A DNA stretch of 64,000 bases. Origin: Hymenobacter sp. ISL-91 (GTDB lineage Bacteria > Bacteroidota > Bacteroidia > Cytophagales > Hymenobacteraceae). The DNA lies in contig NZ_JAGGPS010000009.1 in NCBI RefSeq assembly GCF_018613725.1, positions 124,001 through 188,000 on the forward strand, given 5' to 3'. The notes below the pieces were generated by a model. It did no database searches. It was not told the DNA's origin and saw only the letters and a program-made list of their open reading frames with translations. The position numbers were made by a program, and so were the translations under genes. Shown here in pieces: positions 1-64,000 of this stretch. Each line of letters starts with the position of its first letter. The stretch's first letter is position 1.

Positions 1-492
1 CCCGATTGGGGGAGTGGCAAACCCAAACGGCTCCCCATCGAGGGCCACCAACAGCTGCCGGGGCAGAACCGGGTCGTTGGCCGGCAGCGGAATTACCAGC
101 AGTGGCGTATTGGTAGAGCGTAGCAGATGTAGGGCCGTGGTACTCACCAGTTGATCGGGCGTTTGCTGCGTGTCGGGTTTGCCCAGCACCACCAGGGCCG
201 GTGCATGCCTATGCACAGCCGCCGCCAAAGCTTTTGGCAGGCTCTCATCCACCGATTCGGTGATGACGGGCACCGACAGGCCCGCCGTACGCACGGCAAA
301 AGCAGCGGCAATATGCTTCTCGCTTAGATGACGGATGCTGCCAGTGAAAGCTTCCGGATCGAGCAGACTCTCGCGGCGCACATACAGTAGCACCAATGGC
401 GCTTTCAGGAGGGCTGCCAGGGCGGCAGCGTGCCGCAGCGCCAAGTCGGCATCGGGGCTGAAATCAGTCAAAACAAGCAGGGGAGCAGTCAT
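1..492 (-). CDS. Universal stress protein (UspA family), 3' end cut off by the window
   Basis: The frame is open from an ATG at 492 to the window edge, giving 164 codons without a stop. The protein begins MTAPLLVLTDFSPDADLALR, the typical first beta strand of a Usp domain with the acidic residue that lies near the nucleotide. Later segments (APALVVLGKPD, and TPLLVIPLP near the end of the first domain) match the alternating strand pattern of Usp folds. A new strand (LLVALDGEP) starts close to the window edge, so this is probably a tandem two-domain Usp of about 270-290 residues, as is common in Bacteroidota. The family binds ATP or acts as a small stress-response factor in the cytoplasm; the particular role cannot be read here. 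It is followed on the same strand, about 100 bp upstream, by the broken oxidoreductase gene. Confidence 0.85.
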   Translation of the reverse strand, partial: MTAPLLVLTDFSPDADLALRHAAALAALLKAPLVLLYVRRESLLDPEAFTGSIRHLSEKHIAAAFAVRTAGLSVPVITESVDESLPKALAAAVHRHAPALVVLGKPDTQQTPDQLVSTTALHLLRSTNTPLLVIPLPANDPVLPRQLLVALDGEPFGFATPPIG

Positions 493-595
493 AGAAGCAA
501 GCTGAAAGCAATGAAAAAAATCGGCCACTGCACCTTAGCGAGGCATAGGAGCCACAGCCGCTTGGGGTTGTTGCCCCATAGCTACCACAATTTCG

Positions 596-1756
596 CTACA
601 CTTTCACTTTTTTGCCGGTGCGGGCAGCCTCGTAGATGGCATGGACGAGGCGAATGTCGCGCAGTCCCTCTTCGCCGGGCGTTTTGGGCGTTTTGTTTTC
701 GAGCACGCACTCAGCCATATGGTCGAGCTCGGCGGCAAACTGGTTCCCTTCCTTGAGCTGAGGCTTGCGCTGACCGTCTTTGTCGCCGATAAGCATGTTG
801 TGCTCGTAGTAATCGGTGGCGGGGTCGAGCTCCAGCTAGGCCTTGGTGCCATAAACCCGGAAGCGCTTAACCTGCTCGGTGCTATAGGAGCTGGTGCAGG
901 TGGCCAGCGTGCCGCCGGGGAAGCGCAGCGTGAAGTGAATCCGGTCTTCCACTTCCTTGAAGCGCAGGTCCGAGCGGTCGGTCATTTCCATGGCCGTTAC
1001 CTCGGTGGGCTCCTCGCCGGTGAGGTAGCGGGCAGCATTGAGCGAGTAAATCCCGATGTCCATGAGCGAGCCGCCACCGGCCAGTTTCTGCACCACACGC
1101 CAGGTATCGGCCACGTCGCCCGCAGGGTCCACGATGCGGCCGTGGTCGGCCGTAATCTGCATTACTTTGCCCAGCTCGCCGCGGCGGATGCGGGCAATGG
1201 CGTCGAGGTTGAAGGGCTCATACTGTGCGCGGTAAGCCACCATGAGCTTCTTGCCGGCTTTTTGGCAGGCGTCAATCATGCGCTGGCACTCGGCCACGGT
1301 GGGGGCCATGGGCTTCTCGCTGAGTACGTGCTTGCCGGCCTGAGCGGCCCGCACCGTAAATTCGGCGTGCATAGATGGGGGCAGCACCACGTACACCACG
1401 TCCACCTCGGGGTTGTCGCGGATGGTGTCGAAGTTCTCGTAGGTGTAAACGCTCCTCGGGTTCACGCCGTACTCGCGGGCCAGGCGGGCCGCTTTATCGG
1501 GCGAGCCACTCACCAGGGCCACAATACGGGCGTGCTTGGTTTCCTTGAAAGCGGGCATCATCAGGTCGACGGCAAATTTGCCCAGACCTACGACGGCAAA
1601 ACCAATTTTCTTCTTATCGGCATGTTGCATAGCGGTTGATTCGGAGGCTATATGTGGAAACGCAACGGCTGAGCCAGCTACGGCCGCCAGGGCCGTACCG
1701 AGTCCGGCCCGGCGTAAGAACTGTCGTCGCGAAGCCGGCAAAGCGGAATGGTTCAT
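596..1756 (-). pseudogene. Gfo/Idh/MocA oxidoreductase, Tat-exported, interrupted by an in-frame amber codon
   Basis: The reading frame is 387 codons from ATG 1756 to TAG at 596-598, but codon 307 (836-838) is TAG. Before it lies a Tat signal (SRRQFLRRAGLG, residues about 9-20) with a hydrophobic segment, then a Rossmann dinucleotide site (VVGLGKFA) and the family motif SEKPMAPT, followed by the C-terminal alpha/beta substrate domain. After the stop the same frame continues coherently (LELDPATDYYEHNML to GKKVKV). Homologues normally continue through this point with GTKxWxxLxP-like sequence, so the lost residue is probably Trp (TGG to TAG, one base). The start at 1756 is preferred over an upstream ATG at 1873 because only it places the twin-arginine motif near the N-terminus. 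Whether this is a true null, suppressed amber or a sequencing error cannot be told from the sequence alone. Confidence 0.85.
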
Positions 1757-1871
1757 AGATGTACGAAAGCGAAGGAAGGGAGCTGGTCTAACGGTCAGGA
1801 AAAGCGAGGTGTTACGTTCGCGTACCTGCCTTGTAGTATGCACGCAACATGAACAGAAGGGCGGGAGCATC

Positions 1872-1908
1872 AAAAAGCCCCCTTACCGTAGGGGTAAGGG
1901 GGCTTTTT
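1872..1908 (-). terminator. Strong intrinsic terminator hairpin
   Basis: Perfect 16-bp stem (arms 1872-1887 and 1893-1908) with a 5-base loop, A5 on the left and T5 on the right flank, so it can work in both directions. It lies 59 bp downstream of the 97-residue gene on the minus strand. Confidence 0.85.
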
Positions 1909-1966
1909 GGTGCTCGGGATGCCATTGCTGTGTCGAAAGACTCAGGCTAGGGAATAGCCAGTTAGC

Positions 1967-2260
1967 TTAGCGGTTGTTGTCGTTTATCGGGTTGTTGAAG
2001 CCGGTGATACGAAGCTCATCGGTCGTCGATTCGGTATCCGGATCGGGGCCGGTGGTAGCGCCGCTGGGCGTGCCCGACATGGCATCTTCGAGTTGGCTGC
2101 TTGTGTCGAGCGTGCCTTCCTCGTCGCGCTTGTAGCCGTATAGCTCCTCGCGGTGCTTGCGCTGTTCCTCCGTCAGGCTGCTGTTGCTGGCGTCGAGGGC
2201 GGCGGCCGGGTCCTGGTTTAGCTGCTCATCAGCAGGCGGGTTCTTTTTGTCGTTGCTCAT
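1967..2260 (-). CDS. Small acidic hydrophilic protein, unknown function
   Basis: 97 residues, rich in Asp, Glu, Asn, Ser and Thr, with no signal peptide, no membrane segment and no cysteine. The middle carries a short charged amphipathic stretch (LTEEQRKHREELYGYKRDEE); both ends look disordered. I do not recognise a domain. It follows the 158-residue gene by 41 bp on the same strand and shares its composition (Pro/Asp/Asn-rich, low hydrophobicity), so the two are probably co-transcribed and end at the hairpin at 1872-1908. Proteins with this composition are often stress or desiccation related in this lineage, but that is only a guess from composition. Confidence 0.7.
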   Translation of the reverse strand: MSNDKKNPPADEQLNQDPAAALDASNSSLTEEQRKHREELYGYKRDEEGTLDTSSQLEDAMSGTPSGATTGPDPDTESTTDELRITGFNNPINDNNR

Positions 2261-2301
2261 CAGAAAGGTCGGTCAGAAGTGAAGAAAGAGGCACGGCGTA
2301 C

Positions 2302-2778
2302 CTAATCGTTGTTAGGCATTTCGTTCTCTTTGCCCGAGCCGGGAATACCACGGCCATTGTCGGCGCGTAAGGCGCTGAACTCATCGGGGTTATCATTGGA
2401 GCCCACATTGGGGTTGTTCTTTTCGGCGGCATCAGAGGCCGGCGCCTGGGTGCGGTTGGCGGGCTCGGCGGTAGGCCAGTTGCGGGTGCCGCCACCGTAG
2501 CGCGGGTCGTCTTTGGCCCACCCTTCACGCTGCTCATCATACTCAGCATCTTCGGCCCGGTGTACGGCAGCCGGGTCGAGGTTCTGCGGGGCGCTGCCGC
2601 GCTGCTCGGCAAATGCTACTGAAGGGGCCGACTCGCCGCCTTTGGTTATGCTTTGCTCCTCGTTAACCGGCTGGCTGGGGCTGTCGGGGTGGCCAAATTC
2701 GCCATAGTTAGGGGTATCAGGCTTGGCTTTGGCCGGGTCGCGCGAAGGATCGGTAGGGTTGGTTGGGGTGGTCGACAT
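2302..2778 (-). CDS. Disordered hydrophilic protein, unknown function
   Basis: 158 residues dominated by Pro, Asp, Asn, Glu, Ala and Ser with almost no hydrophobic clusters. There is one weak aromatic patch (EGWAKDDPRYGGGTRNW, about residues 85-101). No signal peptide or known motif is visible. It starts divergently from the small GNAT gene at 2929, so the approximately 150 bp between them should hold both promoters. It is the first gene of a probable two-gene unit with the 97-residue protein downstream. The function is unknown; the composition resembles hydrophilin-like proteins, which is inference only. Confidence 0.7.
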   Translation of the reverse strand: MSTTPTNPTDPSRDPAKAKPDTPNYGEFGHPDSPSQPVNEEQSITKGGESAPSVAFAEQRGSAPQNLDPAAVHRAEDAEYDEQREGWAKDDPRYGGGTRNWPTAEPANRTQAPASDAAEKNNPNVGSNDNPDEFSALRADNGRGIPGSGKENEMPNND

Positions 2779-2928
2779 AAAAAAGGGAAAGAGTAGGGGA
2801 GAATAAATGGAAAACGGAAGCGCAGATGGCCGCCGTTGCTATTCATACGTAAACTTTCAGGAAATGGCGGTGCCTTGTTGTGCTTGCGCCGGGGCCGCCT
2901 CCTATTCTTTCCTCTTTCTGATTTCTCT

Positions 2929-3213
2929 ATGTCTCTCTCAATTCAGCACCAACCCGAAAACCAGGAATTCACTGTATCTCAGGATGGGCACTCGGCCGAG
3001 CTGTCCTACAGTCTGCCCACCGAAGGCGTTATCGATTTCACCCACACGTTTGTGGAGGAAGGGCTACGCGGCCAGGGCATCGGCGACGAGCTGGCCAAAG
3101 CCGGCCTGGCCTATGCCCGCGAAAAAAAGCTGAAAGTGCGCACTACCTGTTCCTTCATGGCCGGCTATGTTGCCCAGCATCCCGACTACCAGGACCTAGC
3201 CGAGGCAGGTTAG
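2929..3213 (+). CDS. Small GNAT-type N-acetyltransferase (YidJ/GTL1-like)
   Basis: 94 residues from ATG 2929. The short core FVEEGLRGQGIGDELAKAGL (about residues 41-60) is the acetyl-CoA pyrophosphate-binding loop (R/Q-x-x-G-x-G/A) of GNAT proteins. FTHTFVEE and the C-terminal CSFMAGYVAQHPDY match the compact single-domain GNAT family known from plant GTL1-like and bacterial YidJ-like proteins. An upstream in-frame ATG exists at 2836, but the extra residues are unlike the family, so the later start is used. The substrate is unknown. It is cytoplasmic, a single-gene unit, and ends at a long bidirectional hairpin shared with the convergent nuclease gene. Confidence 0.85.
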   Translation: MSLSIQHQPENQEFTVSQDGHSAELSYSLPTEGVIDFTHTFVEEGLRGQGIGDELAKAGLAYAREKKLKVRTTCSFMAGYVAQHPDYQDLAEAG

Positions 3214-3222
3214 AACCAAGCT

Positions 3223-3304
3223 GCATCGGCTATTTCGGCCAGCAAAAAGCCCCTGACATCGGCAACGACATCAGGGGCTTTTTGCTGGCCGAAACAGCCG
3301 ATGC
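3223..3304. terminator. Long bidirectional terminator between convergent genes
   Basis: Inverted repeat with arms of about 34 bp and a 13-14-base loop. The inner part is AAAAAGCCCCTGA facing TCAGGGGCTTTTT, giving A and T runs on both sides. One unpaired base interrupts the outer stem. It lies between the stop codons of the GNAT gene and the minus-strand nuclease gene, 2 bp from the latter. Confidence 0.85.
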
Positions 3305-3306
3305 TT

Positions 3307-5637
3307 TTACCGGCGCACTTCCACGCGGCTGGTGTAGGTTACGCCGTTGGCAGTCACGCGCAACAGATACAGGCCTTCGGCCAGCGGCTGTACATCGAGC
3401 GTGGCTACCTCGGCAGCCGACAGCGGCTGGCGGTGGCTGAGTACCTGCTGGCCCAGCATATTGTAGAGGCTGATAGCAGCGGCCTGCCGGCCTTTCAGCT
3501 GTGGCAGGCGTAGCTGCAGGCGGCCGGTGGCCGGGTTCGGAAACACCTCCAGGCCCTCACCCAAACGAGCGGCACCCATGTTGGCCGTAATGGTTACGCA
3601 GTTGCTGGTGTGGCGCCCAATGTTCTCGTACACATCGGTGCCCACCGACGTCCATTCCGCCCTGGCATCAGCCCAGCGCTGCTGGCCCCGGTTTACGGTA
3701 GCCTTGCGCACCAGCGTGGCATCGGTGGTAGAGCCACCGCCAGGCAACAGCCAGCCGCCGGCCGGCTGCTGGCCGATAACGCCGATGATGTCGAGCGTAT
3801 CGGTGCCATCCATGAGCAACAGCGCATCATCGCCATTGAAGAAGCCAATGTTCGATTCCAGGTCGGTCTGGGCTTTTACAAGGGGCGAGGCGACGCCGGA
3901 ATTGGCAATAACGTACACGTCGCCGGGCGCAATGCTTCCGGTTAGTTCGGCGGTAGAGGTAGGGGTGGTTTTGCCGTTGGCGAACAGGCTGACCGTAATG
4001 CCATCCAGGTCAACGGTCGCATTCGACGGGTTATAGATTTCTATGGCCTTGGTATTGCCAACCTTCGCCTCAATATATTCTGAGAAGAACAGCGTGGTGC
4101 AGGGCGCTGCCGGCAGGGCTGCATCGTCGTTCAGGATAGTCAGCTCGTGCGTGCGGATGGTGCCCAGTACCGCACCGCCCGTAGTAGGCGCACCCAGGGC
4201 CAGCAGTACAGTTTCGTTGGACTCGGGCAACAGGTCGCCTGCTACGGTGAGGGTTATGGTCTGGGTCTGGTTTGCCTGGCCGGCCGCGAAAGTGAGGCTG
4301 GTCGTGTTCAGGGTATAGTCGGCGGGTGTGGCGGCGGTGGTGCCGGCCGCCTGTACCGTTACCGGAATGGTAACGGCGGCCGTGGGGGCCGTGCCGGTCA
4401 GCGCTACGTTCACGGTGTAAGTGGTGGTGTTGTCGTTGCCTTCCGTCAGGCTGCCTCTGGCGGCAACAAACTGAATGGTTGGGGCCACACCGTCATCATT
4501 GAGAATGGTTAGCTCGTGCTGGGCCGGGCCGCCCACGGCCGCGCCGGTAGCGGGGTTGGTCAGGGCCAGCACCACCGTCTCATCGGCTTCAGGCGTCAGG
4601 TCGCCAGTAACAGTTACGGTTACCGGCTGGGTGGTCTGGCCGGCTGTAAAGGTCAGTGTCTGGGGCGAAGTGAAGACAAAATCCTGGCCGCTGGTGGCCG
4701 TGGAAGTGGTGGCTGCCAGGCTCAGCTGCACCGTGAGCGGGGCAGTAGGAGCGGGGCTGATGGTAACGTTGGTGGTGTAGGTGCTGGTGCCGCTGTTGCC
4801 CTCGGCAATGCTGCCGGTAGCGGTTGCAAACGCAAAGGTTGGCAGCACCTGGAAGCCCCAGGCGCGGGCCACGAGGTCGGGGTAGGCAATGTAGGGGTTG
4901 AAGTTGCCCTGGCTTTTGGCGGTACGGCGGTTCCGCTCCCGCTCGCGGGCATCTACCGGGTCGGCCATATGCCACTGGTACAGCGTGTTCAGGTCGGCGG
5001 CGGCCGTAATTACGTCCTTGCCCGGGTCGAACTGCTGGCCCTGGTGCATGGTGTAGAAGTAGAAGATAGCCCGCGCCAGGTTGCCCTTATGGTCTTCGCG
5101 CGGCTCAAACTGCGAGTTGGTATCCTCGCTGAACTCGTCGATGTTGGCGGTCGGCACGGTTGTCTGGCTGCTGGCACCGCGCATCCACTTGGTGGTCTGG
5201 TTGTCCGGAATTTCCGCAAACGGATCAGAGCCGCGGTCGGAGTTCCACTGGATGAACGTCGGGAATAGGTGGTGAATGTCGGAACGCATGCGTACGCGCT
5301 CATTAAACCACGACTGCGGAACAGTATGCTCGCAGTTTATTTGTTGCACCACGCCGGTGCTGGTGGCGGTTGAGTCGAGCCGTACACTCTCGGTGTAGCC
5401 CGAGTACACGCATACTACGCGGCCATCCTGGTTGTCGATGTAGTTGTACATCTTGCCGCGGGCCGTGCTGTAGTCGAGCTCCACGCGCTTGCCGTCGTAC
5501 CAGTTCTGGCGCAGCCAGTCCTTCAGGCTTTGGCCCTGCAGGCTGGTCGGCGGGGCTGCCGGCAGCGTCTGGGCCGAGGCTGTTCCGAAGCCTACGCATA
5601 GCGAGGCCGTTAACATCCAGGCGAAAAAGTGTTTCAT
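3307..5637 (-). CDS. Secreted endonuclease I with Calx-beta, lamin-tail and T9SS sorting domains
   Basis: 776 residues from ATG 5637; the ORF extends upstream to 5793, but only this start gives a clean signal peptide ending in TASAQ (residue 23). Residues about 35-265 form an endonuclease I (EndA/NucM) domain with CEHTVPQSWF (His104) and SDIHHLFP (His122-His123), the metal and catalytic region. Two Calx-beta domains follow (about 268-380 and 388-505), each ending HELTILNDD. A lamin-tail-like domain is at about 513-665 (FFSEYIE, KAIEIYNPS). The last 80 residues are a type A T9SS sorting domain (VFPNPATGRLQLR to SRVEVRR). The predicted role is extracellular or surface-anchored degradation of DNA, giving nucleotides or clearing extracellular DNA. 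It is a monocistronic unit between two terminators. Confidence 0.92.
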   Translation of the reverse strand: MKHFFAWMLTASLCVGFGTASAQTLPAAPPTSLQGQSLKDWLRQNWYDGKRVELDYSTARGKMYNYIDNQDGRVVCVYSGYTESVRLDSTATSTGVVQQINCEHTVPQSWFNERVRMRSDIHHLFPTFIQWNSDRGSDPFAEIPDNQTTKWMRGASSQTTVPTANIDEFSEDTNSQFEPREDHKGNLARAIFYFYTMHQGQQFDPGKDVITAAADLNTLYQWHMADPVDARERERNRRTAKSQGNFNPYIAYPDLVARAWGFQVLPTFAFATATGSIAEGNSGTSTYTTNVTISPAPTAPLTVQLSLAATTSTATSGQDFVFTSPQTLTFTAGQTTQPVTVTVTGDLTPEADETVVLALTNPATGAAVGGPAQHELTILNDDGVAPTIQFVAARGSLTEGNDNTTTYTVNVALTGTAPTAAVTIPVTVQAAGTTAATPADYTLNTTSLTFAAGQANQTQTITLTVAGDLLPESNETVLLALGAPTTGGAVLGTIRTHELTILNDDAALPAAPCTTLFFSEYIEAKVGNTKAIEIYNPSNATVDLDGITVSLFANGKTTPTSTAELTGSIAPGDVYVIANSGVASPLVKAQTDLESNIGFFNGDDALLLMDGTDTLDIIGVIGQQPAGGWLLPGGGSTTDATLVRKATVNRGQQRWADARAEWTSVGTDVYENIGRHTSNCVTITANMGAARLGEGLEVFPNPATGRLQLRLPQLKGRQAAAISLYNMLGQQVLSHRQPLSAAEVATLDVQPLAEGLYLLRVTANGVTYTSRVEVRR

Positions 5638-5754
5638 CAAGCAATAGAAAGGGTGAAAGCTAAGTGGTAAAGATCGGCAAAGATTTCTAGCCTGCAAACG
5701 GACGGTAGCGCTGGCACTTTCTAAATGGTCTACACCTTTTTTCGGAGCCCAAAA

Positions 5755-5788
5755 AAAGCGCCCAACCCTGTATAGGGCTGGGCGCTTT
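5755..5788 (-). terminator. Intrinsic terminator downstream of the fasciclin gene
   Basis: AAAGCGCCCA facing TGGGCGCTTT, then one mismatch, then four further pairs around a GTAT loop. A run of A on the plus strand (T on the minus strand) follows. It sits 27 bp past the stop of the minus-strand fasciclin gene. Confidence 0.8.
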
Positions 5789-5814
5789 AGCAAATTTCAG
5801 GGGTCTATGAGGCC

Positions 5815-6540
5815 TTATTTAGCAGGCATCAGAACCGTATCGATAACGTGCGTAACGCCGTTTTTCGATACCGCGTCGGCTACCGTTACAGTGGCTTTGC
5901 CGCCTTTGGCATCGTGCAGCATCACCATGTTACCGGTGCGGTGTACCATCAGGGTTTCGCCCTGCACGGTGGTCAAGGTCTGGCCATCCTTCAGGTCGGC
6001 GGCCAATAGGCGGCCGGGTACTACGTGGTAGGTAAGGATGGTGGTGAGGGTAGCCTTGTTTTCGGGCATTACCAGCGTGTTCACGGTGCCAGCCGGCAGC
6101 TTATCGAAAGCGGCGTTGGTGGGTGCAAATACAGTGAATGGGCCGTCGCTCTTCAGCGTATTCACCAGGTCGGCGGCTTTCACTGCCGCTACCAACGTGG
6201 TGTGGTCGGAAGAGTTGACGGCGTTGTCTACGATGTCCTTATCGGCCGTCATCATGGCTCCACCCACCATCACTCCGGCCGATTTGCTCATGTTCATGTC
6301 GGCCATATCGGCTCCTTCGCGGGGCTTGGTGGTGGCTTTCATCTTGCCGCCACGAGGCGTTTTGCCCTTTACTTTGGTTTTACCGTCGTCGGCTACTTTG
6401 GTTTTGGTCATCATGCCGTCTTCGGTCGTGACCTTGGTTTTTTCGTCGTCCGATTTCTTGGTCATCTTACCCTGGGCCAAGGCCGAGCCGGCGCTGAGGG
6501 TAAAAGAGAGGGCCAGCGCGGAAAGCATGTACTTGTTCAT
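5815..6540 (-). CDS. Secreted fasciclin (FAS1) domain protein
   Basis: 241 residues with a signal peptide ending SALAQ (about residue 23). Residues about 25-85 are a Lys/Asp/Thr-rich linker containing a repeated pattern (KTKVxxxDxxxxKTKV) that is probably disordered. Residues about 100-241 are one FAS1 domain with the two conserved blocks FTVFAPTNAAFDKLP and LTYHVVPG and the terminal THVIDTVLMP. FAS1 domains mediate adhesion in the periplasm or at the cell surface. The gene stands alone: tRNA-Arg lies upstream on the same strand with its own terminator, and a hairpin closes the unit downstream. Confidence 0.92.
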   Translation of the reverse strand: MNKYMLSALALSFTLSAGSALAQGKMTKKSDDEKTKVTTEDGMMTKTKVADDGKTKVKGKTPRGGKMKATTKPREGADMADMNMSKSAGVMVGGAMMTADKDIVDNAVNSSDHTTLVAAVKAADLVNTLKSDGPFTVFAPTNAAFDKLPAGTVNTLVMPENKATLTTILTYHVVPGRLLAADLKDGQTLTTVQGETLMVHRTGNMVMLHDAKGGKATVTVADAVSKNGVTHVIDTVLMPAK

Positions 6541-6650
6541 GGGGTAGTAGTTTAGTAAACAACGAAGCTAGGCGTACCGTTGAGGCAAACGCCCGCCTTG
6601 TACGCCGCAGGTGGGGTAAAGGATGCGCCGGGTACCAAACCAACACAAAA

Positions 6651-6680
6651 AAAGCCCTCTGCAGCTAAGCAAAGGGCTTT
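6651..6680 (-). terminator. Terminator downstream of tRNA-Arg
   Basis: AAAGCCCT faces AGGGCTTT around a 14-base loop, with a run of A on the plus strand (U in the transcript). It begins 5 bp after the tRNA discriminator base on the minus strand. Confidence 0.75.
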
Positions 6681-6684
6681 GGTG

Positions 6685-6756
6685 TGGTCGCGCTAGGAAT
6701 CGAACCTAGATCTAGAGCTTCGGAGGCTCCCATACTATCCGTTGTACTACGCAACC
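6685..6756 (-). tRNA. tRNA-Arg (anticodon CCG)
   Basis: A 72-base cloverleaf reads on the minus strand. The acceptor GGTTGCG pairs with CGCGACC (one T-G pair), with discriminator A. The D stem is GTAC/GTAT. The anticodon stem GGAGC/GCTCT holds the 7-base loop CTCCGAA, so the anticodon is CCG, reading CGG. The T arm is CTAGG-TTCGATT-CCTAG. CCA is not encoded; the genome continues CAC. CGG is a frequent Arg codon in this GC-rich window. Confidence 0.95.
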
Positions 6757-6781
6757 TGCGTTGGGAGCCGCAAAACTAGAG

Positions 6782-6820
6782 AGAAAAAGCGCCTTTGCCA
6801 AACCTGTTTCCGCTTTTTCT
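6782..6820. promoter_or_regulatory. 10-bp dyad between tRNA-Arg and ohr
   Basis: AGAAAAAGCG (6782-6791) faces CGCTTTTTCT (6811-6820) over a 19-base spacer. It lies 25 bp upstream of the tRNA 5' end and 88 bp upstream of the ohr start, so it may be an operator or a hairpin in either leader. It does not resemble the known OhrR operator as far as I can judge. Confidence 0.35.
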
Positions 6821-6907
6821 GCGAAATCCTGTACCCCTGCTAGGTAACCTTCCGGCCGGCTAGGCAGTTAATTAGCCAAACCTCTTTCTCACCAGCTATT
6901 CCTTTTT

Positions 6908-7390
6908 ATGGCAAGCACCGAAAAAAAGACTCTCTATACCGCCGACGCTACGGCTGTGGGCGGCCGTAGCGGCCATGTCCGTTCCGCTACCGGCATCATC
7001 GACCTCGAAATGTCGGTTCCTGAAGGCTTAGGCGGCAAAAAAAATGCGACTAACCCCGAAGAACTGTTCGCTGCCGGCTACTCCTCCTGCTTCCAGCAGG
7101 CACTGCTCGTTATTGCCCAGCGCGCCGGCGACAAACTCGACCCCAGCACCGAAGTGAAATGCTCCGTCTCGCTTTTCCAGGAAGGCGAAGCCTATGGTCT
7201 TTCGGCCGTGCTCGACGTAGACCTGAAAGCATTTGATGAGCAGAAAAGCATTGATATGGTGCGGCAGGCCCATACTATCTGTCCCTACTCGGTGGGCACC
7301 CGCGGCAATATGGAAGTGGAGTTGCGTGTAAAAGGCAAAGCCATTTCTCTGAAGGCCGAAGACAACGCCGGTGTGGCAAAGGATAATTAG
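6908..7390 (+). CDS. Organic hydroperoxide resistance protein (Ohr, OsmC superfamily)
   Basis: 160 residues. It contains the two redox cysteines of Ohr/OsmC proteins, Cys61 in GYSSCFQQAL and Cys125 in HTICPYS, plus the partner residues Arg20 (GGRSGHVRS) and Glu52 (NPEELFAAGY). The N-terminal YTADATAVGGRSG and the spacing are those of the Ohr branch rather than OsmC. The enzyme reduces organic hydroperoxides using a lipoylated or dithiol partner; it is a cytoplasmic homodimer. It is about 15-20 residues longer than typical because of a short N-terminal extension and a charged C-terminal tail. No ohrR-like regulator gene is next to it here. Its stop codon lies inside the long palindrome at 7385-7498. 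Confidence 0.94.
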   Translation: MASTEKKTLYTADATAVGGRSGHVRSATGIIDLEMSVPEGLGGKKNATNPEELFAAGYSSCFQQALLVIAQRAGDKLDPSTEVKCSVSLFQEGEAYGLSAVLDVDLKAFDEQKSIDMVRQAHTICPYSVGTRGNMEVELRVKGKAISLKAEDNAGVAKDN

Positions 7391-7498
7391 GAATTTTTAA
7401 TTCTGAATTTTGAATTGAAAAAGGCCGTTGAACGACTCTCAATAGGGGCGTTCAACGGCCTTTTTCAATTCAAAATTCAGAATTAAAAATTCCTAATT
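7385..7498. terminator. Perfect 50-bp-arm palindrome containing both flanking stop codons
   Basis: The arms 7385-7434 and 7449-7498 are fully complementary over 50 bases with a 14-base loop. The inner stem AAAAAGGCCGTTGAACG faces its complement ending CGGCCTTTTT, a good bidirectional terminator. The outer stem is a mirrored, roughly 7-bp-periodic AT-rich tract (AATTCTG, AATTTTG). It includes the ohr stop (7388-7390) and part of the sucC stop (7497-7499). Confidence 0.85.
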
Positions 7499-8690
7499 AC
7501 TTAGCCAGTACTTCCTTTACACGCTCGGCGGCGTCTTTCAGCAGTACGGCCGAGTACACCTTCAGGCCGCTTTCGTCGATGATGCGGGCGCCCTCTTCGG
7601 CGTTGGTGCCCTGCAGGCGCACGATGATAGGCACCCGGATGTCGCCGATGTTCTTGTAGGCTTCCACCACACCGTTGGCAACCCGGTCGCAACGCACAAT
7701 GCCACCGAAAATGTTGATCAGGATGGCCTGTACATTCGGGTCTTTCAGGATGATGCGGAAACCGGCTTCTACGGTTTCGGCCGAGGCCCCTCCGCCTACA
7801 TCGAGGAAGTTGGCCGGCTCACCGCCGCTCAGCTTGATAATGTCCATGGTGGCCATAGCCAAACCGGCACCGTTCACCATGCAGCCCACGTTGCCGTCGA
7901 GTTTTACATAGTTCAGGTTCGAAGCCGAGGCTTCTACTTCCAAGGGGTCTTCCTCGTTGGTGTCGCGCAGGCCCACAAAGTCCTTATGGCGGTAGAGGGC
8001 GTTTTCGTCGAGGGTTACCTTGGCGTCAACGGCCAGAATCTTGTTGTCCGACGTCTTCAACACGGGGTTGATTTCGAACATAGCCGAGTCGGTTTCGTCG
8101 TAGGCCTTGTAGAGGGCCGTCACGAACTTGGTCATCTCCTTGAACGCCTCGCCCGACAGGCCGAGGTTGAAGGCAATTTTGCGGGCCTGGAAGCCCTGCA
8201 GACCTACGCGCGGGTCAACATGCTCGCGGTGGATTTTCTCGGGATGCGCCTCGGCTACTTCCTCGATGTCTACGCCGCCTTCAGTGGTATAGATGATAAC
8301 GTTCTGGCCGGTGGCGCGGTCGAGCAGTACGCTCATGTAGAACTCCTGGGTTTCCGACTCGCCGGGGTAGTACACGTCCTGGGCGACCAGCACCTTGTGC
8401 ACCTTACGACCTTCGGCGCCGGTTTGCTTGGTTACCAGCTGCATGCCGATGATCTGGCCGGCAATTTCTTTTACCTGCTCCAGGTTTTTGGCGAGTTTCA
8501 CCCCACCACCTTTGCCGCGGCCGCCGGCATGGATCTGGGCCTTGATAACGTACCAGCTGGTGCCGGTGTCGGCAGTGAGCTTTTCGGCAGCAGCAACGGC
8601 CTCTTCAGCCGTGTCGGCCACGATGCCTTCCTGCACGCGCACGCCGTAGCGCTTCAAAATGTCTTTGCCCTGATACTCGTGAATGTTCAT
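7497..8690 (-). CDS. sucC: Succinate--CoA ligase (ADP-forming), beta subunit
   Basis: 397 residues, full family length. It has the N-terminal [16 protein letters not shown], the ATP-grasp lid and glycine loop ([16 protein letters not shown]), and the CoA-ligase segments [18 protein letters not shown] and [17 protein letters not shown]. The enzyme makes ATP (or GTP) from succinyl-CoA in the TCA cycle as an alpha-beta complex in the cytoplasm. The alpha subunit gene sucD is not adjacent, as is usual in Bacteroidota where the two are often unlinked. It is followed by the long palindrome shared with ohr; a class A inverted repeat lies upstream of its start. Confidence 0.97.
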
Positions 8691-8821
8691 AGAGGTCAGT
8701 TATGGGGGTGGTTTCTAACCGCGAAAGTAGGCAGAATTGAGTTGGGAGTTGGTGGGGCAGGACGAATAGTTGGGTAATAAACTGCTGGCGTGAGCAGGTT
8801 ACAGGGTTAAGAAGTGATGAG

Positions 8822-8956
8822 GTGACGAGGTAAAAAGAACGTCATTCAGAGCGCAGCGAAGAATCTCGCTCGCAACGTAGTTGAACGACACACATAGAAC
8901 ATCAACATGCAAGATTCTTCGCTGCGCTCTGAATGACGTTCTTTTTACCTCGTCAC
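8822..8956. repeat. Class A palindromic intergenic element
   Basis: The arms 8822-8866 and 8912-8956 are perfectly complementary over 45 bases with a 45-base spacer. The core is GTCATTCAGAGCGCAGCGAA. It lies between the sucC start and the 3' end of the GH113-like gene (18 bp past its stop). Related elements occur at 20.3, 26.0, 28.0, 32.9, 41.5 and 54.7 kb. Confidence 0.9.
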
Positions 8957-8973
8957 TTCGTCGCCTGATTTCC

Positions 8974-10119
8974 TCACACGCCCTTCAAAAACCACTGGCT
9001 CATCACTCGCTCGGCAGACTTGTGCTGGGGCGTAAAGTCGGCGTGGCGGCGGGCAGGGCCGTCGGGCTGCAGGCCGGGGTACCACTTCCAGATAAAAATG
9101 CCCTTAAACCAGGTCTTGGTCCAGAATGTCTCGAACAGGGCAGCATAGCAGGCCGCCTGGGTGGCCTCGTCGGTGGGTGCGAGTACGTCCAGCTTCTGGG
9201 GCCATTCCCAGGGCTTTGCAGCCGCGTCGGCGGTGGTTTTGTAGCCGGCTTCCGTAAACACAACGGGCTTGTTGTACTGCTTTTGCACGGCGGCAATGCG
9301 GCGCAGCGGCTCCTTCCAGCCGGCCAGCAGGCGGGCTTTCTTGGGGCTGGGTTCGGTGCTGAGCGGGAAGTAGGCCTGCACACCGATAAAGTCCAGCGCA
9401 TCCCAGAACTTCACCTGCTCGAACTCGCCGCTCCAGTTGGCGGCGTACGTGAGCGGGCCACGGTACACCTGCCGGATTTGCCCGATAAGTGCCCGCCACT
9501 CAGCCTCGTGGCCCACGGTACGCTCCAGCTCGGTGCCAATGCACAGCGCGTCCAAGTGGCCCGCTTCGGCCAGCCGGGCATAGTGCAGGATAAAGGCCGA
9601 GTAGCTGCTGAACCAGGCCTGCCAATCGGCTTCGGAGGTCATGTTGATGTCGCCGGGCCAGCTGCCGCTGGGGCCGCGCAGCCACAGGTGGGGCTTGAGC
9701 AGCGTACGGATGCCACGCTGCCGTGCCCGTTGGGCCGTGAGCAAGATGCCCGCGTCGCTTTCGCCCCAGTAGCGGCGGCTGCCCGCGCCGGTGCGCAGCT
9801 GCACGGTCGGTTCGGCCGCGCCTGCCATCCAGCCAAAAGGCATCTGGGCAATCCAGGTCACGCCCGCCTTGCTTAGGGGTTCCAGGTCGAGGGTAGAAAC
9901 CGAGTCGGTGCCCACCCAGCTTACGCCCCGCATCCGGCCATCGGGCGGCGGCGGGCCAGGGGGCCGGGTGGTTGCCGATGCGCGGAGCTCAAGCTGGGCC
10001 GGCACGGCGCGGGGCCAACTCCACCAGCCAGCCGCCAGCACCAGCAGCCCGGCGGCTACCAATAGCAGCGCGCTCAGCCAGCGCCGAAAAGAAAAAGAGG
10101 GGAGGGGCATAAGCAGCAT
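8974..10119 (-). CDS. GH113-like TIM-barrel glycoside hydrolase, membrane-anchored or secreted
   Basis: 381 residues with one N-terminal hydrophobic segment (about 12-33) preceded by Arg, a signal anchor or signal peptide. The remainder is a TIM barrel. Blocks such as [26 protein letters not shown] (Thr196-Glu197, likely acid/base), [12 protein letters not shown] and VVFTEAGY (Glu290, likely nucleophile) fit the GH113 beta-mannanase-like family of clan GH-A. The last part ([10 protein letters not shown]) is the usual end of the barrel. A start at 10110 is equally possible. The expected substrate is a beta-linked hexose polymer outside the cytoplasm, but specificity cannot be read here. It faces away from the LolD-type gene upstream. 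Confidence 0.82.
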
Positions 10120-10224
10120 AGCAACCGGGAAGATACGCCGGCCCCGCCCCCGATGCCACCGCTACGCCCGACATTGCGTAGATTTGTTTCGTACTCCTAT
10201 CTGGCCCCGTTCTCCCGATTCATT

Positions 10225-10887
10225 TTGCTGCAAGCCATCAACGTCCGCAAGAGCTACAATACGCTCGAAGTGCTCAAGGGCATCGACCTGACGATCGAGA
10301 AATCGGAAATCGTGTCCATTGTGGGCTCATCGGGAGCCGGCAAAAGCACGCTGCTGCACATTTTGGGCACGCTCGACAACCCCGATTCGGGCGAAGTGCT
10401 GTTTGATGGCGAGTCGGTCAGCTCGCTGGGTCGCTCCGATCTGGCCCGGTTTCGCAACCGCCACATCGGCTTCATCTTCCAGTTTCATAACCTGCTGCCC
10501 GAGTTCACGGCCCTCGAAAACGTGTGCCTGCCGGCCTACCTGGCGGGCCGCTCCGAAAAAGAAACCCGGGTGCGGGCCCGCGAATTGCTCGGCATGCTGA
10601 ACCTGGAGCGCCGCGCCGACCACAAGCCCTCCGAGATGAGCGGCGGCGAGCAGCAGCGCACGGCCGTGGCCCGCGCCCTCATCAACTCGCCCGAAATCAT
10701 CTTCGCCGATGAGCCCTCGGGCAACCTCGACTCGCAGAACGCCCAAGAGCTGCACCAGATTTTCTTCCTGCTGCGCAAAGAACTGGGCCAGACCTTCGTT
10801 ATCGTCACGCACAACGACCAGCTGGCCGAAATGGCCGACCGCACCATCACGATGAAGGACGGATACATCTGGGAAGGAGACAACTAA
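10225..10887 (+). CDS. ABC transporter ATP-binding protein, LolD/MacB type
   Basis: About 220 residues if started at TTG 10225 ([12 protein letters not shown]); an ATG further upstream at 10153 would add 24 residues unlike the family. It has Walker [10 protein letters not shown], a Q-loop [18 protein letters not shown], the signature MSGGEQQR, Walker [14 protein letters not shown] and the switch His in VTHND. The FQFHxLLPEFTAxENV block is typical of LolD, which powers release of lipoproteins from the inner membrane. No permease gene is adjacent, which is common in Bacteroidota where lolCE and lolD are unlinked. A hairpin with T7 follows at 10921. Confidence 0.88.
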
Positions 10888-10920
10888 GCGGCCCATAGCC
10901 AGCCCAAGAATAGTATGAAG

Positions 10921-10947
10921 ACGCCGGCCAGCCGCTGGCGTTTTTTT
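10921..10947 (+). terminator. Intrinsic terminator after the LolD-type gene
   Basis: ACGCCGGC faces GCTGGCGT (one G-T pair) around CAGCC, followed directly by seven T. It begins 34 bp after the stop codon. Confidence 0.85.
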
Positions 10948-11192
10948 GTGCCCTGGCGCCAGTATTCGGGTAGGTTATGCAAGTGCTGTCGGCCGCCTAT
11001 CGTAGTTTACAGTGCGGTGACTAAGCTAAAAAGGGTAGTGACTAATGATATTGGAAAAATTGTTTATAAGTGTCTGTTAATCAGTAATAAAAATTGTATA
11101 AAATTTAACGAATTTTTGCACTAATTGCGTGGGGTGTCGGTTATATACCCGAACCCAAGTATGTCACTACAGGAACCTAACGGAAAAGCACC
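10948..11192 (+). promoter_or_regulatory. AT-rich leader upstream of the 263-residue protein
   Basis: About 245 bp without a gene. From about 11020 to 11130 the DNA turns strongly AT-rich in contrast to the surrounding GC-rich sequence, as expected for a promoter region. It has no clear TTG/TAnnTTTG pair; the nearest -7-like element is AATTTTTG near 11112. No hairpin or repeat is evident. Confidence 0.35.
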
Positions 11193-11984
11193 ATGAGCCA
11201 AGCAGTTAAAGCCCCCAAAGAGTCTGTTCGCAAGCCCAAAGTTGAAAGCTACGACCTGTCGCACTCCGACGAGACGCTGCACCTGGCGACCGATCTGGCT
11301 AAGTTTATCAAGGAAAATAAGCTCACGACCAACGTGCAGGGCAAAGAGTTCGTGAACGTGGAAGGCTGGCAGTACGCCGGCTCGCGCCTGGGTATTGTGC
11401 CCGTGGTCGAGCACGTCATCAACGTCAGCAATGAGCAGGAAATAAAGTACCAGGCCAAGGTTATTCTCTTCGACCTGAAGAGTGGCCAAACGGTGGGCGC
11501 AGGCTTCGCCGTGTGTTCCAGCAAGGAGCAGGGCAAGAAGTTCTACCAGGAGTTTGCCATCATGAGCATGGCCCAAACGCGCGCCATTGGTAAGGCCTAC
11601 CGTAATATTCTGGCCTGGATTATCCGCGCTGCCGGCTACGAGCCTACCCCGGCCGAGGAGATGGACTACGCCGGCAACACGCCTACCGTGGCCGAGACGC
11701 CCGCTCCGGCTCCGCAGGCTGCCCCGGCTGCGCCCGTGGCCATGAAGGCGGTACCCGCTGAGTCGGTTGCTGCTGCTGCGCCATCGGCTCCTGCTTATGC
11801 CTCGGCCTCGCAGAAGGAGGAAATTATCCGTCTGCTCAACCATCCGGTAGTTACCCGCGCCGAGAAGACCAAGATGTTGCTCAACATCAACCGTCTCGAC
11901 GAGGAGCGCGCTACCCAGGCTATTGCCAAGCTCAAGAAAGCCATTGACGACCGTGAAAACGGTCAGACGGCCGCCGCCGCTTAA
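11193..11984 (+). CDS. Unrecognised conserved-looking protein with phage-recombination-like features
   Basis: 263 residues, no signal peptide or membrane segment. Residues about 20-155 are a compact domain with the striking segment FAIMSMAQTRAIGKAYRN followed by AGYEPTPAEEMD. From memory, this 'AQTRA-GKAxR...AGYExTPAEEM' pattern resembles proteins of single-strand annealing or other DNA-metabolism loci of phages; I cannot name the family. Residues about 165-205 are a Pro/Ala linker, and the last 55 (SQKEEIIRLLN to LKKAIDDRE) look like the small helical C-terminal module often attached to such phage proteins. There are no other phage genes nearby. The codons are strongly biased to AAG, CTG and GCC as in highly expressed genes, and an AT-rich leader precedes it. 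The function is unknown. Confidence 0.8.
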   Translation: MSQAVKAPKESVRKPKVESYDLSHSDETLHLATDLAKFIKENKLTTNVQGKEFVNVEGWQYAGSRLGIVPVVEHVINVSNEQEIKYQAKVILFDLKSGQTVGAGFAVCSSKEQGKKFYQEFAIMSMAQTRAIGKAYRNILAWIIRAAGYEPTPAEEMDYAGNTPTVAETPAPAPQAAPAAPVAMKAVPAESVAAAAPSAPAYASASQKEEIIRLLNHPVVTRAEKTKMLLNINRLDEERATQAIAKLKKAIDDRENGQTAAAA

Positions 11985-12001
11985 TCCTCAGGCTGCAACC
12001 C

Positions 12002-12036
12002 AAAGCCCGGTTCCTGCAAAGGAGCCGGGCTTTTTT
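12002..12036 (+). terminator. Intrinsic terminator
   Basis: AAGCCCGGTTCCT faces AGGAGCCGGGCTT around GCAA with one G-T pair, followed by T6. It lies 18 bp after the stop of the 263-residue gene and 18 bp before the stop of the convergent monooxygenase gene, so it may serve both. Confidence 0.88.
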
Positions 12037-12053
12037 GTGTGGCGGCTAGGCCA

Positions 12054-13205
12054 TTACAATTCCTCGTACAGCCACGCCATCTGGCTACGGCTCACGGCGG
12101 CCGGCAGCAGGCGCATTAGGGTATTACGCAAGCCAGCCAGAAGCGGGTTTTCCAGCTGCCCCACACGGCCCAGCTGCCACGAGGTGCGCACGATGCGGGC
12201 GGTGCGGGCTTGGCGCTGCTGCTCGAAGGCCCGGAAGGCGATGGGCAGGTTGTTGGGGGAGGCGCTCAGGCAGCGAGCCAGCACGGCGGCGTCCTCGATG
12301 GCCATGCCCGCACCCTGGCCCAGGTTGGGCGTGGTAGCGTGGGCCGCGTCGCCGAGCAGCAGCACCCGGCCACGGGCGAAGTGCGCCAGCGGTGGCAGGT
12401 CGAGAATGTCGTTCCAGAGCAGTTCGTTATCGTGGGTGAGGGCCAGCAGCGCGGGCACCGGCGCATGGAAACCGGCGAATTCGCGCTGCAGGTCGGCCAC
12501 CCGGTAATCTTGGAACCTGGGGTTGCGCGGCTCGGCGCTGTTGAGGCAGGCAAACCAGTACACCCGGCCGCCGCCCACCGGCACGTAGCCAAACCGCCGC
12601 CCCGCCCGGCCCCAGGTCTCGCCCGATTCGCCGACTGGCAGCTTCAGCACGCTTGCCTCAACCACGCCGCGCCAGCAGGTGTAGCCGGCGTAGCGCGGGT
12701 GCGCCGCCGGCCACAGCTGCCGGCGCACTCGCGAGTTCAGCCCGTCGGCCCCCAGCAGAGCATCGGCGTGGGCCACGGTGCCGGTAGATAAATGCGCCGT
12801 TACGCCTGCTTGGGTCTGCTCGAACCGTTCGAAGGGGTTACCCAGCTGCACGGTGTCCGGCGGAAGGCCCGTTAGCAGCGCCCGTTGCAGGTCGGCCCGA
12901 TGGATGCCTACGTTTTCGAAGCCCAGCTTTTGCGTGAATTCGGTGGTGTCGGCGGCTTGCAGCACGCGGCCCTGCTGGTCGAGCAGACGCAGCTGACGCA
13001 CCGGTGCGCCAACTGCGGCCACGGCATCGTGCAGGCCCAGCTCGTGGAGGGCGCGCATAGCATTAGCGCCCAGCACTACGCCCGCGCCCACTGCCCGCAG
13101 CTCGGGGGCGGCCTCGTGCACCCGTACGGTGTGGCCCAGGTTCAGCAGGGCGTGTGCCGTAGCTAAGCCCCCGATACCGGCCCCGATAATGATGAAATGA
13201 GCCAT
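12054..13205 (-). CDS. FAD-dependent aromatic-ring hydroxylase-type monooxygenase
   Basis: 383 residues. It has the N-terminal Rossmann FAD site IIIGAGIGGLATA, the DG motif (ALLGADGLNSRVRRQLWP) that contacts both FAD and NAD(P)H, and the GD motif GRVLLLGDAAHATTPNLGQGAGMAIEDA, which together define class A flavoprotein monooxygenases (PHBH, TetX and UbiH relatives). There is no signal peptide. The substrate is unknown; close homologues are often annotated as salicylate hydroxylase-like or antibiotic-modifying enzymes. It is a single-gene unit between two terminators, with dnaK upstream on the same strand. Confidence 0.9.
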   Translation of the reverse strand: MAHFIIIGAGIGGLATAHALLNLGHTVRVHEAAPELRAVGAGVVLGANAMRALHELGLHDAVAAVGAPVRQLRLLDQQGRVLQAADTTEFTQKLGFENVGIHRADLQRALLTGLPPDTVQLGNPFERFEQTQAGVTAHLSTGTVAHADALLGADGLNSRVRRQLWPAAHPRYAGYTCWRGVVEASVLKLPVGESGETWGRAGRRFGYVPVGGGRVYWFACLNSAEPRNPRFQDYRVADLQREFAGFHAPVPALLALTHDNELLWNDILDLPPLAHFARGRVLLLGDAAHATTPNLGQGAGMAIEDAAVLARCLSASPNNLPIAFRAFEQQRQARTARIVRTSWQLGRVGQLENPLLAGLRNTLMRLLPAAVSRSQMAWLYEEL

Positions 13206-13286
13206 ACGCTACCATAAAACAGTGAAACGCTACGCCGCTCTGCGCTACTTTCCTATGTAGCGGCGAAGCGTGTAACCCGCGCAAAA

Positions 13287-13317
13287 AAAGGCCCGGAACA
13301 AGCTGCTCCGGGCCTTT
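13287..13317 (-). terminator. Intrinsic terminator downstream of dnaK
   Basis: AAAGGCCCGGA faces TCCGGGCCTTT over a 9-base loop, with an A7 run on the plus strand giving U in the minus transcript. It starts 51 bp past the dnaK stop. Confidence 0.88.
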
Positions 13318-13367
13318 CAAAAATACCAATTAGCAGCGCAATCAATTCAGAAAGCGCGAATCTACGC

Positions 13368-15323
<1,956 letters not shown>

Positions 15324-15428
15324 GATGTTAGTTGTATGTAGAAAGTAGGTTGTCAGTTGAAAAAGGGCCGAAACCCTCGTACAGCCCTATTTACAAGAGA
15401 CGTACCAGCCCACGAAATGCGTGTTTCG

Positions 15429-15445
15429 AATGACAGATTGTCATT
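15429..15445. promoter_or_regulatory. Perfect dyad upstream of dnaK
   Basis: AATGACA (15429-15435) faces TGTCATT (15439-15445) over GAT, fully symmetric. It lies 106 bp upstream of the dnaK start in a 319-bp region that otherwise holds only the class C palindrome. It is not a CIRCE element (TTAGCACTC-N9-GAGTGCTAA). Possible operator for a heat-shock regulator. Confidence 0.4.
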
Positions 15446-15555
15446 TTCTAGGGCTGCATGGCTGCTTTTCGTGTCGGACTGACTTTCTACGGGAATACGC
15501 AGGGCAGAACTTCTGCCAGCCGGGCAGGTGAGCTAGGCCTGATGAGTTGCTGAAC

Positions 15556-15651
15556 GGGCAGTAGCGCGAAGCTCCAGCTTCGCGTAGTGTTGAACAGAAA
15601 CACTCTCGAGTCAGCAACGACCCGTGAAGCTGGAGCTTGGCGCTATTGCCC
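15556..15651. repeat. Class C palindromic element with a GTAG-plus-palindrome arm
   Basis: The arms 15556-15581 and 15626-15651 pair with two mismatches over 26 bases with a 44-base spacer. Inside the left arm, GTAG (15561-15564) is followed by the near-perfect palindrome CGCGAAGCTCCAGCTTCGCG. The right arm includes the stop codon of the hydrolase gene (15643-15645). Confidence 0.8.
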
Positions 15652-16587
15652 GCTCAGAAACCCCGCCACCGTGCGCTGCCACAGCGCTTCGTGCCGCCAC
15701 CAATACGGCTCGTGGCCGGAGCCAACAAAATCCTGGCGTTGCTTAGGACCGGCAAGGTTGGTGAAAATGGCGTCGGTTTCGGGGGGGGTAACGCGCGGGT
15801 CAGCAGTGCCCCACATGAGTAGGGTAGGAGTTGCTACGCGGGCGGCATAGGCGGTGGCGTTGAGGCCGAATGCGTTGAAACCGTTAGCCGCGCCGCCCCA
15901 GAACACCAGCAGATTGGCCATCGGAAACGCGGGGATGCGCATGGAGCGGAAACGGCTCTGGGCAGTGGCCAGCATCGAGCCGTAAGGGCATTCGAGCAGG
16001 TTGGCCGTGGGCCTCACGTCCAACTCCGCCTCCGCCCGCAGCGTGGCTACCGCGCCCATCGAGTTGGCATAGATAAACACCGGTCCTGGCCGCCGCTGCA
16101 GCCAGCGTACCACAGCCGCCACATCGGCCGCCTCGCGGTAGCCCACTGTGCAGCGGTAGCCCGCCGAGTTGCCGTTGCCCGCAAAATCGGTGAGCAGCAC
16201 GTTGTAGCCGAGTCGGCGAAAGTAGCCGGCTTCGTGCAGCAACTGGCTTTTGGAGCTGGTATAGCCATGAAACAGCGCCACCGTGCCCCGCGCCCGTGGC
16301 ACCGCGCCGTACCAGCTTTCCAGCCGCCCATTGGGGCCGGGTAGCCGCACGGTGGCGTACGGGAACGTGGGCACGGTGTGGTTGCGCGGTTTGGGCGTGC
16401 GTACGCCGGTGGCTAGCACCCACAGCTTGCCGGCCAGCGTCAGCTGCTCGGGGCTACCGGCTTTTTGGCCGTCTGCGGCAACAAAGTGGGTGAAGCGCCA
16501 GGCGTGAAAAAAGGCCACCGCGTTCAGCAGCGCAAAGCCCAGCGCTACGGCCAACAGCCCCCGTCGCACCAGCCGCCGCCACGGCAT
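15643..16587 (-). CDS. Alpha/beta hydrolase, N-terminally membrane-anchored
   Basis: 314 residues. The N-terminal Arg-rich start followed by a hydrophobic segment (about 10-28) suggests a membrane anchor facing the periplasm. The hydrolase core has the strand-loop VALFHGYTSSKSQLLHEA with the oxyanion His-Gly, the nucleophile elbow ANSMGA (Ser176), the acid Asp263 (MWGTADPRV) and His292 (GSGHEPYWW), a complete triad. The substrate is unknown; the family includes esterases and peptidases. Its start overlaps the stop of the pseudouridine synthase gene by one base (TAATG), so the two are translationally coupled. The gene ends inside the class C repeat. Confidence 0.88.
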   Translation of the reverse strand: MPWRRLVRRGLLAVALGFALLNAVAFFHAWRFTHFVAADGQKAGSPEQLTLAGKLWVLATGVRTPKPRNHTVPTFPYATVRLPGPNGRLESWYGAVPRARGTVALFHGYTSSKSQLLHEAGYFRRLGYNVLLTDFAGNGNSAGYRCTVGYREAADVAAVVRWLQRRPGPVFIYANSMGAVATLRAEAELDVRPTANLLECPYGSMLATAQSRFRSMRIPAFPMANLLVFWGGAANGFNAFGLNATAYAARVATPTLLMWGTADPRVTPPETDAIFTNLAGPKQRQDFVGSGHEPYWWRHEALWQRTVAGFLSGQ

Positions 16588-17540
16588 TAGCCGCGCCGCT
16601 TGGGCCCGCCGCCCGCTGTACCGGGCTTGCTGCCGGGTTTGCCGCCGGTTGGTTTCGTGCCGAAGGTTTTGCCGTTGCCCCCTCCGCCGCCAGGTCTGGC
16701 GCCGGCCGGCCGGCTACCAGCCGATTTCCCCCCGGCGGGTTTACTGCCCGCTGATTTTCCTGGCGCATCGGCCCTGTTGCCGGCGGGTTTCGGGCGGACT
16801 GACTTGGGCCCGCCGACGGGCCGGTTTGGTTTGCTGCCGGCTGCCTTAGTGCCGGGAGCCATGAAGCCGCCGCGGTTTCCGCCGGTTTTTTTGCCGCCGG
16901 GCGGAATGCCGCCAGGCCAGTATTCCGAGCTTTTAGGCGTTTTAAAGGTGCCGGCCGCGGCTGTCTGGGCCGCCATGTCTTCGGTGAGCAGGCGCACTTC
17001 GGTATTGGTCAGCTCGCGCCACTGGCCGGGCTGCAGCTCGCCCAGGTCCATATCGGCAATGGCGGCGCGCACGAGGCGGAGGGTGGGGTAGCCCACGGCG
17101 GCCGTCATTTTGCGCACCTGCCGGTTCATGCCCTGCGAAATGCGGATTTGCAGCCAGCTGGTCGGAATGTTGGCCCGGAAACGGACCGGCTTGCTCCGTT
17201 CCCACAGCTCGGGCGCCTGGGGCAGCAGCTCCACTTCGGCGGCCGAGGTATAGCCGGTTTTCAGGTCCACGCCGCGGCGCAGGTTTTCGAGGGCTTCGGG
17301 CGTGGGTTCGCCTTCTACCTGCACCCAATAGGTTTTGGGCACCTTGAAGCGCGGCTCCGACAGCCGGTGCTGCAGCTGCTTGTCGTCGGTGAGCAATACC
17401 AGCCCCTCCGAGTCGTAATCGAGCCGCCCGACGGGGTAGATGCCGGGTATCTCCACAAAATCCTTGAGCGTCTGCCGGCCGGTTTCGTCGGTGAACTGGG
17501 TCAGGACTTCGTAGGGCTTGTTGAGCAGGATGTAGCGCAT
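16587..17540 (-). CDS. Pseudouridine synthase of the RsuA/RluE type with a long basic low-complexity tail
   Basis: 317 residues. Residues 1-185 are the catalytic domain, with NKPYEVLTQF, the catalytic block GIYPVGRLDYDSEGLVLLT (Asp41) and GMNRQVRKMTAAVGYPTLRLVR. There is no S4 domain, which fits the RluE branch that modifies helix 89 of 23S rRNA. Residues about 205-317 are a disordered tail rich in Gly, Lys, Pro and Ser with repeated GSKPAGGKSAGSRPAGA-like units ending KRRG. The tail roughly doubles the usual E. coli RluE length after the core and resembles the tails of RNA-binding proteins. The gene is upstream of and overlaps the hydrolase gene. Confidence 0.9.
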   Translation of the reverse strand: MRYILLNKPYEVLTQFTDETGRQTLKDFVEIPGIYPVGRLDYDSEGLVLLTDDKQLQHRLSEPRFKVPKTYWVQVEGEPTPEALENLRRGVDLKTGYTSAAEVELLPQAPELWERSKPVRFRANIPTSWLQIRISQGMNRQVRKMTAAVGYPTLRLVRAAIADMDLGELQPGQWRELTNTEVRLLTEDMAAQTAAAGTFKTPKSSEYWPGGIPPGGKKTGGNRGGFMAPGTKAAGSKPNRPVGGPKSVRPKPAGNRADAPGKSAGSKPAGGKSAGSRPAGARPGGGGGNGKTFGTKPTGGKPGSKPGTAGGGPKRRG

Positions 17541-17609
17541 GGGGGAGGTGAAGTAGGAGCTTTTCTGTCATCCTTCGCAAGCGCAGGATGAGGTTGTGCA
17601 AAGGTACGG

Positions 17610-18005
17610 CTACTGGGCCAGTCGCCGCTTCCGTACGCTTTCGGCAATCAGCAGGCGCACCTCGCCGTTGGGGCGCACCACGTACTCGCCACTGTCGCGA
17701 ATCAGGATGCCATCGGGCGTCTGGTCGCGGTAGTCGTGGTACACCAGAATGCCAATGCGGGCTGTGTCGGTGGGCGTGGGAGCGGGCGGCGCAGGCAGGC
17801 CGTTAATCCGGGCCATCTGGGCCAGGTACAGCAGCGAGTCGCGGCGGGTGTAGGGTTGCAGCCGGAACTTGCCCGGCGCGTAGTTGCGGGCCGTCGAAAC
17901 CCGGTTGCGCAGGAAATCCTGCACGGCCAGCTCGGCCTTTTTATCGGTTGATTTCGCGCAGCCAGTGAGCAGCAGAACGGTAGCGAACAGGGGCAGGTAT
18001 TTCAT
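17610..18005 (-). CDS. Small lipoprotein, unknown function
   Basis: 131 residues from ATG 18005, with a lipoprotein signal peptide ending LLLTGC (Cys16). An upstream in-frame start at 18065 would place 20 extra residues before the signal and run into the class B repeat, so it is not used. The mature part has a conserved-looking end (DSGEYVVRPNGEVRLLIAESV) and a Pro/Thr linker (APPAPTPTDT), but I recognise no domain. It is expected to be in the inner or outer membrane facing the periplasm or outside. Confidence 0.8.
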   Translation of the reverse strand: MKYLPLFATVLLLTGCAKSTDKKAELAVQDFLRNRVSTARNYAPGKFRLQPYTRRDSLLYLAQMARINGLPAPPAPTPTDTARIGILVYHDYRDQTPDGILIRDSGEYVVRPNGEVRLLIAESVRKRRLAQ

Positions 18006-18016
18006 AGAATGATTTT

Positions 18017-18140
18017 GTAGGGGCGGGGCTTGTACCCGCCCGCCGTTAAAGCGTTGTTGTGGCATGATGTAGGAGCGGGGCCGTTGAAATAATTCAGGTG
18101 GGGGCGTTCAACGGCGGGCGGGGACAAGCCCCGCCCCTAC
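18017..18140. repeat. Class B GTAG-headed palindromic element (REPIN-like)
   Basis: The arms 18017-18047 and 18110-18140 pair with one mismatch over 31 bases. Each arm starts GTAG followed by an internal hairpin of GGGCGGGG-type and CCCGCCC-type halves around CTTGT. The spacer is 62 bases. It fills most of the 149 bp between the lipoprotein start and the next gene's stop. Confidence 0.88.
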
Positions 18141-18154
18141 ATTGTGCAACTGCC

Positions 18155-20227
18155 TCACACGCCGCCGGAGTATTTACGGGTGGCCCATTCGGCCGTAACC
18201 AGGGCCAGCAGCAGGAAAAACAGCCATTTCAGGTTGATGAGGTCTTTCAGGTCTTCCTGCTCGTAGATGACGGGCTTGTAACCGGCCTTCTCGATGTCCT
18301 GGGCTAGCTGGTCGATTTGAGCGGGGAAATAGAGGCGCTGGCCACTGCGGCGGGCCAGCTGGGCCAGCAGGTTGTGGTCGGCGCGGCTTTGCAGGGCTTC
18401 GAGCTGCTGCTCCTGCACCAGCACTTCGCCGGCATCCTGCTGGGCCTGGCCGCCGAGGGTGGCGCGGGCCTGGTAGCGGTAGAGGCCCGCCGGCAACTCG
18501 CCCAGATGCACGGGCGCACCGTCCGGGGTGGGGGCAAAGCTGAAGGTGCGGACCTGCTGCTGCTCGTCGGTGAGCGTAAGCGTGACGGGCTCACCGTAGG
18601 TTCGCTCGAAGATAGCGTTGTAGGTTTCTACCCCGAAGGTTACGTCATCGGAGGTGTTGAACGCATCCTGGGTCGGGTACACGTCGAGGCGCTTGCGGTT
18701 GGCGTTCTGGGTGAGCAGCTGCAGGGTTCGTAGCACCAGCCGGTCGTAGGCTTCGGGCTTGTCGTCGTGCTCCACGGCTTCCTGCAGGCGCCATTGCCAG
18801 CTTCCTTCGGTGAGCAGCGTGGCCTGCCGCCGGGCAGGCGTACCGCCAAAAACCAGCAGCGGTTTCTGAGTAGCCACGCGGCCCACCCGCTGCCACAGTG
18901 CGGCCTCGGCCCCGCCGCTGAGCCGGGCCTCGCCGAAGGGCACCGGTGCGGGCGGGTAGTCGGCAAACCGCTTCAGCGCGTCCTCCTCGAAAGAAAACCG
19001 GTTGAAAGCCGGGTTGGGTACGGGCGTTACGTCGTCGGTTTGGGCGCCGCGGGGCTGCACCGTCAGGCCGGTGCCCAGGCGGTTGTAGGCCCCAAAATCA
19101 GACTGCGCCCCCAGCACGTACAGGGCCGGGGCGCGCCGGGCGGCCACCTGGGCCAGTACCTCGGCGCCCACGCCCGAGCGGGCCGGCAGCTGGTGCAGAA
19201 TGGCCACGTCGAAATCCTGGTTTTTGAGCGGACTGATACCGGGCAGGTAGGTAATCAGGTCGAAGTTGTCGTTTTGCTGGATGGCGGCGCGCAGGGCCTT
19301 GAGGTCGGGGTGGGGGGCGGCGCCGGCCAGCAGCACCCGCAATTTGCCCTTCACCACATCGAGGTAAGCAAATTTGGTGTTGTTGAGCAGCGTGAACTCG
19401 CCCGGCAGCGGCACGGCCCGCACCTCGTAGCGCCGCTTTCCGGTGCCGGTGGCCGTGAGCGTAAATATGGTTTTAACTCGTCGCTGTCCGGCCGGCAGAG
19501 CCACGCGCCTGGTTTGCAGCACCCGGCCTTTTTCCAGCAGCTGCACGGTGGCCGTAGTGCCGGCCGGGTAGCCGTCGTAGGCCAGCTCGGCTTCAATCGG
19601 AAACTGGTTTCCGCTGAAAGCCAATCGGTTGTAGGTCAGAGCGGGCAGGCTTACATCTTTTTTCGGGATGGTGTCGCCTACGCCTAGGGTATAGAGCGGG
19701 AAGCGGTAATCGGCGAATTCGGGGGCCTGGCCCTGGTTTACGAGGCCATCGGAAAGCAGCACTACGCCCGCCAAATTACGGCCCTGAAATGTTTCGCCGA
19801 TACCGGCCAGCAGCCCGTCGAGGTTGGTGGCCGGGGCCCCAAACTGCACCGAGTCGGGCCGGGTGGCGCCAGTGGCCGCGAGCGTGCGCGTTTCTACCGT
19901 AAAGCCCTTCTGGCGCAGTGTTTCGGCCAGCCGCGTAAGGCCCGTGGTGGCCTGCTGCAGCACGGCCGGCGGCGTAAACAGCGCCACCGACTTCGAGTCG
20001 TCGAGGGCCAGCACCAGGGTCGGCTTCTCGGTGGTAGTGGTGGTGGATTTGAGGAAGGGGGAGAGCAGCAGAAAGCACAGGAAGCTCACCACCACGAAGC
20101 GTACGGCCGCCAGCGCGTAGTTGACGGGCCGGCTCCAGGGTGCTTTGGCCGAGTAAAGCAGGGCCGCGTAGCCCACGCCCACCAGCAGGCACAATCCAAT
20201 CAACCAGGGAGAAGCAGATAACAGCAA
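18155..20227 (-). CDS. Membrane protein with a von Willebrand A-like domain
   Basis: 690 residues. Two N-terminal membrane segments (about 8-28 and 36-58) are followed by a large extracytoplasmic region and one C-terminal segment (about 668-685). LVLALDDSKSVALF at about residues 69-82 carries the MIDAS-type DxSxS pattern of a vWA domain, with GVVLLSDGLVNQG further on. Later parts resemble the glutamine-amidotransferase-like and Ig-like regions of the Bacteroidota family often annotated as 'VWA domain-containing' or BatA-related proteins. Metal-dependent protein binding at the outer face of the inner membrane is likely. No other bat genes are adjacent. It sits between two palindromic elements. 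Confidence 0.82.
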   Translation of the reverse strand: MLLSASPWLIGLCLLVGVGYAALLYSAKAPWSRPVNYALAAVRFVVVSFLCFLLLSPFLKSTTTTTEKPTLVLALDDSKSVALFTPPAVLQQATTGLTRLAETLRQKGFTVETRTLAATGATRPDSVQFGAPATNLDGLLAGIGETFQGRNLAGVVLLSDGLVNQGQAPEFADYRFPLYTLGVGDTIPKKDVSLPALTYNRLAFSGNQFPIEAELAYDGYPAGTTATVQLLEKGRVLQTRRVALPAGQRRVKTIFTLTATGTGKRRYEVRAVPLPGEFTLLNNTKFAYLDVVKGKLRVLLAGAAPHPDLKALRAAIQQNDNFDLITYLPGISPLKNQDFDVAILHQLPARSGVGAEVLAQVAARRAPALYVLGAQSDFGAYNRLGTGLTVQPRGAQTDDVTPVPNPAFNRFSFEEDALKRFADYPPAPVPFGEARLSGGAEAALWQRVGRVATQKPLLVFGGTPARRQATLLTEGSWQWRLQEAVEHDDKPEAYDRLVLRTLQLLTQNANRKRLDVYPTQDAFNTSDDVTFGVETYNAIFERTYGEPVTLTLTDEQQQVRTFSFAPTPDGAPVHLGELPAGLYRYQARATLGGQAQQDAGEVLVQEQQLEALQSRADHNLLAQLARRSGQRLYFPAQIDQLAQDIEKAGYKPVIYEQEDLKDLINLKWLFFLLLALVTAEWATRKYSGGV

Positions 20228-20323
20228 GAGCCGACGTAATCAGTGGAAAGCCAATAACCCCCGGTGCGGGCGCAGAGTTGCGCGAAGGTACGATTGAGTG
20301 GTTAGTGAGTGGCAGTTGGTAAT

Positions 20324-20446
20324 GAAAGGTCATTCAGAGCGCAGCGAAGAATCTCGCCTGTAGTTGATGCAACAGTATTCCAGCGTTAGCACGCGAGATT
20401 CTTCGCTGCGCTCTGAATGACCTTTCTCCACTAACCACTAACCAAC
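20324..20446. repeat. Class A palindromic element with heptamer tract
   Basis: The arms 20324-20357 and 20393-20426 are perfectly complementary over 34 bases with a 35-base spacer. On the right the sequence continues as CCACTAA CCACTAA CCAACG (period 7) to 20446, and a mirrored GGTTAGTG occurs on the left. The ackA stop (20431-20433) lies in the heptamer tract. Confidence 0.88.
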
Positions 20447-21633
20447 GCCGCGCACTGCCGGGCAATTTCCAGTTCCTCGTTGGTGGGGATAACCAGCACC
20501 GGTACGCGGGCGCCGGGGGCCGAGAGGTCGCGCAGGCCGGGGGAGCGGCGCTGGTTCTGCTCCTCATCGAGCTGAATGCCCAGGAAATCCAGGTTCTGGC
20601 AGGCCAGGCCCCGCACGCGGGCGTCGTTTTCGCCCACTCCGCCCGTAAATACCACCGCTTCGGCCCCGTTGAGGGCGGCCAGGAAGGAGCCGAGGTACTT
20701 TTTGATGCGGTAAGCATACAGGTCGTAGGCCAGCCGGGCGCGGTCGTCGCCGGCTTCGAGCTGCCGGGTAACGTCGCGCATATCGGTGTGGCCGGTGAGG
20801 CCGAGCATGCCGCTTTCTTTGTTGAGCAGGGTCTTCACGGCGTCGAGCGAGTAGCCCAGTTGCTCAACCAGATAAAAAATAACGGCCTGGTCGGTGTCGC
20901 CGGCGCGGGTGCCCATCACCAGCCCGTTCATCGGCCCGAAACCCATGCTGGTATCCACCGAGCGGCCGGCTACGGTGGCCGTCATGCTACAGCCGTTGCC
21001 CAGGTGCACCGTAATAATGCGGGCTTCGGGCTTGTTCAAGTAGCGGCGGGCCTCGTCGCACACAAACTTGTGGCTGGTGCCGTGGAAGCCGTAGGCCCGC
21101 AGGCCGTGCTCGGTGTACAGGCGCTCGGGCAGGGCGAAGCGGTAGGCCTGGGGCGGCAGCGTGCTGTGGAAAGCCGTGTCGAACACCGCCACCTGGCGGG
21201 CCTGCGGGAACAGCTGTTCGGCCACCTCCATGCCCAGCAAATTGGCCGGGTTGTGCAGCGGAGCCAGTGCAAATAGCTCCCGGATTTTGGCCTTCACGGC
21301 CGTCGTCACCAGCGTAGGGGCCATGAACTGCTCGCCCCCATGCACCGCCCGGTGCCCCACCACGGCCACCTCCTCGGGACTTTGGATGACGCCCAGTTCC
21401 GGGTCCGTCAGCAACGCTAGCGCCAGTTGCAGGCCGGCGCGGTGGTCGGCAATGGGCTCGGTGCGGGTTAGGGTACGTTCCTGGCCGTCGGGGCCGATGG
21501 CGGTATGGGTAAGCTGGCCCTCGGTCTGACCGATGCGCTCGATGAGGCCCCGGCACCGCGGCTGCTCCTGGGGCCAGGCAAAAAGCTGGTACTTAAGTGA
21601 GCTGCTGCCGGAGTTGATAACGAAGATGTACAT
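20431..21633 (-). CDS. ackA: Acetate kinase
   Basis: 400 residues. It has the N-terminal phosphate loop VINSGSSSLKYQLF, the signature HGGEQFMAPTLV, the block HLGNGCSMTATVAGRSVDTSMGF, and the C-terminal adenosine loop VFTGGVGENDARVRG, with IPTNEELEIAR at the end. The enzyme interconverts acetyl phosphate and ADP with acetate and ATP in the cytoplasm, for acetate overflow or assimilation. The phosphotransacetylase gene is not adjacent. The stop codon lies inside the flanking heptamer repeat. Confidence 0.97.
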   Translation of the reverse strand: MYIFVINSGSSSLKYQLFAWPQEQPRCRGLIERIGQTEGQLTHTAIGPDGQERTLTRTEPIADHRAGLQLALALLTDPELGVIQSPEEVAVVGHRAVHGGEQFMAPTLVTTAVKAKIRELFALAPLHNPANLLGMEVAEQLFPQARQVAVFDTAFHSTLPPQAYRFALPERLYTEHGLRAYGFHGTSHKFVCDEARRYLNKPEARIITVHLGNGCSMTATVAGRSVDTSMGFGPMNGLVMGTRAGDTDQAVIFYLVEQLGYSLDAVKTLLNKESGMLGLTGHTDMRDVTRQLEAGDDRARLAYDLYAYRIKKYLGSFLAALNGAEAVVFTGGVGENDARVRGLACQNLDFLGIQLDEEQNQRRSPGLRDLSAPGARVPVLVIPTNEELEIARQCAALVSG

Positions 21634-21639
21634 TATTTG

Positions 21640-21672
21640 AGCTGTTAGCCTTCAGCTGATAGCTGTTAGCTT
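21640..21672. repeat. Heptamer tract upstream of ackA
   Basis: A run of AGCTGTT, AGCTGAT, AGCTGTT units with near 7-base period immediately upstream of the ackA start. The same AGCTGTT unit recurs upstream of trpS at 31306-31339. Confidence 0.7.
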
Positions 21673-21844
21673 TCTGGGTGGTGAGTGAGGTATAAGCCTT
21701 GCGTGGCGCACGTGACGTGAGGCGCACGCAAGGCGCAAAGTAAGCCAATAGCGCCCGTCTGCAACCCGGCTGCTGCTGCAACTACTGCCCGGCCACCGCG
21801 TACCCCGTAGCCTGCCCCGGCCCCGCACCGGCCGCCGCCCGCAC

Positions 21845-22324
21845 ATGAAACGCCTGCTGCTCCTGCTCCCCCTGCTACTTTCCGCCACCATGACCTCTGC
21901 CCAGCTCCGACTCCCCACCGAACCCGTCCTCACGGCCGAGGCAGCCCTGGCCATGGTGCAGGCCGCCCGCGCCGAAGCCCAGAAGGCCGGCCACGCCGTT
22001 TCCATCACCGTAGTCGACCGCTCGGGCCAGACGCTGGCCGTGCTGCGTGACCACCAGGCCGGCGTACACACGCTCCGGGCCAGCTACAAAAAGGCCTACA
22101 CCGCCGCCTCCCAAAAGCGGGAAACGGCCGTCATTGCCCGCGGCATCAAAGACGGCAGCATCCCCGAAGACATCCGCTACCTCGACGAAAACGTGCTGAT
22201 GATGGATGGCGGCGTGCCCATCGTCGTGAGCGGCATCGTCGTGGGCGGCATCGGCGTCGGCGGGGCCCACGGCAACGAGGACGCCCGGATTGCCAAGGCG
22301 GGGTTAAGGGTGCTGGGGGAGTAG
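21845..22324 (+). CDS. Secreted GlcG/HbpS-like protein
   Basis: 159 residues with a signal peptide ending about residue 20 ([11 protein letters not shown]). The mature part is one GlcG/HbpS domain: [36 protein letters not shown], then [11 protein letters not shown] and the terminal [33 protein letters not shown]. In other bacteria members bind haem or act as sensors; the periplasmic form here fits a HbpS-like binding role, but the ligand is not evident. The gene stands alone, divergent from ackA. Confidence 0.88.
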
Positions 22325-22413
22325 GGATGGTTGTGAGGATGCTGAACTTCGATAACTTGAAAGGTCCGTTGAAACATAAATCTATTTTTTTACGCTAAAG
22401 TGCAGCTTTGTAG

Positions 22414-22866
22414 ATGAATTGTCCTGAAAGAATAGAATTGATTTTAACATACAAACATGATTCAGGGGGTGCAGAAATATTTACAGAAAAAGTAGATGCT
22501 GTAAAAATAGGAGATTATTATAAGTTAGTGCATATTCCAGCTTTCGCTCCCAATATTGCTTATGGGGACATTGTAAAAGTTGAGCTTGAAGATGGAGAGT
22601 TTCACTTCGATGAGCTGATTGAAGAGTCAGGTTACAGTGTAACCCGGGTTGTCGTTTGGAAGCCAGAATGCAAAAGCAGGGTGACAGCCACGTTAGATGA
22701 ATTTGGGTGTGGTGTGAATACACATATAAGAGACAACTACGTGGTTGTAAGTATCCCGCCGGAAGTGCTTTACTCACCCATACGAGCTTTCTTACTCGCA
22801 GAAGAATTGTTAGGCAATATAGATTTTGGAGATTGTTTGAGCGGAATACATGCAACTCAGATATAA
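22414..22866 (+). CDS. DUF4265-like protein in an AT-rich island
   Basis: 150 residues, no signal peptide. The blocks VHIPAFAPNIAYGDIVKVELEDG and EESGYSVTRVVVW match my memory of the DUF4265 family, small cytoplasmic proteins of unknown function often found singly or near contact-dependent toxins as possible immunity proteins. The gene is much more AT-rich than its neighbours and prefers A/T third positions (for example AAA, GAA, ATA and TTT). The AT-rich bias continues about 100 bp past the stop. This suggests recent acquisition. No toxin gene is next to it. Confidence 0.75.
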   Translation: MNCPERIELILTYKHDSGGAEIFTEKVDAVKIGDYYKLVHIPAFAPNIAYGDIVKVELEDGEFHFDELIEESGYSVTRVVVWKPECKSRVTATLDEFGCGVNTHIRDNYVVVSIPPEVLYSPIRAFLLAEELLGNIDFGDCLSGIHATQI

Positions 22867-22978
22867 GTCAGCTCTTTTACTAGTTGTGATTTTTATGAGC
22901 TTTTTAGTGGTGAAAAAAATATTTTAGTTGATATTTTGAAAGATTGTAAAATCCTGATAAATTAATCACCCCTAAACC

Positions 22979-23017
22979 AAAGCCGCCGCCACTTCTCACG
23001 AAGCAGCGGCGGCTTTT
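22979..23017. terminator. Terminator between the DUF4265 gene and the helicase gene
   Basis: AAAGCCGCCGC faces GCGGCGGCTTT over a 16-base loop, followed by T on the right. It lies between convergent stop codons, 113 bp from the plus-strand gene and 21 bp from the minus-strand gene. Confidence 0.78.
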
Positions 23018-23037
23018 CTAATGGCCTCACTTAAACC

Positions 23038-24759
23038 CTACTCCCCGCTGGTACCAGCTGGTCCTTCAGCGGCGGCCGGGGTGTCGCCTTCGGGACGGGG
23101 GCCGCGGTTGTTGCGGTTGCGGCCGCCGCGCTTGCGGCGGCGCTTTTCGGCTTCACCAGCTCCGCCTTCAGCTCCTTCGATGTGGGCGCCGGGGGCGTCG
23201 GCGGGTAGGGGCAGGCGCGGGGCCTGGCGCTGGCGGGTGGGGGCGGCGTTCTGGGGTTCGCCTTCGCCGGTAGGCGTCACCTCGCCTTCGGGGCGGGGCA
23301 GGCGCGGGGCGCGGCGGGGGCGGTCGTCGCGCTCCGGGCGGTCGTCGCGGGGCGGGCGCTGGTAGGGCTGGGCGGGTGCCTGGCCGGCATCGAGGGCCGC
23401 TAACGCCGCCTGGGCGCGGGCGATACGGGCCTGCTGGTCGGCGTCGGGCTTGTCGCCGCGCCGGTCGGGGCGGTTGCCGCCCGAACGGCCGCCACCGTCG
23501 CGGCCGCCGCCACCTGACTGAGCGCCGCCGCCGGAGCGACTACCGCCGCTGCGGGCGCCGCGCTCGGGACGGCCGCCGATTTTGCCGCGCAGGCCGCTGA
23601 AACGTTTGGGGTCGAACTCGGGCGCTTCGCCCAGGCCCAGGCCCTCGGTGATGCTTTGCTTCTCGACTTCGCGCTCAATGAGCTGCTCAATTTTGAGCAC
23701 CCGGTCCTGGTCCTGGTCGGCAATGAAGGTAATGGCCGTGCCTTTGGTGGCGGCGCGGGCCGTGCGCCCGATGCGGTGTACGTAGTCCTCGGCGGCGCGC
23801 GGAATATCGTAGTTCACCACGTGGCTCAACGAGTCGATGTCGATGCCGCGGCTGAGCACGTCGGTGGCCACCAGAATCGGGAACTGCTTGTTCTTGAACT
23901 CGCGCATAATCTGCTCGCGCTCTTCCTGGGTGCGGTCGGAGCTGATGCCCTGGGCCACGTAGCCCAGCTTGTTGATGGCCCGCACGATGCCACTGACGGC
24001 CGCTTTCTGGCTCGTGAACAGCACCATGCTATGCACCTCCTGGGTTTTGAGCAGGTGTTCGAGCAGGTAGATTTTCTGGCGGTCGAAGGCCATATAGAAC
24101 TGCTGGTCGATGCCGGCGGCGGGCTTGCTTACGGCCAGCCGGATTTCCTCGGGCTCCTGCAGCAGCTGCTTCGAGAAGTCGCGGATTTTAGTGGGCATGG
24201 TGGCCGAGAACAGCAGCGTCTGGCGCACCTTGGGCAGCTGCCGCACGATGTTGAGGATGTCATCGGAAAAGCCCATGTCCATCATCTTGTCGGCCTCGTC
24301 GAGCACCAGGTATTTCAGGTCCTCAAACTTCACATAGCCCATTTGCATGTGGGCAATCAGGCGGCCGGGCGTGGCCACAATAATGTCGGCCCCCGAGGTG
24401 AGGGCGCGCTTCTGCTGCTCCCAGCCCTCGCTTTTGCCGCCGCCGTAAATGGCAATCGAGCTGGCTTCCACGAAGTAGCCGAAGCCCGTTACCTGCTCGT
24501 CAATCTGGGTGGCCAGCTCGCGGGTAGGCACCAGCACCAGCGTGGATGTGGTGCCGTGTTTGGCGTGCGAAATCTTGTCGAGCAGCGGCAGCAGGTAGGC
24601 GGCGGTTTTGCCGGTGCCTGTCTGGGCGCAGGCAATCAGGTCTTTGCCGTCGAGGATTTTGGGGATGGCCTGCTCCTGGATGGGGGTGGCCTGCTGGTAG
24701 TTCATGGCGTCGATGCCGGCCAGCAAATCGTCGTGGAGGTTGAATTCGGAAAACGTCAA
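23038..24759 (-). CDS. DEAD-box RNA helicase with a long Arg/Gly-rich tail
   Basis: 573 residues. The helicase core (1-365) has the Q motif TPIQEQAIP, Walker A AQTGTGKT, PTRELATQ, the DEAD box VLDEADKM, SAT motif LFSATMP, and motif VI HRIGRTAR. Residues about 395-573 form a disordered tail rich in Arg, Gly, Asp and Pro with RGG-like runs and a final KRRRKRGGRNRNNRG cluster, like the tails that give RNA binding to cold-shock helicases (CsdA/RhlE types). The role is RNA unwinding in ribosome assembly or mRNA decay. It is a single-gene unit. Confidence 0.95.
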   Translation of the reverse strand: MTFSEFNLHDDLLAGIDAMNYQQATPIQEQAIPKILDGKDLIACAQTGTGKTAAYLLPLLDKISHAKHGTTSTLVLVPTRELATQIDEQVTGFGYFVEASSIAIYGGGKSEGWEQQKRALTSGADIIVATPGRLIAHMQMGYVKFEDLKYLVLDEADKMMDMGFSDDILNIVRQLPKVRQTLLFSATMPTKIRDFSKQLLQEPEEIRLAVSKPAAGIDQQFYMAFDRQKIYLLEHLLKTQEVHSMVLFTSQKAAVSGIVRAINKLGYVAQGISSDRTQEEREQIMREFKNKQFPILVATDVLSRGIDIDSLSHVVNYDIPRAAEDYVHRIGRTARAATKGTAITFIADQDQDRVLKIEQLIEREVEKQSITEGLGLGEAPEFDPKRFSGLRGKIGGRPERGARSGGSRSGGGAQSGGGGRDGGGRSGGNRPDRRGDKPDADQQARIARAQAALAALDAGQAPAQPYQRPPRDDRPERDDRPRRAPRLPRPEGEVTPTGEGEPQNAAPTRQRQAPRLPLPADAPGAHIEGAEGGAGEAEKRRRKRGGRNRNNRGPRPEGDTPAAAEGPAGTSGE

Positions 24760-24936
24760 GGTTCAGCTTGAAATAGAGGATGAATAAAGGCTGACCTGTC
24801 GTTTCCCGGCCAGCAAACCGCTTGTGTACTCTGCCAACAAAGATACGGCAGGAAAGATGGACTGAAATATTCCCCCTTCCAGCTTCCGGCCCGCTAAAAG
24901 CTGCGGCCGCTGCCGTAGTAGCCCGGCGCTTCGGCC

Positions 24937-25956
24937 CTACAGGGAGTCGTGCGTCAGAACCTCCAGCTGCCAGCGGAGCTGCTCGGGGCCTACCGGGAAG
25001 GGTTGGCCATGGCGGATGGTCTGGTACACGGCCTCGAACAAGCCAAGGTAGTTGCCAGTCGGGGCCGCTAGCCGTTCGGTACTGAACTGGCCCGGCTCGG
25101 TGGCCAGCGTGAGTATGCCTTCGGCCCCGGCGGGCTCGTGGCCATAGCTGGCGGCAATAAGGGGGAGGCCGGCTACCAACTGGCTTTCCTGCACGTCGGC
25201 ACGGTTTTTTTGGAACGAGCCGGCGGTGCCGTGCAACACGTAAGCCGGGCCTGGCGCGGCCGTCAGCAGTGAGCCGGCCACGAATACGTGCAGGCCCCTG
25301 GGGTACTCCAGGTGGGCGTGGAAGTAGTCATCGACCTGCGAGCCGGGACGGTGGCTGGCGCGGCTGAGGCGGTGGCGCAGGGGCCGGCCGAACAGGCACA
25401 GGGCCTGATCGAGTACGTGGGGACCGAGGTCGAAGCTGAGGCCGCTGCCGGGGGCGGTGGAGTCTTCTTTGAACTGCTTGGGGTTGAGGGCCAGCTTGTA
25501 CCTGTCGAAGCGGAAATGCACCTCTGTGAGCCGGCCCAGCCGGCCGCTTTCCACTACTTGGCGCACCAGCTGAAAGTCGGAATCCCAGCGGCGGTTCTGG
25601 TAGGCCAGCAGGTGTCGTTGCTGCTGCCGGGCCAGCGTCAGCAGTTCGTCCAGTTCGGCCACGGTGGTGGCCACCGGCTTTTCGATGAGCACGTGCTTAC
25701 CTGCCAACAAGGCCTGCCGGGCCAGCGCGAAGTGCGTGTCGTTGGGCGTGTTCACCACCACCAACTCCAGCGCCTCATCGGCCAGCAGTTCGGCCACCGT
25801 ATCGTAGCTGATAATATCCGGGTACGTTTCGGCGGCGGTTTTGCGGCTGCGCTCCACCACGGCTTGCAGCGTAAAGTGGGGGCTGGCCTGCAGAAAGGGC
25901 GCGTGGAATACGCGGCCCGACATACCGTAGGCCAGCAAGCCGGTTGAAATGGGCAT
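24937..25956 (-). CDS. Gfo/Idh/MocA family oxidoreductase, cytoplasmic
   Basis: 339 residues with no signal peptide. The N-terminal Rossmann site is LAYGMSGRVFHAPFL (a GxxGxxHxP form typical of the YhhX/GfoA-like branch), followed by the family motif HVLIEKPVATT and the catalytic-region signature GSGLSFDLGPHVLDQAL. The GxxGRVFHAPFLxxxP start marks the putative scyllo-inositol/glucose-fructose-oxidoreductase-like group acting on a sugar or inositol with NAD(P). The substrate is not known. It is divergently transcribed from the methyltransferase gene, with the class A element and heptamer arrays in between. Confidence 0.92.
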   Translation of the reverse strand: MPISTGLLAYGMSGRVFHAPFLQASPHFTLQAVVERSRKTAAETYPDIISYDTVAELLADEALELVVVNTPNDTHFALARQALLAGKHVLIEKPVATTVAELDELLTLARQQQRHLLAYQNRRWDSDFQLVRQVVESGRLGRLTEVHFRFDRYKLALNPKQFKEDSTAPGSGLSFDLGPHVLDQALCLFGRPLRHRLSRASHRPGSQVDDYFHAHLEYPRGLHVFVAGSLLTAAPGPAYVLHGTAGSFQKNRADVQESQLVAGLPLIAASYGHEPAGAEGILTLATEPGQFSTERLAAPTGNYLGLFEAVYQTIRHGQPFPVGPEQLRWQLEVLTHDSL

Positions 25957-25970
25957 ATTCTAGTTGTTCG

Positions 25971-26130
25971 TTGTCAGTTGTCAGTAAAGAACGTCATTCA
26001 GCGCAAAGCGAAGAATCTCGCCTGCTGACGTATTAACGGTTCGTTCAACAATTCCGAGTGAGATTCTTCGCTTCGCCCTGAATGACGTTCTTTACTGACA
26101 ACTGACAACTGACAACTGACAACTGACAAC
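25971..26130. repeat. Class A element nested in mirrored heptamer arrays
   Basis: The arms 25971-26019 and 26060-26108 pair over 49 bases with two mismatches; the spacer is 40 bases. The outer part of each arm is a CTGACAA/TTGTCAG heptamer, two on the left and five on the right up to 26130. It lies between two divergent start codons, so it cannot be a transcription terminator for either gene. Confidence 0.92.
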
Positions 26131-26150
26131 CAGCAACAAACAACCAGCCC

Positions 26151-26891
26151 ATGCTCGACCGTTTTTCCACTCAGGCTAAACTCTATGCCCGTTTCCGGAT
26201 CAGCTACCCGCCGGAGCTGTATGCATGGCTGCTGCCGCAGGTGCCGGGCCGCGCCCATGCCTGGGACTGCGCCACCGGCAACGGGCAGGTGGCGGCCGTG
26301 CTGGCCGGGCACTTCGGGCAGATAGCGGCCACCGACATCAGCGCCGCCCAGCTGGCCGAGGCCCCGGCGCTGCCCAACGTGGCGTATCAGATCAGTCCGG
26401 CCGAAAACACGCCCTTTGCAGCCACGAGCTTCGATTTGGTAACCGTGGCCCAGGCACTGCACTGGCTGGAGCCCGCCGCTTTCCACCAGGAGGCGCGGCG
26501 GGTGCTACGGCCCGGTGGCGTGCTGGCCGAATGGGGCTACAAATTCTGCCATTCCGACAGCCCGGCGCTCAACGAGGCCCTCAATAGGTTTCACAACGAA
26601 ACCGCGGGCCCCTACTGGGACACCAACCGCCAGCACATCAAGGAGGAATACGCCCGCATTCCGTTTCCGTTTGCCGACGTGCAGCACGCACGTTTCGAGG
26701 TGCGGCGGCAGTGGCGGGTGGCCGATATGCTGGGCTACCTGCGCTCCTGGTCGGCCACGGCCAACTACGCCCGCCAGCACCACGGCGCCGATTTAGTAGC
26801 TTCGGTAGCCGACGAACTGACGGCCCTGTGGGGGCCGGACGAGCAGACCATTACGTTTCCGGTATTCGGGCGGCTGGGCCACAAAGACTAA
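26151..26891 (+). CDS. Class I SAM-dependent methyltransferase
   Basis: 246 residues. The SAM-binding motif I is WDCATGNGQVAAVLAG, the acidic end of strand 2 is ATDISAAQL, and motif IV is FDLVTVAQALHWLEP, which matches the Tam/trans-aconitate-like branch (methyltransferase type 11). The C-terminal half (WRVADMLGYLRSWSATANY) is the usual cap. Substrate unknown; small carboxylic acids are likely for this branch. The start is 20 bp downstream of the heptamer array. Confidence 0.9.
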   Translation: MLDRFSTQAKLYARFRISYPPELYAWLLPQVPGRAHAWDCATGNGQVAAVLAGHFGQIAATDISAAQLAEAPALPNVAYQISPAENTPFAATSFDLVTVAQALHWLEPAAFHQEARRVLRPGGVLAEWGYKFCHSDSPALNEALNRFHNETAGPYWDTNRQHIKEEYARIPFPFADVQHARFEVRRQWRVADMLGYLRSWSATANYARQHHGADLVASVADELTALWGPDEQTITFPVFGRLGHKD

Positions 26892-26938
26892 ACCGCACCG
26901 GAGCGCGTTACGCCCTCGTTTCCGGTAGTGTTTGCCCT

Positions 26939-27274
26939 ATGCTGTTTTCTGTTTATCCGCGTGTGCTGGCCCTATTTTACCGCAGCGTTCTGCCGCTCAC
27001 GGGGCTGCTGTCGGCTATTATTGCGGGGGCCGATGGGGTTAGCGCCGGCCTGCTGGGCACGCCGTGGCCACCGCCGCTGAGCGCGGGGCTGGTGCTGCTG
27101 AAGCTGAGTACGTTTCCGCTGGCGGCCTACCTGCTTGGGCGGATGCGGCCCTATCAATACGGCTTCTACCGCAACCTGCATTTGGCCCCGTGGCAGCTCT
27201 GGGCCTTCGTGGCGGTGCTGGATACCGGGCTGTTTGGCGGCCTGATAGTGCTGCTCCACTTACTGTTCGCCTGA
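26939..27274 (+). CDS. Small membrane protein coupled to an ABC ATPase
   Basis: 111 residues with about three hydrophobic segments (about 7-30, 43-63, 82-108) and a short charged loop (GRMRPYQYGFYRNLH). There is no signal peptide cleavage site. An ORF extends upstream to 26711 but overlaps the methyltransferase gene in another frame, so ATG 26939 is used. The stop TGA shares its last base with the start of the following ABC ATPase gene (TGATG), which suggests translational coupling. It may be a partner or a permease-like subunit for that ATPase, though it is far shorter than a normal permease. I recognise no family. Confidence 0.75.
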   Translation: MLFSVYPRVLALFYRSVLPLTGLLSAIIAGADGVSAGLLGTPWPPPLSAGLVLLKLSTFPLAAYLLGRMRPYQYGFYRNLHLAPWQLWAFVAVLDTGLFGGLIVLLHLLFA

Positions 27275-27963
27275 TGCCAACGCCTGATTTTGCGCCTTCT
27301 GCCGGCCCGCCCCATGTGCTCGAAGCCGACGGCATCCAGCTTCGGTTTGGTAACCGCGTGCTGCTGTCGGATGTGTATTTGCGGGTGGATACGGGCCAGA
27401 TCGTGGGCCTGCTGGGGCGCAACGGCTGCGGCAAGTCCACGCTGCTGCAAACCGTGTTCGGGGCCCGGTCGGTGGCCGATGCCTCGGTGCGCCTGAACGG
27501 GCGGCGGGTGGTGCCGGCCTACCGCCGGCCGGGCCTGCTCAACTACCTGCCCCAGGCGCCGCTGTTGCCGCCCGGGCTCACGGTGGCCGCCGCCGCCCGG
27601 CTGCTCGGGGTAGATGCCACCGCCGCCCTGCACGACTTCCCGGAGCTCCTGACGCAGCTAAACCAGCCGGCCGGAAGCCTGTCGGGCGGCACCGCGCGGC
27701 TCGTGGAGGTGCTGCTGTTACTGCACGCCGACACTCACTTCACGCTCCTCGACGAACCCTTTACCGGCGTAATGCCCGTGCACACCGAAGCTCTGGCCGA
27801 CACAATGCGCCGCGTAAAGTCGCGTAAGGGGCTGCTGCTCACCGACCACCGCTACGAGGAAGTGCTGGCCCTCTGCGACGCCGTATACCTGCTGCACGAC
27901 GGCCGCCTGGAACTGCTGGGCGACACGGAAACCGGCTTGCGCGACCGGGGATATTTGCGGTAG
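27274..27963 (+). CDS. ABC transporter ATP-binding protein with an atypical signature
   Basis: 229 residues from ATG 27274. Walker A is GLLGRNGCGKSTLL, the Q-loop region is LNYLPQAPLLPPG, the signature is SLSGGTARLVEV (LSGGT instead of LSGGQ), Walker B is HFTLLDEPFTGVMPV and the switch His is in LLLTDHRYEEVLALCD. The catalytic Glu follows the Walker B Asp, so ATP hydrolysis is expected to be intact. The DEPFTG region is followed by VMPVHTEAL instead of the usual (L/V)D(P/R) D-loop. There is no permease besides the overlapping 111-residue membrane protein. Export or lipoprotein-type substrates are possible but not supported by sequence. Confidence 0.85.
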   Translation: MPTPDFAPSAGPPHVLEADGIQLRFGNRVLLSDVYLRVDTGQIVGLLGRNGCGKSTLLQTVFGARSVADASVRLNGRRVVPAYRRPGLLNYLPQAPLLPPGLTVAAAARLLGVDATAALHDFPELLTQLNQPAGSLSGGTARLVEVLLLLHADTHFTLLDEPFTGVMPVHTEALADTMRRVKSRKGLLLTDHRYEEVLALCDAVYLLHDGRLELLGDTETGLRDRGYLR

Positions 27964-28009
27964 GAAGTGAACGAGAGGTGGAAAGTGAAGAGGCCTGATA
28001 AAAATGAAC

Positions 28010-28108
28010 GTCATTCTGAGCAAAGCGAAGAATCTCGCGTGCTGGCATTAGGATGCTAAAAGGGCAGTTACTTTGGCACGCGAGATTCTTCGCGCTGCTC
28101 AGAATGAC
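28010..28108. repeat. Class A palindromic element
   Basis: The arms 28010-28042 and 28076-28108 pair over 33 bases with two mismatches; the spacer is 33 bases. The core is GTCATTCTGAGC. It lies 46 bp after the ABC ATPase stop. Confidence 0.88.
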
Positions 28109-28137
28109 AGTGCTTTCTCATTCAGAATCCCGTACCG

Positions 28138-28170
28138 TTTCTCACTTCTCACTTCTCACTTCTCACTTCT
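28138..28170. repeat. Heptamer tract ending 2 bp before the CoA-transferase start
   Basis: Four to five copies of the heptamer CTTCTCA in a row, ending directly before the ATG at 28172. Copy number could vary by slippage and would change the distance between any promoter and the start codon. Confidence 0.85.
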
Positions 28171-28171
28171 G

Positions 28172-29290
28172 ATGACAGAACTTCCCCTCTATGGATTGCG
28201 CGTGCTGGAACTGGCTTCCGTGCTGGCCGGGCCGCAGGTGGGCCAGTTTCTGGCCGAGCTGGGGGCCGAGGTACTGAAAATCGAAGCCCCGGCCGGCGAC
28301 GTAACCCGCTCCTGGCGCACGGCCGCCGAAAGACCCGACGCGCCGGTTTCGGCCTATTTCAGCGCCGCCAACTGGGGTAAAACCAGCCGCGTGCTCGACC
28401 TGACTACCGCTGCCGGCCAGGCCGAACTGCACGCCCTGGCCGCCACCGCCGACATCGTGCTGGCCTCCTACAAGCCCGGCGACGCCGATAAGCTCGGCGC
28501 CGATTACGCCACGCTTTCGGTCCTGAATCCGCGGCTGCTGTACGGCGCCATCACCGGCTACGGCCCCGCCCACTCCCGGGCCGGCTACGACGCCGTGCTT
28601 CAGGCCGAAACGGGCTTTATGCACTTGAATGCTGCCGGCCCCGGCCAGCCACCCCAGAAAATGCCGGTGGCCCTTATCGACCTGCTCACGGCCCATCAGC
28701 TCAAGGAAGCCCTGCTGCTGGCGCTGTACCGGCGCGAGCGAACCGGCCGCGGCGCCCTGCTCGAAGTGTCGCTGCACGACAGCGCCCTGGCCTCGCTGGC
28801 CAACCAGGCCGCCACCTGGCTGGTAACTGGCCACGAGCCGCAGCCGCTGGGCTCGGGCCACCCCAGCATCGTGCCCTATGGCACCGTGTACCGGGCCGCC
28901 GACGGCACGCAGTTGCTGCTGGCCGTGGGCTCCGACGGGCAGTTCCGCCAGCTTTGCGCCGTGCTGGCCCGGCCGGCCTGGGCCGCCGACAGCCGCTTCA
29001 GCCGAAACCCCAACCGCGTGGCCCACCGTCACGATTTGGAGCAGCTGCTGGCCCAACGCATAGCCGAGGTAAGCGGCACGGAGCTGCTCACGGAGCTGGA
29101 AAAGCGCGCCGTGCCAGCCGGGGCCGTGCGTACGGTGGGGGAGGCGCTTAACCAATCTGCGGCCCGCTCTATGCTGCTGCCGCCCACAGCCGGTTTCCCG
29201 CACCCAGGCCTGCGTACAGTGGCTTTTCGGAGCAGCGCCTGGCCCGTAACGGATGCGCTGCCAAGGCCACCCATTTTAGGCAGCAGGTAA
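28172..29290 (+). CDS. CaiB/BaiF family CoA-transferase (class III)
   Basis: 372 residues from ATG 28172; the longer ORF start at 28073 lies inside the repeat. It begins LYGLRVLELASVLAGPQVGQFLAELGAEVLKIE, the CoA-binding start of class III CoA-transferases. The catalytic Asp is the one in YDAVLQAETGFM, and GALLEVSLHDSAL and GSGHPSIVPYGTVYRAADG are the later conserved blocks. The enzymes move CoA between carboxylic acids in the cytoplasm. The substrate pair cannot be told from the sequence. No thioester pathway genes are nearby. Confidence 0.92.
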   Translation: MTELPLYGLRVLELASVLAGPQVGQFLAELGAEVLKIEAPAGDVTRSWRTAAERPDAPVSAYFSAANWGKTSRVLDLTTAAGQAELHALAATADIVLASYKPGDADKLGADYATLSVLNPRLLYGAITGYGPAHSRAGYDAVLQAETGFMHLNAAGPGQPPQKMPVALIDLLTAHQLKEALLLALYRRERTGRGALLEVSLHDSALASLANQAATWLVTGHEPQPLGSGHPSIVPYGTVYRAADGTQLLLAVGSDGQFRQLCAVLARPAWAADSRFSRNPNRVAHRHDLEQLLAQRIAEVSGTELLTELEKRAVPAGAVRTVGEALNQSAARSMLLPPTAGFPHPGLRTVAFRSSAWPVTDALPRPPILGSR

Positions 29291-29421
29291 ATCATAGGCC
29301 ACCGTTTTGTGAACGGAATGGCCGGTTGGCTGTACCAAGAAGCGTGGATTTCCCGTAAGTAGAGCATCTCTACCTGATTTTCATCCGCGCTTTCAGTCGC
29401 GCCTCCACTTTTCTCTGTTGC

Positions 29422-30279
29422 ATGGACGACGAAATTTCCCGCCCCGCCAAGCTCACCCGTTCCCCGGGCCCCCCACCCACCAGCGCCCGCAAGCCCATCC
29501 GTACAACGGCCGATGCCAGCTTGGCCGGCGCACCCAACACCAACGGCAATGAGCCCCAGGCCCCCGGCGACCCGGCTGCCGCCCCCGCCGACCGTCTCAA
29601 CCAGATTTTTGAGGGGCTGCGGCAAAAATCCTCGGCCAAGCAGGCCATCTACCGTCAGACGCAATCAACCTTTGAGCTGCTGCGGCATGCCTCGCAGCTG
29701 CTGGTAGAGGAGCTCAGCAGCAAGGTGGCGGCCGTCGATGCGTCGGTGATGATCGAGTACCGGCCGGTTAATGAGATGGAGTTTCATATCCGCTTCAGCG
29801 GCGATTTGCTGGTGTTTGTGCTGCACTCCAACATCGTTACTTTTCCCGACGACTACGGCCCCATGCCCACTAAATACGTGGAGGAGGACTTCCGGCGACG
29901 GTTTTTTGGCCATATCATGGCCTACAACTTTATGGCCGACAGCATCAAGTACCAGCGCCTCAACGACCCCGGTTACCTGGTAGGCCGCCTGCTCATCAAC
30001 ATCGACCAGCATTATTACCTCGAAGGGGTGCAGCAGCTCGAACTACCCGACAACGACATGTCGGACAATAGGGTGACCGAAGACGCACTGCGCCTGTTCG
30101 TGGAAAGCGCCATGATTGCGGCCGTCAACAACGACCTCATTGCTCCGCCCATGACCGATATCCAGAAAATCACCGTCAAGCAGAAGCTGGAAAACCAGCA
30201 GGTGAGCCGGGGCAGCAAAGTCGGCTTCAGCTTCAGCAACCAGCAAAAACCCCATAACATCGACGGGCTGCAGTACTGA
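29422..30279 (+). CDS. Conserved-looking protein of unknown function
   Basis: 285 residues, no signal peptide or membrane segment. Residues 1-55 are a Pro/Ala/Asn-rich disordered lead. Residues about 56-240 look folded, with helix-rich start LRQKSSAKQAIYRQTQSTFELLRHASQLL and strands around MIEYRPVNEMEFHIRFSGDLLVFVLHSNIVTFPDDY and INIDQHYYLEGVQQLELPDNDM. I recognise no domain. It ends 40 bp from the convergent trpS gene. Confidence 0.8.
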   Translation: MDDEISRPAKLTRSPGPPPTSARKPIRTTADASLAGAPNTNGNEPQAPGDPAAAPADRLNQIFEGLRQKSSAKQAIYRQTQSTFELLRHASQLLVEELSSKVAAVDASVMIEYRPVNEMEFHIRFSGDLLVFVLHSNIVTFPDDYGPMPTKYVEEDFRRRFFGHIMAYNFMADSIKYQRLNDPGYLVGRLLINIDQHYYLEGVQQLELPDNDMSDNRVTEDALRLFVESAMIAAVNNDLIAPPMTDIQKITVKQKLENQQVSRGSKVGFSFSNQQKPHNIDGLQY

Positions 30280-30319
30280 TTCCGCTGGCAGGCGACCAGG
30301 GCAACAGGCCGCTTGTTGG

Positions 30320-31297
30320 CTACCGCGCCGAATAGCCCACTTTCTCGCGCACTTTGTTTAGCACGACCGAGCCGTAAGCCTGGGCTTTACGCGCCCCTTC
30401 AGCCAGTTTTTTATCTACTTCGGGCAGGTTCTGGCTGTAGAAGGTAAACTGCTCGCGCTCCTGAGCGAAGCGGGTGCGGATGGCCTCAAATAGCGCCTGT
30501 TTGGCATGGCCGTAGCCGTAACCGCCGTTGAGGTAGTTCTGGCGCATTTCGGCTACTTGGTCGGCGCTGGCTACCAACGAGAACAGCTTGAAGGTGGTGT
30601 CGGTGTCGGGGTTTTTGGGTGCTTCGAGCGGGGTGCTGTCCGAAACAATGGTTTTGATGGTTTTGAGCAGCGTTTTGTCATCCACGAAAATGTCAATGGT
30701 GTTGCCATAGCTCTTGCTCATCTTCTGGCCATCTACGCCGGGCACCAGCATCACCTGCTCATCTACGCGCGGGCGGGGCAGCACCAGGGTTTCGCCGTAG
30801 CGGTTGTTGAAGGCCTGGGCCATGTCGCGGGCAATTTCGAGGTGCTGCACCTGGTCTTTGCCCACCGGCACGATGTCGGCATCGTAGAGCAGGATGTCGG
30901 CGGCCATGAGCACGGGGTAGGTGAATAGGCCCGCATTCACGTCGCTCAGCCGGTCGCTTTTGTCCTTGAAGCTGTGCGCGTTGGCCAGCATCGGGTAAGG
31001 CGTGAAGCAGCTTAGGTACCAGGTCAGCTCCGTTACCTGCGGCACATCCGACTGCCGGTAGAACAGGTTTTTATCGGTATCAAAACCGCAGGCCAGCCAG
31101 GCGGCGGCCACGGCGTAGGTGTTCTGGCGCAACAATGCCGCGTCGCGCACCGTAGTCAGCGAGTGCAGGTCGGCAATGAAGTACAGCGAGTCGTTGGCCG
31201 GGTTTTTCGACAGCTCAACGGCAGGCAGAATGGCGCCGAGCAGGTTGCCTAGGTGCGGGCGGCCGGTGCTCTGGATGCCGGTAAGGATGCGGGACAT
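30320..31297 (-). CDS. trpS: Tryptophan--tRNA ligase
   Basis: 325 residues, standard bacterial length. The HIGH-class motif is STGRPHLGNLLGA and the KMSKS motif is KMSKSYGNTI. The intervening blocks DLHSLTT, LSCFTPYPMLANAHSFKDK, YPVLMAADILLYDADIVPVGKDQVQHLEIARDMA are all conserved in class I TrpRS. It charges tRNA-Trp in the cytoplasm. A heptamer tract of AGCTGTT units lies just upstream of the start. No attenuator or T-box is visible. Confidence 0.97.
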   Translation of the reverse strand: MSRILTGIQSTGRPHLGNLLGAILPAVELSKNPANDSLYFIADLHSLTTVRDAALLRQNTYAVAAAWLACGFDTDKNLFYRQSDVPQVTELTWYLSCFTPYPMLANAHSFKDKSDRLSDVNAGLFTYPVLMAADILLYDADIVPVGKDQVQHLEIARDMAQAFNNRYGETLVLPRPRVDEQVMLVPGVDGQKMSKSYGNTIDIFVDDKTLLKTIKTIVSDSTPLEAPKNPDTDTTFKLFSLVASADQVAEMRQNYLNGGYGYGHAKQALFEAIRTRFAQEREQFTFYSQNLPEVDKKLAEGARKAQAYGSVVLNKVREKVGYSAR

Positions 31298-31305
31298 AGG
31301 GTTTT

Positions 31306-31339
31306 AAGCTAGTAGCCAGCAGCTGTTAGCTGTTAGCTT
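31306..31339. repeat. Heptamer tract upstream of trpS
   Basis: AGCTGTT AGCTGTT AGCTT preceded by degenerate units (AAGCTAG, TAGCCAGC). Same unit as upstream of ackA at 21640-21672. Confidence 0.7.
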
Positions 31340-31452
31340 GATGTTGTACGTAAGTATGGTTGCAGAATATGGTGCCTGCACCGTCCATTATTCGAGTTGC
31401 CCAGCAGTTGGTTCGGGCGTCAATGGGCGGTGGCGGCCGGGTAGGTCTACCT

Positions 31453-32100
31453 TTAGTCCAAATCTATTGGCTTTGCGAGAGGGCCATCGAAGGGTTGCCC
31501 AGTGTTGATAGCCTTAACAAAGAAAGCGAGGTTGTCGATGGATACTTTCTTATCAGCCAATAGTTGTTGCAAGTCCGGGCGGGTGGTAACATAGGGAGCC
31601 AGCGCTTCGCGAAACTTTTTACCCGCGCCCAAGTGCTTGCCTATGCCCGAAGAAGCATCGTAAGGAATGGTCAGCGGCCGCTCCTCTACTCCGGTTCGGG
31701 CAAGCAATAGAGTAGGAATGTAGCCCCCGTCATAGCGCATCAGGCAAAAGGTACCGCTGTCGAGGAGCTGCACGAAAACGGGTCTTTTTATTTCCAGGTA
31801 GCCAAACGTGTTTTTGATGCTAAAATCCTGGAGAGCAATGAACCGCTGTTTGGCCGTGCGTACGTAGTACACCTCTTCGGGCTTCCATTTACTGACCTCA
31901 CCCCGCTCGTCTTTGGCAACCAACTGACTTGCGAAAACCTTAAGCCTGGCCGGGTACTGCTTGATTCGGTTGTCCGTGAGAATGTAATATCCTAGGTCAC
32001 CAGGGCCAATAACAACCGTATTATCATCTATTTGTGCCCGCGCTTCTGTTATCAATCCACTGATTAGAAGAATGGAAGCCAGTAAAAAAATACGCATCAT
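31453..32100 (-). CDS. Secreted protein of unknown function
   Basis: 215 residues with a signal peptide ending about residue 22 (LITEARAQ). The mature protein has repeated short strands (KPEEVYYVRTAKQRFIALQDF, YLEIKRPVFVQLLDSGTFCLMRYDGGYIPTLLL), suggesting a beta-rich fold, and a C-terminal helix region (FREALAPYVTTRPDLQQLLADKK). I recognise no domain, and composition is less GC-rich than neighbours. It follows the queuosine-precursor transporter gene on the same strand by about 12 bp and may be co-transcribed. Confidence 0.8.
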   Translation of the reverse strand: MMRIFLLASILLISGLITEARAQIDDNTVVIGPGDLGYYILTDNRIKQYPARLKVFASQLVAKDERGEVSKWKPEEVYYVRTAKQRFIALQDFSIKNTFGYLEIKRPVFVQLLDSGTFCLMRYDGGYIPTLLLARTGVEERPLTIPYDASSGIGKHLGAGKKFREALAPYVTTRPDLQQLLADKKVSIDNLAFFVKAINTGQPFDGPLAKPIDLD

Positions 32101-32111
32101 ACTAAAGGAAT

Positions 32112-32864
32112 TTACACACTCACATCGGCCTCCGCCTGCTCCTGAAGTACCTCAGCTTCCTGCTTTCCCAAATACCTATCAATAAGGTAGCGGGCGAGAT
32201 AAAGCAGAGGAGTGAGCAGGATGGCCGCCGCGAATTTATACCAGTAATTGGTGTTGGCCACTTCCAGCACTTGGTTTAGGCTCCAGTTGCCGAACACATA
32301 GAAGGCCACGAACAGCACGACCACCGAATCGACGAGCTGCGAAATGAGCGTAGAGCCGGTGGCCCGCAGCCAGATGTAGCGCCCACCGGCCACGCGCCGG
32401 AACCACTGGAACACGCTGGCATCGAGCACCTGCCCGATAATAAAGGCCACCAGCGAGCCGATGATAATGCCCAGGCCCTGCCGGAAAATGCTGTGGTAGG
32501 CGAAGTCGATGTTGAACGGCCGGCCCTGCGCGTCGGTGCTGTTTACATCGAGCCAGAACTGGGCCGGCGGCAGTTCGGTAGTAGCCAGAATAACGAGGAA
32601 GGCGTACAGAATCAGCCCCACGGTGAGGAAGCTCACGCGCAGCACGCCTTCGCGCCCGAAGTACTCGTTGATGATGTCGGTGGTGATGAACACGACGGGC
32701 CAGATGATGACGCCCGCCGTGAGGTTGCCGGGCAGCCCTATCAGCTTATCCACCGAAAAAATCTTCACCCCGATAATCTCAGCCAGCAGCGCATTCACGA
32801 TAAAAATACCGCTGAGCACTAGGTAAAGCTGCTGTTTTTTGTGGGCGAAAGTTTTGGCGGGCAT
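32112..32864 (-). CDS. Queuosine precursor transporter (YhhQ/VUT family)
   Basis: 250 residues from ATG 32864 (MPAKTFAHKKQQL). It has about six membrane segments with the family blocks NALLAEIIGVKIFS, VFITTDIINEYFGREGVLRVS, FIIGQVLDASVFQWFRR, and TLISQLVDSVVVLFVAF. The DxxNEYFG and (I/L)SQ(L/A)xD(S/T) motifs are typical of transporters that take up preQ0 or preQ1 for tRNA queuosine. The longer start at 32909 adds 15 residues that run into the repeat. It is upstream of, and probably co-transcribed with, the 215-residue secreted protein. Confidence 0.93.
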   Translation of the reverse strand: MPAKTFAHKKQQLYLVLSGIFIVNALLAEIIGVKIFSVDKLIGLPGNLTAGVIIWPVVFITTDIINEYFGREGVLRVSFLTVGLILYAFLVILATTELPPAQFWLDVNSTDAQGRPFNIDFAYHSIFRQGLGIIIGSLVAFIIGQVLDASVFQWFRRVAGGRYIWLRATGSTLISQLVDSVVVLFVAFYVFGNWSLNQVLEVANTNYWYKFAAAILLTPLLYLARYLIDRYLGKQEAEVLQEQAEADVSV

Positions 32865-32901
32865 AAGGAGAGTATGGGAGAGAGGAAGACCAGGAAACGG
32901 A

Positions 32902-33006
32902 GAAAACACCTGTCATGCTGAGCGGAGCGAAGGACCTTCCTACGTTTACACGTATCGTTGTTACGTGGTAAAGTCCTTCGCTCCGCTCAGCATGACAGGT
33001 GTTTTC
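32902..33006. repeat. Class A palindromic element
   Basis: The arms 32902-32935 and 32973-33006 are perfectly complementary over 34 bases; the spacer is 37 bases. The core is GTCATGCTGAGCGGAGCGAA. It lies 13 bp past the rnz stop codon. Confidence 0.9.
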
Positions 33007-33019
33007 CGCCTCGTCATCT

Positions 33020-33937
33020 TCACTCCGCCACCGAAAACATGCTGCCCTCTGTGGCCAGGCTGGTCCAGGGAAACTGGGTGCGGGCCTCGGCCAGCAGTGG
33101 CTCCAGGTCGCGGTAGCGGCTGCTGAAATGGCCGATAAGCAGCCGCTGGACGTCGGCGCGGCGGGCCAGCAGCCCGGCCTGGCGGGCGGTGCTGTGGTGG
33201 GTAACGGCCGCCCGCTCGCGCATATCGTCCAGAAAGGTGGCCTCGTGGTAAAGCAAATCCACACCCTGTACCAGCCCGGCCAGGGTTTCGGTGTAGAGCG
33301 TGTCGGAGCAGAACGCGTAGCTGCGGGCGCGCTTAGGCTCGGTGGTAACGGCCGCATTAAGGGCCAACACTTGGCCCGCTTCGTCGCGCACGTCTTCGCC
33401 CAGCGTGAGGGCCGTGAGCTGGGCGGGGGTGAGGCCGGTGGGCAGTTGGTCGGCCAGTAGCCGGCGGCGCTTGGGTTTCTCGCGGAACAGGTAGCCGCAG
33501 CACGGGATGCGGTGGCGCATGGGCAGCGTGTGCACCGTCAGGTTTTTATCCTCGAAAATAAGCTGGTGCGCGGTGGTGTCGACGGCCGTGAATTCGAGCG
33601 GAAAGTTGAGGTGAGTGTGCGAGTGCCGGAACTGGGTGGTGAGAATTTCGTCGAGGCCGGCTGGGCCGAACAGATGCAGCGGCTCGGTGCGGCCGGTCAG
33701 GTTCATGGTACCCAACAGCCCAAACAACCCAAAAAAATGGTCGCCGTGCAGGTGGCTGATGAAAATGTTGTGCAGCCGCTGGGGCCGCAGCTTGTACTCG
33801 AGCAGCCGCCGCTGAGTGCCCTCGCCGCAGTCGATGAGGTAAGGCGTACCGTTTACGCTCAGTACCTGGGCCGTATGATGACGGTCTAGAAACGGGGTGG
33901 CCGAGGCGCTGCCAAGGATTTTCAGCTCAAACTCCAT
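33020..33937 (-). CDS. rnz: Ribonuclease Z
   Basis: 305 residues from ATG 33937 (MEFELKILGSASATP). The metallo-beta-lactamase motif is SHLHGDHFFGLFGLL, the second His/Asp block is YAFCSDTLYTE and YHEATFLDD, and the last zinc ligand lies in IGHFSSRYRD. The HEAT-type motif (YHEATF) marks tRNase Z. The enzyme removes the 3' trailer of tRNAs. The tRNA-Arg in this window does not encode CCA, so 3' processing of this kind is expected. A mirrored heptamer palindrome separates it from the STAS gene. Confidence 0.95.
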   Translation of the reverse strand: MEFELKILGSASATPFLDRHHTAQVLSVNGTPYLIDCGEGTQRRLLEYKLRPQRLHNIFISHLHGDHFFGLFGLLGTMNLTGRTEPLHLFGPAGLDEILTTQFRHSHTHLNFPLEFTAVDTTAHQLIFEDKNLTVHTLPMRHRIPCCGYLFREKPKRRRLLADQLPTGLTPAQLTALTLGEDVRDEAGQVLALNAAVTTEPKRARSYAFCSDTLYTETLAGLVQGVDLLYHEATFLDDMRERAAVTHHSTARQAGLLARRADVQRLLIGHFSSRYRDLEPLLAEARTQFPWTSLATEGSMFSVAE

Positions 33938-33948
33938 AGGGTGAATGA

Positions 33949-34042
33949 GGCTACAAGCTATAAGCTGCAAGCTGCAAGCGTTGGTTCTGAGAACGAGTCA
34001 GCAGAACGAAGGCTTGCAGCTTGCAGCTTATAGCTTGTAGCC
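33949..34042. repeat. Palindrome built of heptamers
   Basis: The arms 33949-33979 and 34012-34042 are perfectly complementary over 31 bases with a 32-base spacer. The arms are AAGCTAT, AAGCTGC, AAGCTGC heptamers. It lies between the rnz start and the STAS gene stop. Confidence 0.85.
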
Positions 34043-34048
34043 GAAAAA

Positions 34049-34423
34049 TTACTCCTTGCTGGTGAGGTCGCGCTCAATGGCATGCAGGAAGATGCGGTCG
34101 ATACCTTCTTCTACGGTGGGCAGAATGTGCAGTACCGATTCGAGCTTGCTGATGGTGATGAGCTTCATTACATGGTCCTGCAGGCCGGTCATTACCAATA
34201 GGCCGCCGGTCGAGTTGCAGAGGCGGTTGGCAATCAGGATAGAGCTCAGGCCCGACGAATCGGTGTACTTTACGTTGCTCAGGTCCAGAATCAGGTTGTT
34301 GATGCCCTCGGCATTAAGCTTGACAAACTCCGACTTCAAATCGGGCGCGACAGTGGTGTCGAGCTTTTTCTCGTCAATCGTGATGATAGTGTAGGTTTCT
34401 TTTTTATCGATGGAGTACTTCAT
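34049..34423 (-). CDS. STAS-domain protein (anti-sigma factor antagonist type)
   Basis: 124 residues from ATG 34423; upstream in-frame extension to 34729 overlaps the DUF4198 gene and is not used. The domain carries LILDLSNVKYTDSSGLSSILIANRLC, with the SpoIIAA-like phosphorylatable Ser in DSSGLSS, and NLTGLQDHV-like C-terminal helix sequence (MTGLQDHVMKLITISKLESVLHI). It is a cytoplasmic partner-switch protein. No anti-sigma kinase or phosphatase is adjacent, so its partner is unknown; in Bacteroidota such orphans are common. Confidence 0.92.
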   Translation of the reverse strand: MKYSIDKKETYTIITIDEKKLDTTVAPDLKSEFVKLNAEGINNLILDLSNVKYTDSSGLSSILIANRLCNSTGGLLVMTGLQDHVMKLITISKLESVLHILPTVEEGIDRIFLHAIERDLTSKE

Positions 34424-34527
34424 ACCGCAGGTCGGTTCGGTTATTGGGGAGTAATTGCGAAGGTAGCAAAAAAAGCCGTTGGGTGTAAATCCGGAGTGAG
34501 TGCCGAAAAAGCTGGCTTTCGGATTTA

Positions 34528-35364
34528 CTACCGGGTTTTTCCTGGTAGCCCGAAGGTCAACGTGCTCCACGTACTCTGCCAGTCGGCCCCGGTAGCGGCC
34601 AACGCGCTTTCCATGCGCACGGTGCTGACCAGGTACTGGCCTGGGCCGGACAAATGTAACAACACCCGACCGTTTTGGTTGCTGCGAAGTTTCTGCAGTA
34701 GTGCCCGGGGCTGGGCGCCGCGCCGCCACAGCAGCACCAACTGGCCCGGCACCGGCTGGCCGGCCCGTAGCACGCGCACGGTTAATGCGCCCTCGGGCCC
34801 CAAGGTATAGGGGTTTTGCTCGGGCACCAGCTCCAGCGGCAGGCCCACAGGCCGGGCCCAGGCGCGGGCCGTATCAGTGGGGGAGGGTGGGCCGGCCTGC
34901 ACCAGGGTTTTGGCGCAGCGGCGGTAGGCCTCGCGGCCGGGCGCAGCGGTCTGGCCGCGCTGCTCGCGCAGGGCCAGCACATTATCGAGGCCTTCTTCCC
35001 GCAGGTAGGCCGTAAACTTATCGGCTTCCAGGGTGATGGTGGCGTTGTTGGTGGACAGGGCCACGAGGTGGGTGCCGGGCTCCGTGAACGTCACGGTGCT
35101 TTGGATGGAATCATCGGGGGCCGCGGCGGCCGGCCGTAAATCGGCGGGCGGCATAGCAGGCGCATAGTGGCGCAGCAGTTCGAGACGACCGTAGCGGCCG
35201 GCCCAGGCTTCGCCCGTAAAATTTTCGCCCGTCAGCCGCCGCAGGTGCACGCTGGTGCCCGGGGCCACCACAAACCGAGTCGGCTCCAGCCAAAACTCGT
35301 GGGCCAGCGTGGCGGTTGTGGCCGCCAGCAGCAGTAGCAGCGAGGCAGGAAGTAGGCACTTCAT
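34528..35364 (-). CDS. DUF4198 family secreted protein
   Basis: 278 residues with a signal peptide ending about residue 21 (TTATLAHEFWLEP). The mature start HEFWLEPTRFVVAPGTSV and the block FTEPGTHLVALSTNNATITLEADKFTAYLREEGLDNV are typical of DUF4198 (NikM-like), and a Ig-like module follows (GALTVRVLRAGQPVPGQLVLLWRR). Family members occur with metal uptake systems and may bind Ni or Co outside the inner membrane. Here no transporter gene is adjacent, so the metal link is only by family. Confidence 0.88.
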   Translation of the reverse strand: MKCLLPASLLLLLAATTATLAHEFWLEPTRFVVAPGTSVHLRRLTGENFTGEAWAGRYGRLELLRHYAPAMPPADLRPAAAAPDDSIQSTVTFTEPGTHLVALSTNNATITLEADKFTAYLREEGLDNVLALREQRGQTAAPGREAYRRCAKTLVQAGPPSPTDTARAWARPVGLPLELVPEQNPYTLGPEGALTVRVLRAGQPVPGQLVLLWRRGAQPRALLQKLRSNQNGRVLLHLSGPGQYLVSTVRMESALAATGADWQSTWSTLTFGLPGKTR

Positions 35365-35441
35365 AGGGCTTAGCAGGAGAATAAGGGGCCGAAAAATTTC
35401 CGCGCCAGCGCGCTACACTGCGACTATGGCCGTCGTAATTT

Positions 35442-35473
35442 ACTCACTACTTACCACTTACCACTCACCACTA
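35442..35473. repeat. Heptamer tract at the glycogen synthase 3' end
   Basis: ACTCACT, ACTTACC, ACTTACC, ACTCACC, ACTAAAA in a row with 7-base period. The last unit carries the glycogen synthase stop codon (TAG at 35471-35473 on the minus strand). Confidence 0.8.
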
Positions 35474-37339
35474 AAAGCCGCCGCGCTCCAAGGCCAGCTG
35501 GTAGGCGTGGTCGTAGTACACGCGCAGGTTTTTCCAGTCGAACATTTCGGCCGAGCTTTCTACGTTGTTGCGCTGCATGATTCGCTCGCGGCGGTTGAGC
35601 TGCACGAACTCCCAGAGCATATCGGTTAGTTCTTCGGCAGCTTCGTCGAAGCTTTTTTCCTGGCGGTGCACCACAAAAATACCCTGCTCGTTGTGGGTGG
35701 GCACGTTCTGCAGCACGTAGTCGCCGAAACCCGAGAGGTCGGAGGTGATGGCCGGCACGCCACGGGCCACGCATTCCAGGGGCGTGTAGCCCCAAGGCTC
35801 GTAGTAGCTCGGGAATACGCCCAGGTGGCAGCCGCGCACGAATTGCCCGTACTCCATGCCAAACAGGGGCGAGGTAGGCGACACGAAATCGGGATGATAC
35901 ACGATTTTCACCCGGTCGTGCTGGTTGTTGACGAGGTTGGCGCGGCGCAGGAAGTTGAGAATGTCGTCGTTCTGGTCGTCGACGAGGTTGTGGGTGATGA
36001 CGGGGGGCAGGGCGCTGGTTTTCCAGCTTTGCAGCGTGCGGCGGTAGCGCAGACGCCAGTAGTCGTCTACCATCGTGCTCAGGTCGGGCAGGCGGTTGTC
36101 GTCGGAGGCAGCAGCGGCGGCATAAAACAGCCGCTCGCCCACCTGCCGCTCAATAGCCTCGCAGGTTTCGCGCACTTCCTCCAGCACGGCTCGGTTTTGC
36201 AGCACTTGCGGGTTGATGCTGGTGAAGGGCCGCTTGGTGATAAAGAACATCACCACCTGGCCTTCCAAGCCGCTTTGCTGCAACCGGTAGTTGAGGCGGG
36301 CCAGGGCCTCCAGCGTCAGGTCGAAGCCCTTGTTGTGGTACTCGTAGCGTCCGCTCGTGAACAGGTACAGCGTCTTGTCGAGGTCGAAGGAATAGCTCTG
36401 GAAGAAGTGGGCCATCACGAACTCGTGAATTTTGGCCTTGTACTGCTGGTGCAGGTTCTGGAACTCGTGCAGGGCCACAAACCGCTCGATGTTGAGGCCG
36501 TTGGGCAGCACGGCATCCGGAATCCGGTCGAGCAGGTAAATACACTCGCGCACCGTCAGCTCGCTTACTGTGGTAAACACGTGCGCTCCGTGGGCGGCGG
36601 CGCGCTCCATCGTCACGGCCGCCTCAATGTTGAAGCGCCGGGCCTCCGCCAGCCAGTCCACCTGCATCAGGTGGTCGTAGAAGTTGGGGTCGTTCATGGC
36701 CAGGTAGCGGCCCAGTAGCGTGGCGTGGGTGGTAAACACCAGGTGCACCGGCACCTGCTCGCGGCGTAGCGCCGGAATGGCCACGCCCGTCATCCACTCG
36801 TGGAAGTGGGCAATCAGCCGTTGGGGCGGCACGGTTTCGGCGGCCAGCAGCTGCAGAAACACCTTGGCCATTTCGCCAAAAGCCGCTACCTGATGCAGCA
36901 AGTCATCGGCGGCAGGCATGGGTAGGCCGTGGTGCTCCCAGAGGTCGGCTTTAATGGCATCGAGCCGCGGGTATGCCTGAAAAGGGTCGATGAGCACTAC
37001 GCGGGGGCGGCCCGTTACGAGCCAGGTGCCCAGCTGCACGCTGTAGCCCAGCGCCCGCATGGCCGCCACGGCCCGGCTAAACGGGTCGTCGGAAAACGCC
37101 AGCCTCTCGTCGTCGGGTTCGAACTCGCCCTGGGCCTGCTGCGGAAAGTAGGGCCCCAGCAGGCAGTACTGCCCGCCCCACACCTGCCGCGTGGCCGGCA
37201 CTTTGCTGCGGATAACGGTGTAAATACCGCCCACCTGGTTGCATACTTCCCAGGCCACCTCCACCAGCAAGGTGTCGGCAACATTGGCAGTAACAGAGGC
37301 AGCGGCGGGAACAGACGACGAAGTGGGCATAGACGGCAA
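35471..37339 (-). CDS. Glycogen synthase, eukaryotic-type GT3
   Basis: 622 residues. It starts VEVAWEVCNQVGGIYTVIRSK, the UDP-glucose-binding loop of GT3, and has AHFHEWMTG, TTHATLLGRYLA, LPNGLNIERF, LFTSGRYEYHNKGFDLTLEAL, and the E-x7-E active-site region YYEPWGYTPLECVARGVPAITSDLSGFG. All of these match the eukaryotic/Bacteroidota GT3 glycogen synthase and not the bacterial GlgA (GT5). UDP-glucose is therefore the likely donor, and no glgC (ADP-glucose pyrophosphorylase) gene lies nearby. The GH13 branching enzyme gene is directly upstream on the same strand, 181 bp away. Confidence 0.93.
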   Translation of the reverse strand: MPSMPTSSSVPAAASVTANVADTLLVEVAWEVCNQVGGIYTVIRSKVPATRQVWGGQYCLLGPYFPQQAQGEFEPDDERLAFSDDPFSRAVAAMRALGYSVQLGTWLVTGRPRVVLIDPFQAYPRLDAIKADLWEHHGLPMPAADDLLHQVAAFGEMAKVFLQLLAAETVPPQRLIAHFHEWMTGVAIPALRREQVPVHLVFTTHATLLGRYLAMNDPNFYDHLMQVDWLAEARRFNIEAAVTMERAAAHGAHVFTTVSELTVRECIYLLDRIPDAVLPNGLNIERFVALHEFQNLHQQYKAKIHEFVMAHFFQSYSFDLDKTLYLFTSGRYEYHNKGFDLTLEALARLNYRLQQSGLEGQVVMFFITKRPFTSINPQVLQNRAVLEEVRETCEAIERQVGERLFYAAAAASDDNRLPDLSTMVDDYWRLRYRRTLQSWKTSALPPVITHNLVDDQNDDILNFLRRANLVNNQHDRVKIVYHPDFVSPTSPLFGMEYGQFVRGCHLGVFPSYYEPWGYTPLECVARGVPAITSDLSGFGDYVLQNVPTHNEQGIFVVHRQEKSFDEAAEELTDMLWEFVQLNRRERIMQRNNVESSAEMFDWKNLRVYYDHAYQLALERGGF

Positions 37340-37520
37340 AGGGTGGGTTTGGAGCTACAAGCTACAAGTCGGGAGTTAAAAACTCCTGCCCGAACGGCGT
37401 AAAAGCGCACTATTTTGCGCCTCGTCGTTGCCAACATTGACTATTTCGCCTGCTTTTTCAACAGTAAGGCGCCGGATAGTGGGCCTTTACGCAGTTTGGG
37501 CTAACTCGCATAGCGCAACG

Positions 37521-39371
37521 CTACGCCGGTTCCTGCGACAGTATCAGAACCGAGTAGGGGGCCAGGCCGAAGGTGCCGTGGAAAGGCTGGTCGTCGTAGA
37601 TGCCGGCTTCTGCCTCACAATCCACGCTTTCGAAGTTGCCGAACTCGTGGTCGTAGCCTTCCCAATCGGAATTGAAGCGTACATGCCAGCGGCCCGCGCG
37701 GGGCAGGCCAATGCGGTAGTCGGTGTGGCTCTGGTCGGCGAAGTTGCACAGCACTACCGTAGTGTCGCCCGGCCCACCCTGGTCGCGGCGGATGAAGGCC
37801 AGCACTTTCTGTTCGTCGTTGAGGTGGTGCACTTCGGCGTGCTGCCCCAGCAGGCCGCGGGTGCGCCCCGCCAAGTTGCGGCGCAACGCAATTAGGTCGC
37901 GGTAAAGGTGTACCAGGCCGGCATGTTCTTCGGCGCGGGCCCAGTCGAGGGGCTGGTCATCAGAAAACGAGCCGTCGGCCAGCATCGTCTGGCCCTGAAA
38001 AATCATTGGAATACCGGGCACCGTGAGCACCAGCGCCGCGCCCAGGGTCGAGCGTTTTTTCGGGAACCAGGAGGCTGCCTCGCCAGGCATAATTTCTTCG
38101 GGCACCCGGGCTTTGCCGTTGGCTACTTCGTCGTGGCTTTCGGTGTACACCACCCGTTGGAACGAGTCGCCATTGTAGCGGTGCTCCACTGCCTCGGCCA
38201 CTGCCGTCATGCTGCGGTCGGCGTCGTCAGGCGTGGTCAGAGCGTCGCGGATGGGGTACACGAAGCGGGCGTCCCACTGGCTCGAAAAGCCCTGGCCATC
38301 CTGTTCGGGGGTGCGGGTAATGTATTCATCGCCCAGCAAATCCTCGGCAATCATGATTTTCCAGGGCATCTTCGCCCGCACCTCCTCGTTTATCCAGCGC
38401 ATCAGGCTCCAGCCGTCGGGCAGGTCGTGGGCCGGGTCGGTGGTGCCGTTTACGTTGCGGATGTGGGCAATAGCGTCGCAGCGCAGCCCGTCGAGTCGGT
38501 AGTCTTCGAGCCACATGAGCACATTGTCGCGGATGTAGCGGCGCACGGCTTCGCGGCCGTAATCGGGGCGGTTGTGGCCCCAGGGGGTTTCGGCGCGCCA
38601 GTCGTTGTAGAAGTAGATGCCGCCGCCGTCGTTTTCCTGCCAGCCATCAAACTGCCACAAATCCAGGTCGCCGGGTCCGAAATGGTTGTACACCACGTCT
38701 AGAATTACGGCAATACCGCGGCGGTGGGCTTGCTTGATGAACTCCTGAAAACCGGCCGGCCCGCCGTAGTCGCCATCAATAGCAAACGGGTGGGCGGGGT
38801 TGTAGCCCCAGCTTAGCTTGCCCGGAAAGGCCGCGGCAGGCATAATTTCCACGGCATTAATGCCCAGCTCGCGCAGGTGGTCGAGTTTTTCCACGGCATC
38901 GTAAAAGGTGCCGGGCCGCGCGGGGTCGGGGGTGTAAAAGGTGCCGATGTGCAACTCATAAATTACCAGCTCGTTCCAGGCCGGCATCTGAAAAGCGTCA
39001 TCCTCCCAGTCGAAATGAGGGTCGACTACCACTGAGTTGCCGGCCGAGTGGGTTACCTGGCGGGCGTAGGGGTCGTTTTTGGTTAGCTCGCCGTGGGGCG
39101 TAAGCAGGTGGAACTTGTATTCGGTGCCGGGGCCAAGGTCGGCGAAATCGGCCGCCCAGTGGCCATCGGCTTCAGTAATGAGCGGGTGGGTGGTGGCGTT
39201 CCAGTCGTTGAAGGGGCCTACCAGCGCAACGGCCGTGGCTGCCGGGGCCCACACCCGGAACGTGGTGCCGCCAGCGTGGGGCCGGGCGCCCATGCGGCCT
39301 GCTACAGCCGATGCGGCCGGAGTAGGTGGGGCCGGAGTGGAAAGAGAGTTGGTAGGAGCAGTTACTGGCAT
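37521..39371 (-). CDS. glgB: GH13 glycogen branching enzyme (1,4-alpha-glucan branching)
   Basis: 616 residues. An N-terminal CBM48/E-set domain (about 30-115, with FRVWAPAATAVALVGPFNDWN) is followed by a GH13 barrel with motif I DVVYNH, motif II GLRCDA (nucleophile Asp299), motif III MIAEDL (acid/base Glu343), and motif IV TESHDEV. The C-terminal domain ends APYSVLILSQ. It resembles both branching enzymes and malto-oligosyltrehalose trehalohydrolase-like members; position next to GT3 glycogen synthase favours the branching role. Shorter than typical GlgB (about 730), because it lacks the extra N-terminal domain. Confidence 0.85.
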   Translation of the reverse strand: MPVTAPTNSLSTPAPPTPAASAVAGRMGARPHAGGTTFRVWAPAATAVALVGPFNDWNATTHPLITEADGHWAADFADLGPGTEYKFHLLTPHGELTKNDPYARQVTHSAGNSVVVDPHFDWEDDAFQMPAWNELVIYELHIGTFYTPDPARPGTFYDAVEKLDHLRELGINAVEIMPAAAFPGKLSWGYNPAHPFAIDGDYGGPAGFQEFIKQAHRRGIAVILDVVYNHFGPGDLDLWQFDGWQENDGGGIYFYNDWRAETPWGHNRPDYGREAVRRYIRDNVLMWLEDYRLDGLRCDAIAHIRNVNGTTDPAHDLPDGWSLMRWINEEVRAKMPWKIMIAEDLLGDEYITRTPEQDGQGFSSQWDARFVYPIRDALTTPDDADRSMTAVAEAVEHRYNGDSFQRVVYTESHDEVANGKARVPEEIMPGEAASWFPKKRSTLGAALVLTVPGIPMIFQGQTMLADGSFSDDQPLDWARAEEHAGLVHLYRDLIALRRNLAGRTRGLLGQHAEVHHLNDEQKVLAFIRRDQGGPGDTTVVLCNFADQSHTDYRIGLPRAGRWHVRFNSDWEGYDHEFGNFESVDCEAEAGIYDDQPFHGTFGLAPYSVLILSQEPA

Positions 39372-39544
39372 AAAAACAGTGAAAAAGCCGCCACCGGAAA
39401 GCGGGGCAGCTGGGCCTTCTTTACTGCTGCGGTTGTGGAAAGTTGCTGGCCGGCCCGGCCAGGCATGTAGCTTTGCCGGAAACCCGCGTGCCCCGGCACG
39501 GGTTATACGGGCCCTTTACATCTTCAATTTCAATTCCCGACGCT

Positions 39545-39934
39545 GTGCCCCGACCCAAACCCGTGGTGTTTGGCCTCTACGGCTGGACGCCCGAATACGG
39601 CTACTCCTACATTCACCCCGCCAACCGCCGCTCCTTCGAGTGGCTGGAGCCGCTGGGCAAAGTGTTCGAGAAAATCGACGAAACCGACGACTGGATTATC
39701 CTGCGCTACGACGAGCAGCAGTTCTATGTCAGCGCCGAGCTGTTCAAGGAGCTTTACCAGAAACCGGCCTTCAGCTTCGGCGACCAGGTGAAAACCAGTG
39801 CCCCGCCCGCCCACCAGGGCCTCATTTCTGATGTGTATTTCGATGAGCGCGCCGATACGTTCCAGTTTCAGCTGGTGGAAAAGAAGCGCAAAGTGCAACG
39901 CGTGTTTGAGGCGGAAGAGTTGGTGGGGGAGTAG
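39545..39934 (+). CDS. Small protein of unknown function
   Basis: About 129 residues if started at GTG 39545 (VPRPKPVVFGLYGWTPEYGYSYIHPANRR); an ATG/other start further upstream adds residues that look unlike a real N-terminus. No signal peptide or membrane segment. The block FGLYGWTPEYGYSYIHPANRRSFEWLEPLGKVFE is distinctive, followed by a probable beta-strand region (DWIILRYDEQQFYVSAELFKELY). I recall similar short proteins in Bacteroidota without assigned function. It is divergent from glgB and followed by the class B repeat. Confidence 0.78.
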   Translation: MPRPKPVVFGLYGWTPEYGYSYIHPANRRSFEWLEPLGKVFEKIDETDDWIILRYDEQQFYVSAELFKELYQKPAFSFGDQVKTSAPPAHQGLISDVYFDERADTFQFQLVEKKRKVQRVFEAEELVGE

Positions 39935-39956
39935 GTAGTCAAAGTGCGGAGGGCGG

Positions 39957-40044
39957 TGTAGGGGCGGGGCTTGTCCCCGCCCGCCATGCGCGCAATTGCA
40001 ACGGCAATCGTTCAACGGCGGGCGGGGACAAGTCCCGCCCTACA
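39957..40044. repeat. Class B GTAG-headed palindromic element (REPIN-like)
   Basis: Left head GTAG at 39958-39961 followed by GGGCGGGG-CTTGT-CCCCGCCC; the right arm ends in CTAC at 40040-40043 with a slightly shortened stem. The internal 8-bp hairpin is perfect in the left arm. It lies between convergent genes. Confidence 0.88.
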
Positions 40045-40092
40045 TCGTGCCGACATCCTTACGCCGTACTGTACTTTGTTTCGAACTGAATC

Positions 40093-41442
40093 CTAAATAC
40101 CCACCGCAATACCGATTACCACGGCTACCGCGCCTAAGGCCAGCAGCAGCAGGTAGAGCGGGAAGGCAAACTTCCACCACTCATCGAACCGCACCCCGCA
40201 GGCGGCCACAATGGCCACCAGCGCGCCGTTGGTGGGCGTTATCAGCTCGCAGAGGCCGGCCCCATACTGGTAGGCCAGCACGGTAACCTGGCGCGAGAGG
40301 CCGATGAGGTCGGAGAGGGGCACGAGCAGCGGCATCGTCAGCACGGCCTGGCCGCTGACGGAGGGTACCGGCAGGTGCAGGGCGGTGTGGACGCCCATCA
40401 TGCCCAGGGCGGCCACCCAGGCGGGTAGCCCGGCCAGCGGCGCCGAGAGGCCGTTGACGATGGTGTCGACTATCTGGCCCTGCTCCAGCACCACGAAAAT
40501 GGCGCGGGCAAAACCAATCAGCAGTGCCGAAAAGGCAATGTCGCGGAAGCCGGCAATGAAGCCCTCGGCGGTGCCGGTGAGGCCCAGGCCACCGACCAAT
40601 CCGGCCACCACGCCCATCGTGAAGAACAGGGCCGCCATCTGCTCGAAGTCCCAGCCCAGCTTGAGCACGCCGTAGGCGAAGAACGCGAAGCCGCCCAGCA
40701 GCAGGAACAGCACCAGCCCGTGGTTGCGGCCCGCCACCAGCGTGCCGTTGGGGTCGGCCTGCTCGCTGGTTTCGGGCGTTATGCGGTGGCGCTGGGCGTA
40801 GCGCACGGTGCCGCCAATCCAGATAACCAAGGCCAGCAGCAGAAACACCAGCCGGAAGCCGCCGCCCGACAGCAGCGGCAGCTGCGCCAGCTTCTGGGCA
40901 ATACCCACCTGAAACGGGTTGAGCGGACTGAACGCCGCGCCCACCGCCGCCGAGCCGATGCTCACGGCCGCGGCCGTAATCACCGGGTAGCCGATGCGGC
41001 GCATGAGAATCAGGAGCACTGGCACCAGCGGCACGATTTCCTCCTGCATATTCTCCAGCGCGCCCATCGTGGCAAACAGCACCGAGATGATGGGAATGAC
41101 CACCGCCTCGCGCCCCCGAAACTTCTCCAGCAGCCAATCCACGCCCCGGCGCAATGCCCCCGTCAGGTCGACCACGGTGAAGGCCCCGCCGGCCAGGAAC
41201 ACCAGGAAAATCACGGCGGCCGCATCTATCAGGCCTTTCGGAACTGCCACCAGGGCCTGCAGGGGGCTGACGGGTGTGGCCGGCACGCGGTGGTAGGAGC
41301 CGGGCACCACTACGTCGCGGCCGGTGGCGGCATCGGGCAGGCGCTCGAACACGCCGGCCGGCAACACATAGCTCAGCGCGCAGGCCAGCAGAATAAAACC
41401 CACCAACAATACCAGCGGGTGCGGAAAGCGAATCGTTTTCAT
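40093..41442 (-). CDS. YfcC/DcuC-type anion permease
   Basis: 449 residues with about 11-12 membrane segments. The N-terminal LVLLVGFILLACALSYVLPAGVFER and the blocks GGAFTVVDLTGALRRGVDWLLEKFRG, ISVLFATMGALENMQEEIVPLVPVLLILMRRIGY, and FSPLNPFQVGIAQKLA match the YfcC family (C4-dicarboxylate anaerobic-carrier related, PF03606). Family members are presumed to transport peptides, amino acids or dicarboxylates; the substrate here is unknown. It is divergent from the 81-residue gene with a class A palindrome between them. Confidence 0.9.
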   Translation of the reverse strand: MKTIRFPHPLVLLVGFILLACALSYVLPAGVFERLPDAATGRDVVVPGSYHRVPATPVSPLQALVAVPKGLIDAAAVIFLVFLAGGAFTVVDLTGALRRGVDWLLEKFRGREAVVIPIISVLFATMGALENMQEEIVPLVPVLLILMRRIGYPVITAAAVSIGSAAVGAAFSPLNPFQVGIAQKLAQLPLLSGGGFRLVFLLLALVIWIGGTVRYAQRHRITPETSEQADPNGTLVAGRNHGLVLFLLLGGFAFFAYGVLKLGWDFEQMAALFFTMGVVAGLVGGLGLTGTAEGFIAGFRDIAFSALLIGFARAIFVVLEQGQIVDTIVNGLSAPLAGLPAWVAALGMMGVHTALHLPVPSVSGQAVLTMPLLVPLSDLIGLSRQVTVLAYQYGAGLCELITPTNGALVAIVAACGVRFDEWWKFAFPLYLLLLALGAVAVVIGIAVGI

Positions 41443-41493
41443 GCCGCGAAGGTAAGTAGCGGTGAGGAGGTGAATGAAGGGAGGACGTAAGAA

Positions 41494-41606
41494 AAACGCC
41501 TGTCATCCTGAGCGGAGCGAAGGACCTTCTTCCAGCGGCGCTTTCTATGCAACGATAAGTGCTACCATAAGAAGGTTCTTCGCTCCGCTCAGGATGACAG
41601 GCGTTT
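41494..41606. repeat. Class A palindromic element
   Basis: The arms 41494-41530 and 41570-41606 pair over 37 bases with one mismatch; the spacer is 39 bases. The core is GTCATCCTGAGCGGAGCGAA. It sits between two divergent start codons. Confidence 0.9.
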
Positions 41607-41637
41607 CACCCCCAACCTCCCGTATCTTTGCCCCGCC

Positions 41638-41883
41638 ATGAAATACGCCGAGTTTAAAGCGCTGAACATGTTTCGCCAGCAGGAGTACCTGGCCGGGCAC
41701 GGTCGGCTATTGGCCGAGCGGCGCGAAGACAGCTTCCGGCTGCAGCTGTTTGCGGTGGCCGATTTCTACGCCGAGCAATGGTGCGAGTACGACAACGAGC
41801 ACCTGCTTTTCATTCACCCGTTCCGCCACCCGGCCGGCCTGCGCGACTACCTGCCCGCCATCCGGCTGCCGCTTGATTTGTAG
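41638..41883 (+). CDS. Small protein of unknown function between two palindromes
   Basis: 81 residues, cytoplasmic, no cysteine cluster (one Cys, in YAEQWCEYDN). The first part MKYAEFKALNMFRQQEYLAGHGRLLAERREDSFRLQLFAVADFYAEQWCEYDNEHLLFIHPFRHP is folded-looking with one amphipathic helix. I recognise no domain. It starts 32 bp after the class A element and its stop is 7 bp before the class B element, so the whole gene is bracketed by palindromic repeats. Confidence 0.75.
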   Translation: MKYAEFKALNMFRQQEYLAGHGRLLAERREDSFRLQLFAVADFYAEQWCEYDNEHLLFIHPFRHPAGLRDYLPAIRLPLDL

Positions 41884-41889
41884 TAAAAC

Positions 41890-42025
41890 CAACTTGCGCA
41901 GGGCGGTGTAGGGGCGGGGCTCGTCCCCGCCCGCCGTATGTGCCATTTCCACGATTCCGCTCAACGCTAATCGTTTAACGGCGGGCGGGGACAAGCCCCG
42001 CCCCTACACCGCCCTGCGCAAGTTG
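41890..42025. repeat. Class B GTAG-headed palindromic element with extended arms
   Basis: The arms 41890-41937 and 41978-42025 pair over 48 bases with one mismatch; the spacer is 40 bases. The GTAG-GGGCGGGG-CTCGT-CCCCGCCC core is extended outward by 20 more paired bases (CAACTTGCGCAGGGCGGT), which are not shared with the other class B loci. Confidence 0.9.
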
Positions 42026-42060
42026 AGTTAGATAGTATCTGGAGTGCGCTATATTAGGCT

Positions 42061-43599
42061 ATGAAAAGCCCCCGCCTGCTGCCGGTGCTACTGGCCCTGC
42101 TCCGGTTTGCTACTGGTTATGGGCTGGCCAGCCGCGCCTACCAACTGCACCGCGACGAGTACCTCTACCTCGACTATGGCCGGCACCTGGCCTGGGGCTA
42201 CCTCGAAGTGCCGCCCCTCACGGCCCTGCAAAGCTGGGGTACGCTGGCGCTGGGCGGCGGCTGGTTCTGGGTGAAATTCTGGCCTTTGCTTTGGGGCAGC
42301 CTCACTATTTACCTGGTGGGGCGGGCCGTGCAGCGGCTGGGCGGTGGGCCCTGGGCGGTGGCGCTGGCCGGCCTGAGCTACCTGCTGGGGGCCTACGCCC
42401 GCCTCAACTTCCTGTTCCAGCCCAACTCGTTCGAAGTGCTGGCCTTCACGGCCGTTGGCTACTGCCTGCTGGGCTACGCGCAGCAGCCGGCCCCGCGCTG
42501 GCTCTACGGCATCGGGGCCATGCTGGGGCTGGCGCTGCTGAACAAGTATTCGGCCCTGTTCTACATAGTCGCGCTGGTGGTTGCCTTGCTGCTCACGCCA
42601 TTGCGGCGGGTGCTGGCTACCCGGCATTTCTGGCTGGCGGCGGGGCTGGCGCTGCTGCTGTGGCTGCCCAACCTGGCCTGGCAAATCGGGCACGGGCTGC
42701 CGGTGCTGCACCACATGGCGCTGCTGCGTGAAACCCAGCTGGTGCACGTGTCGGCGGCCGGGTTCTGGCAAAGCCAGCTGCTGATGAACGTGCTGAGCTT
42801 GTGGGTGTGGGTGCCCGGGCTGCTGGCGCTGCTGTTCAGTCAGTGGCTACGGCCTTACCGCGTACTGGGTCTGATTTACGTGGCCGGCCTGCTGCAACTC
42901 ACGCTGCTGCACGGCAAAGATTACTATGCCCTGGGCTACTACCCGCTGCTGCTGGCCGCCGGGGCCGCTTGGTGGCAGCAGTGGCTAAGCGGCCGGCCAC
43001 GGCTGGGCCGCGTGCTGCGACCTGCGCTGCTGGTGCTGCCCCTGGTTCTCAGCATCCGGCTGCTGCCGCTGCTATTCACCATCGAGCCGCCTGCCGCTAT
43101 GCTGACCCAGCAGGCGCGCTACGAGCAGCTGGGGGCCCTGCGCTGGGAAGACGGCCAGAACCACCCATTGCCCCAGGATTACGCCGATATGCAGGGCTGG
43201 CGCGAGCTGGCCGATGACGTGTGGCTGGCCTACCAGCGCCTGCCCCCGGACGCGCAAGGGCATACCTTCATCAAGTGCGACAACTACGGCCAGGCCGGGG
43301 CCATCAATTACTACAACCGCCACCGCGCGCTGCCTCCGGCCAACAGCTTCAATGGCTCCTACCTGTTCTGGTTTCCCCCGCGCCCGCCTCGCCTGCGCTA
43401 CCTGCTGCTGATAGAAGATGACGAGCCGGCCGGACTAGCCGGCCACTGCGAGTCGGTTCGGGAGCTACGCCTCCGGCCCACTCCGCTGGCCCGCGAGCAA
43501 AAGCGCCACCTCTACCTCGTTACGGCCCCCGATACAGCGCTGGTCGGCCGCATCTATGCCGAGCGCCGGGCCTCCCTGGCCGAGTGGGGGCAATTTTGA
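42061..43599 (+). CDS. GT39-like membrane glycosyltransferase
   Basis: 512 residues with about 10-11 membrane segments. The periplasmic acidic pair HRDEYLYLDYGRHLAWGYLEVPPL near residues 30-52 is the DE-type motif of the PMT/ArnT (GT39) superfamily. C-terminal soluble region about 340-512. The enzyme transfers a sugar from a polyprenyl phosphate to lipid, glycan or protein at the outer face of the inner membrane. Acceptor unknown. It stands alone, after the class B element. Confidence 0.9.
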   Translation: MKSPRLLPVLLALLRFATGYGLASRAYQLHRDEYLYLDYGRHLAWGYLEVPPLTALQSWGTLALGGGWFWVKFWPLLWGSLTIYLVGRAVQRLGGGPWAVALAGLSYLLGAYARLNFLFQPNSFEVLAFTAVGYCLLGYAQQPAPRWLYGIGAMLGLALLNKYSALFYIVALVVALLLTPLRRVLATRHFWLAAGLALLLWLPNLAWQIGHGLPVLHHMALLRETQLVHVSAAGFWQSQLLMNVLSLWVWVPGLLALLFSQWLRPYRVLGLIYVAGLLQLTLLHGKDYYALGYYPLLLAAGAAWWQQWLSGRPRLGRVLRPALLVLPLVLSIRLLPLLFTIEPPAAMLTQQARYEQLGALRWEDGQNHPLPQDYADMQGWRELADDVWLAYQRLPPDAQGHTFIKCDNYGQAGAINYYNRHRALPPANSFNGSYLFWFPPRPPRLRYLLLIEDDEPAGLAGHCESVRELRLRPTPLAREQKRHLYLVTAPDTALVGRIYAERRASLAEWGQF

Positions 43600-43736
43600 G
43601 AAGGATTCCTGCGTCTTTGCCTCTGTTCTGGCGTCAATGCCAACGAAACCGGGATACGTGCCCCGTACCACAGAACTGGTTGGCTTTCCGCGTACTTTAA
43701 CCGAACTTCACCACTTCCCACTCCAACGTATTCACC

Positions 43737-46190
43737 ATGAAGAAACTGCTGTTTGGGCTCCTGCTGCTCGGCTCCCACGCGGGGCTGGCCCAGGATGCCG
43801 CCACTTACCAGACGCCCCCCAAGGCCCTGGCCGATCTGGTAACCGTGGCGCCCACTCCGGGCGTGAGCGTGGATTCCAAGGGCCTGTACATGGTGATACT
43901 GGAGCGGGCCGCCAACCCCACCATTGCCGAGCTCTCGCAGCCCGAGTTGCGGCTGGCGGGCGTGCGGCTCAACCCCGCCACCAACGGCCCCAGCCGGGCC
44001 CAGTACCTCACCGGCCTCAAGCTGAAAAAGCTGCCCAATGGCACCGAGACGGCCGTAACCGGTCTGCCAGCCGAGGCCCAGCTCAGCTACCTGCAATGGT
44101 CGCCCGATGAAACCAAAATCGCCTTCACCAACACCACCGACAGCGGCATCGAGCTGTACGTGGCCGACGTGGCTACGGGCGCGGCCCGGCGTGTGGGCAG
44201 CGTGGCCCTGAACGCCGTGCTGGGCACGCCTTACAACTGGCTGCCCGACGGCCAGGGCTTTATTGTGCGCGCTATTCCGACCGGCCGTGGGGCGGCGCCG
44301 GCCCCCGGCCGGGTACCCAGCGGGCCCACCGTGCAGCAGAACCTGGGCCGCTCGGGCCAGGCCCCTACCTATCAGGATCTGCTCAAAAACCCGTCCGATG
44401 AAAAGCAGTTCAACTACTACGCCACGGCCCAGGTAATACGGCTGGGGCTCGATGGCCAGACCAAAGCCATTGGCCAGCCCGGCATCATCACCGGGGCCCA
44501 GGCCTCGCCCGACGGGCGCTTCGTGCTGACGGAAACCGTGCACGCGCCGTTTTCCTACCTCGTGCCGGTGTACCGCTTCCCGCTGCGCACCGAGGTGTTC
44601 GGCATGGATGGTACGCTGGTGAAAATGCTGGCCGACACGCCCGCCCAGGAAAACGTACCCTACAGCCCTGACGGTGCCCCCACCGGCCCCCGCGACTACG
44701 CCTGGCGCACCGACGTGCCGGCCACCGTGTACTACACCGAAGCCCAGGACAAAGGCGACCCCAAGCAGAAAGCCGACATCCGCGACAAGGTGTTTGCCCT
44801 CGATGCGCCGTTTGCGGGCTCGCCCAAGGAAATTTACGCCGCTCAGTACCGTTTTCGGGGTTTCGAGTGGGGCGATGAAAACGTGGCCCTGGCCTCGGAG
44901 CGGTGGTGGCAGTCGCGCAAGAGCCTGACCAAAGTGGTGAACCCGCGCACCGGCCAGACCCGCACGCTGTTCGACCGCTCGTACGAGGACCGCTACTCCG
45001 ACCCCGGCCAGCCCGACACCCGCCGCAACCAGTACGGCCGCGACGTGCTCAACCTGCTGCCTAACGGCGAGCTGCTGATGATTAACGGCACGGGTGCCTC
45101 CAGCACCGGCGACCGGCCCTTCGTAAGCGTACTCAACCTGAGCACCGGCCAGAGCAAAGAGCTGTGGCGCTCCCAGGCCCCGCGCTTCGAGCGGCCCGTG
45201 GCCGTGCTCGATGCTAAAAAGCGTGTGGTGCTCACCACCCAGGAGCAGCCCAACGAAAACCCGAACTACTACATCCGCAGCCTGACCAAGCGCAGCGCCC
45301 CCCAGCGCGTTACCAACTTCCCGCACCCTTATCCGCAGCTCAAAGGCATCCAGAAAGAGCAAATCCGCTACAAGCGCGCCGATGGCGTGGAGCTGACGGC
45401 CATGCTGTACCTGCCGGCCGGCTACAAGAAATCCGACGGTCCGCTGCCTACTTTTTTGTGGGCTTATCCGGCCGAATTCAAGAGTGCCGCCGCTGCCGGC
45501 CAGGTGAATGGCTCGCCCTACCAGTTCAACCGCATCAGCTACTGGGGCGCGGCCGCTTTTGCCACCATGGGCTACGCCGTGCTCGACAACGCCAGCATCC
45601 CGATTGTGGGTGAGGGCAGCAAGGAGCCGAACGATACCTACGTGCAGCAGCTCGTGTCGAGTGCCCAGGCCGCCATTGAGGAGGGCGTGCGCCGCGGCGT
45701 GGTCGATGCCAACCGCGTAGGCGTGGGCGGCCACTCCTATGGGGCCTTTATGACGGCCAACCTGCTCTCGTACAGCAAGCTGTTTCGGGCTGGCATTGCC
45801 CGGAGCGGGGCCTACAACCGCACGCTCACACCCTTCGGTTTCCAGAACGAGCAGCGAACCTACTGGCAGGCCCCGGAAGTGTACAGCACCATGTCGCCCT
45901 TCCAGAATGCCGATAAGATGAAGACCCCGCTGCTGCTCGTGCACGGTGAGGCCGACAACAACACCGGAACCTTCCCCATGCAGTCGGAGCGCTACTACAC
46001 GGCCCTCAAAAGCTTCGGGGCCAGCACCCGGCTGGTGCTGCTGCCCTACGAAAGCCACGGCTACACGGCCAAAGAGTCGCTGCTGCACATGCTGTGGGAG
46101 ATGAACAGCTGGCTGGATAAGTTCGTGAAGAACGCCCCCGCCGCCGGCACCGAGAAGTCGGTCGGCCAGGTTGGAGCCGAATCGAAATAG
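43737..46190 (+). CDS. Prolyl-oligopeptidase-type S9 serine peptidase, secreted
   Basis: 817 residues with a signal peptide ending about residue 19 (GSHAGLAQ). The N-terminal half is a probable beta propeller (repeated blocks such as LQWSPDETKIAFTN). The C-terminal half is an alpha/beta hydrolase with nucleophile Ser667 (GVGGHSYGAF), acid Asp740 (LVHGEADNNTG) and His774 (YESHGY), a complete triad. GTFPMQSERYYTALKSFG is the family substrate-binding end. Periplasmic or outer-surface peptidase activity is expected. A long antisense ORF on the other strand is a codon-bias artefact. A terminator follows. Confidence 0.93.
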   Translation: MKKLLFGLLLLGSHAGLAQDAATYQTPPKALADLVTVAPTPGVSVDSKGLYMVILERAANPTIAELSQPELRLAGVRLNPATNGPSRAQYLTGLKLKKLPNGTETAVTGLPAEAQLSYLQWSPDETKIAFTNTTDSGIELYVADVATGAARRVGSVALNAVLGTPYNWLPDGQGFIVRAIPTGRGAAPAPGRVPSGPTVQQNLGRSGQAPTYQDLLKNPSDEKQFNYYATAQVIRLGLDGQTKAIGQPGIITGAQASPDGRFVLTETVHAPFSYLVPVYRFPLRTEVFGMDGTLVKMLADTPAQENVPYSPDGAPTGPRDYAWRTDVPATVYYTEAQDKGDPKQKADIRDKVFALDAPFAGSPKEIYAAQYRFRGFEWGDENVALASERWWQSRKSLTKVVNPRTGQTRTLFDRSYEDRYSDPGQPDTRRNQYGRDVLNLLPNGELLMINGTGASSTGDRPFVSVLNLSTGQSKELWRSQAPRFERPVAVLDAKKRVVLTTQEQPNENPNYYIRSLTKRSAPQRVTNFPHPYPQLKGIQKEQIRYKRADGVELTAMLYLPAGYKKSDGPLPTFLWAYPAEFKSAAAAGQVNGSPYQFNRISYWGAAAFATMGYAVLDNASIPIVGEGSKEPNDTYVQQLVSSAQAAIEEGVRRGVVDANRVGVGGHSYGAFMTANLLSYSKLFRAGIARSGAYNRTLTPFGFQNEQRTYWQAPEVYSTMSPFQNADKMKTPLLLVHGEADNNTGTFPMQSERYYTALKSFGASTRLVLLPYESHGYTAKESLLHMLWEMNSWLDKFVKNAPAAGTEKSVGQVGAESK

Positions 46191-46216
46191 CGCCGCGCAA
46201 CCCGCAACCCATATCA

Positions 46217-46251
46217 AAACGGCCTCGCCCACAGTGTGGGTGAGGTCGTTT
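46217..46251. terminator. Intrinsic terminator downstream of the S9 peptidase gene
   Basis: AAACGGCCTCGCCCAC faces GTGGGTGAGGTCGTTT with two G-T/C-A type defects and a 3-base loop, then T. It lies 26 bp past the stop codon. Confidence 0.78.
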
Positions 46252-46391
46252 GGCGTGAGAGTGGTTTGGGACTTCCCGCCTCAGTGGCGGCGTATGGCAA
46301 GCGTCTTCTGGTACTGAGGCAAGACAACTGGCTGCGGGATAAATAGTTGTTATGCTGCGGATGGGTATGGGTATGGTAGTGCTGAAGCTGT

Positions 46392-48845
46392 TTAGAAGCG
46401 GCGTTCGTAGCTGATGGCCGGTAGGATGGGGAATAGGCTCAACTGATACAACTGTTTTTGTCCCTTGCTGTAATAGCTTTCGTTTGCGCCCGCGCTGTAA
46501 TAGATGTAGTACGGATTGTGGCGGCTGTATGCGTTGTAGGCCCCTATCCGCCACACCCGCTCCCCGTACCGGACCGCTTTCGTAAAGGTTGCGCCCAGAT
46601 CCAGGCGATGATACGCCCGCATTCGGTAGCTGTTTTTGCTTCCATATACTTCCGCCTCGGGGTAGAGGTAGCGGTCTGAGGCGTCTCCGGAAAGGCGGCC
46701 GTAGCTCTGGTCGATGATATTGTAGTTTCCCTGTGCCAGCGTGAGGGCATTACCCGTGCCGTACGTCCAGGTCGTAGACAGTGTGATGTGGGGGCGTAAC
46801 GCGTAGATGAGCACCACCGACCCATCGTGGCGACGGTCGTACTTGTAAGGGTACCACTGCCCTTGATTGAGCTGTTGGAACTGCCGCTCATTACGGGCAA
46901 GCGTGTAGCCCACCCAGCCCGTGAGACGGCCGGTTTTGCGCTGCACCAGCACCTCCAAGCCCCGCACCCGGCCCTGGCCGCCGGTTACTACCTTGTCTTC
47001 CCAGTTCTGGGAGCTGTTGTAGAAAGTGGCTCCTTCCCGGAACTCAATAAGCTGGCGCAACGACTTTTGAAAGGCTTCAATACTGATTTCCAGCCCCCAG
47101 GCGGGCAGTGTGCGGGCCACGCCTACCGCCAGCTGCTGCGCCCGTTGTGGGGCCACGCGCCGGGTAGCGGGCACCCAGAGGTCGGTGGGGAGCCCGGCCC
47201 CGTTGTTGGAAAGCAGGTGCAGGTACTGCTGCATGCTGGCGTAGGAAGCCTTGAGGGCCGTGTGCTCGCCAATAAGGTAGGTAGCCAGCAACCGGGGCTG
47301 CACGCCGCCAAACGATTGGCCCTGCACCCAATACCAGACGGCCCGCAGGCCCAGGTTGGCGGATAGCCGTGCCGTCAGCCGAATTTCATCCTCACCGTAA
47401 AAAGCTACCTCCCGCGCTCCTACGCGCCGCGCCCCAAAAGTGGTATCTGTTGCGGCTGCGCTGCTACGGCTGGTAAAGAAGTTGCTGCCCGGTGTGAAGG
47501 CGTGCTGGATGGCGGTGGCTCCGAACCGCACGTGATGAGCCGGCTGTGGGTAATACGCAAAATCGGCTTTAACCAGCAGATTCTGAACGCCGGAAGTGAA
47601 GCTGGCCCGGCTGTTCTCGCTCAGCGGGCCGGCCGCCGAGCGGTCTTCCAACCGGAAGGTTTGCCCGTTTTCGTAGTGAAAGCGCGTGGCCGCCAGCGTG
47701 GCGTTACCAAACAACCGCGGCGTGAGTTGGCGGTTCCAGCGTAGCGAGGCCAGGGCGTTGCCGTAGCGTAAGTTACTGCCATTCTGATAGCGCAACTCTC
47801 CCTGCGGGCCGGCAATGGTCTGGGGTTTCTGCGTTACAAACAGTCGGTCGCCACCCAGGTAGACGGCCGCGAAGAGCTGGTCGCGGGGCGTAAGCTGGTG
47901 GCTGACTTTGGCGCTGGCATCATAAAAGGAGTAGCCCACAACGCTGGTGCCGCCGGAGGAACGGGCGCTGGCCAGCCGGGAAAACAAGTCCAGGTTGCCG
48001 CGCCGGGCCGAAACGAGGAAGGTGGTTTTGTCATTCTTCAATGGGCCTTCCAGCGAAATATGCGTGGCCAGTACACCCACGCCCGCAGTGCCGCTAAGCT
48101 TCTGCTTGTTGCCTTCCTTCAGGCGCACGTCGAGCACCGCGGAAAGCCGGCCGCCGTAGCGCGCCGGGAAGCCGCCTTTCAGTAGGCGCACGTCGCTGAT
48201 GGCATTGGCATCGAAAACGGAGAGGAAACCGCCGACGTGGCTGACGTAGTAAATGGGCACATCGTCGAGCAGCGTCAGGTTCTGATCGGGGGAGCCGCCG
48301 CGCACATACAGCGCCCCGCTGCCCTCACGGCCGGCCTGCACGCCGGGCATCAGCTGGAAGGCCCGCAGCACATCGGATTCGCCCAGCAGCGCCGGCAGCT
48401 GCCGCAGTTGCGCCATCGGAATCTGGAGGGTGCTCATTTCCACCCGTCGCTCCAGCGGCGCATCCGCCGCCCCGCTCACCCGCACCTCGCCTAGCTCATT
48501 GCTCGTGGCCAAGGCAAAGCTGCATGCCACCGTCTGCCGGCCGGCTAAAACGGTGGTCGTGCGTTGGTAGCCCAGGTAGCTGGCCGTCAGGCGCACCGAA
48601 TCCCGGGCCGGTAAGGTGAGCGAGTAAAAACCCGCGGCGTTAGTGGTCGTGCCGACTTGGCCCCCGGCGATGTACACAGCGGCTCCCAGTAGCTTTTCGC
48701 CCGTACTGGCATCTTGCACCGTTCCGCTGAATGTAACGCGGGTTTCAAGGCGTTGGCCTTTGGCCGTTACGGCACCCGCCAGTAGCAGCAAGCAAATCAA
48801 GAAGCCGGACGACATGGAATAGATAATGCGGTTGATTAGCTGCAT
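46392..48845 (-). CDS. TonB-dependent receptor with carboxypeptidase-like N-terminal domain
   Basis: 817 residues from ATG 48845; an in-frame ATG at 48881 would overlap the upstream DUF4249 gene. The signal peptide ends around VTAKGQ. A carboxypeptidase-like regulatory domain (about 30-110, FSGTVQDASTGEKLLGAAVYIAG) precedes a plug domain (ALYVRGGSPDQNLTLLDDVPIYYVSHVGG) and a 22-strand-type barrel (SNLRYGNALASLRWNRQL and later). It is an outer-membrane importer energised by TonB. It follows the DUF4249 gene by one base, so the two form an operon; this pair is frequent in Bacteroidota and the substrate is not known. Confidence 0.92.
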   Translation of the reverse strand: MQLINRIIYSMSSGFLICLLLLAGAVTAKGQRLETRVTFSGTVQDASTGEKLLGAAVYIAGGQVGTTTNAAGFYSLTLPARDSVRLTASYLGYQRTTTVLAGRQTVACSFALATSNELGEVRVSGAADAPLERRVEMSTLQIPMAQLRQLPALLGESDVLRAFQLMPGVQAGREGSGALYVRGGSPDQNLTLLDDVPIYYVSHVGGFLSVFDANAISDVRLLKGGFPARYGGRLSAVLDVRLKEGNKQKLSGTAGVGVLATHISLEGPLKNDKTTFLVSARRGNLDLFSRLASARSSGGTSVVGYSFYDASAKVSHQLTPRDQLFAAVYLGGDRLFVTQKPQTIAGPQGELRYQNGSNLRYGNALASLRWNRQLTPRLFGNATLAATRFHYENGQTFRLEDRSAAGPLSENSRASFTSGVQNLLVKADFAYYPQPAHHVRFGATAIQHAFTPGSNFFTSRSSAAATDTTFGARRVGAREVAFYGEDEIRLTARLSANLGLRAVWYWVQGQSFGGVQPRLLATYLIGEHTALKASYASMQQYLHLLSNNGAGLPTDLWVPATRRVAPQRAQQLAVGVARTLPAWGLEISIEAFQKSLRQLIEFREGATFYNSSQNWEDKVVTGGQGRVRGLEVLVQRKTGRLTGWVGYTLARNERQFQQLNQGQWYPYKYDRRHDGSVVLIYALRPHITLSTTWTYGTGNALTLAQGNYNIIDQSYGRLSGDASDRYLYPEAEVYGSKNSYRMRAYHRLDLGATFTKAVRYGERVWRIGAYNAYSRHNPYYIYYSAGANESYYSKGQKQLYQLSLFPILPAISYERRF

Positions 48846-48846
48846 A

Positions 48847-49812
48847 TCAGCGGGCGGGTAGTTGCTTGATTTCCTGGGCATGGCTCACAACCACTCCGTA
48901 ACCTTGCGTTACATTGGAGTACATCCGGGTCGGGTCGCCGAGAAACAGTAGTTGGTTGAGCCCGCCGCCCAGCCCCTTGGTACCTTGGTTGTAGAAGTGT
49001 CGGGTCCAGCTTTTGCGGTACTGATAATAGGCCCGGCTGACAGACCGAAGCACCACGTACACCTCGCCCGATACCCGTGGGGGCACCGGCTGCCCATTGA
49101 TGATGCCTCCTCCAATTCGACCGAATGGTGAGAAAGAGGCGCGCAGCTCGAACGGCTGCCCATTAAACAGCTTATCGGAAAAGACCAATGAGGCCGGTTC
49201 GAATTCCGCATCGCCCTCGGCGGCCAGCGCAGCATTTCCCCGCGTATCCAACAAGAAATTCTGGCTCTGGAGCGGCGGCTGGCCTGGCCTCCGGCTCTGT
49301 GATTGGAAGGCTGTGATTTCGTAGAAATTGGCAACCTGGCCGGGGTCATCAAAAAGCAAAACGATGGTGCCCAGCAGCTCGTTGTTACGATCGGTGCCGG
49401 TAGGGTAGGAGTGCCACGCCTCCCGGATAGGCACGGCGGCCGGCATCGTGTCTGTGGCGCTGGCGGTTGGGTAGCCATCAACCTCGGCCCGCAGCGTGTA
49501 GGGCCGCCCGCTGACGGGTTTGCTGGCACTGGCATACAGCCCCCGGCCCTGGTTGCGCAGCAACTCCGCCCCACCGCCGGGGGCGAGCAGGTAGACGTTG
49601 GCCGTAGACAGGAGTCGCGAAGACGAATCGACTATGCTGGCAACCCGACTTACCTGTACCCGAAACACACTGTCGGGCGTGAGAATGGAATTCACTACCA
49701 GCACTTTCGGCGGGGTAGGCAAATCAACGCTGATTGGGTCGATGCAGCTGGCTAAAACAAGGGATACACCAGCTAAAGCCGATAGGTGAAACGGTCTGAA
49801 CACGGTCAGCAT
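48847..49812 (-). CDS. DUF4249 lipoprotein
   Basis: 321 residues from ATG 49812 with a lipoprotein signal ending LVLASC (Cys23). The mature part has PPKVLVVNSILTPDSVFRVQVSR, typical of DUF4249, with an Ig-like beta-rich region and SATDTMPAAVPI. It is anchored at the cell surface and acts with the TonB receptor encoded one base downstream, probably as a surface-exposed accessory comparable in position to SusD, though not homologous to it. The ligand is unknown. Confidence 0.92.
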   Translation of the reverse strand: MLTVFRPFHLSALAGVSLVLASCIDPISVDLPTPPKVLVVNSILTPDSVFRVQVSRVASIVDSSSRLLSTANVYLLAPGGGAELLRNQGRGLYASASKPVSGRPYTLRAEVDGYPTASATDTMPAAVPIREAWHSYPTGTDRNNELLGTIVLLFDDPGQVANFYEITAFQSQSRRPGQPPLQSQNFLLDTRGNAALAAEGDAEFEPASLVFSDKLFNGQPFELRASFSPFGRIGGGIINGQPVPPRVSGEVYVVLRSVSRAYYQYRKSWTRHFYNQGTKGLGGGLNQLLFLGDPTRMYSNVTQGYGVVVSHAQEIKQLPAR

Positions 49813-49936
49813 AATAGCGGGTAAGAATTGCCCAGCCAAACGACGGATTAACTGTAATCGTATATGTACCCGCCGCCGGTTTCAGCCCCAAAGGGCCGGC
49901 ATATCGGGAGCAACCCAACAGTCACCCACAAGCAAA

Positions 49937-49989
49937 GCCCCATCGGAGCGACACCAACAGTTCAACAACTGGTGTCGCCCCAATGGGGC
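49937..49989. repeat. Inverted repeat of GGnGCGACACCA type
   Basis: The arms 49937-49956 and 49970-49989 pair over 20 bases with two mismatches around 13 bases. It lies 57 bp downstream of the M28 peptidase gene on the minus strand and could end its transcript; no T run is present. Confidence 0.65.
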
Positions 49990-50046
49990 CCTAACTTTTA
50001 TTCTCTTGGTGTTACTGATACGCCGTCCCGACGGGGTTGGCAACTG

Positions 50047-51714
50047 CTACCGCTGCCCCCCGAACTGCCGGCCGAAGAAGTCGCCGGGGTTCCAGCGGGG
50101 GCGCTCGGGGTTCTGGGCCACCAGGTAGCCGACCAGGAAGTTGAGCTGTACGTAGGTGCGGCCGGCTTCAAAATCAAACGTACCGCTCATATCGTCCTGG
50201 GGTTTGTGGTAGGTGAGGGCGCGCCATTGCTTTACCTGCTCGCTGAGGTTGTTGCGGCCGTCGGGCGTGCGGTTGCCGTACTTGAGGTGCAGCGCCGGGA
50301 TGCCCTGGGCCACGAAACTGTACTGGTCGGAGCGGATAAAGCGGTTCTGCTCGGGCTCGGGGTCGTCTTCAATAGTCAGCTTGAGGTAGGCCGCTGCCTG
50401 CGCTACCGGCCCGGCCAGCGTGGAGTGCTGGGCCCCCAGCGGCACCACCGACAGCAGCGGCGCAATCAGCGTCGGCATATCGGTGTTCACGTTGGCTACG
50501 AGGCTGGCAGCGGGCACGGTGGGGCGGGCCGCGAAGTAGGCCGAGCCCAGCAGGCCCAGCTCTTCGCCGGTTTGCAGTACCAGCAGAATGCTACGGGCCG
50601 GCTTCTGCTTGAGGCGCGAATAGATGCCGGCAATTTCAAGCACCGAGGCCACCCCCGTCGCGTTGTCGTGGGCGCCGTTGTAGATGGAGTCGCCGCGCAC
50701 CGGCGCGCCCACGCCCAGGTGGTCGAGGTGAGCCGAATGCACCACGTATTCGTCGCGCAGCTTAGCATCAGAGCCCGTGATTTTGCCCACCACGTTGTAG
50801 GAGTCGAAATCCTGGTAAGCCGACTCCCAGCGGGCCGAAAGCGTGCCGGGCAGCGCCAACGGCGCGGGCTGACTGGCGCGCAGCCGCGGCATAATCTGGG
50901 CCGTATCAGAGGCAGCAGCGCGCAGCAGGGTTTGTAGTCCGGCGGCCGAGAGCGTGCCGGTAAAGGCCACCCCGGCGGGCCCGCTCACGAAGCCGCGGGC
51001 GGCGGCCACTTTGCCATCGGCCCCCAGCACGCTGGTGCTCGAAGCCAGCCGGGCCGGGTTGCCCGAAGCGGGCCGCAGTGTGGCAAACAGCACGCCCACC
51101 GCGCCGTGGGCCGCCGCCGTGCGTACGAGCTGGGTCTGGTCCTGGCTGGCGGCGGCCACGGTGCTCGGGAAAGCGGGTGGGGCGCCGCGCAGTACTACTA
51201 CCACTTTGCCGCGGGCATCGAGCCCCTGGTAGTCATCGTAGTTTTCGGCGGGGGCCGAGATGCCGTAGCCCGCAAACACCAAGCCGGTGGCGGGCAGTTG
51301 CGCCACGGGCTGCTCGGGGTGGGGCAGCAGGCTGATGGCATCGAGCGGCAGCCCGGGCGCGTTGCCGGCGGGCTGGTAGCTGGCGCTGGCCCCCGGCTGC
51401 ACCGTGGCCCGGCGCAGGCGCACCCGCTGCGTGAAGGCGCCATTTTCGCCGGCCGGTTCCACGCCCCGCGCTTTCAGTTGGGCTACCACATACTCGACAG
51501 CCAGCTGGTAGCCGGGCGTGCCGGGCTTGCGGCCCAGCAGCCGGTCGTCGGCCAGGTAGGCTGCGTGGGCCCGCATGGCGTCGGGCCGCACCTGGGCCAG
51601 GGCACGGCGCACCGGCTTGGGCAGGCTTAGCGCGGCAGGAGAGGAAGGTTGGGCGGCGGCCCCCAGAACGGGCAACAGCAGGGTAGGCAGCAGGAGCAGG
51701 GCGGGGAATTTCAT
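50047..51714 (-). CDS. M28-family zinc peptidase with PA domain, secreted
   Basis: 555 residues with a signal peptide ending about residue 21 (PVLGAAAQ). Residues about 140-270 are a PA-like domain (GLVFAGYGISAPAENYDDY). The M28 catalytic domain has His329 (HSAHLDH), Asp350 (NGAHDNATG), Glu384 and Glu385 (QTGEELGLLG), Asp412 (NVNTDM) and His503 (TYHKPQDD), the complete set of zinc ligands and the general base. It should act as an aminopeptidase outside the cytoplasm. Stands alone. Confidence 0.93.
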   Translation of the reverse strand: MKFPALLLLPTLLLPVLGAAAQPSSPAALSLPKPVRRALAQVRPDAMRAHAAYLADDRLLGRKPGTPGYQLAVEYVVAQLKARGVEPAGENGAFTQRVRLRRATVQPGASASYQPAGNAPGLPLDAISLLPHPEQPVAQLPATGLVFAGYGISAPAENYDDYQGLDARGKVVVVLRGAPPAFPSTVAAASQDQTQLVRTAAAHGAVGVLFATLRPASGNPARLASSTSVLGADGKVAAARGFVSGPAGVAFTGTLSAAGLQTLLRAAASDTAQIMPRLRASQPAPLALPGTLSARWESAYQDFDSYNVVGKITGSDAKLRDEYVVHSAHLDHLGVGAPVRGDSIYNGAHDNATGVASVLEIAGIYSRLKQKPARSILLVLQTGEELGLLGSAYFAARPTVPAASLVANVNTDMPTLIAPLLSVVPLGAQHSTLAGPVAQAAAYLKLTIEDDPEPEQNRFIRSDQYSFVAQGIPALHLKYGNRTPDGRNNLSEQVKQWRALTYHKPQDDMSGTFDFEAGRTYVQLNFLVGYLVAQNPERPRWNPGDFFGRQFGGQR

Positions 51715-51768
51715 CAGGCGAACATACGCCGAAAAGTTCTTGCTGACTCCGCAAAGGCCAGTTCAGAC

Positions 51769-52218
51769 CTACGCCCGCACCATGTGGATATGCGGAATAT
51801 CGTCCTCCAGATACCCTGCGCCCACTTGCCGGAAACCGAAGCTCTCGTAGAACTCCTGCAAATACAACTGGGCCCCAATCTGGATGGGTTGCGGGCCGAA
51901 TAACTGCCCGACGCCTGCAATGGACTCGTGCAGCAGCTCGCGGCCCAGCCCGGTGCGGCGGTAGCGGGGGCTGCTCACCACCCGCCCGATGCTGGCCTCG
52001 GGGAAGGCCACGCCGGGCCCGAATAGCCGGGCGTAGGCCGCCAACTCGTCGTTGGGCGCGTGGCCCAGCAGGTGCCAGGCCGTTTGGTCGAGCCCGTCGA
52101 TGTCCTGAAACGGGCAGGTTTGCTCGACCACGAACACTTCGGAGCGCAGCTGCAGCAGCGCGTACAGCTCAGTGGTGGTCAGGTCGGCGAAGGGTTTGAG
52201 AGTCCAGGTAAGGGGCAT
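51769..52218 (-). CDS. GNAT acetyltransferase, ElaA-like
   Basis: 149 residues from ATG 52218 (MPLTWTLKPFADLTTTELYALLQLRSEVFVVEQTCPFQDIDGLD). This start with the LRxEVFVVEQxCPFxDxDGxD motif is characteristic of the ElaA branch. The acetyl-CoA loop is VVSSPRYRRTGLGRELL, and the C-terminus ends in FYESFGFRQVG. The longer frame to 52326 crosses the degenerate repeat. The substrate is unknown. It is divergent from the TonB receptor gene. Confidence 0.93.
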   Translation of the reverse strand: MPLTWTLKPFADLTTTELYALLQLRSEVFVVEQTCPFQDIDGLDQTAWHLLGHAPNDELAAYARLFGPGVAFPEASIGRVVSSPRYRRTGLGRELLHESIAGVGQLFGPQPIQIGAQLYLQEFYESFGFRQVGAGYLEDDIPHIHMVRA

Positions 52219-52242
52219 GGGGCAAAGGTAGTAGCCGGGGGC

Positions 52243-52319
52243 GGTTGTCAGTGCAGAACGAGATTCTTCGACCCTGGCTCCATGCGCCACATGCTCTGAA
52301 TGACGTTCCACACTGACAA
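52243..52319. repeat. Degenerate class A element, internally deleted
   Basis: The outer TTGTCAGTG-like arm and the AGATTCTTCG and CTCTGAATGACGTT segments of class A elements remain, but they occur in one half only and the other half is missing or diverged. It lies in the divergent region upstream of the second TonB receptor gene. Confidence 0.6.
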
Positions 52320-52339
52320 ACGGCAACTATCCACCGAAC

Positions 52340-52413
52340 CCGACGCTTCATCCGCTTCATCCGACGCTTCGGTAACGGCGAGTTTCAGCGGCCCCGGCGG
52401 CGGCGCACTTTTG
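52340..52413 (+). promoter_or_regulatory. Tandem direct-repeat operator and promoter-like element upstream of the TonB receptor
   Basis: CCGACGCTTC occurs at 52340-52349 and again at 52361-52370, 21 bp apart. The 19-bp stretch TCCGACGCTTCGGTAACGG (52360-52378) is identical to 54833-54851. Exactly 27 bases after it comes CACTTTTG (52406-52413), which resembles the Bacteroidota -7 element TAnnTTTG; the ATG follows at 52436. Confidence 0.65.
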
Positions 52414-52435
52414 GGCATCCCTTCACTGCCCCGCC

Positions 52436-54631
52436 ATGAAACGCCTCCTGCTGCTTCCGTTGCTACTACTGACCTTCTCCAGCTTCGCCCAAACCACCCT
52501 GCGCGGTACCGTGCGCGACGCCGGCGGCCAGGCATTGCCGGGCGTAAACGTATTCGTGCGCGGCACTTTCGATGGGGCCAGCACCGACTTGCTGGGCCGG
52601 TTTCGGTTTGAAACCACGGCCCCGGCGGGCGCCTACGTGGTGCAGGCCAGTCTGCTGGGCTTCATTACCAGCGAAAAAACGCTGACCCTGCCTGCCCCAG
52701 CTGCGCCGCTGAGTTTCGTGCTGAAAGGCGAGCCGCACGCGCTGGGTTCGGTGGTAATTACGGCCGGGGCCTTCGAGGCCAGCGACGAGCACCGCAGCGC
52801 CGCCCTCAACACCCGCGACATTCAGACCACGGCCGGAGCACTGGCCGATGTGGCGGCGGCTTTCAACACGCTGCCGGGCACCACGCGGGTAGGAGAGGAC
52901 GGCCTGCTGTTCGTGCGGGGCGGAGCGGCTTCGGAAACCAAGGTGTACCTCGATGGCCTGCTGGTGCAGAATCCGTTTAATGCTACCGTGGCCGCGGTGC
53001 CGGCCCGGGGGCGGTTTTCGCCCAGCCTGTTTAAGGGTACGGTGTTCAGCACGGGCGGCTACTCGGCGCTGTACGGGCAGGCGCTGTCGGGGGTGTTGCT
53101 GCTAAATTCGACCGACCTCGCGCCCGAAACCCAGACCGGGCTGTCGGCTACCTCCGTGTTTCTGGGGGCCTCGCGCACCAAGCGTTGGGAGCGGACTTCG
53201 CTGGCCCTGAGCGCCGACTACACCAACCTGACGCCCTACGCCAAACTGCTTCCCCAGAACGTGCGCTGGGACCAGGCCCCGCGCGGGCTGGCCTCGTCGG
53301 CGAGCCTGCAGCACCGCACCGGCCAGGCCGGCATGCTGAAAGTGTATGGCACGCTCACGGGCCAGCAGCTGCAGATTGGGCAGCCCAGCCCCGAGCCGGC
53401 CGGCACGCAAACCGTGGGGCTGCGCGGAGCCAACGCCTACCTCAACGCCACGTTTCGGGGGCCGTTGCGCCGGGGCTGGAGCCTGCAGAGCGGCCTGGCC
53501 CTGAGCCGCGACGACCAGCGCCTGCGCCCCGACTCGGTGCGGCTGCGCACGCTGGAGCAGGCGCTGCTGGGCCGGCTGGTACTCATCAACGACTCGGTGC
53601 ATGCCCGCTTCAACCTGAAAATAGGGGCCGAAGGGCTGGTGCAGCAGGTGAGCCAGACGGTGCAGCCCAACGCCGCCAGCCCGCTTACCTACCGGCCGGA
53701 ATTTGGCGAGCAGCGCCTGGCGGGCTTCGTGGAAAGCGACTTTCAGCTGAGCGACCGGCTGGCGGGCCGGGTAGGGGGCCGCACCGAGTATTCGGGGCTG
53801 CTGGGCGCCTGGAACGCCGCGCCCCGGCTGGCCCTGGCCTACCAGACCACCGCCAGCAGCTCGCTCTCGGCCGCTTATGGCCACTTCTACCAAACGCCCG
53901 ACAACGGCCTGCTGCTGGTGGCCGCGCCCCGGCTACGCTTCGAGCGGGCCCGGCACGCGGTGCTTACCTACCAGTACACCCACAACGGCCGGCTGCTGCA
54001 ACTCGAAGGCTACCACAAAACCTACGGCCGGCTCGTGCGCTTCGACGACCGGCAACCTCGCAACCCCCAGGCCTACGACAACGGCGGCGCCGGCTACGCC
54101 CGCGGCCTCGACTTGCTCTGGCGCGACCGGAAGAGCCTGAAAAACCTGGAGTACTACGTCAGCTACGGCTTCCTGGACACCAAGCGGCAGTTTCGGCAGG
54201 ACCCGGTGCTGGCCGTGCCCACCTTCGCGGCCCGCCACAACGTGTCGGTGGTGACGAAGTACTGGCTGCCCGCGCTGCATACGCTGGTTGGGGCCACCTA
54301 CAGCTACGGCAGCCCCCGCCGCTACCACGACCTCAACCAGCCCGAAGCCGGCTACAACCAGGGCCGCCTGCCCGCCTTCCAGGAGCTGAGCCTGAACGCC
54401 AGCTACCTCACCAAGCTGTTCGGGCAGTTTACCATCGTGCATCTGGCCCTCAACAACGTGCTGGGCCAGCCCAACGTGTTTGGCTACCGCTACGCCCAGC
54501 GCCCCGATGCCGCCACCGGCCAGCACAACCGCGTGGCCATTACGCCCACCGCCCCGCGCATGGTGTTTCTGGGCGTGTTTGTCAGCATCAACAAGCAAAA
54601 CCCCGCCAGCGTGAACGAGCGGCCGGAATGA
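52436..54631 (+). CDS. TonB-dependent receptor with carboxypeptidase-like N-terminal domain
   Basis: 731 residues with a signal peptide ending about residue 19 (TFSSFAQ). The carboxypeptidase-like domain (about 22-105) has LRGTVRDAGGQALPGVNVFVRG. The plug follows (TTRVGEDGLLFVRGGAASETKVYLDGLLVQNPF), then a long barrel ending in an aromatic-rich C-terminus (MVFLGVFVSINKQN). It is an outer-membrane importer or signalling receptor. The gene opens a probable co-regulated block with the helical-repeat protein and the LytS/LytTR pair. The upstream promoter-like element is shared with the next gene. A 60-bp-arm palindrome begins at the base after its stop. Confidence 0.92.
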   Translation: MKRLLLLPLLLLTFSSFAQTTLRGTVRDAGGQALPGVNVFVRGTFDGASTDLLGRFRFETTAPAGAYVVQASLLGFITSEKTLTLPAPAAPLSFVLKGEPHALGSVVITAGAFEASDEHRSAALNTRDIQTTAGALADVAAAFNTLPGTTRVGEDGLLFVRGGAASETKVYLDGLLVQNPFNATVAAVPARGRFSPSLFKGTVFSTGGYSALYGQALSGVLLLNSTDLAPETQTGLSATSVFLGASRTKRWERTSLALSADYTNLTPYAKLLPQNVRWDQAPRGLASSASLQHRTGQAGMLKVYGTLTGQQLQIGQPSPEPAGTQTVGLRGANAYLNATFRGPLRRGWSLQSGLALSRDDQRLRPDSVRLRTLEQALLGRLVLINDSVHARFNLKIGAEGLVQQVSQTVQPNAASPLTYRPEFGEQRLAGFVESDFQLSDRLAGRVGGRTEYSGLLGAWNAAPRLALAYQTTASSSLSAAYGHFYQTPDNGLLLVAAPRLRFERARHAVLTYQYTHNGRLLQLEGYHKTYGRLVRFDDRQPRNPQAYDNGGAGYARGLDLLWRDRKSLKNLEYYVSYGFLDTKRQFRQDPVLAVPTFAARHNVSVVTKYWLPALHTLVGATYSYGSPRRYHDLNQPEAGYNQGRLPAFQELSLNASYLTKLFGQFTIVHLALNNVLGQPNVFGYRYAQRPDAATGQHNRVAITPTAPRMVFLGVFVSINKQNPASVNERPE

Positions 54632-54800
54632 GTTGCTAGTTGTCAGTTGCTAGTTGTCAGGAAACCGGGTCATGCTGAGCGGAGCCGAAGCAGCTCTACC
54701 GCAGCGGTAATCCTGTCGAATACAACGAAGCAATAGAGACGCTTCGACTCCGCTCAGCATGACCCGGTTTCCTGACAACTAGCAACTGACAACTAGCAAC
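54632..54800. repeat. Class A element with 60-bp arms and mirrored heptamers
   Basis: The arms 54632-54691 and 54741-54800 pair over 60 bases with one mismatch; the spacer is 49 bases. The outer part of the arm is GTTGCTAGTTGTCA heptamer-type repeats and the inner part is GTCATGCTGAGCGGAG. It begins at the base after the TonB receptor stop. Further CTGACAA units run to 54809. Confidence 0.92.
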
Positions 54801-54812
54801 TGACAACTGAAT

Positions 54813-54886
54813 CCCACGCTTCATCCGGCTTATCCGACGCTTCGGTAACGGAAAGTTTTGGCGGCGGCGGCTGGGCGCCACCTTTG
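54813..54886 (+). promoter_or_regulatory. Second copy of the direct-repeat operator and promoter-like element
   Basis: CCCACGCTTC at 54813-54822 and CCGACGCTTC at 54834-54843 are 21 bp apart. The 19-bp identical core is at 54833-54851; CACCTTTG is at 54879-54886, again 27 bases after the core. TTTTGG near 54856 may be a -33 element. The next gene starts at 54941. Confidence 0.65.
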
Positions 54887-54940
54887 AAACAGCAAAACCA
54901 GCCAGTGCTTACCTCTCAACCTCTTACGCCCTTATTACCC

Positions 54941-55639
54941 ATGAAAAAGCCTCTGCTCACCCTCGCCCTCGTTGCCGCTTCCCTGGCCTCTTTCGCTCAG
55001 AAACCCGTCCCTGCTGCTCCTGCGCTGGCCGCCGCGCCGGCCGATGCCTACACCACCCTGATGACGGCCGCCGTTGCGGAGCTGATGAGCACCGGCGACC
55101 CGGCCGCCCTTAAAGCCAGCGCCGCCAAAATGGAGCGCGCCGCCGCCGTAAAACCCCAGGACTGGCTACCGCGCTACTACCAGGCCTACGCCCTGCTCAT
55201 CCACACGTTCCAGAGCAAGGAAGACGGCGACGCGAAAGACCAAACCCTCGACCAGGCCGAGGCGGCCCTGGCCCAGGCCCGCAAGCTGGCCGGAGCCGAC
55301 GAATCGGAGCTACTGGTGCTACAGGCGTACATCCATCAGGCGCGGCTGAGCATTTCGCCCATGCTGCGCTCCATGAAGTATTCGGGCCTGGTGAACGAAG
55401 CCGTTGAAAAGGCCATCCAACTCAATCCTGCCAATCCCCGGGCGTATCTGGTGCAGGGCAACAACCTGTACTACACGCCCGCCATGTTCGGGGGCGGGGC
55501 CGAGGTGGCCAAACCTGTTTTCCTGAAGGCTAAAGCGCACTACGCGACGTTTAAACCGGCCTCCCGGCTGGCACCCAACTGGGGCGAGCGGCAGGTGAAC
55601 GGCCGGCTGAAAGCCTACGAAACGGCCGCCGTGAAATAG
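54941..55639 (+). CDS. Secreted helical-repeat (TPR-like) protein
   Basis: 232 residues from ATG 54941 (MKKPLLTLALVAASLASFAQ), with a signal peptide ending about residue 20. An upstream start at 54884 lies inside the promoter element and would displace the signal. Mature residues look like TPR-type helical repeats: LMTAAVAELMSTGDPAALKASAAKMERAAAVKP, PRYYQAYALLIHTF, LDQAEAALAQARKLAGAD, VEKAIQLNPANPRAYLVQGNNLYYTP. Periplasmic partner of the TonB receptor upstream is a reasonable guess because both share the same upstream element. Followed by the LytS/LytTR pair. Confidence 0.88.
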   Translation: MKKPLLTLALVAASLASFAQKPVPAAPALAAAPADAYTTLMTAAVAELMSTGDPAALKASAAKMERAAAVKPQDWLPRYYQAYALLIHTFQSKEDGDAKDQTLDQAEAALAQARKLAGADESELLVLQAYIHQARLSISPMLRSMKYSGLVNEAVEKAIQLNPANPRAYLVQGNNLYYTPAMFGGGAEVAKPVFLKAKAHYATFKPASRLAPNWGERQVNGRLKAYETAAVK

Positions 55640-55749
55640 GCCGGCGGGCAGGAGTAGGGGCTTTCGGGCTGCTGCCGCCACCGCTGCCGCCGCGCTGGTT
55701 TCCCCCGCTTTCGATACCTTCCACCCCATATACCGTCAAGGTTCTACCT

Positions 55750-56871
55750 GTGAAAGCCGACTCTATTTCCGCCTACACTGCTTCGGCTACCTCACCACCA
55801 ACTACGGCGGCCGAACGCAACGACCTTTCGCGGTATTACCCGCACCGTAATTTGTGGAAGGGCCTGGGGCTGATGACGCTTATTGCGTTTGGGCTGGCGC
55901 TGCTGTTCAACGCAGGCAGGCACCCGATCTGGAGCGAGAAGTTTCTGGTGACCTTTGCCTACAACTTCTTTTACACCACCGGACTGTGGCTGGCTAACGG
56001 CTACCCCTCGGAATGGCTCAACCGCCGCGTCGACTGGACCCGGCAGCCCATCAAGCGGTTTCTGCTCACGATTGGCCTTTCGATAGTGCTGTCGTTGCTG
56101 GTTATTATAGTCGTCGATGGCAGTTTCCGGGTCTTCTACCACCACCGCCCGCTTAGCTCGCTTACCTGGCAAACGTTTGTCGTTCCGCTGCTGATTACGG
56201 TGGTCGTGTCGTTGTTTATGCACAGTCGGGCGTTTCTGATGGGCTGGCGCGAAACGGCTATCCGGGCCGAGCGGCTGCAAACCGAAAACGCCCGCGCCCA
56301 GGCCGATTCGCTGCGCCGCCAGCTCGACCCGCACTTTCTGTTCAACTCCCTCAACGCCCTCACCTCGCTCGTGGAGGACGAGCACGACCCGGCCCGCGCC
56401 TCCCGCTTCATCCGCCAGCTCAGCCAGGTGTATCGCTACGTGCTCGACCACCAAAACCAGGAGTTGGTGCCGCTAACCGAGGAGCTGGCCTTTGCCGAAA
56501 GCTACCTGTTTTTGCAGCGCACGCGCTTGGGCGAAGGCGTGCAGGTAGCAATGCACCTGCCCCCGGCCGCCGAGCTGCAGGCGCTGCTGGTGCCCCCGCT
56601 GGCGCTGCAGCTGCTCCTCGAAAATGCCCTCAAGCACAACGCCACGTCCCGCCACAACCCACTACGCCTCGTTATCGAGTTCGATGCGGAAGCCCGCCAG
56701 CTCGTAGTGCGCAACTCGCGCCTGCCCCGCCTGGTGGCCGAGGCCGAATCGACGGGACTGGGCCTGTCCAACCTGCAGGCCCGCTATGCCTTCCTCACGC
56801 CCAAACCTGTGCTCATCACCCAATCGGAAACCGAGTTTGTCGTAACGCTGCCGGTGCTGGAGCTGCGGTGA
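55750..56871 (+). CDS. LytS-type sensor histidine kinase
   Basis: 373 residues, GTG start. Four membrane segments between about residues 35 and 160 with short loops form the sensor. The dimerisation/phosphoacceptor block LRRQLDPHFLFNSLNALTSLVED (His195) and the ATP-binding region LVPPLALQLLLENALKHNA, then STGLGLSNLQARY, are those of the LytS/YehU family (His_kinase, PF06580). It is cytoplasmic-membrane bound and phosphorylates the LytTR regulator encoded 87 bp downstream. The signal is unknown. The family usually pairs with the response regulator as an operon. Confidence 0.95.
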   Translation: MKADSISAYTASATSPPTTAAERNDLSRYYPHRNLWKGLGLMTLIAFGLALLFNAGRHPIWSEKFLVTFAYNFFYTTGLWLANGYPSEWLNRRVDWTRQPIKRFLLTIGLSIVLSLLVIIVVDGSFRVFYHHRPLSSLTWQTFVVPLLITVVVSLFMHSRAFLMGWRETAIRAERLQTENARAQADSLRRQLDPHFLFNSLNALTSLVEDEHDPARASRFIRQLSQVYRYVLDHQNQELVPLTEELAFAESYLFLQRTRLGEGVQVAMHLPPAAELQALLVPPLALQLLLENALKHNATSRHNPLRLVIEFDAEARQLVVRNSRLPRLVAEAESTGLGLSNLQARYAFLTPKPVLITQSETEFVVTLPVLELR

Positions 56872-56958
56872 GTTGGAAACGGCTGTAGTGCGAAGCTACG
56901 GCCGTGCAGATTGCACTATCACCGTTCGATTTTTCAACTTTCAACCCGTACTTCTCAC

Positions 56959-57747
56959 TTGACTCCTCTCCGCGCCCTTATTATTGAAGACGAGCCGCTG
57001 GCCGCCACGCGCCTGGCCGGACTGCTGCAAAAACAGCCGATGCCGGTAGTAGTGGTGGGCATGGCCGAATCGGTGGCCGAAGCTGAGGCGCTGCTCCGCA
57101 ACCCCGGCACCCCGCCCGACGTGCTGCTGCTCGATATCCATTTGGCCGACGGGCTGAGCTTCGAGCTGTTCGAGCGGTTGGAAATCCGCTGCCCGGTCAT
57201 CTTCACCACGGCCTACGACAAGTACGCGCTGCGGGCTTTCAAAGTGAACAGCATCGACTACCTGCTCAAGCCCATTGCCCCGGAAGAGTTGACGGCCGCC
57301 CTGCAAAAGCTGGTGCAGCGCCGCGAGGCAGCCCCGGCCCCGGCGTTTGATGCGGCCCTGCTGGCCCAGGTACTGGCGCAGGCCCGGCAGCCGGTCCGCG
57401 AGTACAAGTCGCGCTTCGTGGTGCGGGTGGGTGAGCACCTGAAAGCCGTGCCGGTCGAGGACATTGCTTACTTCGCCAGCCTCGAAAAAGCCACGCTGCT
57501 GCACACCCACGAAGGCCGCCGCCTGGTAGTCGATTACACCCTGGAGCAGCTGGAGGCCCTGCTCGACCCGCGCGAGTTCTTTCGCCTTAACCGCGCCTAC
57601 TTGGCCCGCGCCACCGCCATCCGCGACATCATCCACTACACCAACTCACGCCTGCAAACTATTCTGCAGCCCGCCCCACCCGACAACGACACGGTGCTGG
57701 TAAGCCGCGAGAAAGTCAGCACCTTCAAGGAGTGGCTGGATAGGTAA
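56959..57747 (+). CDS. LytTR-family response regulator
   Basis: About 262 residues from TTG 56959 (LTPLRALIIEDEPLAATRLAG); an earlier TTG at 56911 adds residues before the first strand and is less likely. The receiver domain has Asp59 as phosphoacceptor (VLLLDIHLADG), with IEDEP near the start and Lys105-type YLLKPI. The LytTR DNA-binding domain spans about 150-262 (FVVRVGEHLKAVPVEDIAYFASLEKATLLHT, then FFRLNRAYLARATAI). LytTR domains bind pairs of direct repeats spaced about two helical turns apart, which is the arrangement found upstream of two genes just before this pair. Confidence 0.95.
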   Translation: MTPLRALIIEDEPLAATRLAGLLQKQPMPVVVVGMAESVAEAEALLRNPGTPPDVLLLDIHLADGLSFELFERLEIRCPVIFTTAYDKYALRAFKVNSIDYLLKPIAPEELTAALQKLVQRREAAPAPAFDAALLAQVLAQARQPVREYKSRFVVRVGEHLKAVPVEDIAYFASLEKATLLHTHEGRRLVVDYTLEQLEALLDPREFFRLNRAYLARATAIRDIIHYTNSRLQTILQPAPPDNDTVLVSREKVSTFKEWLDR

Positions 57748-57784
57748 CTCACCGGGTAGTTGATGTTCAACTACCCGGTGAGTT
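57746..57784. terminator. Perfect 18-bp stem between convergent genes
   Basis: AACTCACCGGGTAGTTGA (57746-57763) faces its exact complement (57767-57784) around TGT. No T run follows, so it may act as an mRNA 3'-end stabiliser. The response regulator stop (57745-57747) overlaps its first bases. Confidence 0.7.
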
Positions 57785-57828
57785 GCACCAGTTGGGTAAC
57801 GGGTTGAGTTAAGCCGAACTGAAGCCGG

Positions 57829-60800
57829 TTAGTAGAGCATCAGGCGCTTCGTTACATTGCCCCTGGCCGTTTGCACAACCAGCAGGTACAACCCGTTGGC
57901 ACCAGCCGCGAAGTGCAATATCTGGCTTGTAGCAGGATTGCGGCTCAGATCAATTTCCTGCACCAGGCCACCCAGCGCGTTGTAAACTCGCACGCGCTCC
58001 ACAGCAAAGTCAGCCCGAAGCCAGTCCAGCGTAACCATGCCGCGAGCCGGATTGGGGTACACCGCAATAGACTCCTGCGCCGAGAGCGGCAGCAGCCTGA
58101 AAGCCGTAGCCGACTCCGCGGCCCCACCCGTGCCGCGCATAGTGATGGGCCCGGCTACGGCCCCGGCCGGCACCCGCACCGTTGCCTGAGTGGCTGAAGA
58201 GGTCAGCACCGTTGCCCGAATACCGTCTACGTACACGGTATCGGCCAAGCCGTCCACCAGAAAATCGGTGCCCGTAAGCGTCAGTACCTCGCCTACGCTG
58301 GCTTGTGCAGGCGAGAAAGAGGTGATGCCCGGGGCGGGCAGGAAAGTAAATGCCTGTTCCGATACCGCAGTGCCGCCCGGCGTCTGCACCCGCAACGGTC
58401 CAGTCTGGCTGCCGGTCGGGATTTTGATTTGCAGGCTTTCTGCGGTGGCTTGCACCACAGTAGCTGTAGCGCCCGCACCCACCAAAACCGTGTTGCGCTC
58501 GGCTGGGGCGAAGCGGCTGCCGGTTATGCTAACCAAAGTGCCCGCCTTCCCGCGGGCCGGACTAAAGCCCGCCAGCGTGGGTGGATACCATACGGTGAAG
58601 GCCCGTGTGCTTTCTACGGCTCCGCCCCGCGTGCCTATTCTAACAAACCCGGAAGTGGCGTTGGCGGGCACCCTTACGGTTAGCTGCGTTGGGGTAGCTT
58701 GTTCTACCAAAGCCGGCGTGTTATTAAACCACACGGTATCCTGCCCAGCCAGCGCCCCGAACTCGGTGCCGGTCAATGTTATGCGGCTGCCGGGTATGCC
58801 TTCGTCGGGTGCTACGGCCGTTAGCGTTGGGGGCTGATAAATGGTGAAAACCTGCGTTGTGCGGCCGGCGCCGTCGGCCGTTGCCACCTGCACCGTGCCG
58901 CTGGTAGCGGCCGGGGGCACCCGCACGGTGAGCGTGGTGGCCGTGGCGCTGAGCACCGGCGTGGCCACTCCATTGAACCGGACGATGTTGCCGGCCGTGC
59001 CCGCATCAAACCGCAGCCCCCGCAACGTAACCAGCGTTCCGGCGCGGCCCTCGGCCGGGGTTAGCTGGCTAATGAACGGAGAGGCCAGCACCGCCGGAAA
59101 CGATACGGCCACGGCGGGCTCTACCTCCAGGGGCATATCGTAAATGCGGTTCGTGGTGCGGTTGGTGCGAATGGCGGGGTTGTAATCGAAAAAGATATCG
59201 GCCTCGTTCTCAATGAGGGCGCGAGCCGGCAAGTCGGCCCTGGGCCGGATGCTGAAGCTGACGAAACCATTGCTGCCCGCCTCGTCGCGGGAGCTGGGCG
59301 GCAGGTTGATGTTGTTGAAAGCGAAGGTGAGCACCGGCCGGCCCCGGCCGCTGACCGTTAGCTGGTAGGGGCCAGATGCGGCCGTTACGCGCAGGGTTTG
59401 CAGGTCGAGGTCGGCGGCCAGCGTGTCCACCACCACTACCCGGTAGGCATCGTCGTTGCCGGTGTTCTGAAACCGAACGGTGAAGCGCAGCGGCACACCG
59501 GTGGGGGTATAGTGCTGGGCCGTACTACCGGTCGGCAATACCAGCTTATCGTTGGGGTCGAAGGAGTCCAGAATGGGCTGGCAATCCTGGGCCGTTTCGG
59601 GACCCGGCACGTTGGGGGGGGAGGCCAGCATATCGGGGTTGGGCTGGCCATTGAGGCTTAGGCTGCGCACTTCCACGGTGCTGCTGGCCGTGCGTTGGGT
59701 GGGGTGGTTGGCGGGCTGATCGGCTTCCAGGCGTACTACCGGCCGGGTGGCCGGCACGCGCAACACCAAACTATCACCGGCCGCCAGCAGGTAGCGGTGC
59801 GTAAGGGCCAGCTGGCTGTTTTGGTAGAGGCGCAGGCCCAGGCTGTCGGCGGTGGTCGTGGCCGATGTGTTGCGCAGCACAAACCGCACCTGATTATCTG
59901 CTTCCAAGCGGCCCTGTACTGTTACGGCCGCGCCGTTCCAGCCGGGCACGGGGTAGGTGTTGAGTGGCGTAATCCAGGCCTTGGTGCACACCGTCAGGCC
60001 CCGCAGGTCGGGGTTGTCGCACACCACCGAATCCTGGATAACGATGCGGCCACCACTGTTAGCGGCCAGCGTGCCCACCTCGAACACGTACTGGCCCGCG
60101 GCATCGCGGGTGTGCGGAAAATCGGCGGAGAGAAAAACAACTTCTGGGGGCAATACCACGGTTACCCGCGCATCGGGGGCGGGCGCGAAGCCGATGTTGG
60201 CGTACTCGACGGTGGTGATGTTGCGGAAGCAGCGCCGCCGCCGGTTCGAGCCCACATGCATGGTTAGGTAAGGAGCCGTACCAACCAAGTTGCCAAAATC
60301 GGGACCGGTTCCGGTCAGGCCGTAGGTGGGCAGCGCAACCGTGTCGGCCGAGGTGCAGAGGGGCACAATGATCCGGCCGGTTTCGTTGGTCGGTAGCAGC
60401 TGGCTCACAGTGTATTTTCCGGTGTCTACTACAATGGCGTAGCGGCCATTCGCATCGGTGAGGCCGTAGTAGTTGCCGGGCTGAGCCGCCACAACAATGT
60501 TGGCTAGCGTCGGCTCCGTTTCTCCGAGCGTGCAGCTGTTGTCCCGGTCTTGGTAAACGGTACCCGTAATCAGATTTTGGGGTGCTATCTGATCATTGGT
60601 GTAAAAGCGAATCAGGTCGCCTTCAGAGGTAACCAGCCGGCCGCCTCGCGGGTCGATAGCCACCATGCCTTTACGCACGTTGGCCAACGTGGTAATGGAA
60701 CTGCCATCGGCCGCGAAGAATTGCACCCCTGCTTTAAGCGAAGTGTTCACATAGATATTGCCTACGCGGTCGACGGCCATGTGTACGTCGCTAACCGAAA

Positions 60801-62268
60801 CGCTCTGGTTCATAGAAGTACGCGGCCCGAACTCGCGCACCAGCTTGCCATCGGGGGTGAAGCGCTGCACCCGCGAGCCCCCGTTGTCGGTGGCGTACAC
60901 GTGGCCCTGCGCGTCGAGGGCAACTGCCTGCGGCAGCCACAGCTGACCCTCGCCGGTACCCCAGGTGCCAATCGGCGGCAAAACCTGGCCCTGAGGACCA
61001 AGGCGCCGCACGCAGCCCGCGTAATAATCGGTGATATACAGATTGCCCGCCCCATCGGCGGCCATAGCAGCCCTGTGATAGTCGGACCCAAGCTCAAATC
61101 CGAGCGAAGTAAACTCAGCGAGCAGCCGGCCATTCAGATCCCGTTTCTGCACTTGGACACCCGTTGAAGAGGAACCACGACTGAACAGGTATAGGTTGCC
61201 CAGCGGGTCGATAGTCAGCACCTCGACGTAAGGCATTTTTGCACCGCTATTGGGCAAAGGCCCCAGCAGCTCACCGTTGGGCGCGTACCGGAGGATGTTG
61301 CCCACCCGCGGGTTGTAGCAGTAATAGTAGCCGGACGCATCGAGCACACCCGCAGTGAGCGTAGTGAGGTTGCCCCAGGTATCAAGCAACTGCCCGGTGG
61401 CGTTGTACTTGCGTAGCTTGCTGTTGCCCCCATGGTCGCGGTCGGTGGCGTACAGGTTGCCGGCCGCGTCGCAGGCCAGTAGCGTCCGGGTGCCGTAGAA
61501 ACTGCCCACCGTGCCCATTGCCGCTCCGGCAGCCGAAAACTTCCGGATATTCCAGCCTTGGGAGCTGCTGGCGTACAGGTTGCCGGCCGCGTCGACGGCC
61601 AGTGCGGTGGGCTCGTCGTACGAAACGGTTGCCGCATCCAGCAGAAAAGATTGCAGCAACTGACCCTGCGGGGTGAGTTTGGTAACCACAAAGTCCATCC
61701 CGTACACGTACACCATGCCCTGGGAATCCAAGGTTATATCGAGGGGCTTTTTTAGCAGGCTGGTAGTGGCGCTGCCGTAAGTGAACAGCAGCTGTCCGTT
61801 TTGGTCGAACTTTTGGATACGGTTGTTGTAGGTGTCGGCCACGTACAGGTTGCCCGCCGGATCTACGGCTAGGCCGTTCAGCCGCGTATATGCCGCCGGA
61901 GCCGCGCCCACCAAATTAAACTGGCGCACCAGTTGTCCGGCCGGGTCGAACTGGTCTACGCTGCTCTTTTGGTAGTCGAGCACGTATAGGTTGCCCGCTG
62001 CATCCACGCCCAACCCCGAAGCTTCGCCAACGTGCCCGGGGCCCACTTTAATCTGTCGCACCACCTCTCCGCCAGGAGTGAGCTTGGTGATGCCGATATC
62101 ATCCAGCAGATACATGAACCCGGCTCTGTCAACGGCCAAATCTGCCGGGAATTCCACCGGGGTGCCGGCCGTTCTAGTTAGCTGGAAAGTTGGCGCCTGT
62201 CCGAAACTGCCTGGAATAGTCGCCCATAAAAATAGGCTGATCAGTAGAATTCTTAGCATATATAGCAA
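57829..62268 (-). CDS. Giant T9SS-secreted protein with NHL repeats and TIG domains
   Basis: 1479 residues with a signal peptide ending about residue 24 (TIPGSFGQ). Residues about 30-540 are NHL-type beta-propeller repeats (many LAVDAAGNLYV-like blocks). Residues about 545-625 are a prealbumin-like/SdrD-like module (ITGTVYQDRDNSCTLGETEPTLANIVV). A Cys-containing conserved region at about 900-1050 (QDCQPILDSFDPNDKLVLPTG, then FRFTVRFQNTGNDDAY) matches the uncharacterised C-terminal DUF7619-type domain found in Bacteroidota cell-surface proteins. Four TIG/IPT Ig-like domains follow (about 1065-1400, each starting PxxxxxxPxxGxxGTxVTxxG), and the last 75 residues are a type A T9SS sorting domain (VYPNPARGMVTLDW). 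Probably surface-attached in adhesion or glycan interaction. Alternate start at 62259. Confidence 0.9.
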   Translation of the reverse strand: MLYMLRILLISLFLWATIPGSFGQAPTFQLTRTAGTPVEFPADLAVDRAGFMYLLDDIGITKLTPGGEVVRQIKVGPGHVGEASGLGVDAAGNLYVLDYQKSSVDQFDPAGQLVRQFNLVGAAPAAYTRLNGLAVDPAGNLYVADTYNNRIQKFDQNGQLLFTYGSATTSLLKKPLDITLDSQGMVYVYGMDFVVTKLTPQGQLLQSFLLDAATVSYDEPTALAVDAAGNLYASSSQGWNIRKFSAAGAAMGTVGSFYGTRTLLACDAAGNLYATDRDHGGNSKLRKYNATGQLLDTWGNLTTLTAGVLDASGYYYCYNPRVGNILRYAPNGELLGPLPNSGAKMPYVEVLTIDPLGNLYLFSRGSSSTGVQVQKRDLNGRLLAEFTSLGFELGSDYHRAAMAADGAGNLYITDYYAGCVRRLGPQGQVLPPIGTWGTGEGQLWLPQAVALDAQGHVYATDNGGSRVQRFTPDGKLVREFGPRTSMNQSVSVSDVHMAVDRVGNIYVNTSLKAGVQFFAADGSSITTLANVRKGMVAIDPRGGRLVTSEGDLIRFYTNDQIAPQNLITGTVYQDRDNSCTLGETEPTLANIVVAAQPGNYYGLTDANGRYAIVVDTGKYTVSQLLPTNETGRIIVPLCTSADTVALPTYGLTGTGPDFGNLVGTAPYLTMHVGSNRRRRCFRNITTVEYANIGFAPAPDARVTVVLPPEVVFLSADFPHTRDAAGQYVFEVGTLAANSGGRIVIQDSVVCDNPDLRGLTVCTKAWITPLNTYPVPGWNGAAVTVQGRLEADNQVRFVLRNTSATTTADSLGLRLYQNSQLALTHRYLLAAGDSLVLRVPATRPVVRLEADQPANHPTQRTASSTVEVRSLSLNGQPNPDMLASPPNVPGPETAQDCQPILDSFDPNDKLVLPTGSTAQHYTPTGVPLRFTVRFQNTGNDDAYRVVVVDTLAADLDLQTLRVTAASGPYQLTVSGRGRPVLTFAFNNINLPPSSRDEAGSNGFVSFSIRPRADLPARALIENEADIFFDYNPAIRTNRTTNRIYDMPLEVEPAVAVSFPAVLASPFISQLTPAEGRAGTLVTLRGLRFDAGTAGNIVRFNGVATPVLSATATTLTVRVPPAATSGTVQVATADGAGRTTQVFTIYQPPTLTAVAPDEGIPGSRITLTGTEFGALAGQDTVWFNNTPALVEQATPTQLTVRVPANATSGFVRIGTRGGAVESTRAFTVWYPPTLAGFSPARGKAGTLVSITGSRFAPAERNTVLVGAGATATVVQATAESLQIKIPTGSQTGPLRVQTPGGTAVSEQAFTFLPAPGITSFSPAQASVGEVLTLTGTDFLVDGLADTVYVDGIRATVLTSSATQATVRVPAGAVAGPITMRGTGGAAESATAFRLLPLSAQESIAVYPNPARGMVTLDWLRADFAVERVRVYNALGGLVQEIDLSRNPATSQILHFAAGANGLYLLVVQTARGNVTKRLMLY

Positions 62269-62703
62269 TAGAAGTTAAACCAAATAGTGCAATGTTGTTA
62301 TTGAGTCACGCAACGCGAAGAAATCTTTTCTGACACTCCATTAGTGCCAATCAAGTAAACAAAGCTAAGCCCCTGTCTTGGTATTTTTATACTGCCTCCA
62401 ATCTTTTAAAGCGCTAGATCCGGTTCCGCTTTAGCGGCTGCCAATATGTGGCAGCTTAGCCATCTGGCCATTGCATCACTAGGTCCGCCTTTAGCCAGCT
62501 CACAGCCCTCTCTTGCTGGGGCCAGCTATAAATTGACCGGCAGCTTGCTGTTGAAATAGAGTATCAACGCTGCAAAACAGGCAGCTGGGCGAGGAACTGG
62601 TGATTGAGGTGGAAAAACCAGCCGGGGGTGGAGCAGCAACCGGCCGGGGCAAGCCGAAGCCCAGCTGCCAACCAGCGCGCCACCCACGCCGTACCTTTAC
62701 GCT
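62269..62703. other. 435-bp non-coding region, AT-richer than flanks
   Basis: No gene visible. On the minus strand TAGCTTTG (62360-62367) fits the Bacteroidota -7 consensus TAnnTTTG, about 92 bp upstream of the giant gene, though no clear -33 TTG precedes it at the right distance. A 7-5-7 dyad (GCTGCCA at 62437-62443, TGGCAGC at 62449-62455) lies in the middle. The rest holds nothing I recognise. Confidence 0.35.
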
Positions 62704-63405
62704 GTGAGAGCCCGTTCCTATTTTGCTGTGTTCCTGCTGCTGGCCGGGGCGCTGGCTGCCCGCCCCACCCGGGCCGATAGCCCCCCCGATTCGTCCTTCG
62801 TGCGCGAACGGCATCGGCGACCAGTGTTCCAGATCGACCAGCGGTTTTCCATCATCAACGGGAAAGTGGCCGGTATCAACGGGTTACGCGGCGGCATCGA
62901 GTGGCGCGGGCGCTGGCGGGCGGGCCTGGGTTTCTACCGCCTCTCGGGAGGGCTGCGCACGCGCCAGGCGCTGCCCGAGGGCCTACCGCCGGGCACCCGC
63001 GACGAAATCCGCTTCCGCTACGTGGCCGGCTACGGCGAATATGTGTTCATTGGCAACCGGCGCTGGGAGCTGAGCGCGCCGCTGCAAATTGGGGCCGGAT
63101 TCTACTACACCCGTTTCTTTCTGCCCAATGGCAATACCGAACGCAGCGCGCGGCGGGTAATTTATTTGGTCGAGCCTTCGGTGGCGGCCCACTACCGTAT
63201 TTTTCGCTGGGTAGGAATCGGGGCCGGCACTGGCTACCGGCAGGTTTTTGCCTCCGGACAGCAGCCCAAAGACCAGATCAGCGGTTACATTTTCTTTGCC
63301 CGCGCCAAGCTGTTTCTGGGCGATTTGTACAAGGTAGTACGCGGCCACGAACGGCTCCTCGACCGGGATTGGGTAGTGAGGGAAAACTTCAGAACGGAGA
63401 AGTGA
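62704..63405 (+). CDS. Secreted protein, probable outer-membrane beta-barrel
   Basis: 233 residues, GTG start, with a signal peptide ending about residue 24 (LAARPTRADS). The mature part alternates hydrophobic and polar residues in short strands (GIEWRGRWRAGLGFYRLSGGL, FRYVAGYGEYVFIGNRRWELSAPLQIGAGFYYTRFF, AAHYRIFRWVGIGAGTGYRQVF), as in small outer-membrane beta barrels. No known family recognised. It is on the opposite strand to menE downstream, with which it converges. Confidence 0.8.
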   Translation: MRARSYFAVFLLLAGALAARPTRADSPPDSSFVRERHRRPVFQIDQRFSIINGKVAGINGLRGGIEWRGRWRAGLGFYRLSGGLRTRQALPEGLPPGTRDEIRFRYVAGYGEYVFIGNRRWELSAPLQIGAGFYYTRFFLPNGNTERSARRVIYLVEPSVAAHYRIFRWVGIGAGTGYRQVFASGQQPKDQISGYIFFARAKLFLGDLYKVVRGHERLLDRDWVVRENFRTEK

Positions 63406-63487
63406 TATAAAGATCTATCATGCGGGGTGCCCTGGCTGTATGCGCCTCTTGATCAGTATGATGCGCCTTTTGTCTCACGCCTGGTTT

Positions 63488-64000
63488 TCACTTTTTTCCA
63501 AGCGTTGCATTGCGGTCGAGTTTGCCGGAGGGAGTGGTCTGGAATTCGGGAACGAAGACCAGCTGCCGGGGCGCCTCGTAACGGCTCAGGCGCTGGCCGA
63601 GCAACTGCTGTAGCTGCTGTTGGCCGGCTTCGGGCAGCGGCTCGCCCTCTATAAAGGCCGTTACCTGCAGGCCCAGGCGCGCATCGGGCAGCCCGGCCAC
63701 GAAGGCGCGGCGGTTCAGGCCCAGCTCCATCAGCGCCAGTTCCAGCGCCCGCTCCACCTTCTCGGCCGGCACCTTCACGCCGCCGCTGTTGATAACGAAG
63801 TCGGCCCGGCCCAGCCACTCGAAGCTGCGGGCGTCGGGGGCCAGGCGGATGAGGTCGTTGGTGGTGATGAGCTCATCGTTGGTGACGTCGGCGCGCACCG
63901 TGAGGCAGCCGCGCGCATCCTGGCCCACCGCAATGCCGGGCAGCACCTGGTAGGCGGGGCCGGCCTGCGGACCATTGAGGCGGCGCAGGGCAATGTGGGA
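63488..64000 (-). CDS. menE: o-Succinylbenzoate--CoA ligase, 5' end cut off by the window
   Basis: 171 codons are in the window, ending at TAG/TAA-type stop at 63488; the frame runs off the right edge. The C-terminal part of an AMP-forming acyl-CoA ligase is present: SHIALRRLNGP at the edge (the MenE-like stretch that follows the T-E motif), then TNDLIRLAPDARSFEWLGRADFVINSGGVKVPAEKVE (motif with hinge residues), and PSGKLDRNATL with the catalytic Lys near the end. SHIALR...LNG strongly suggests MenE of menaquinone synthesis; a generic acyl-CoA ligase is less likely. Confidence 0.82.
   Translation of the reverse strand, partial: SHIALRRLNGPQAGPAYQVLPGIAVGQDARGCLTVRADVTNDELITTNDLIRLAPDARSFEWLGRADFVINSGGVKVPAEKVERALELALMELGLNRRAFVAGLPDARLGLQVTAFIEGEPLPEAGQQQLQQLLGQRLSRYEAPRQLVFVPEFQTTPSGKLDRNATLGKK

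Follow-up and report, generated by a model that had tools for sequence, protein, structure and literature searches.

Two copies of a direct repeat of the form CCGACGCTTC-N11-CCGACGCTTC (10-nt repeats, 11-nt spacer) are carried by a Hymenobacter genome, one upstream of a TonB-dependent receptor gene and one upstream of the next gene, which encodes a HusA-like haemophore homologue. Both repeat pairs are probably operators for a LytTR response regulator of the same gene cluster, which, after phosphorylation by a LytS-type kinase, would activate the receptor and husA-like genes. The case is built from sequence, namely from the sites themselves, from how they are conserved, spaced and placed, from their occurrence at almost no promoters but these two, the covariation of the half-site with the regulator subfamily, and the homology to HusA; from these we infer binding by the regulator, and activation in preference to repression.

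The locus and its genes

The window, i.e. the whole stretch of DNA that was analysed (64,000 nt), is part of a 4.03-Mb genome of the genus Hymenobacter that is assembled in 54 contigs. Four genes follow one another on the plus strand and encode, in this order, the TonB-dependent receptor, a small helical protein, the LytS-type kinase and the LytTR response regulator (Table 1). The LytTR domain (PF04397) was detected in the regulator with an E-value of 1.8e-17, and by hydropathy the kinase has three clear membrane helices, possibly four, and lacks a large outside domain. For the small helical protein, no Pfam or NCBIfam name was obtained; its closest named relatives are found in H. terrestris (91%), H. 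lapidiphilus (88%) and Hymenobacter sp. CCM 8763 (86%, all as best-segment identity).

Table 1. Genes, repeat half-sites and promoter elements of the locus, in window coordinates
Feature	Coordinates	Strand	Remark
Receptor promoter half-site 1, CCGACGCTTC	52340..52349	+	
Receptor promoter half-site 2, CCGACGCTTC	52361..52370	+	21 bp past half-site 1
Receptor promoter −33-like element GTTTC	52382..52386	+	TTT kept in both promoter sets (column information)
Receptor promoter −7-like element CACTTTTG	52406..52413	+	First base departs from TAHHTTTG
TonB-dependent receptor	52436..54631	+	CarboxypepD_reg and Plug domains; HusB-like by its neighbour alone; transporter fold from a moderate model
husA-like promoter half-site 1, CCCACGCTTC	54813..54822	+	
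husA-like promoter half-site 2, CCGACGCTTC	54834..54843	+	
husA-like promoter −33-like element GTTTT	54855..54859	+	
husA-like promoter −7-like element CACCTTTG	54879..54886	+	
HusA-like haemophore homologue	54941..55639	+	All-helical, cysteine-free; signal peptide judged by eye
LytS-type histidine kinase	55750..56871	+	His_kinase PF06580; GTG start uncertain
LytTR response regulator	56959..57747	+	Response_reg and LytTR domains; TTG start uncertain

Repeat pairs and promoter elements in the window

All repeat coordinates of the first-pass annotation hold, and the 21-bp period is present in both pairs. The identical core that it had described is real as well, with the correction that it spans 20 bp (52359-52378 and 54832-54851) and not 19 bp, and CACTTTTG and CACCTTTG do both begin 27 bases beyond the end of this shared core, as had been claimed. 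Searching the window for the 31-bp pair at no more than three mismatches yielded two matches, whereas 100 shuffles averaged 0.01; the single 10-mer at one mismatch was weakly enriched, with 11 matches versus 6.15 expected and 3 of 100 shuffles reaching 11.

Bacteroidota promoters follow the consensus TTTG/TANNTTTG, the −7 form being TAHHTTTG (PMC6847099, accessible text). Both promoters of the locus match this form save for one letter: the −7 element has C, not T, as its first base, a departure that would suit an activator-dependent promoter. On the same source, the transcription start is to be expected 4–5 nt after the −7 element, instead of 7–10 bp past CACnTTTG as previously proposed.

LytTR sites are described as two 9–11-nt repeats with 11–13-nt spacers (PMC4847170, accessible text), and in LytTR regulatory systems the repeats lie mostly ~10 bp ahead of the −35 element and go together with positive autoregulation (PMC6193735, accessible text). 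The present sites agree with both descriptions, in the lengths of repeat and spacer and in their place just upstream of the promoter elements, each pair ending 11 bases ahead of the −33-like element without overlapping it.

Occurrence in the genome and conservation across Hymenobacter

Throughout the 4.03-Mb genome, the pair was found exactly twice at ≤3 mismatches, at the receptor and husA-like promoters only, and its reversed pattern was found nowhere at that stringency. The repeats, whose frequency genome-wide had been singled out for checking, are thus not common. Among 120 Hymenobacter genomes, the consensus pair (≤3 mismatches) occurred in 95, with exactly two copies in 66, one in 22 and more than two in 7, and no consensus pair was found at this stringency in the remaining 25; over all 120 genomes there were 176 matches of the consensus pair versus 6 of the reversed pattern. 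The husA-like gene was matched in 115 of the 120 genomes, and 100 of these loci were taken together with that of the window to give 101 oriented loci, 93 of which carry the repeat pair in the husA-like promoter.

When the promoters were aligned on the pair, the columns in the 40 bases upstream held at most 0.3 bits in the husA-like set and at most 0.5 bits in the receptor set (54 rows, including one husA-like promoter, L062). The conserved part comprises ACRCTTCATCC-N5-ATCCGACGCTTC and then GGTAAC, AAGTTT and the CAC-TTTG element at fixed distance, with part of the spacer variable. A half-site distance of 21 bp was counted 69 times in husA-like and 31 times in receptor promoters, every other distance three times at most. 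By-eye reading of the 15 loci with a weak or missing pair revealed that most retain units with a 21-bp period, some of them three.

A matrix with husA-like promoters as its sole training set was applied at a threshold of 15 bits to those of the 101 loci whose gene start could be placed (100 husA-like, 69 receptor, 78 kinase and 99 regulator). It recognised 58 of the 69 receptor promoters and 91 of the 100 husA-like promoters, the latter being its own training set and not an independent figure, so that 11 receptor promoters and 9 training promoters fell below the threshold; no match at 15 bits was found in any of the 78 kinase or 99 regulator upstream regions. With an operator before the husA-like gene and none before those of the kinase and regulator, the latter two are probably transcribed behind the husA-like gene. 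A scan of 1,737,124 positions on both strands returned 179 matches of at least 10 bits, 143 at listed promoters and 36 elsewhere; inspection showed that the 36 include some missed promoters (e.g. L033, L041 and L114), and many seem to correspond to a stretch of codons within the regulator gene.

Half-site and regulator subfamily in other Cytophagales

A husA-like gene is present in 105 of 291 genomes of the order, distributed over 37 of 115 genera (Hymenobacter included), and 40 loci from other genera, taken as two sets, were used as an outgroup. A receptor match lies upstream within ~1.2 kb in 37 of the 40 loci and none was found upstream in the other three (L284, L290 and L296), while downstream 31 loci have a kinase match and 28 a match to the regulator, one of these a fragment. 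The outgroup regulators found by profile were assigned by alignment inspection to two LytTR subfamilies, A (n = 7) and B (n = 20).

The motif NTTCRTCRGAAA, defined on the first outgroup set, was scored in 35 receptor upstreams, the three loci lacking a receptor and two with Hymenobacter-like sites (L261 and L262) being omitted. It was matched at 11 or more of its 12 places in 15 of 18 loci with a type-B regulator, in 0 of 5 with a type-A regulator and in 3 of 12 with no profile hit, that is, in 15/18 beside a type-B regulator versus 3/17 of the others (p = 1.3e-4); the exceptions are the three subfamily-B loci in which the motif is missing and the three others in which it is present. The same tendency was observed in the second set, which stood outside the motif definition and some loci of which are near relatives of first-set loci (7/8 type B versus 3/9 others, p = 0.036). 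Composition-only shuffles attain the score of ≥11/12 in 0.8% of cases. In three of the five type-A outgroup loci (L263, L264 and L299), clear pairs resembling ACA[GC]TTCATC, 21 bp apart, precede the receptor gene; reading the receptor upstreams of the other two by eye, we found a weak pair in L278 and none in L300. In addition, the self-similarity of 12 anchored first-set rows peaks at 21 bp (0.40), the next value being 0.33 at 29 bp. Of all the evidence, this covariation of half-site and regulator subfamily speaks most strongly for the adjacent regulator as the reader of the site.

Displaced sites and other LytTR regulators

Twenty of the listed matches away from the locus were read, and 14 of them lie directly upstream of a receptor orthologue that is situated on another contig or some kilobases from the husA-like operon; in those genomes, the element has travelled with the displaced receptor gene. 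Of the six not upstream of a receptor orthologue, four (L147–L150) lie just upstream of a gene for a small 2TM-domain protein, the domain being confirmed for the L147 protein, and a divergent macro-domain gene is present in at least L147 and L148. The 2TM-type gene was found in 112 genomes, and a comparison of the upstreams of 30 such genes showed related but differing 21-bp arrays, 11 of the 30 reaching at least 10 bits; upstream of the 2TM gene copy in the genome of the window no such array was found. These arrays appear to belong to a further LytTR system as its operator, and they were excluded from the regulon.

Several genomes depart from the common arrangement. G006 has an intact receptor gene with its site, but its best regulator match stands at 47%, short of a close orthologue, and the husA-like gene found no match there, which argues against a strict one-to-one link. 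In G072 and G073, the receptor gene behind the site is matched only partially along its length, and there is again no close regulator orthologue. The stretch examined in G064 keeps the receptor-type site, and its similarity to the husA-like protein is confined to the end of that protein; those examined in G055 and G101 have a regulator and no intact receptor or husA-like gene, and the locus of G108 is interrupted by a contig end.

The sites might be LytTR operators whose main reader is another LytTR regulator of the genome, or a group of regulators with overlapping specificities. Another LytTR protein could indeed read the site, as a search of the genome with the regulator gave 11 matches, and both the similar 21-bp arrays upstream of the unrelated 2TM-protein gene in several congeners and the G006 site with no close regulator orthologue speak for such a reader. 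However, the genome of the window has the site only at genes adjoining this regulator, and outside the genus the half-site varies with the subfamily of the adjacent regulator, so a different principal reader is considered unlikely. The earlier suggestion that the pairs are LytTR-type operators of the adjacent regulator gains support, at the level of sequence, from the rarity of the pair in the genome, from its recurrence at the same two promoters in congeners, from the sites that precede moved receptors, and from the half-site that varies with the regulator subfamily.

The HusA-like protein and the adjoining receptor

The product of the second gene, previously read as a helical-repeat protein, is all-helical as described, and its identity was corrected by profile and fold to a homologue of the HusA haemophore. 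The protein model (mean pLDDT 87) had Porphyromonas gingivalis HusA as its first PDB match (Foldseek E = 9.8e-11), the fold comparison with HusA gave a Z of 24.4 over 197 residues (next row 16.3), and the family profile searched against PDB sequences retrieved HusA at E = 8.7e-41 over positions 37–232 as the sole hit at E ≤0.001. HusA is a porphyrin/haem-binding haemophore in which porphyrins stack on F80 and Y164 with no obvious iron coordination, and it is thought to pass porphyrins to HusB (PMC6173696, accessible text). The locus shares with the P. gingivalis Hus system (HusA and HusB) this homology over 37–232, the fold, the adjoining receptor gene, and aromatic residues in nearly all family members at the two stacking positions (F in 28 of 29 at F80; F or Y in 27 of 29 at Y164). 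As a difference from that system, the porphyrin-groove tryptophan W130 of HusA is not conserved, being replaced by S, G, A or F in the family, and a LytS/LytTR pair follows.

As for the receptor, the Plug domain (PF07715) scored 24.4 bits versus a cut-off of 23.9, and its model resembles BtuB, PhuR and other TonB-dependent transporters at a mean pLDDT of only 63, with the plug region below 50; the putative HusB label is taken from the neighbouring HusA homologue. In a sample of the phylum, the husA-like gene was found in 99 of 395 genomes, and 30 loci were returned, of which the 26 outside Hymenobacter were examined: a receptor gene adjoins the husA-like gene in all 26, and a related kinase lies within 1.5 kb in eight, two of these from the same order.

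Given the HusA homology, the unit looks like an uptake pair of the HusB/HusA type with its own two-component system, and the four-gene signalling unit proposed earlier is therefore kept, recast as a transport pair plus a two-component system. We infer from this analysis that porphyrin or haem is the probable cargo class of the unit; the outer-membrane signal suggested earlier would be speculative.

Proposed mechanism and mode of regulation

In the proposed mechanism, the LytS-type kinase would phosphorylate the LytTR regulator, two protomers of which would occupy the two half-sites, two helical turns apart and on one DNA face, just upstream of the −33-like element. The bound regulator would then aid RNA polymerase at a promoter of the Bacteroidota type, with a −7 element that is one base off consensus. 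As the outcome, the receptor would be raised from the first promoter, and the HusA-like protein together with the kinase and regulator from the second, which would amount to positive autoregulation.

The regulator could instead act from these sites as a repressor, which might, for instance, curb uptake while haem or porphyrin abounds; repression under abundance is frequent among uptake genes. Repression by LytTR proteins has a precedent in CoxC, with three direct repeats overlapping the −35 box, but the majority of LytTR regulators are activators with binding sites upstream of −35 (PMC11347149, accessible text). Here the pair stops 11 bases short of the −33-like element with no overlap, and the −7 element departs from consensus in its first base, both of which count against repression and make a repressor quite unlikely in comparison with the activator described above. 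A recently duplicated promoter segment with no regulator of its own would account for the 40 of 46 identical bases in the promoter block common to both genes and for the 29 of 60 in the bases preceding each site, an identity that makes duplication possible from this genome alone, but the other genomes argue against it, the block being kept at both genes in many species against variable flanks and a partly variable spacer, and as a sufficient explanation duplication is almost certainly wrong.

Relation to known systems

LytTR operators and the Hus system are each already known, and in Bacteroidota TonB receptors commonly have a LytS/LytTR pair beside them. The direct-repeat operators of YpdB (on GGCATTTCAT repeats) and of Streptococcus mutans HdrR and BrsR have in common with the activator sites proposed here the ~10-nt direct repeats, the 11-nt spacer, the place just upstream of the promoter and an operon layout compatible with autoregulation; AgrA, AlgR and BtsR provide further examples of LytTR direct-repeat operators. 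Unlike those of YpdB, HdrR and BrsR, the present locus has a Bacteroidota-type promoter, the half-site ACGCTTCATC, operators on a transporter gene and on a haemophore gene that precedes the kinase and regulator genes, and apparently two promoters only in its own genome.

In P. gingivalis, HusC and HusD have been named with function unknown (PMC10100897, accessible text), and the word 'LytTR' is absent from the accessible text of this paper and of PMC6173696. The HaeSR system of the same species shares with the present locus a self-regulated two-component control of haemin acquisition, whereas it has many target genes and the locus two promoters (PMC3764172); in the accessible text of the HaeSR paper neither 'LytTR' nor 'hus' occurs. 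Literature searches, which covered mostly sources outside subscription journals and in part as partial texts, returned no paper joining LytTR operators and the Hus system, and no LytTR operator or ligand for a Bacteroidota locus of the TonB-receptor/LytS/LytTR kind.

The locus offers, in environmental bacteria, a precise putative operator, a regulon that apparently comprises two promoters, and a probable cargo class. It also connects the HusA haemophore family, known from work on an oral pathogen, with a large group of free-living bacteria and a candidate regulator. More tentatively, Hus-type uptake in Cytophagales and in some other Bacteroidota may be placed under its own LytS/LytTR pair through a 21-bp switch, in which half-site and LytTR domain would have changed together, and the promoter series could then serve as a data set for the LytTR recognition code, with many matched regulator–operator pairs available for the study of LytTR DNA recognition.

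Repeats and genes around the receptor and regulator genes

The inverted repeat that separates the receptor gene from the husA-like promoter is a member of a dispersed repeat family: its arm motif has 71 matches in the genome, frequently arranged as opposed pairs about 70–85 bp apart. This palindrome may insulate the second, husA-like promoter.

At the husA-like promoters of eight congener loci (L081, L084, L089, L092, L104, L112, L115 and L118), apparently three 21-bp-spaced half-sites, not two, were counted by reading. In several congeners, the gene for a small 2TM-domain protein is preceded by 21-bp direct-repeat arrays of the ACGGTTCA type (off-locus matches L147–L150 and 2TM-gene upstreams L331–L360), in places comprising three units, and the match of genome G018 at C420:20450 (contig:position) likewise lies directly upstream of its 2TM gene. 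These arrays are related to, yet different from, the receptor and husA-like repeats, and probably serve as operator for a separate LytTR system.

Among the congener loci L033–L132, several carry a second regulator match, ∼50% identical and encoded on the opposite strand, adjoining the LytTR regulator downstream (genomes G031, G002 and G064 included); none was found there in the window. Here, the gene of a large multidomain protein directly follows the four-gene unit on the other strand.

Features flanking the receptor, husA-like and regulator genes in the window
Feature	Coordinates	Strand	Location	Basis
Palindrome, two 68-nt arms	54631-54801		Between receptor gene and husA-like promoter	Arms 96% complementary
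Large protein (domains: NHL, IPT/TIG, DUF7619; Por secretion tail)	57829-62268	-		Domain matches
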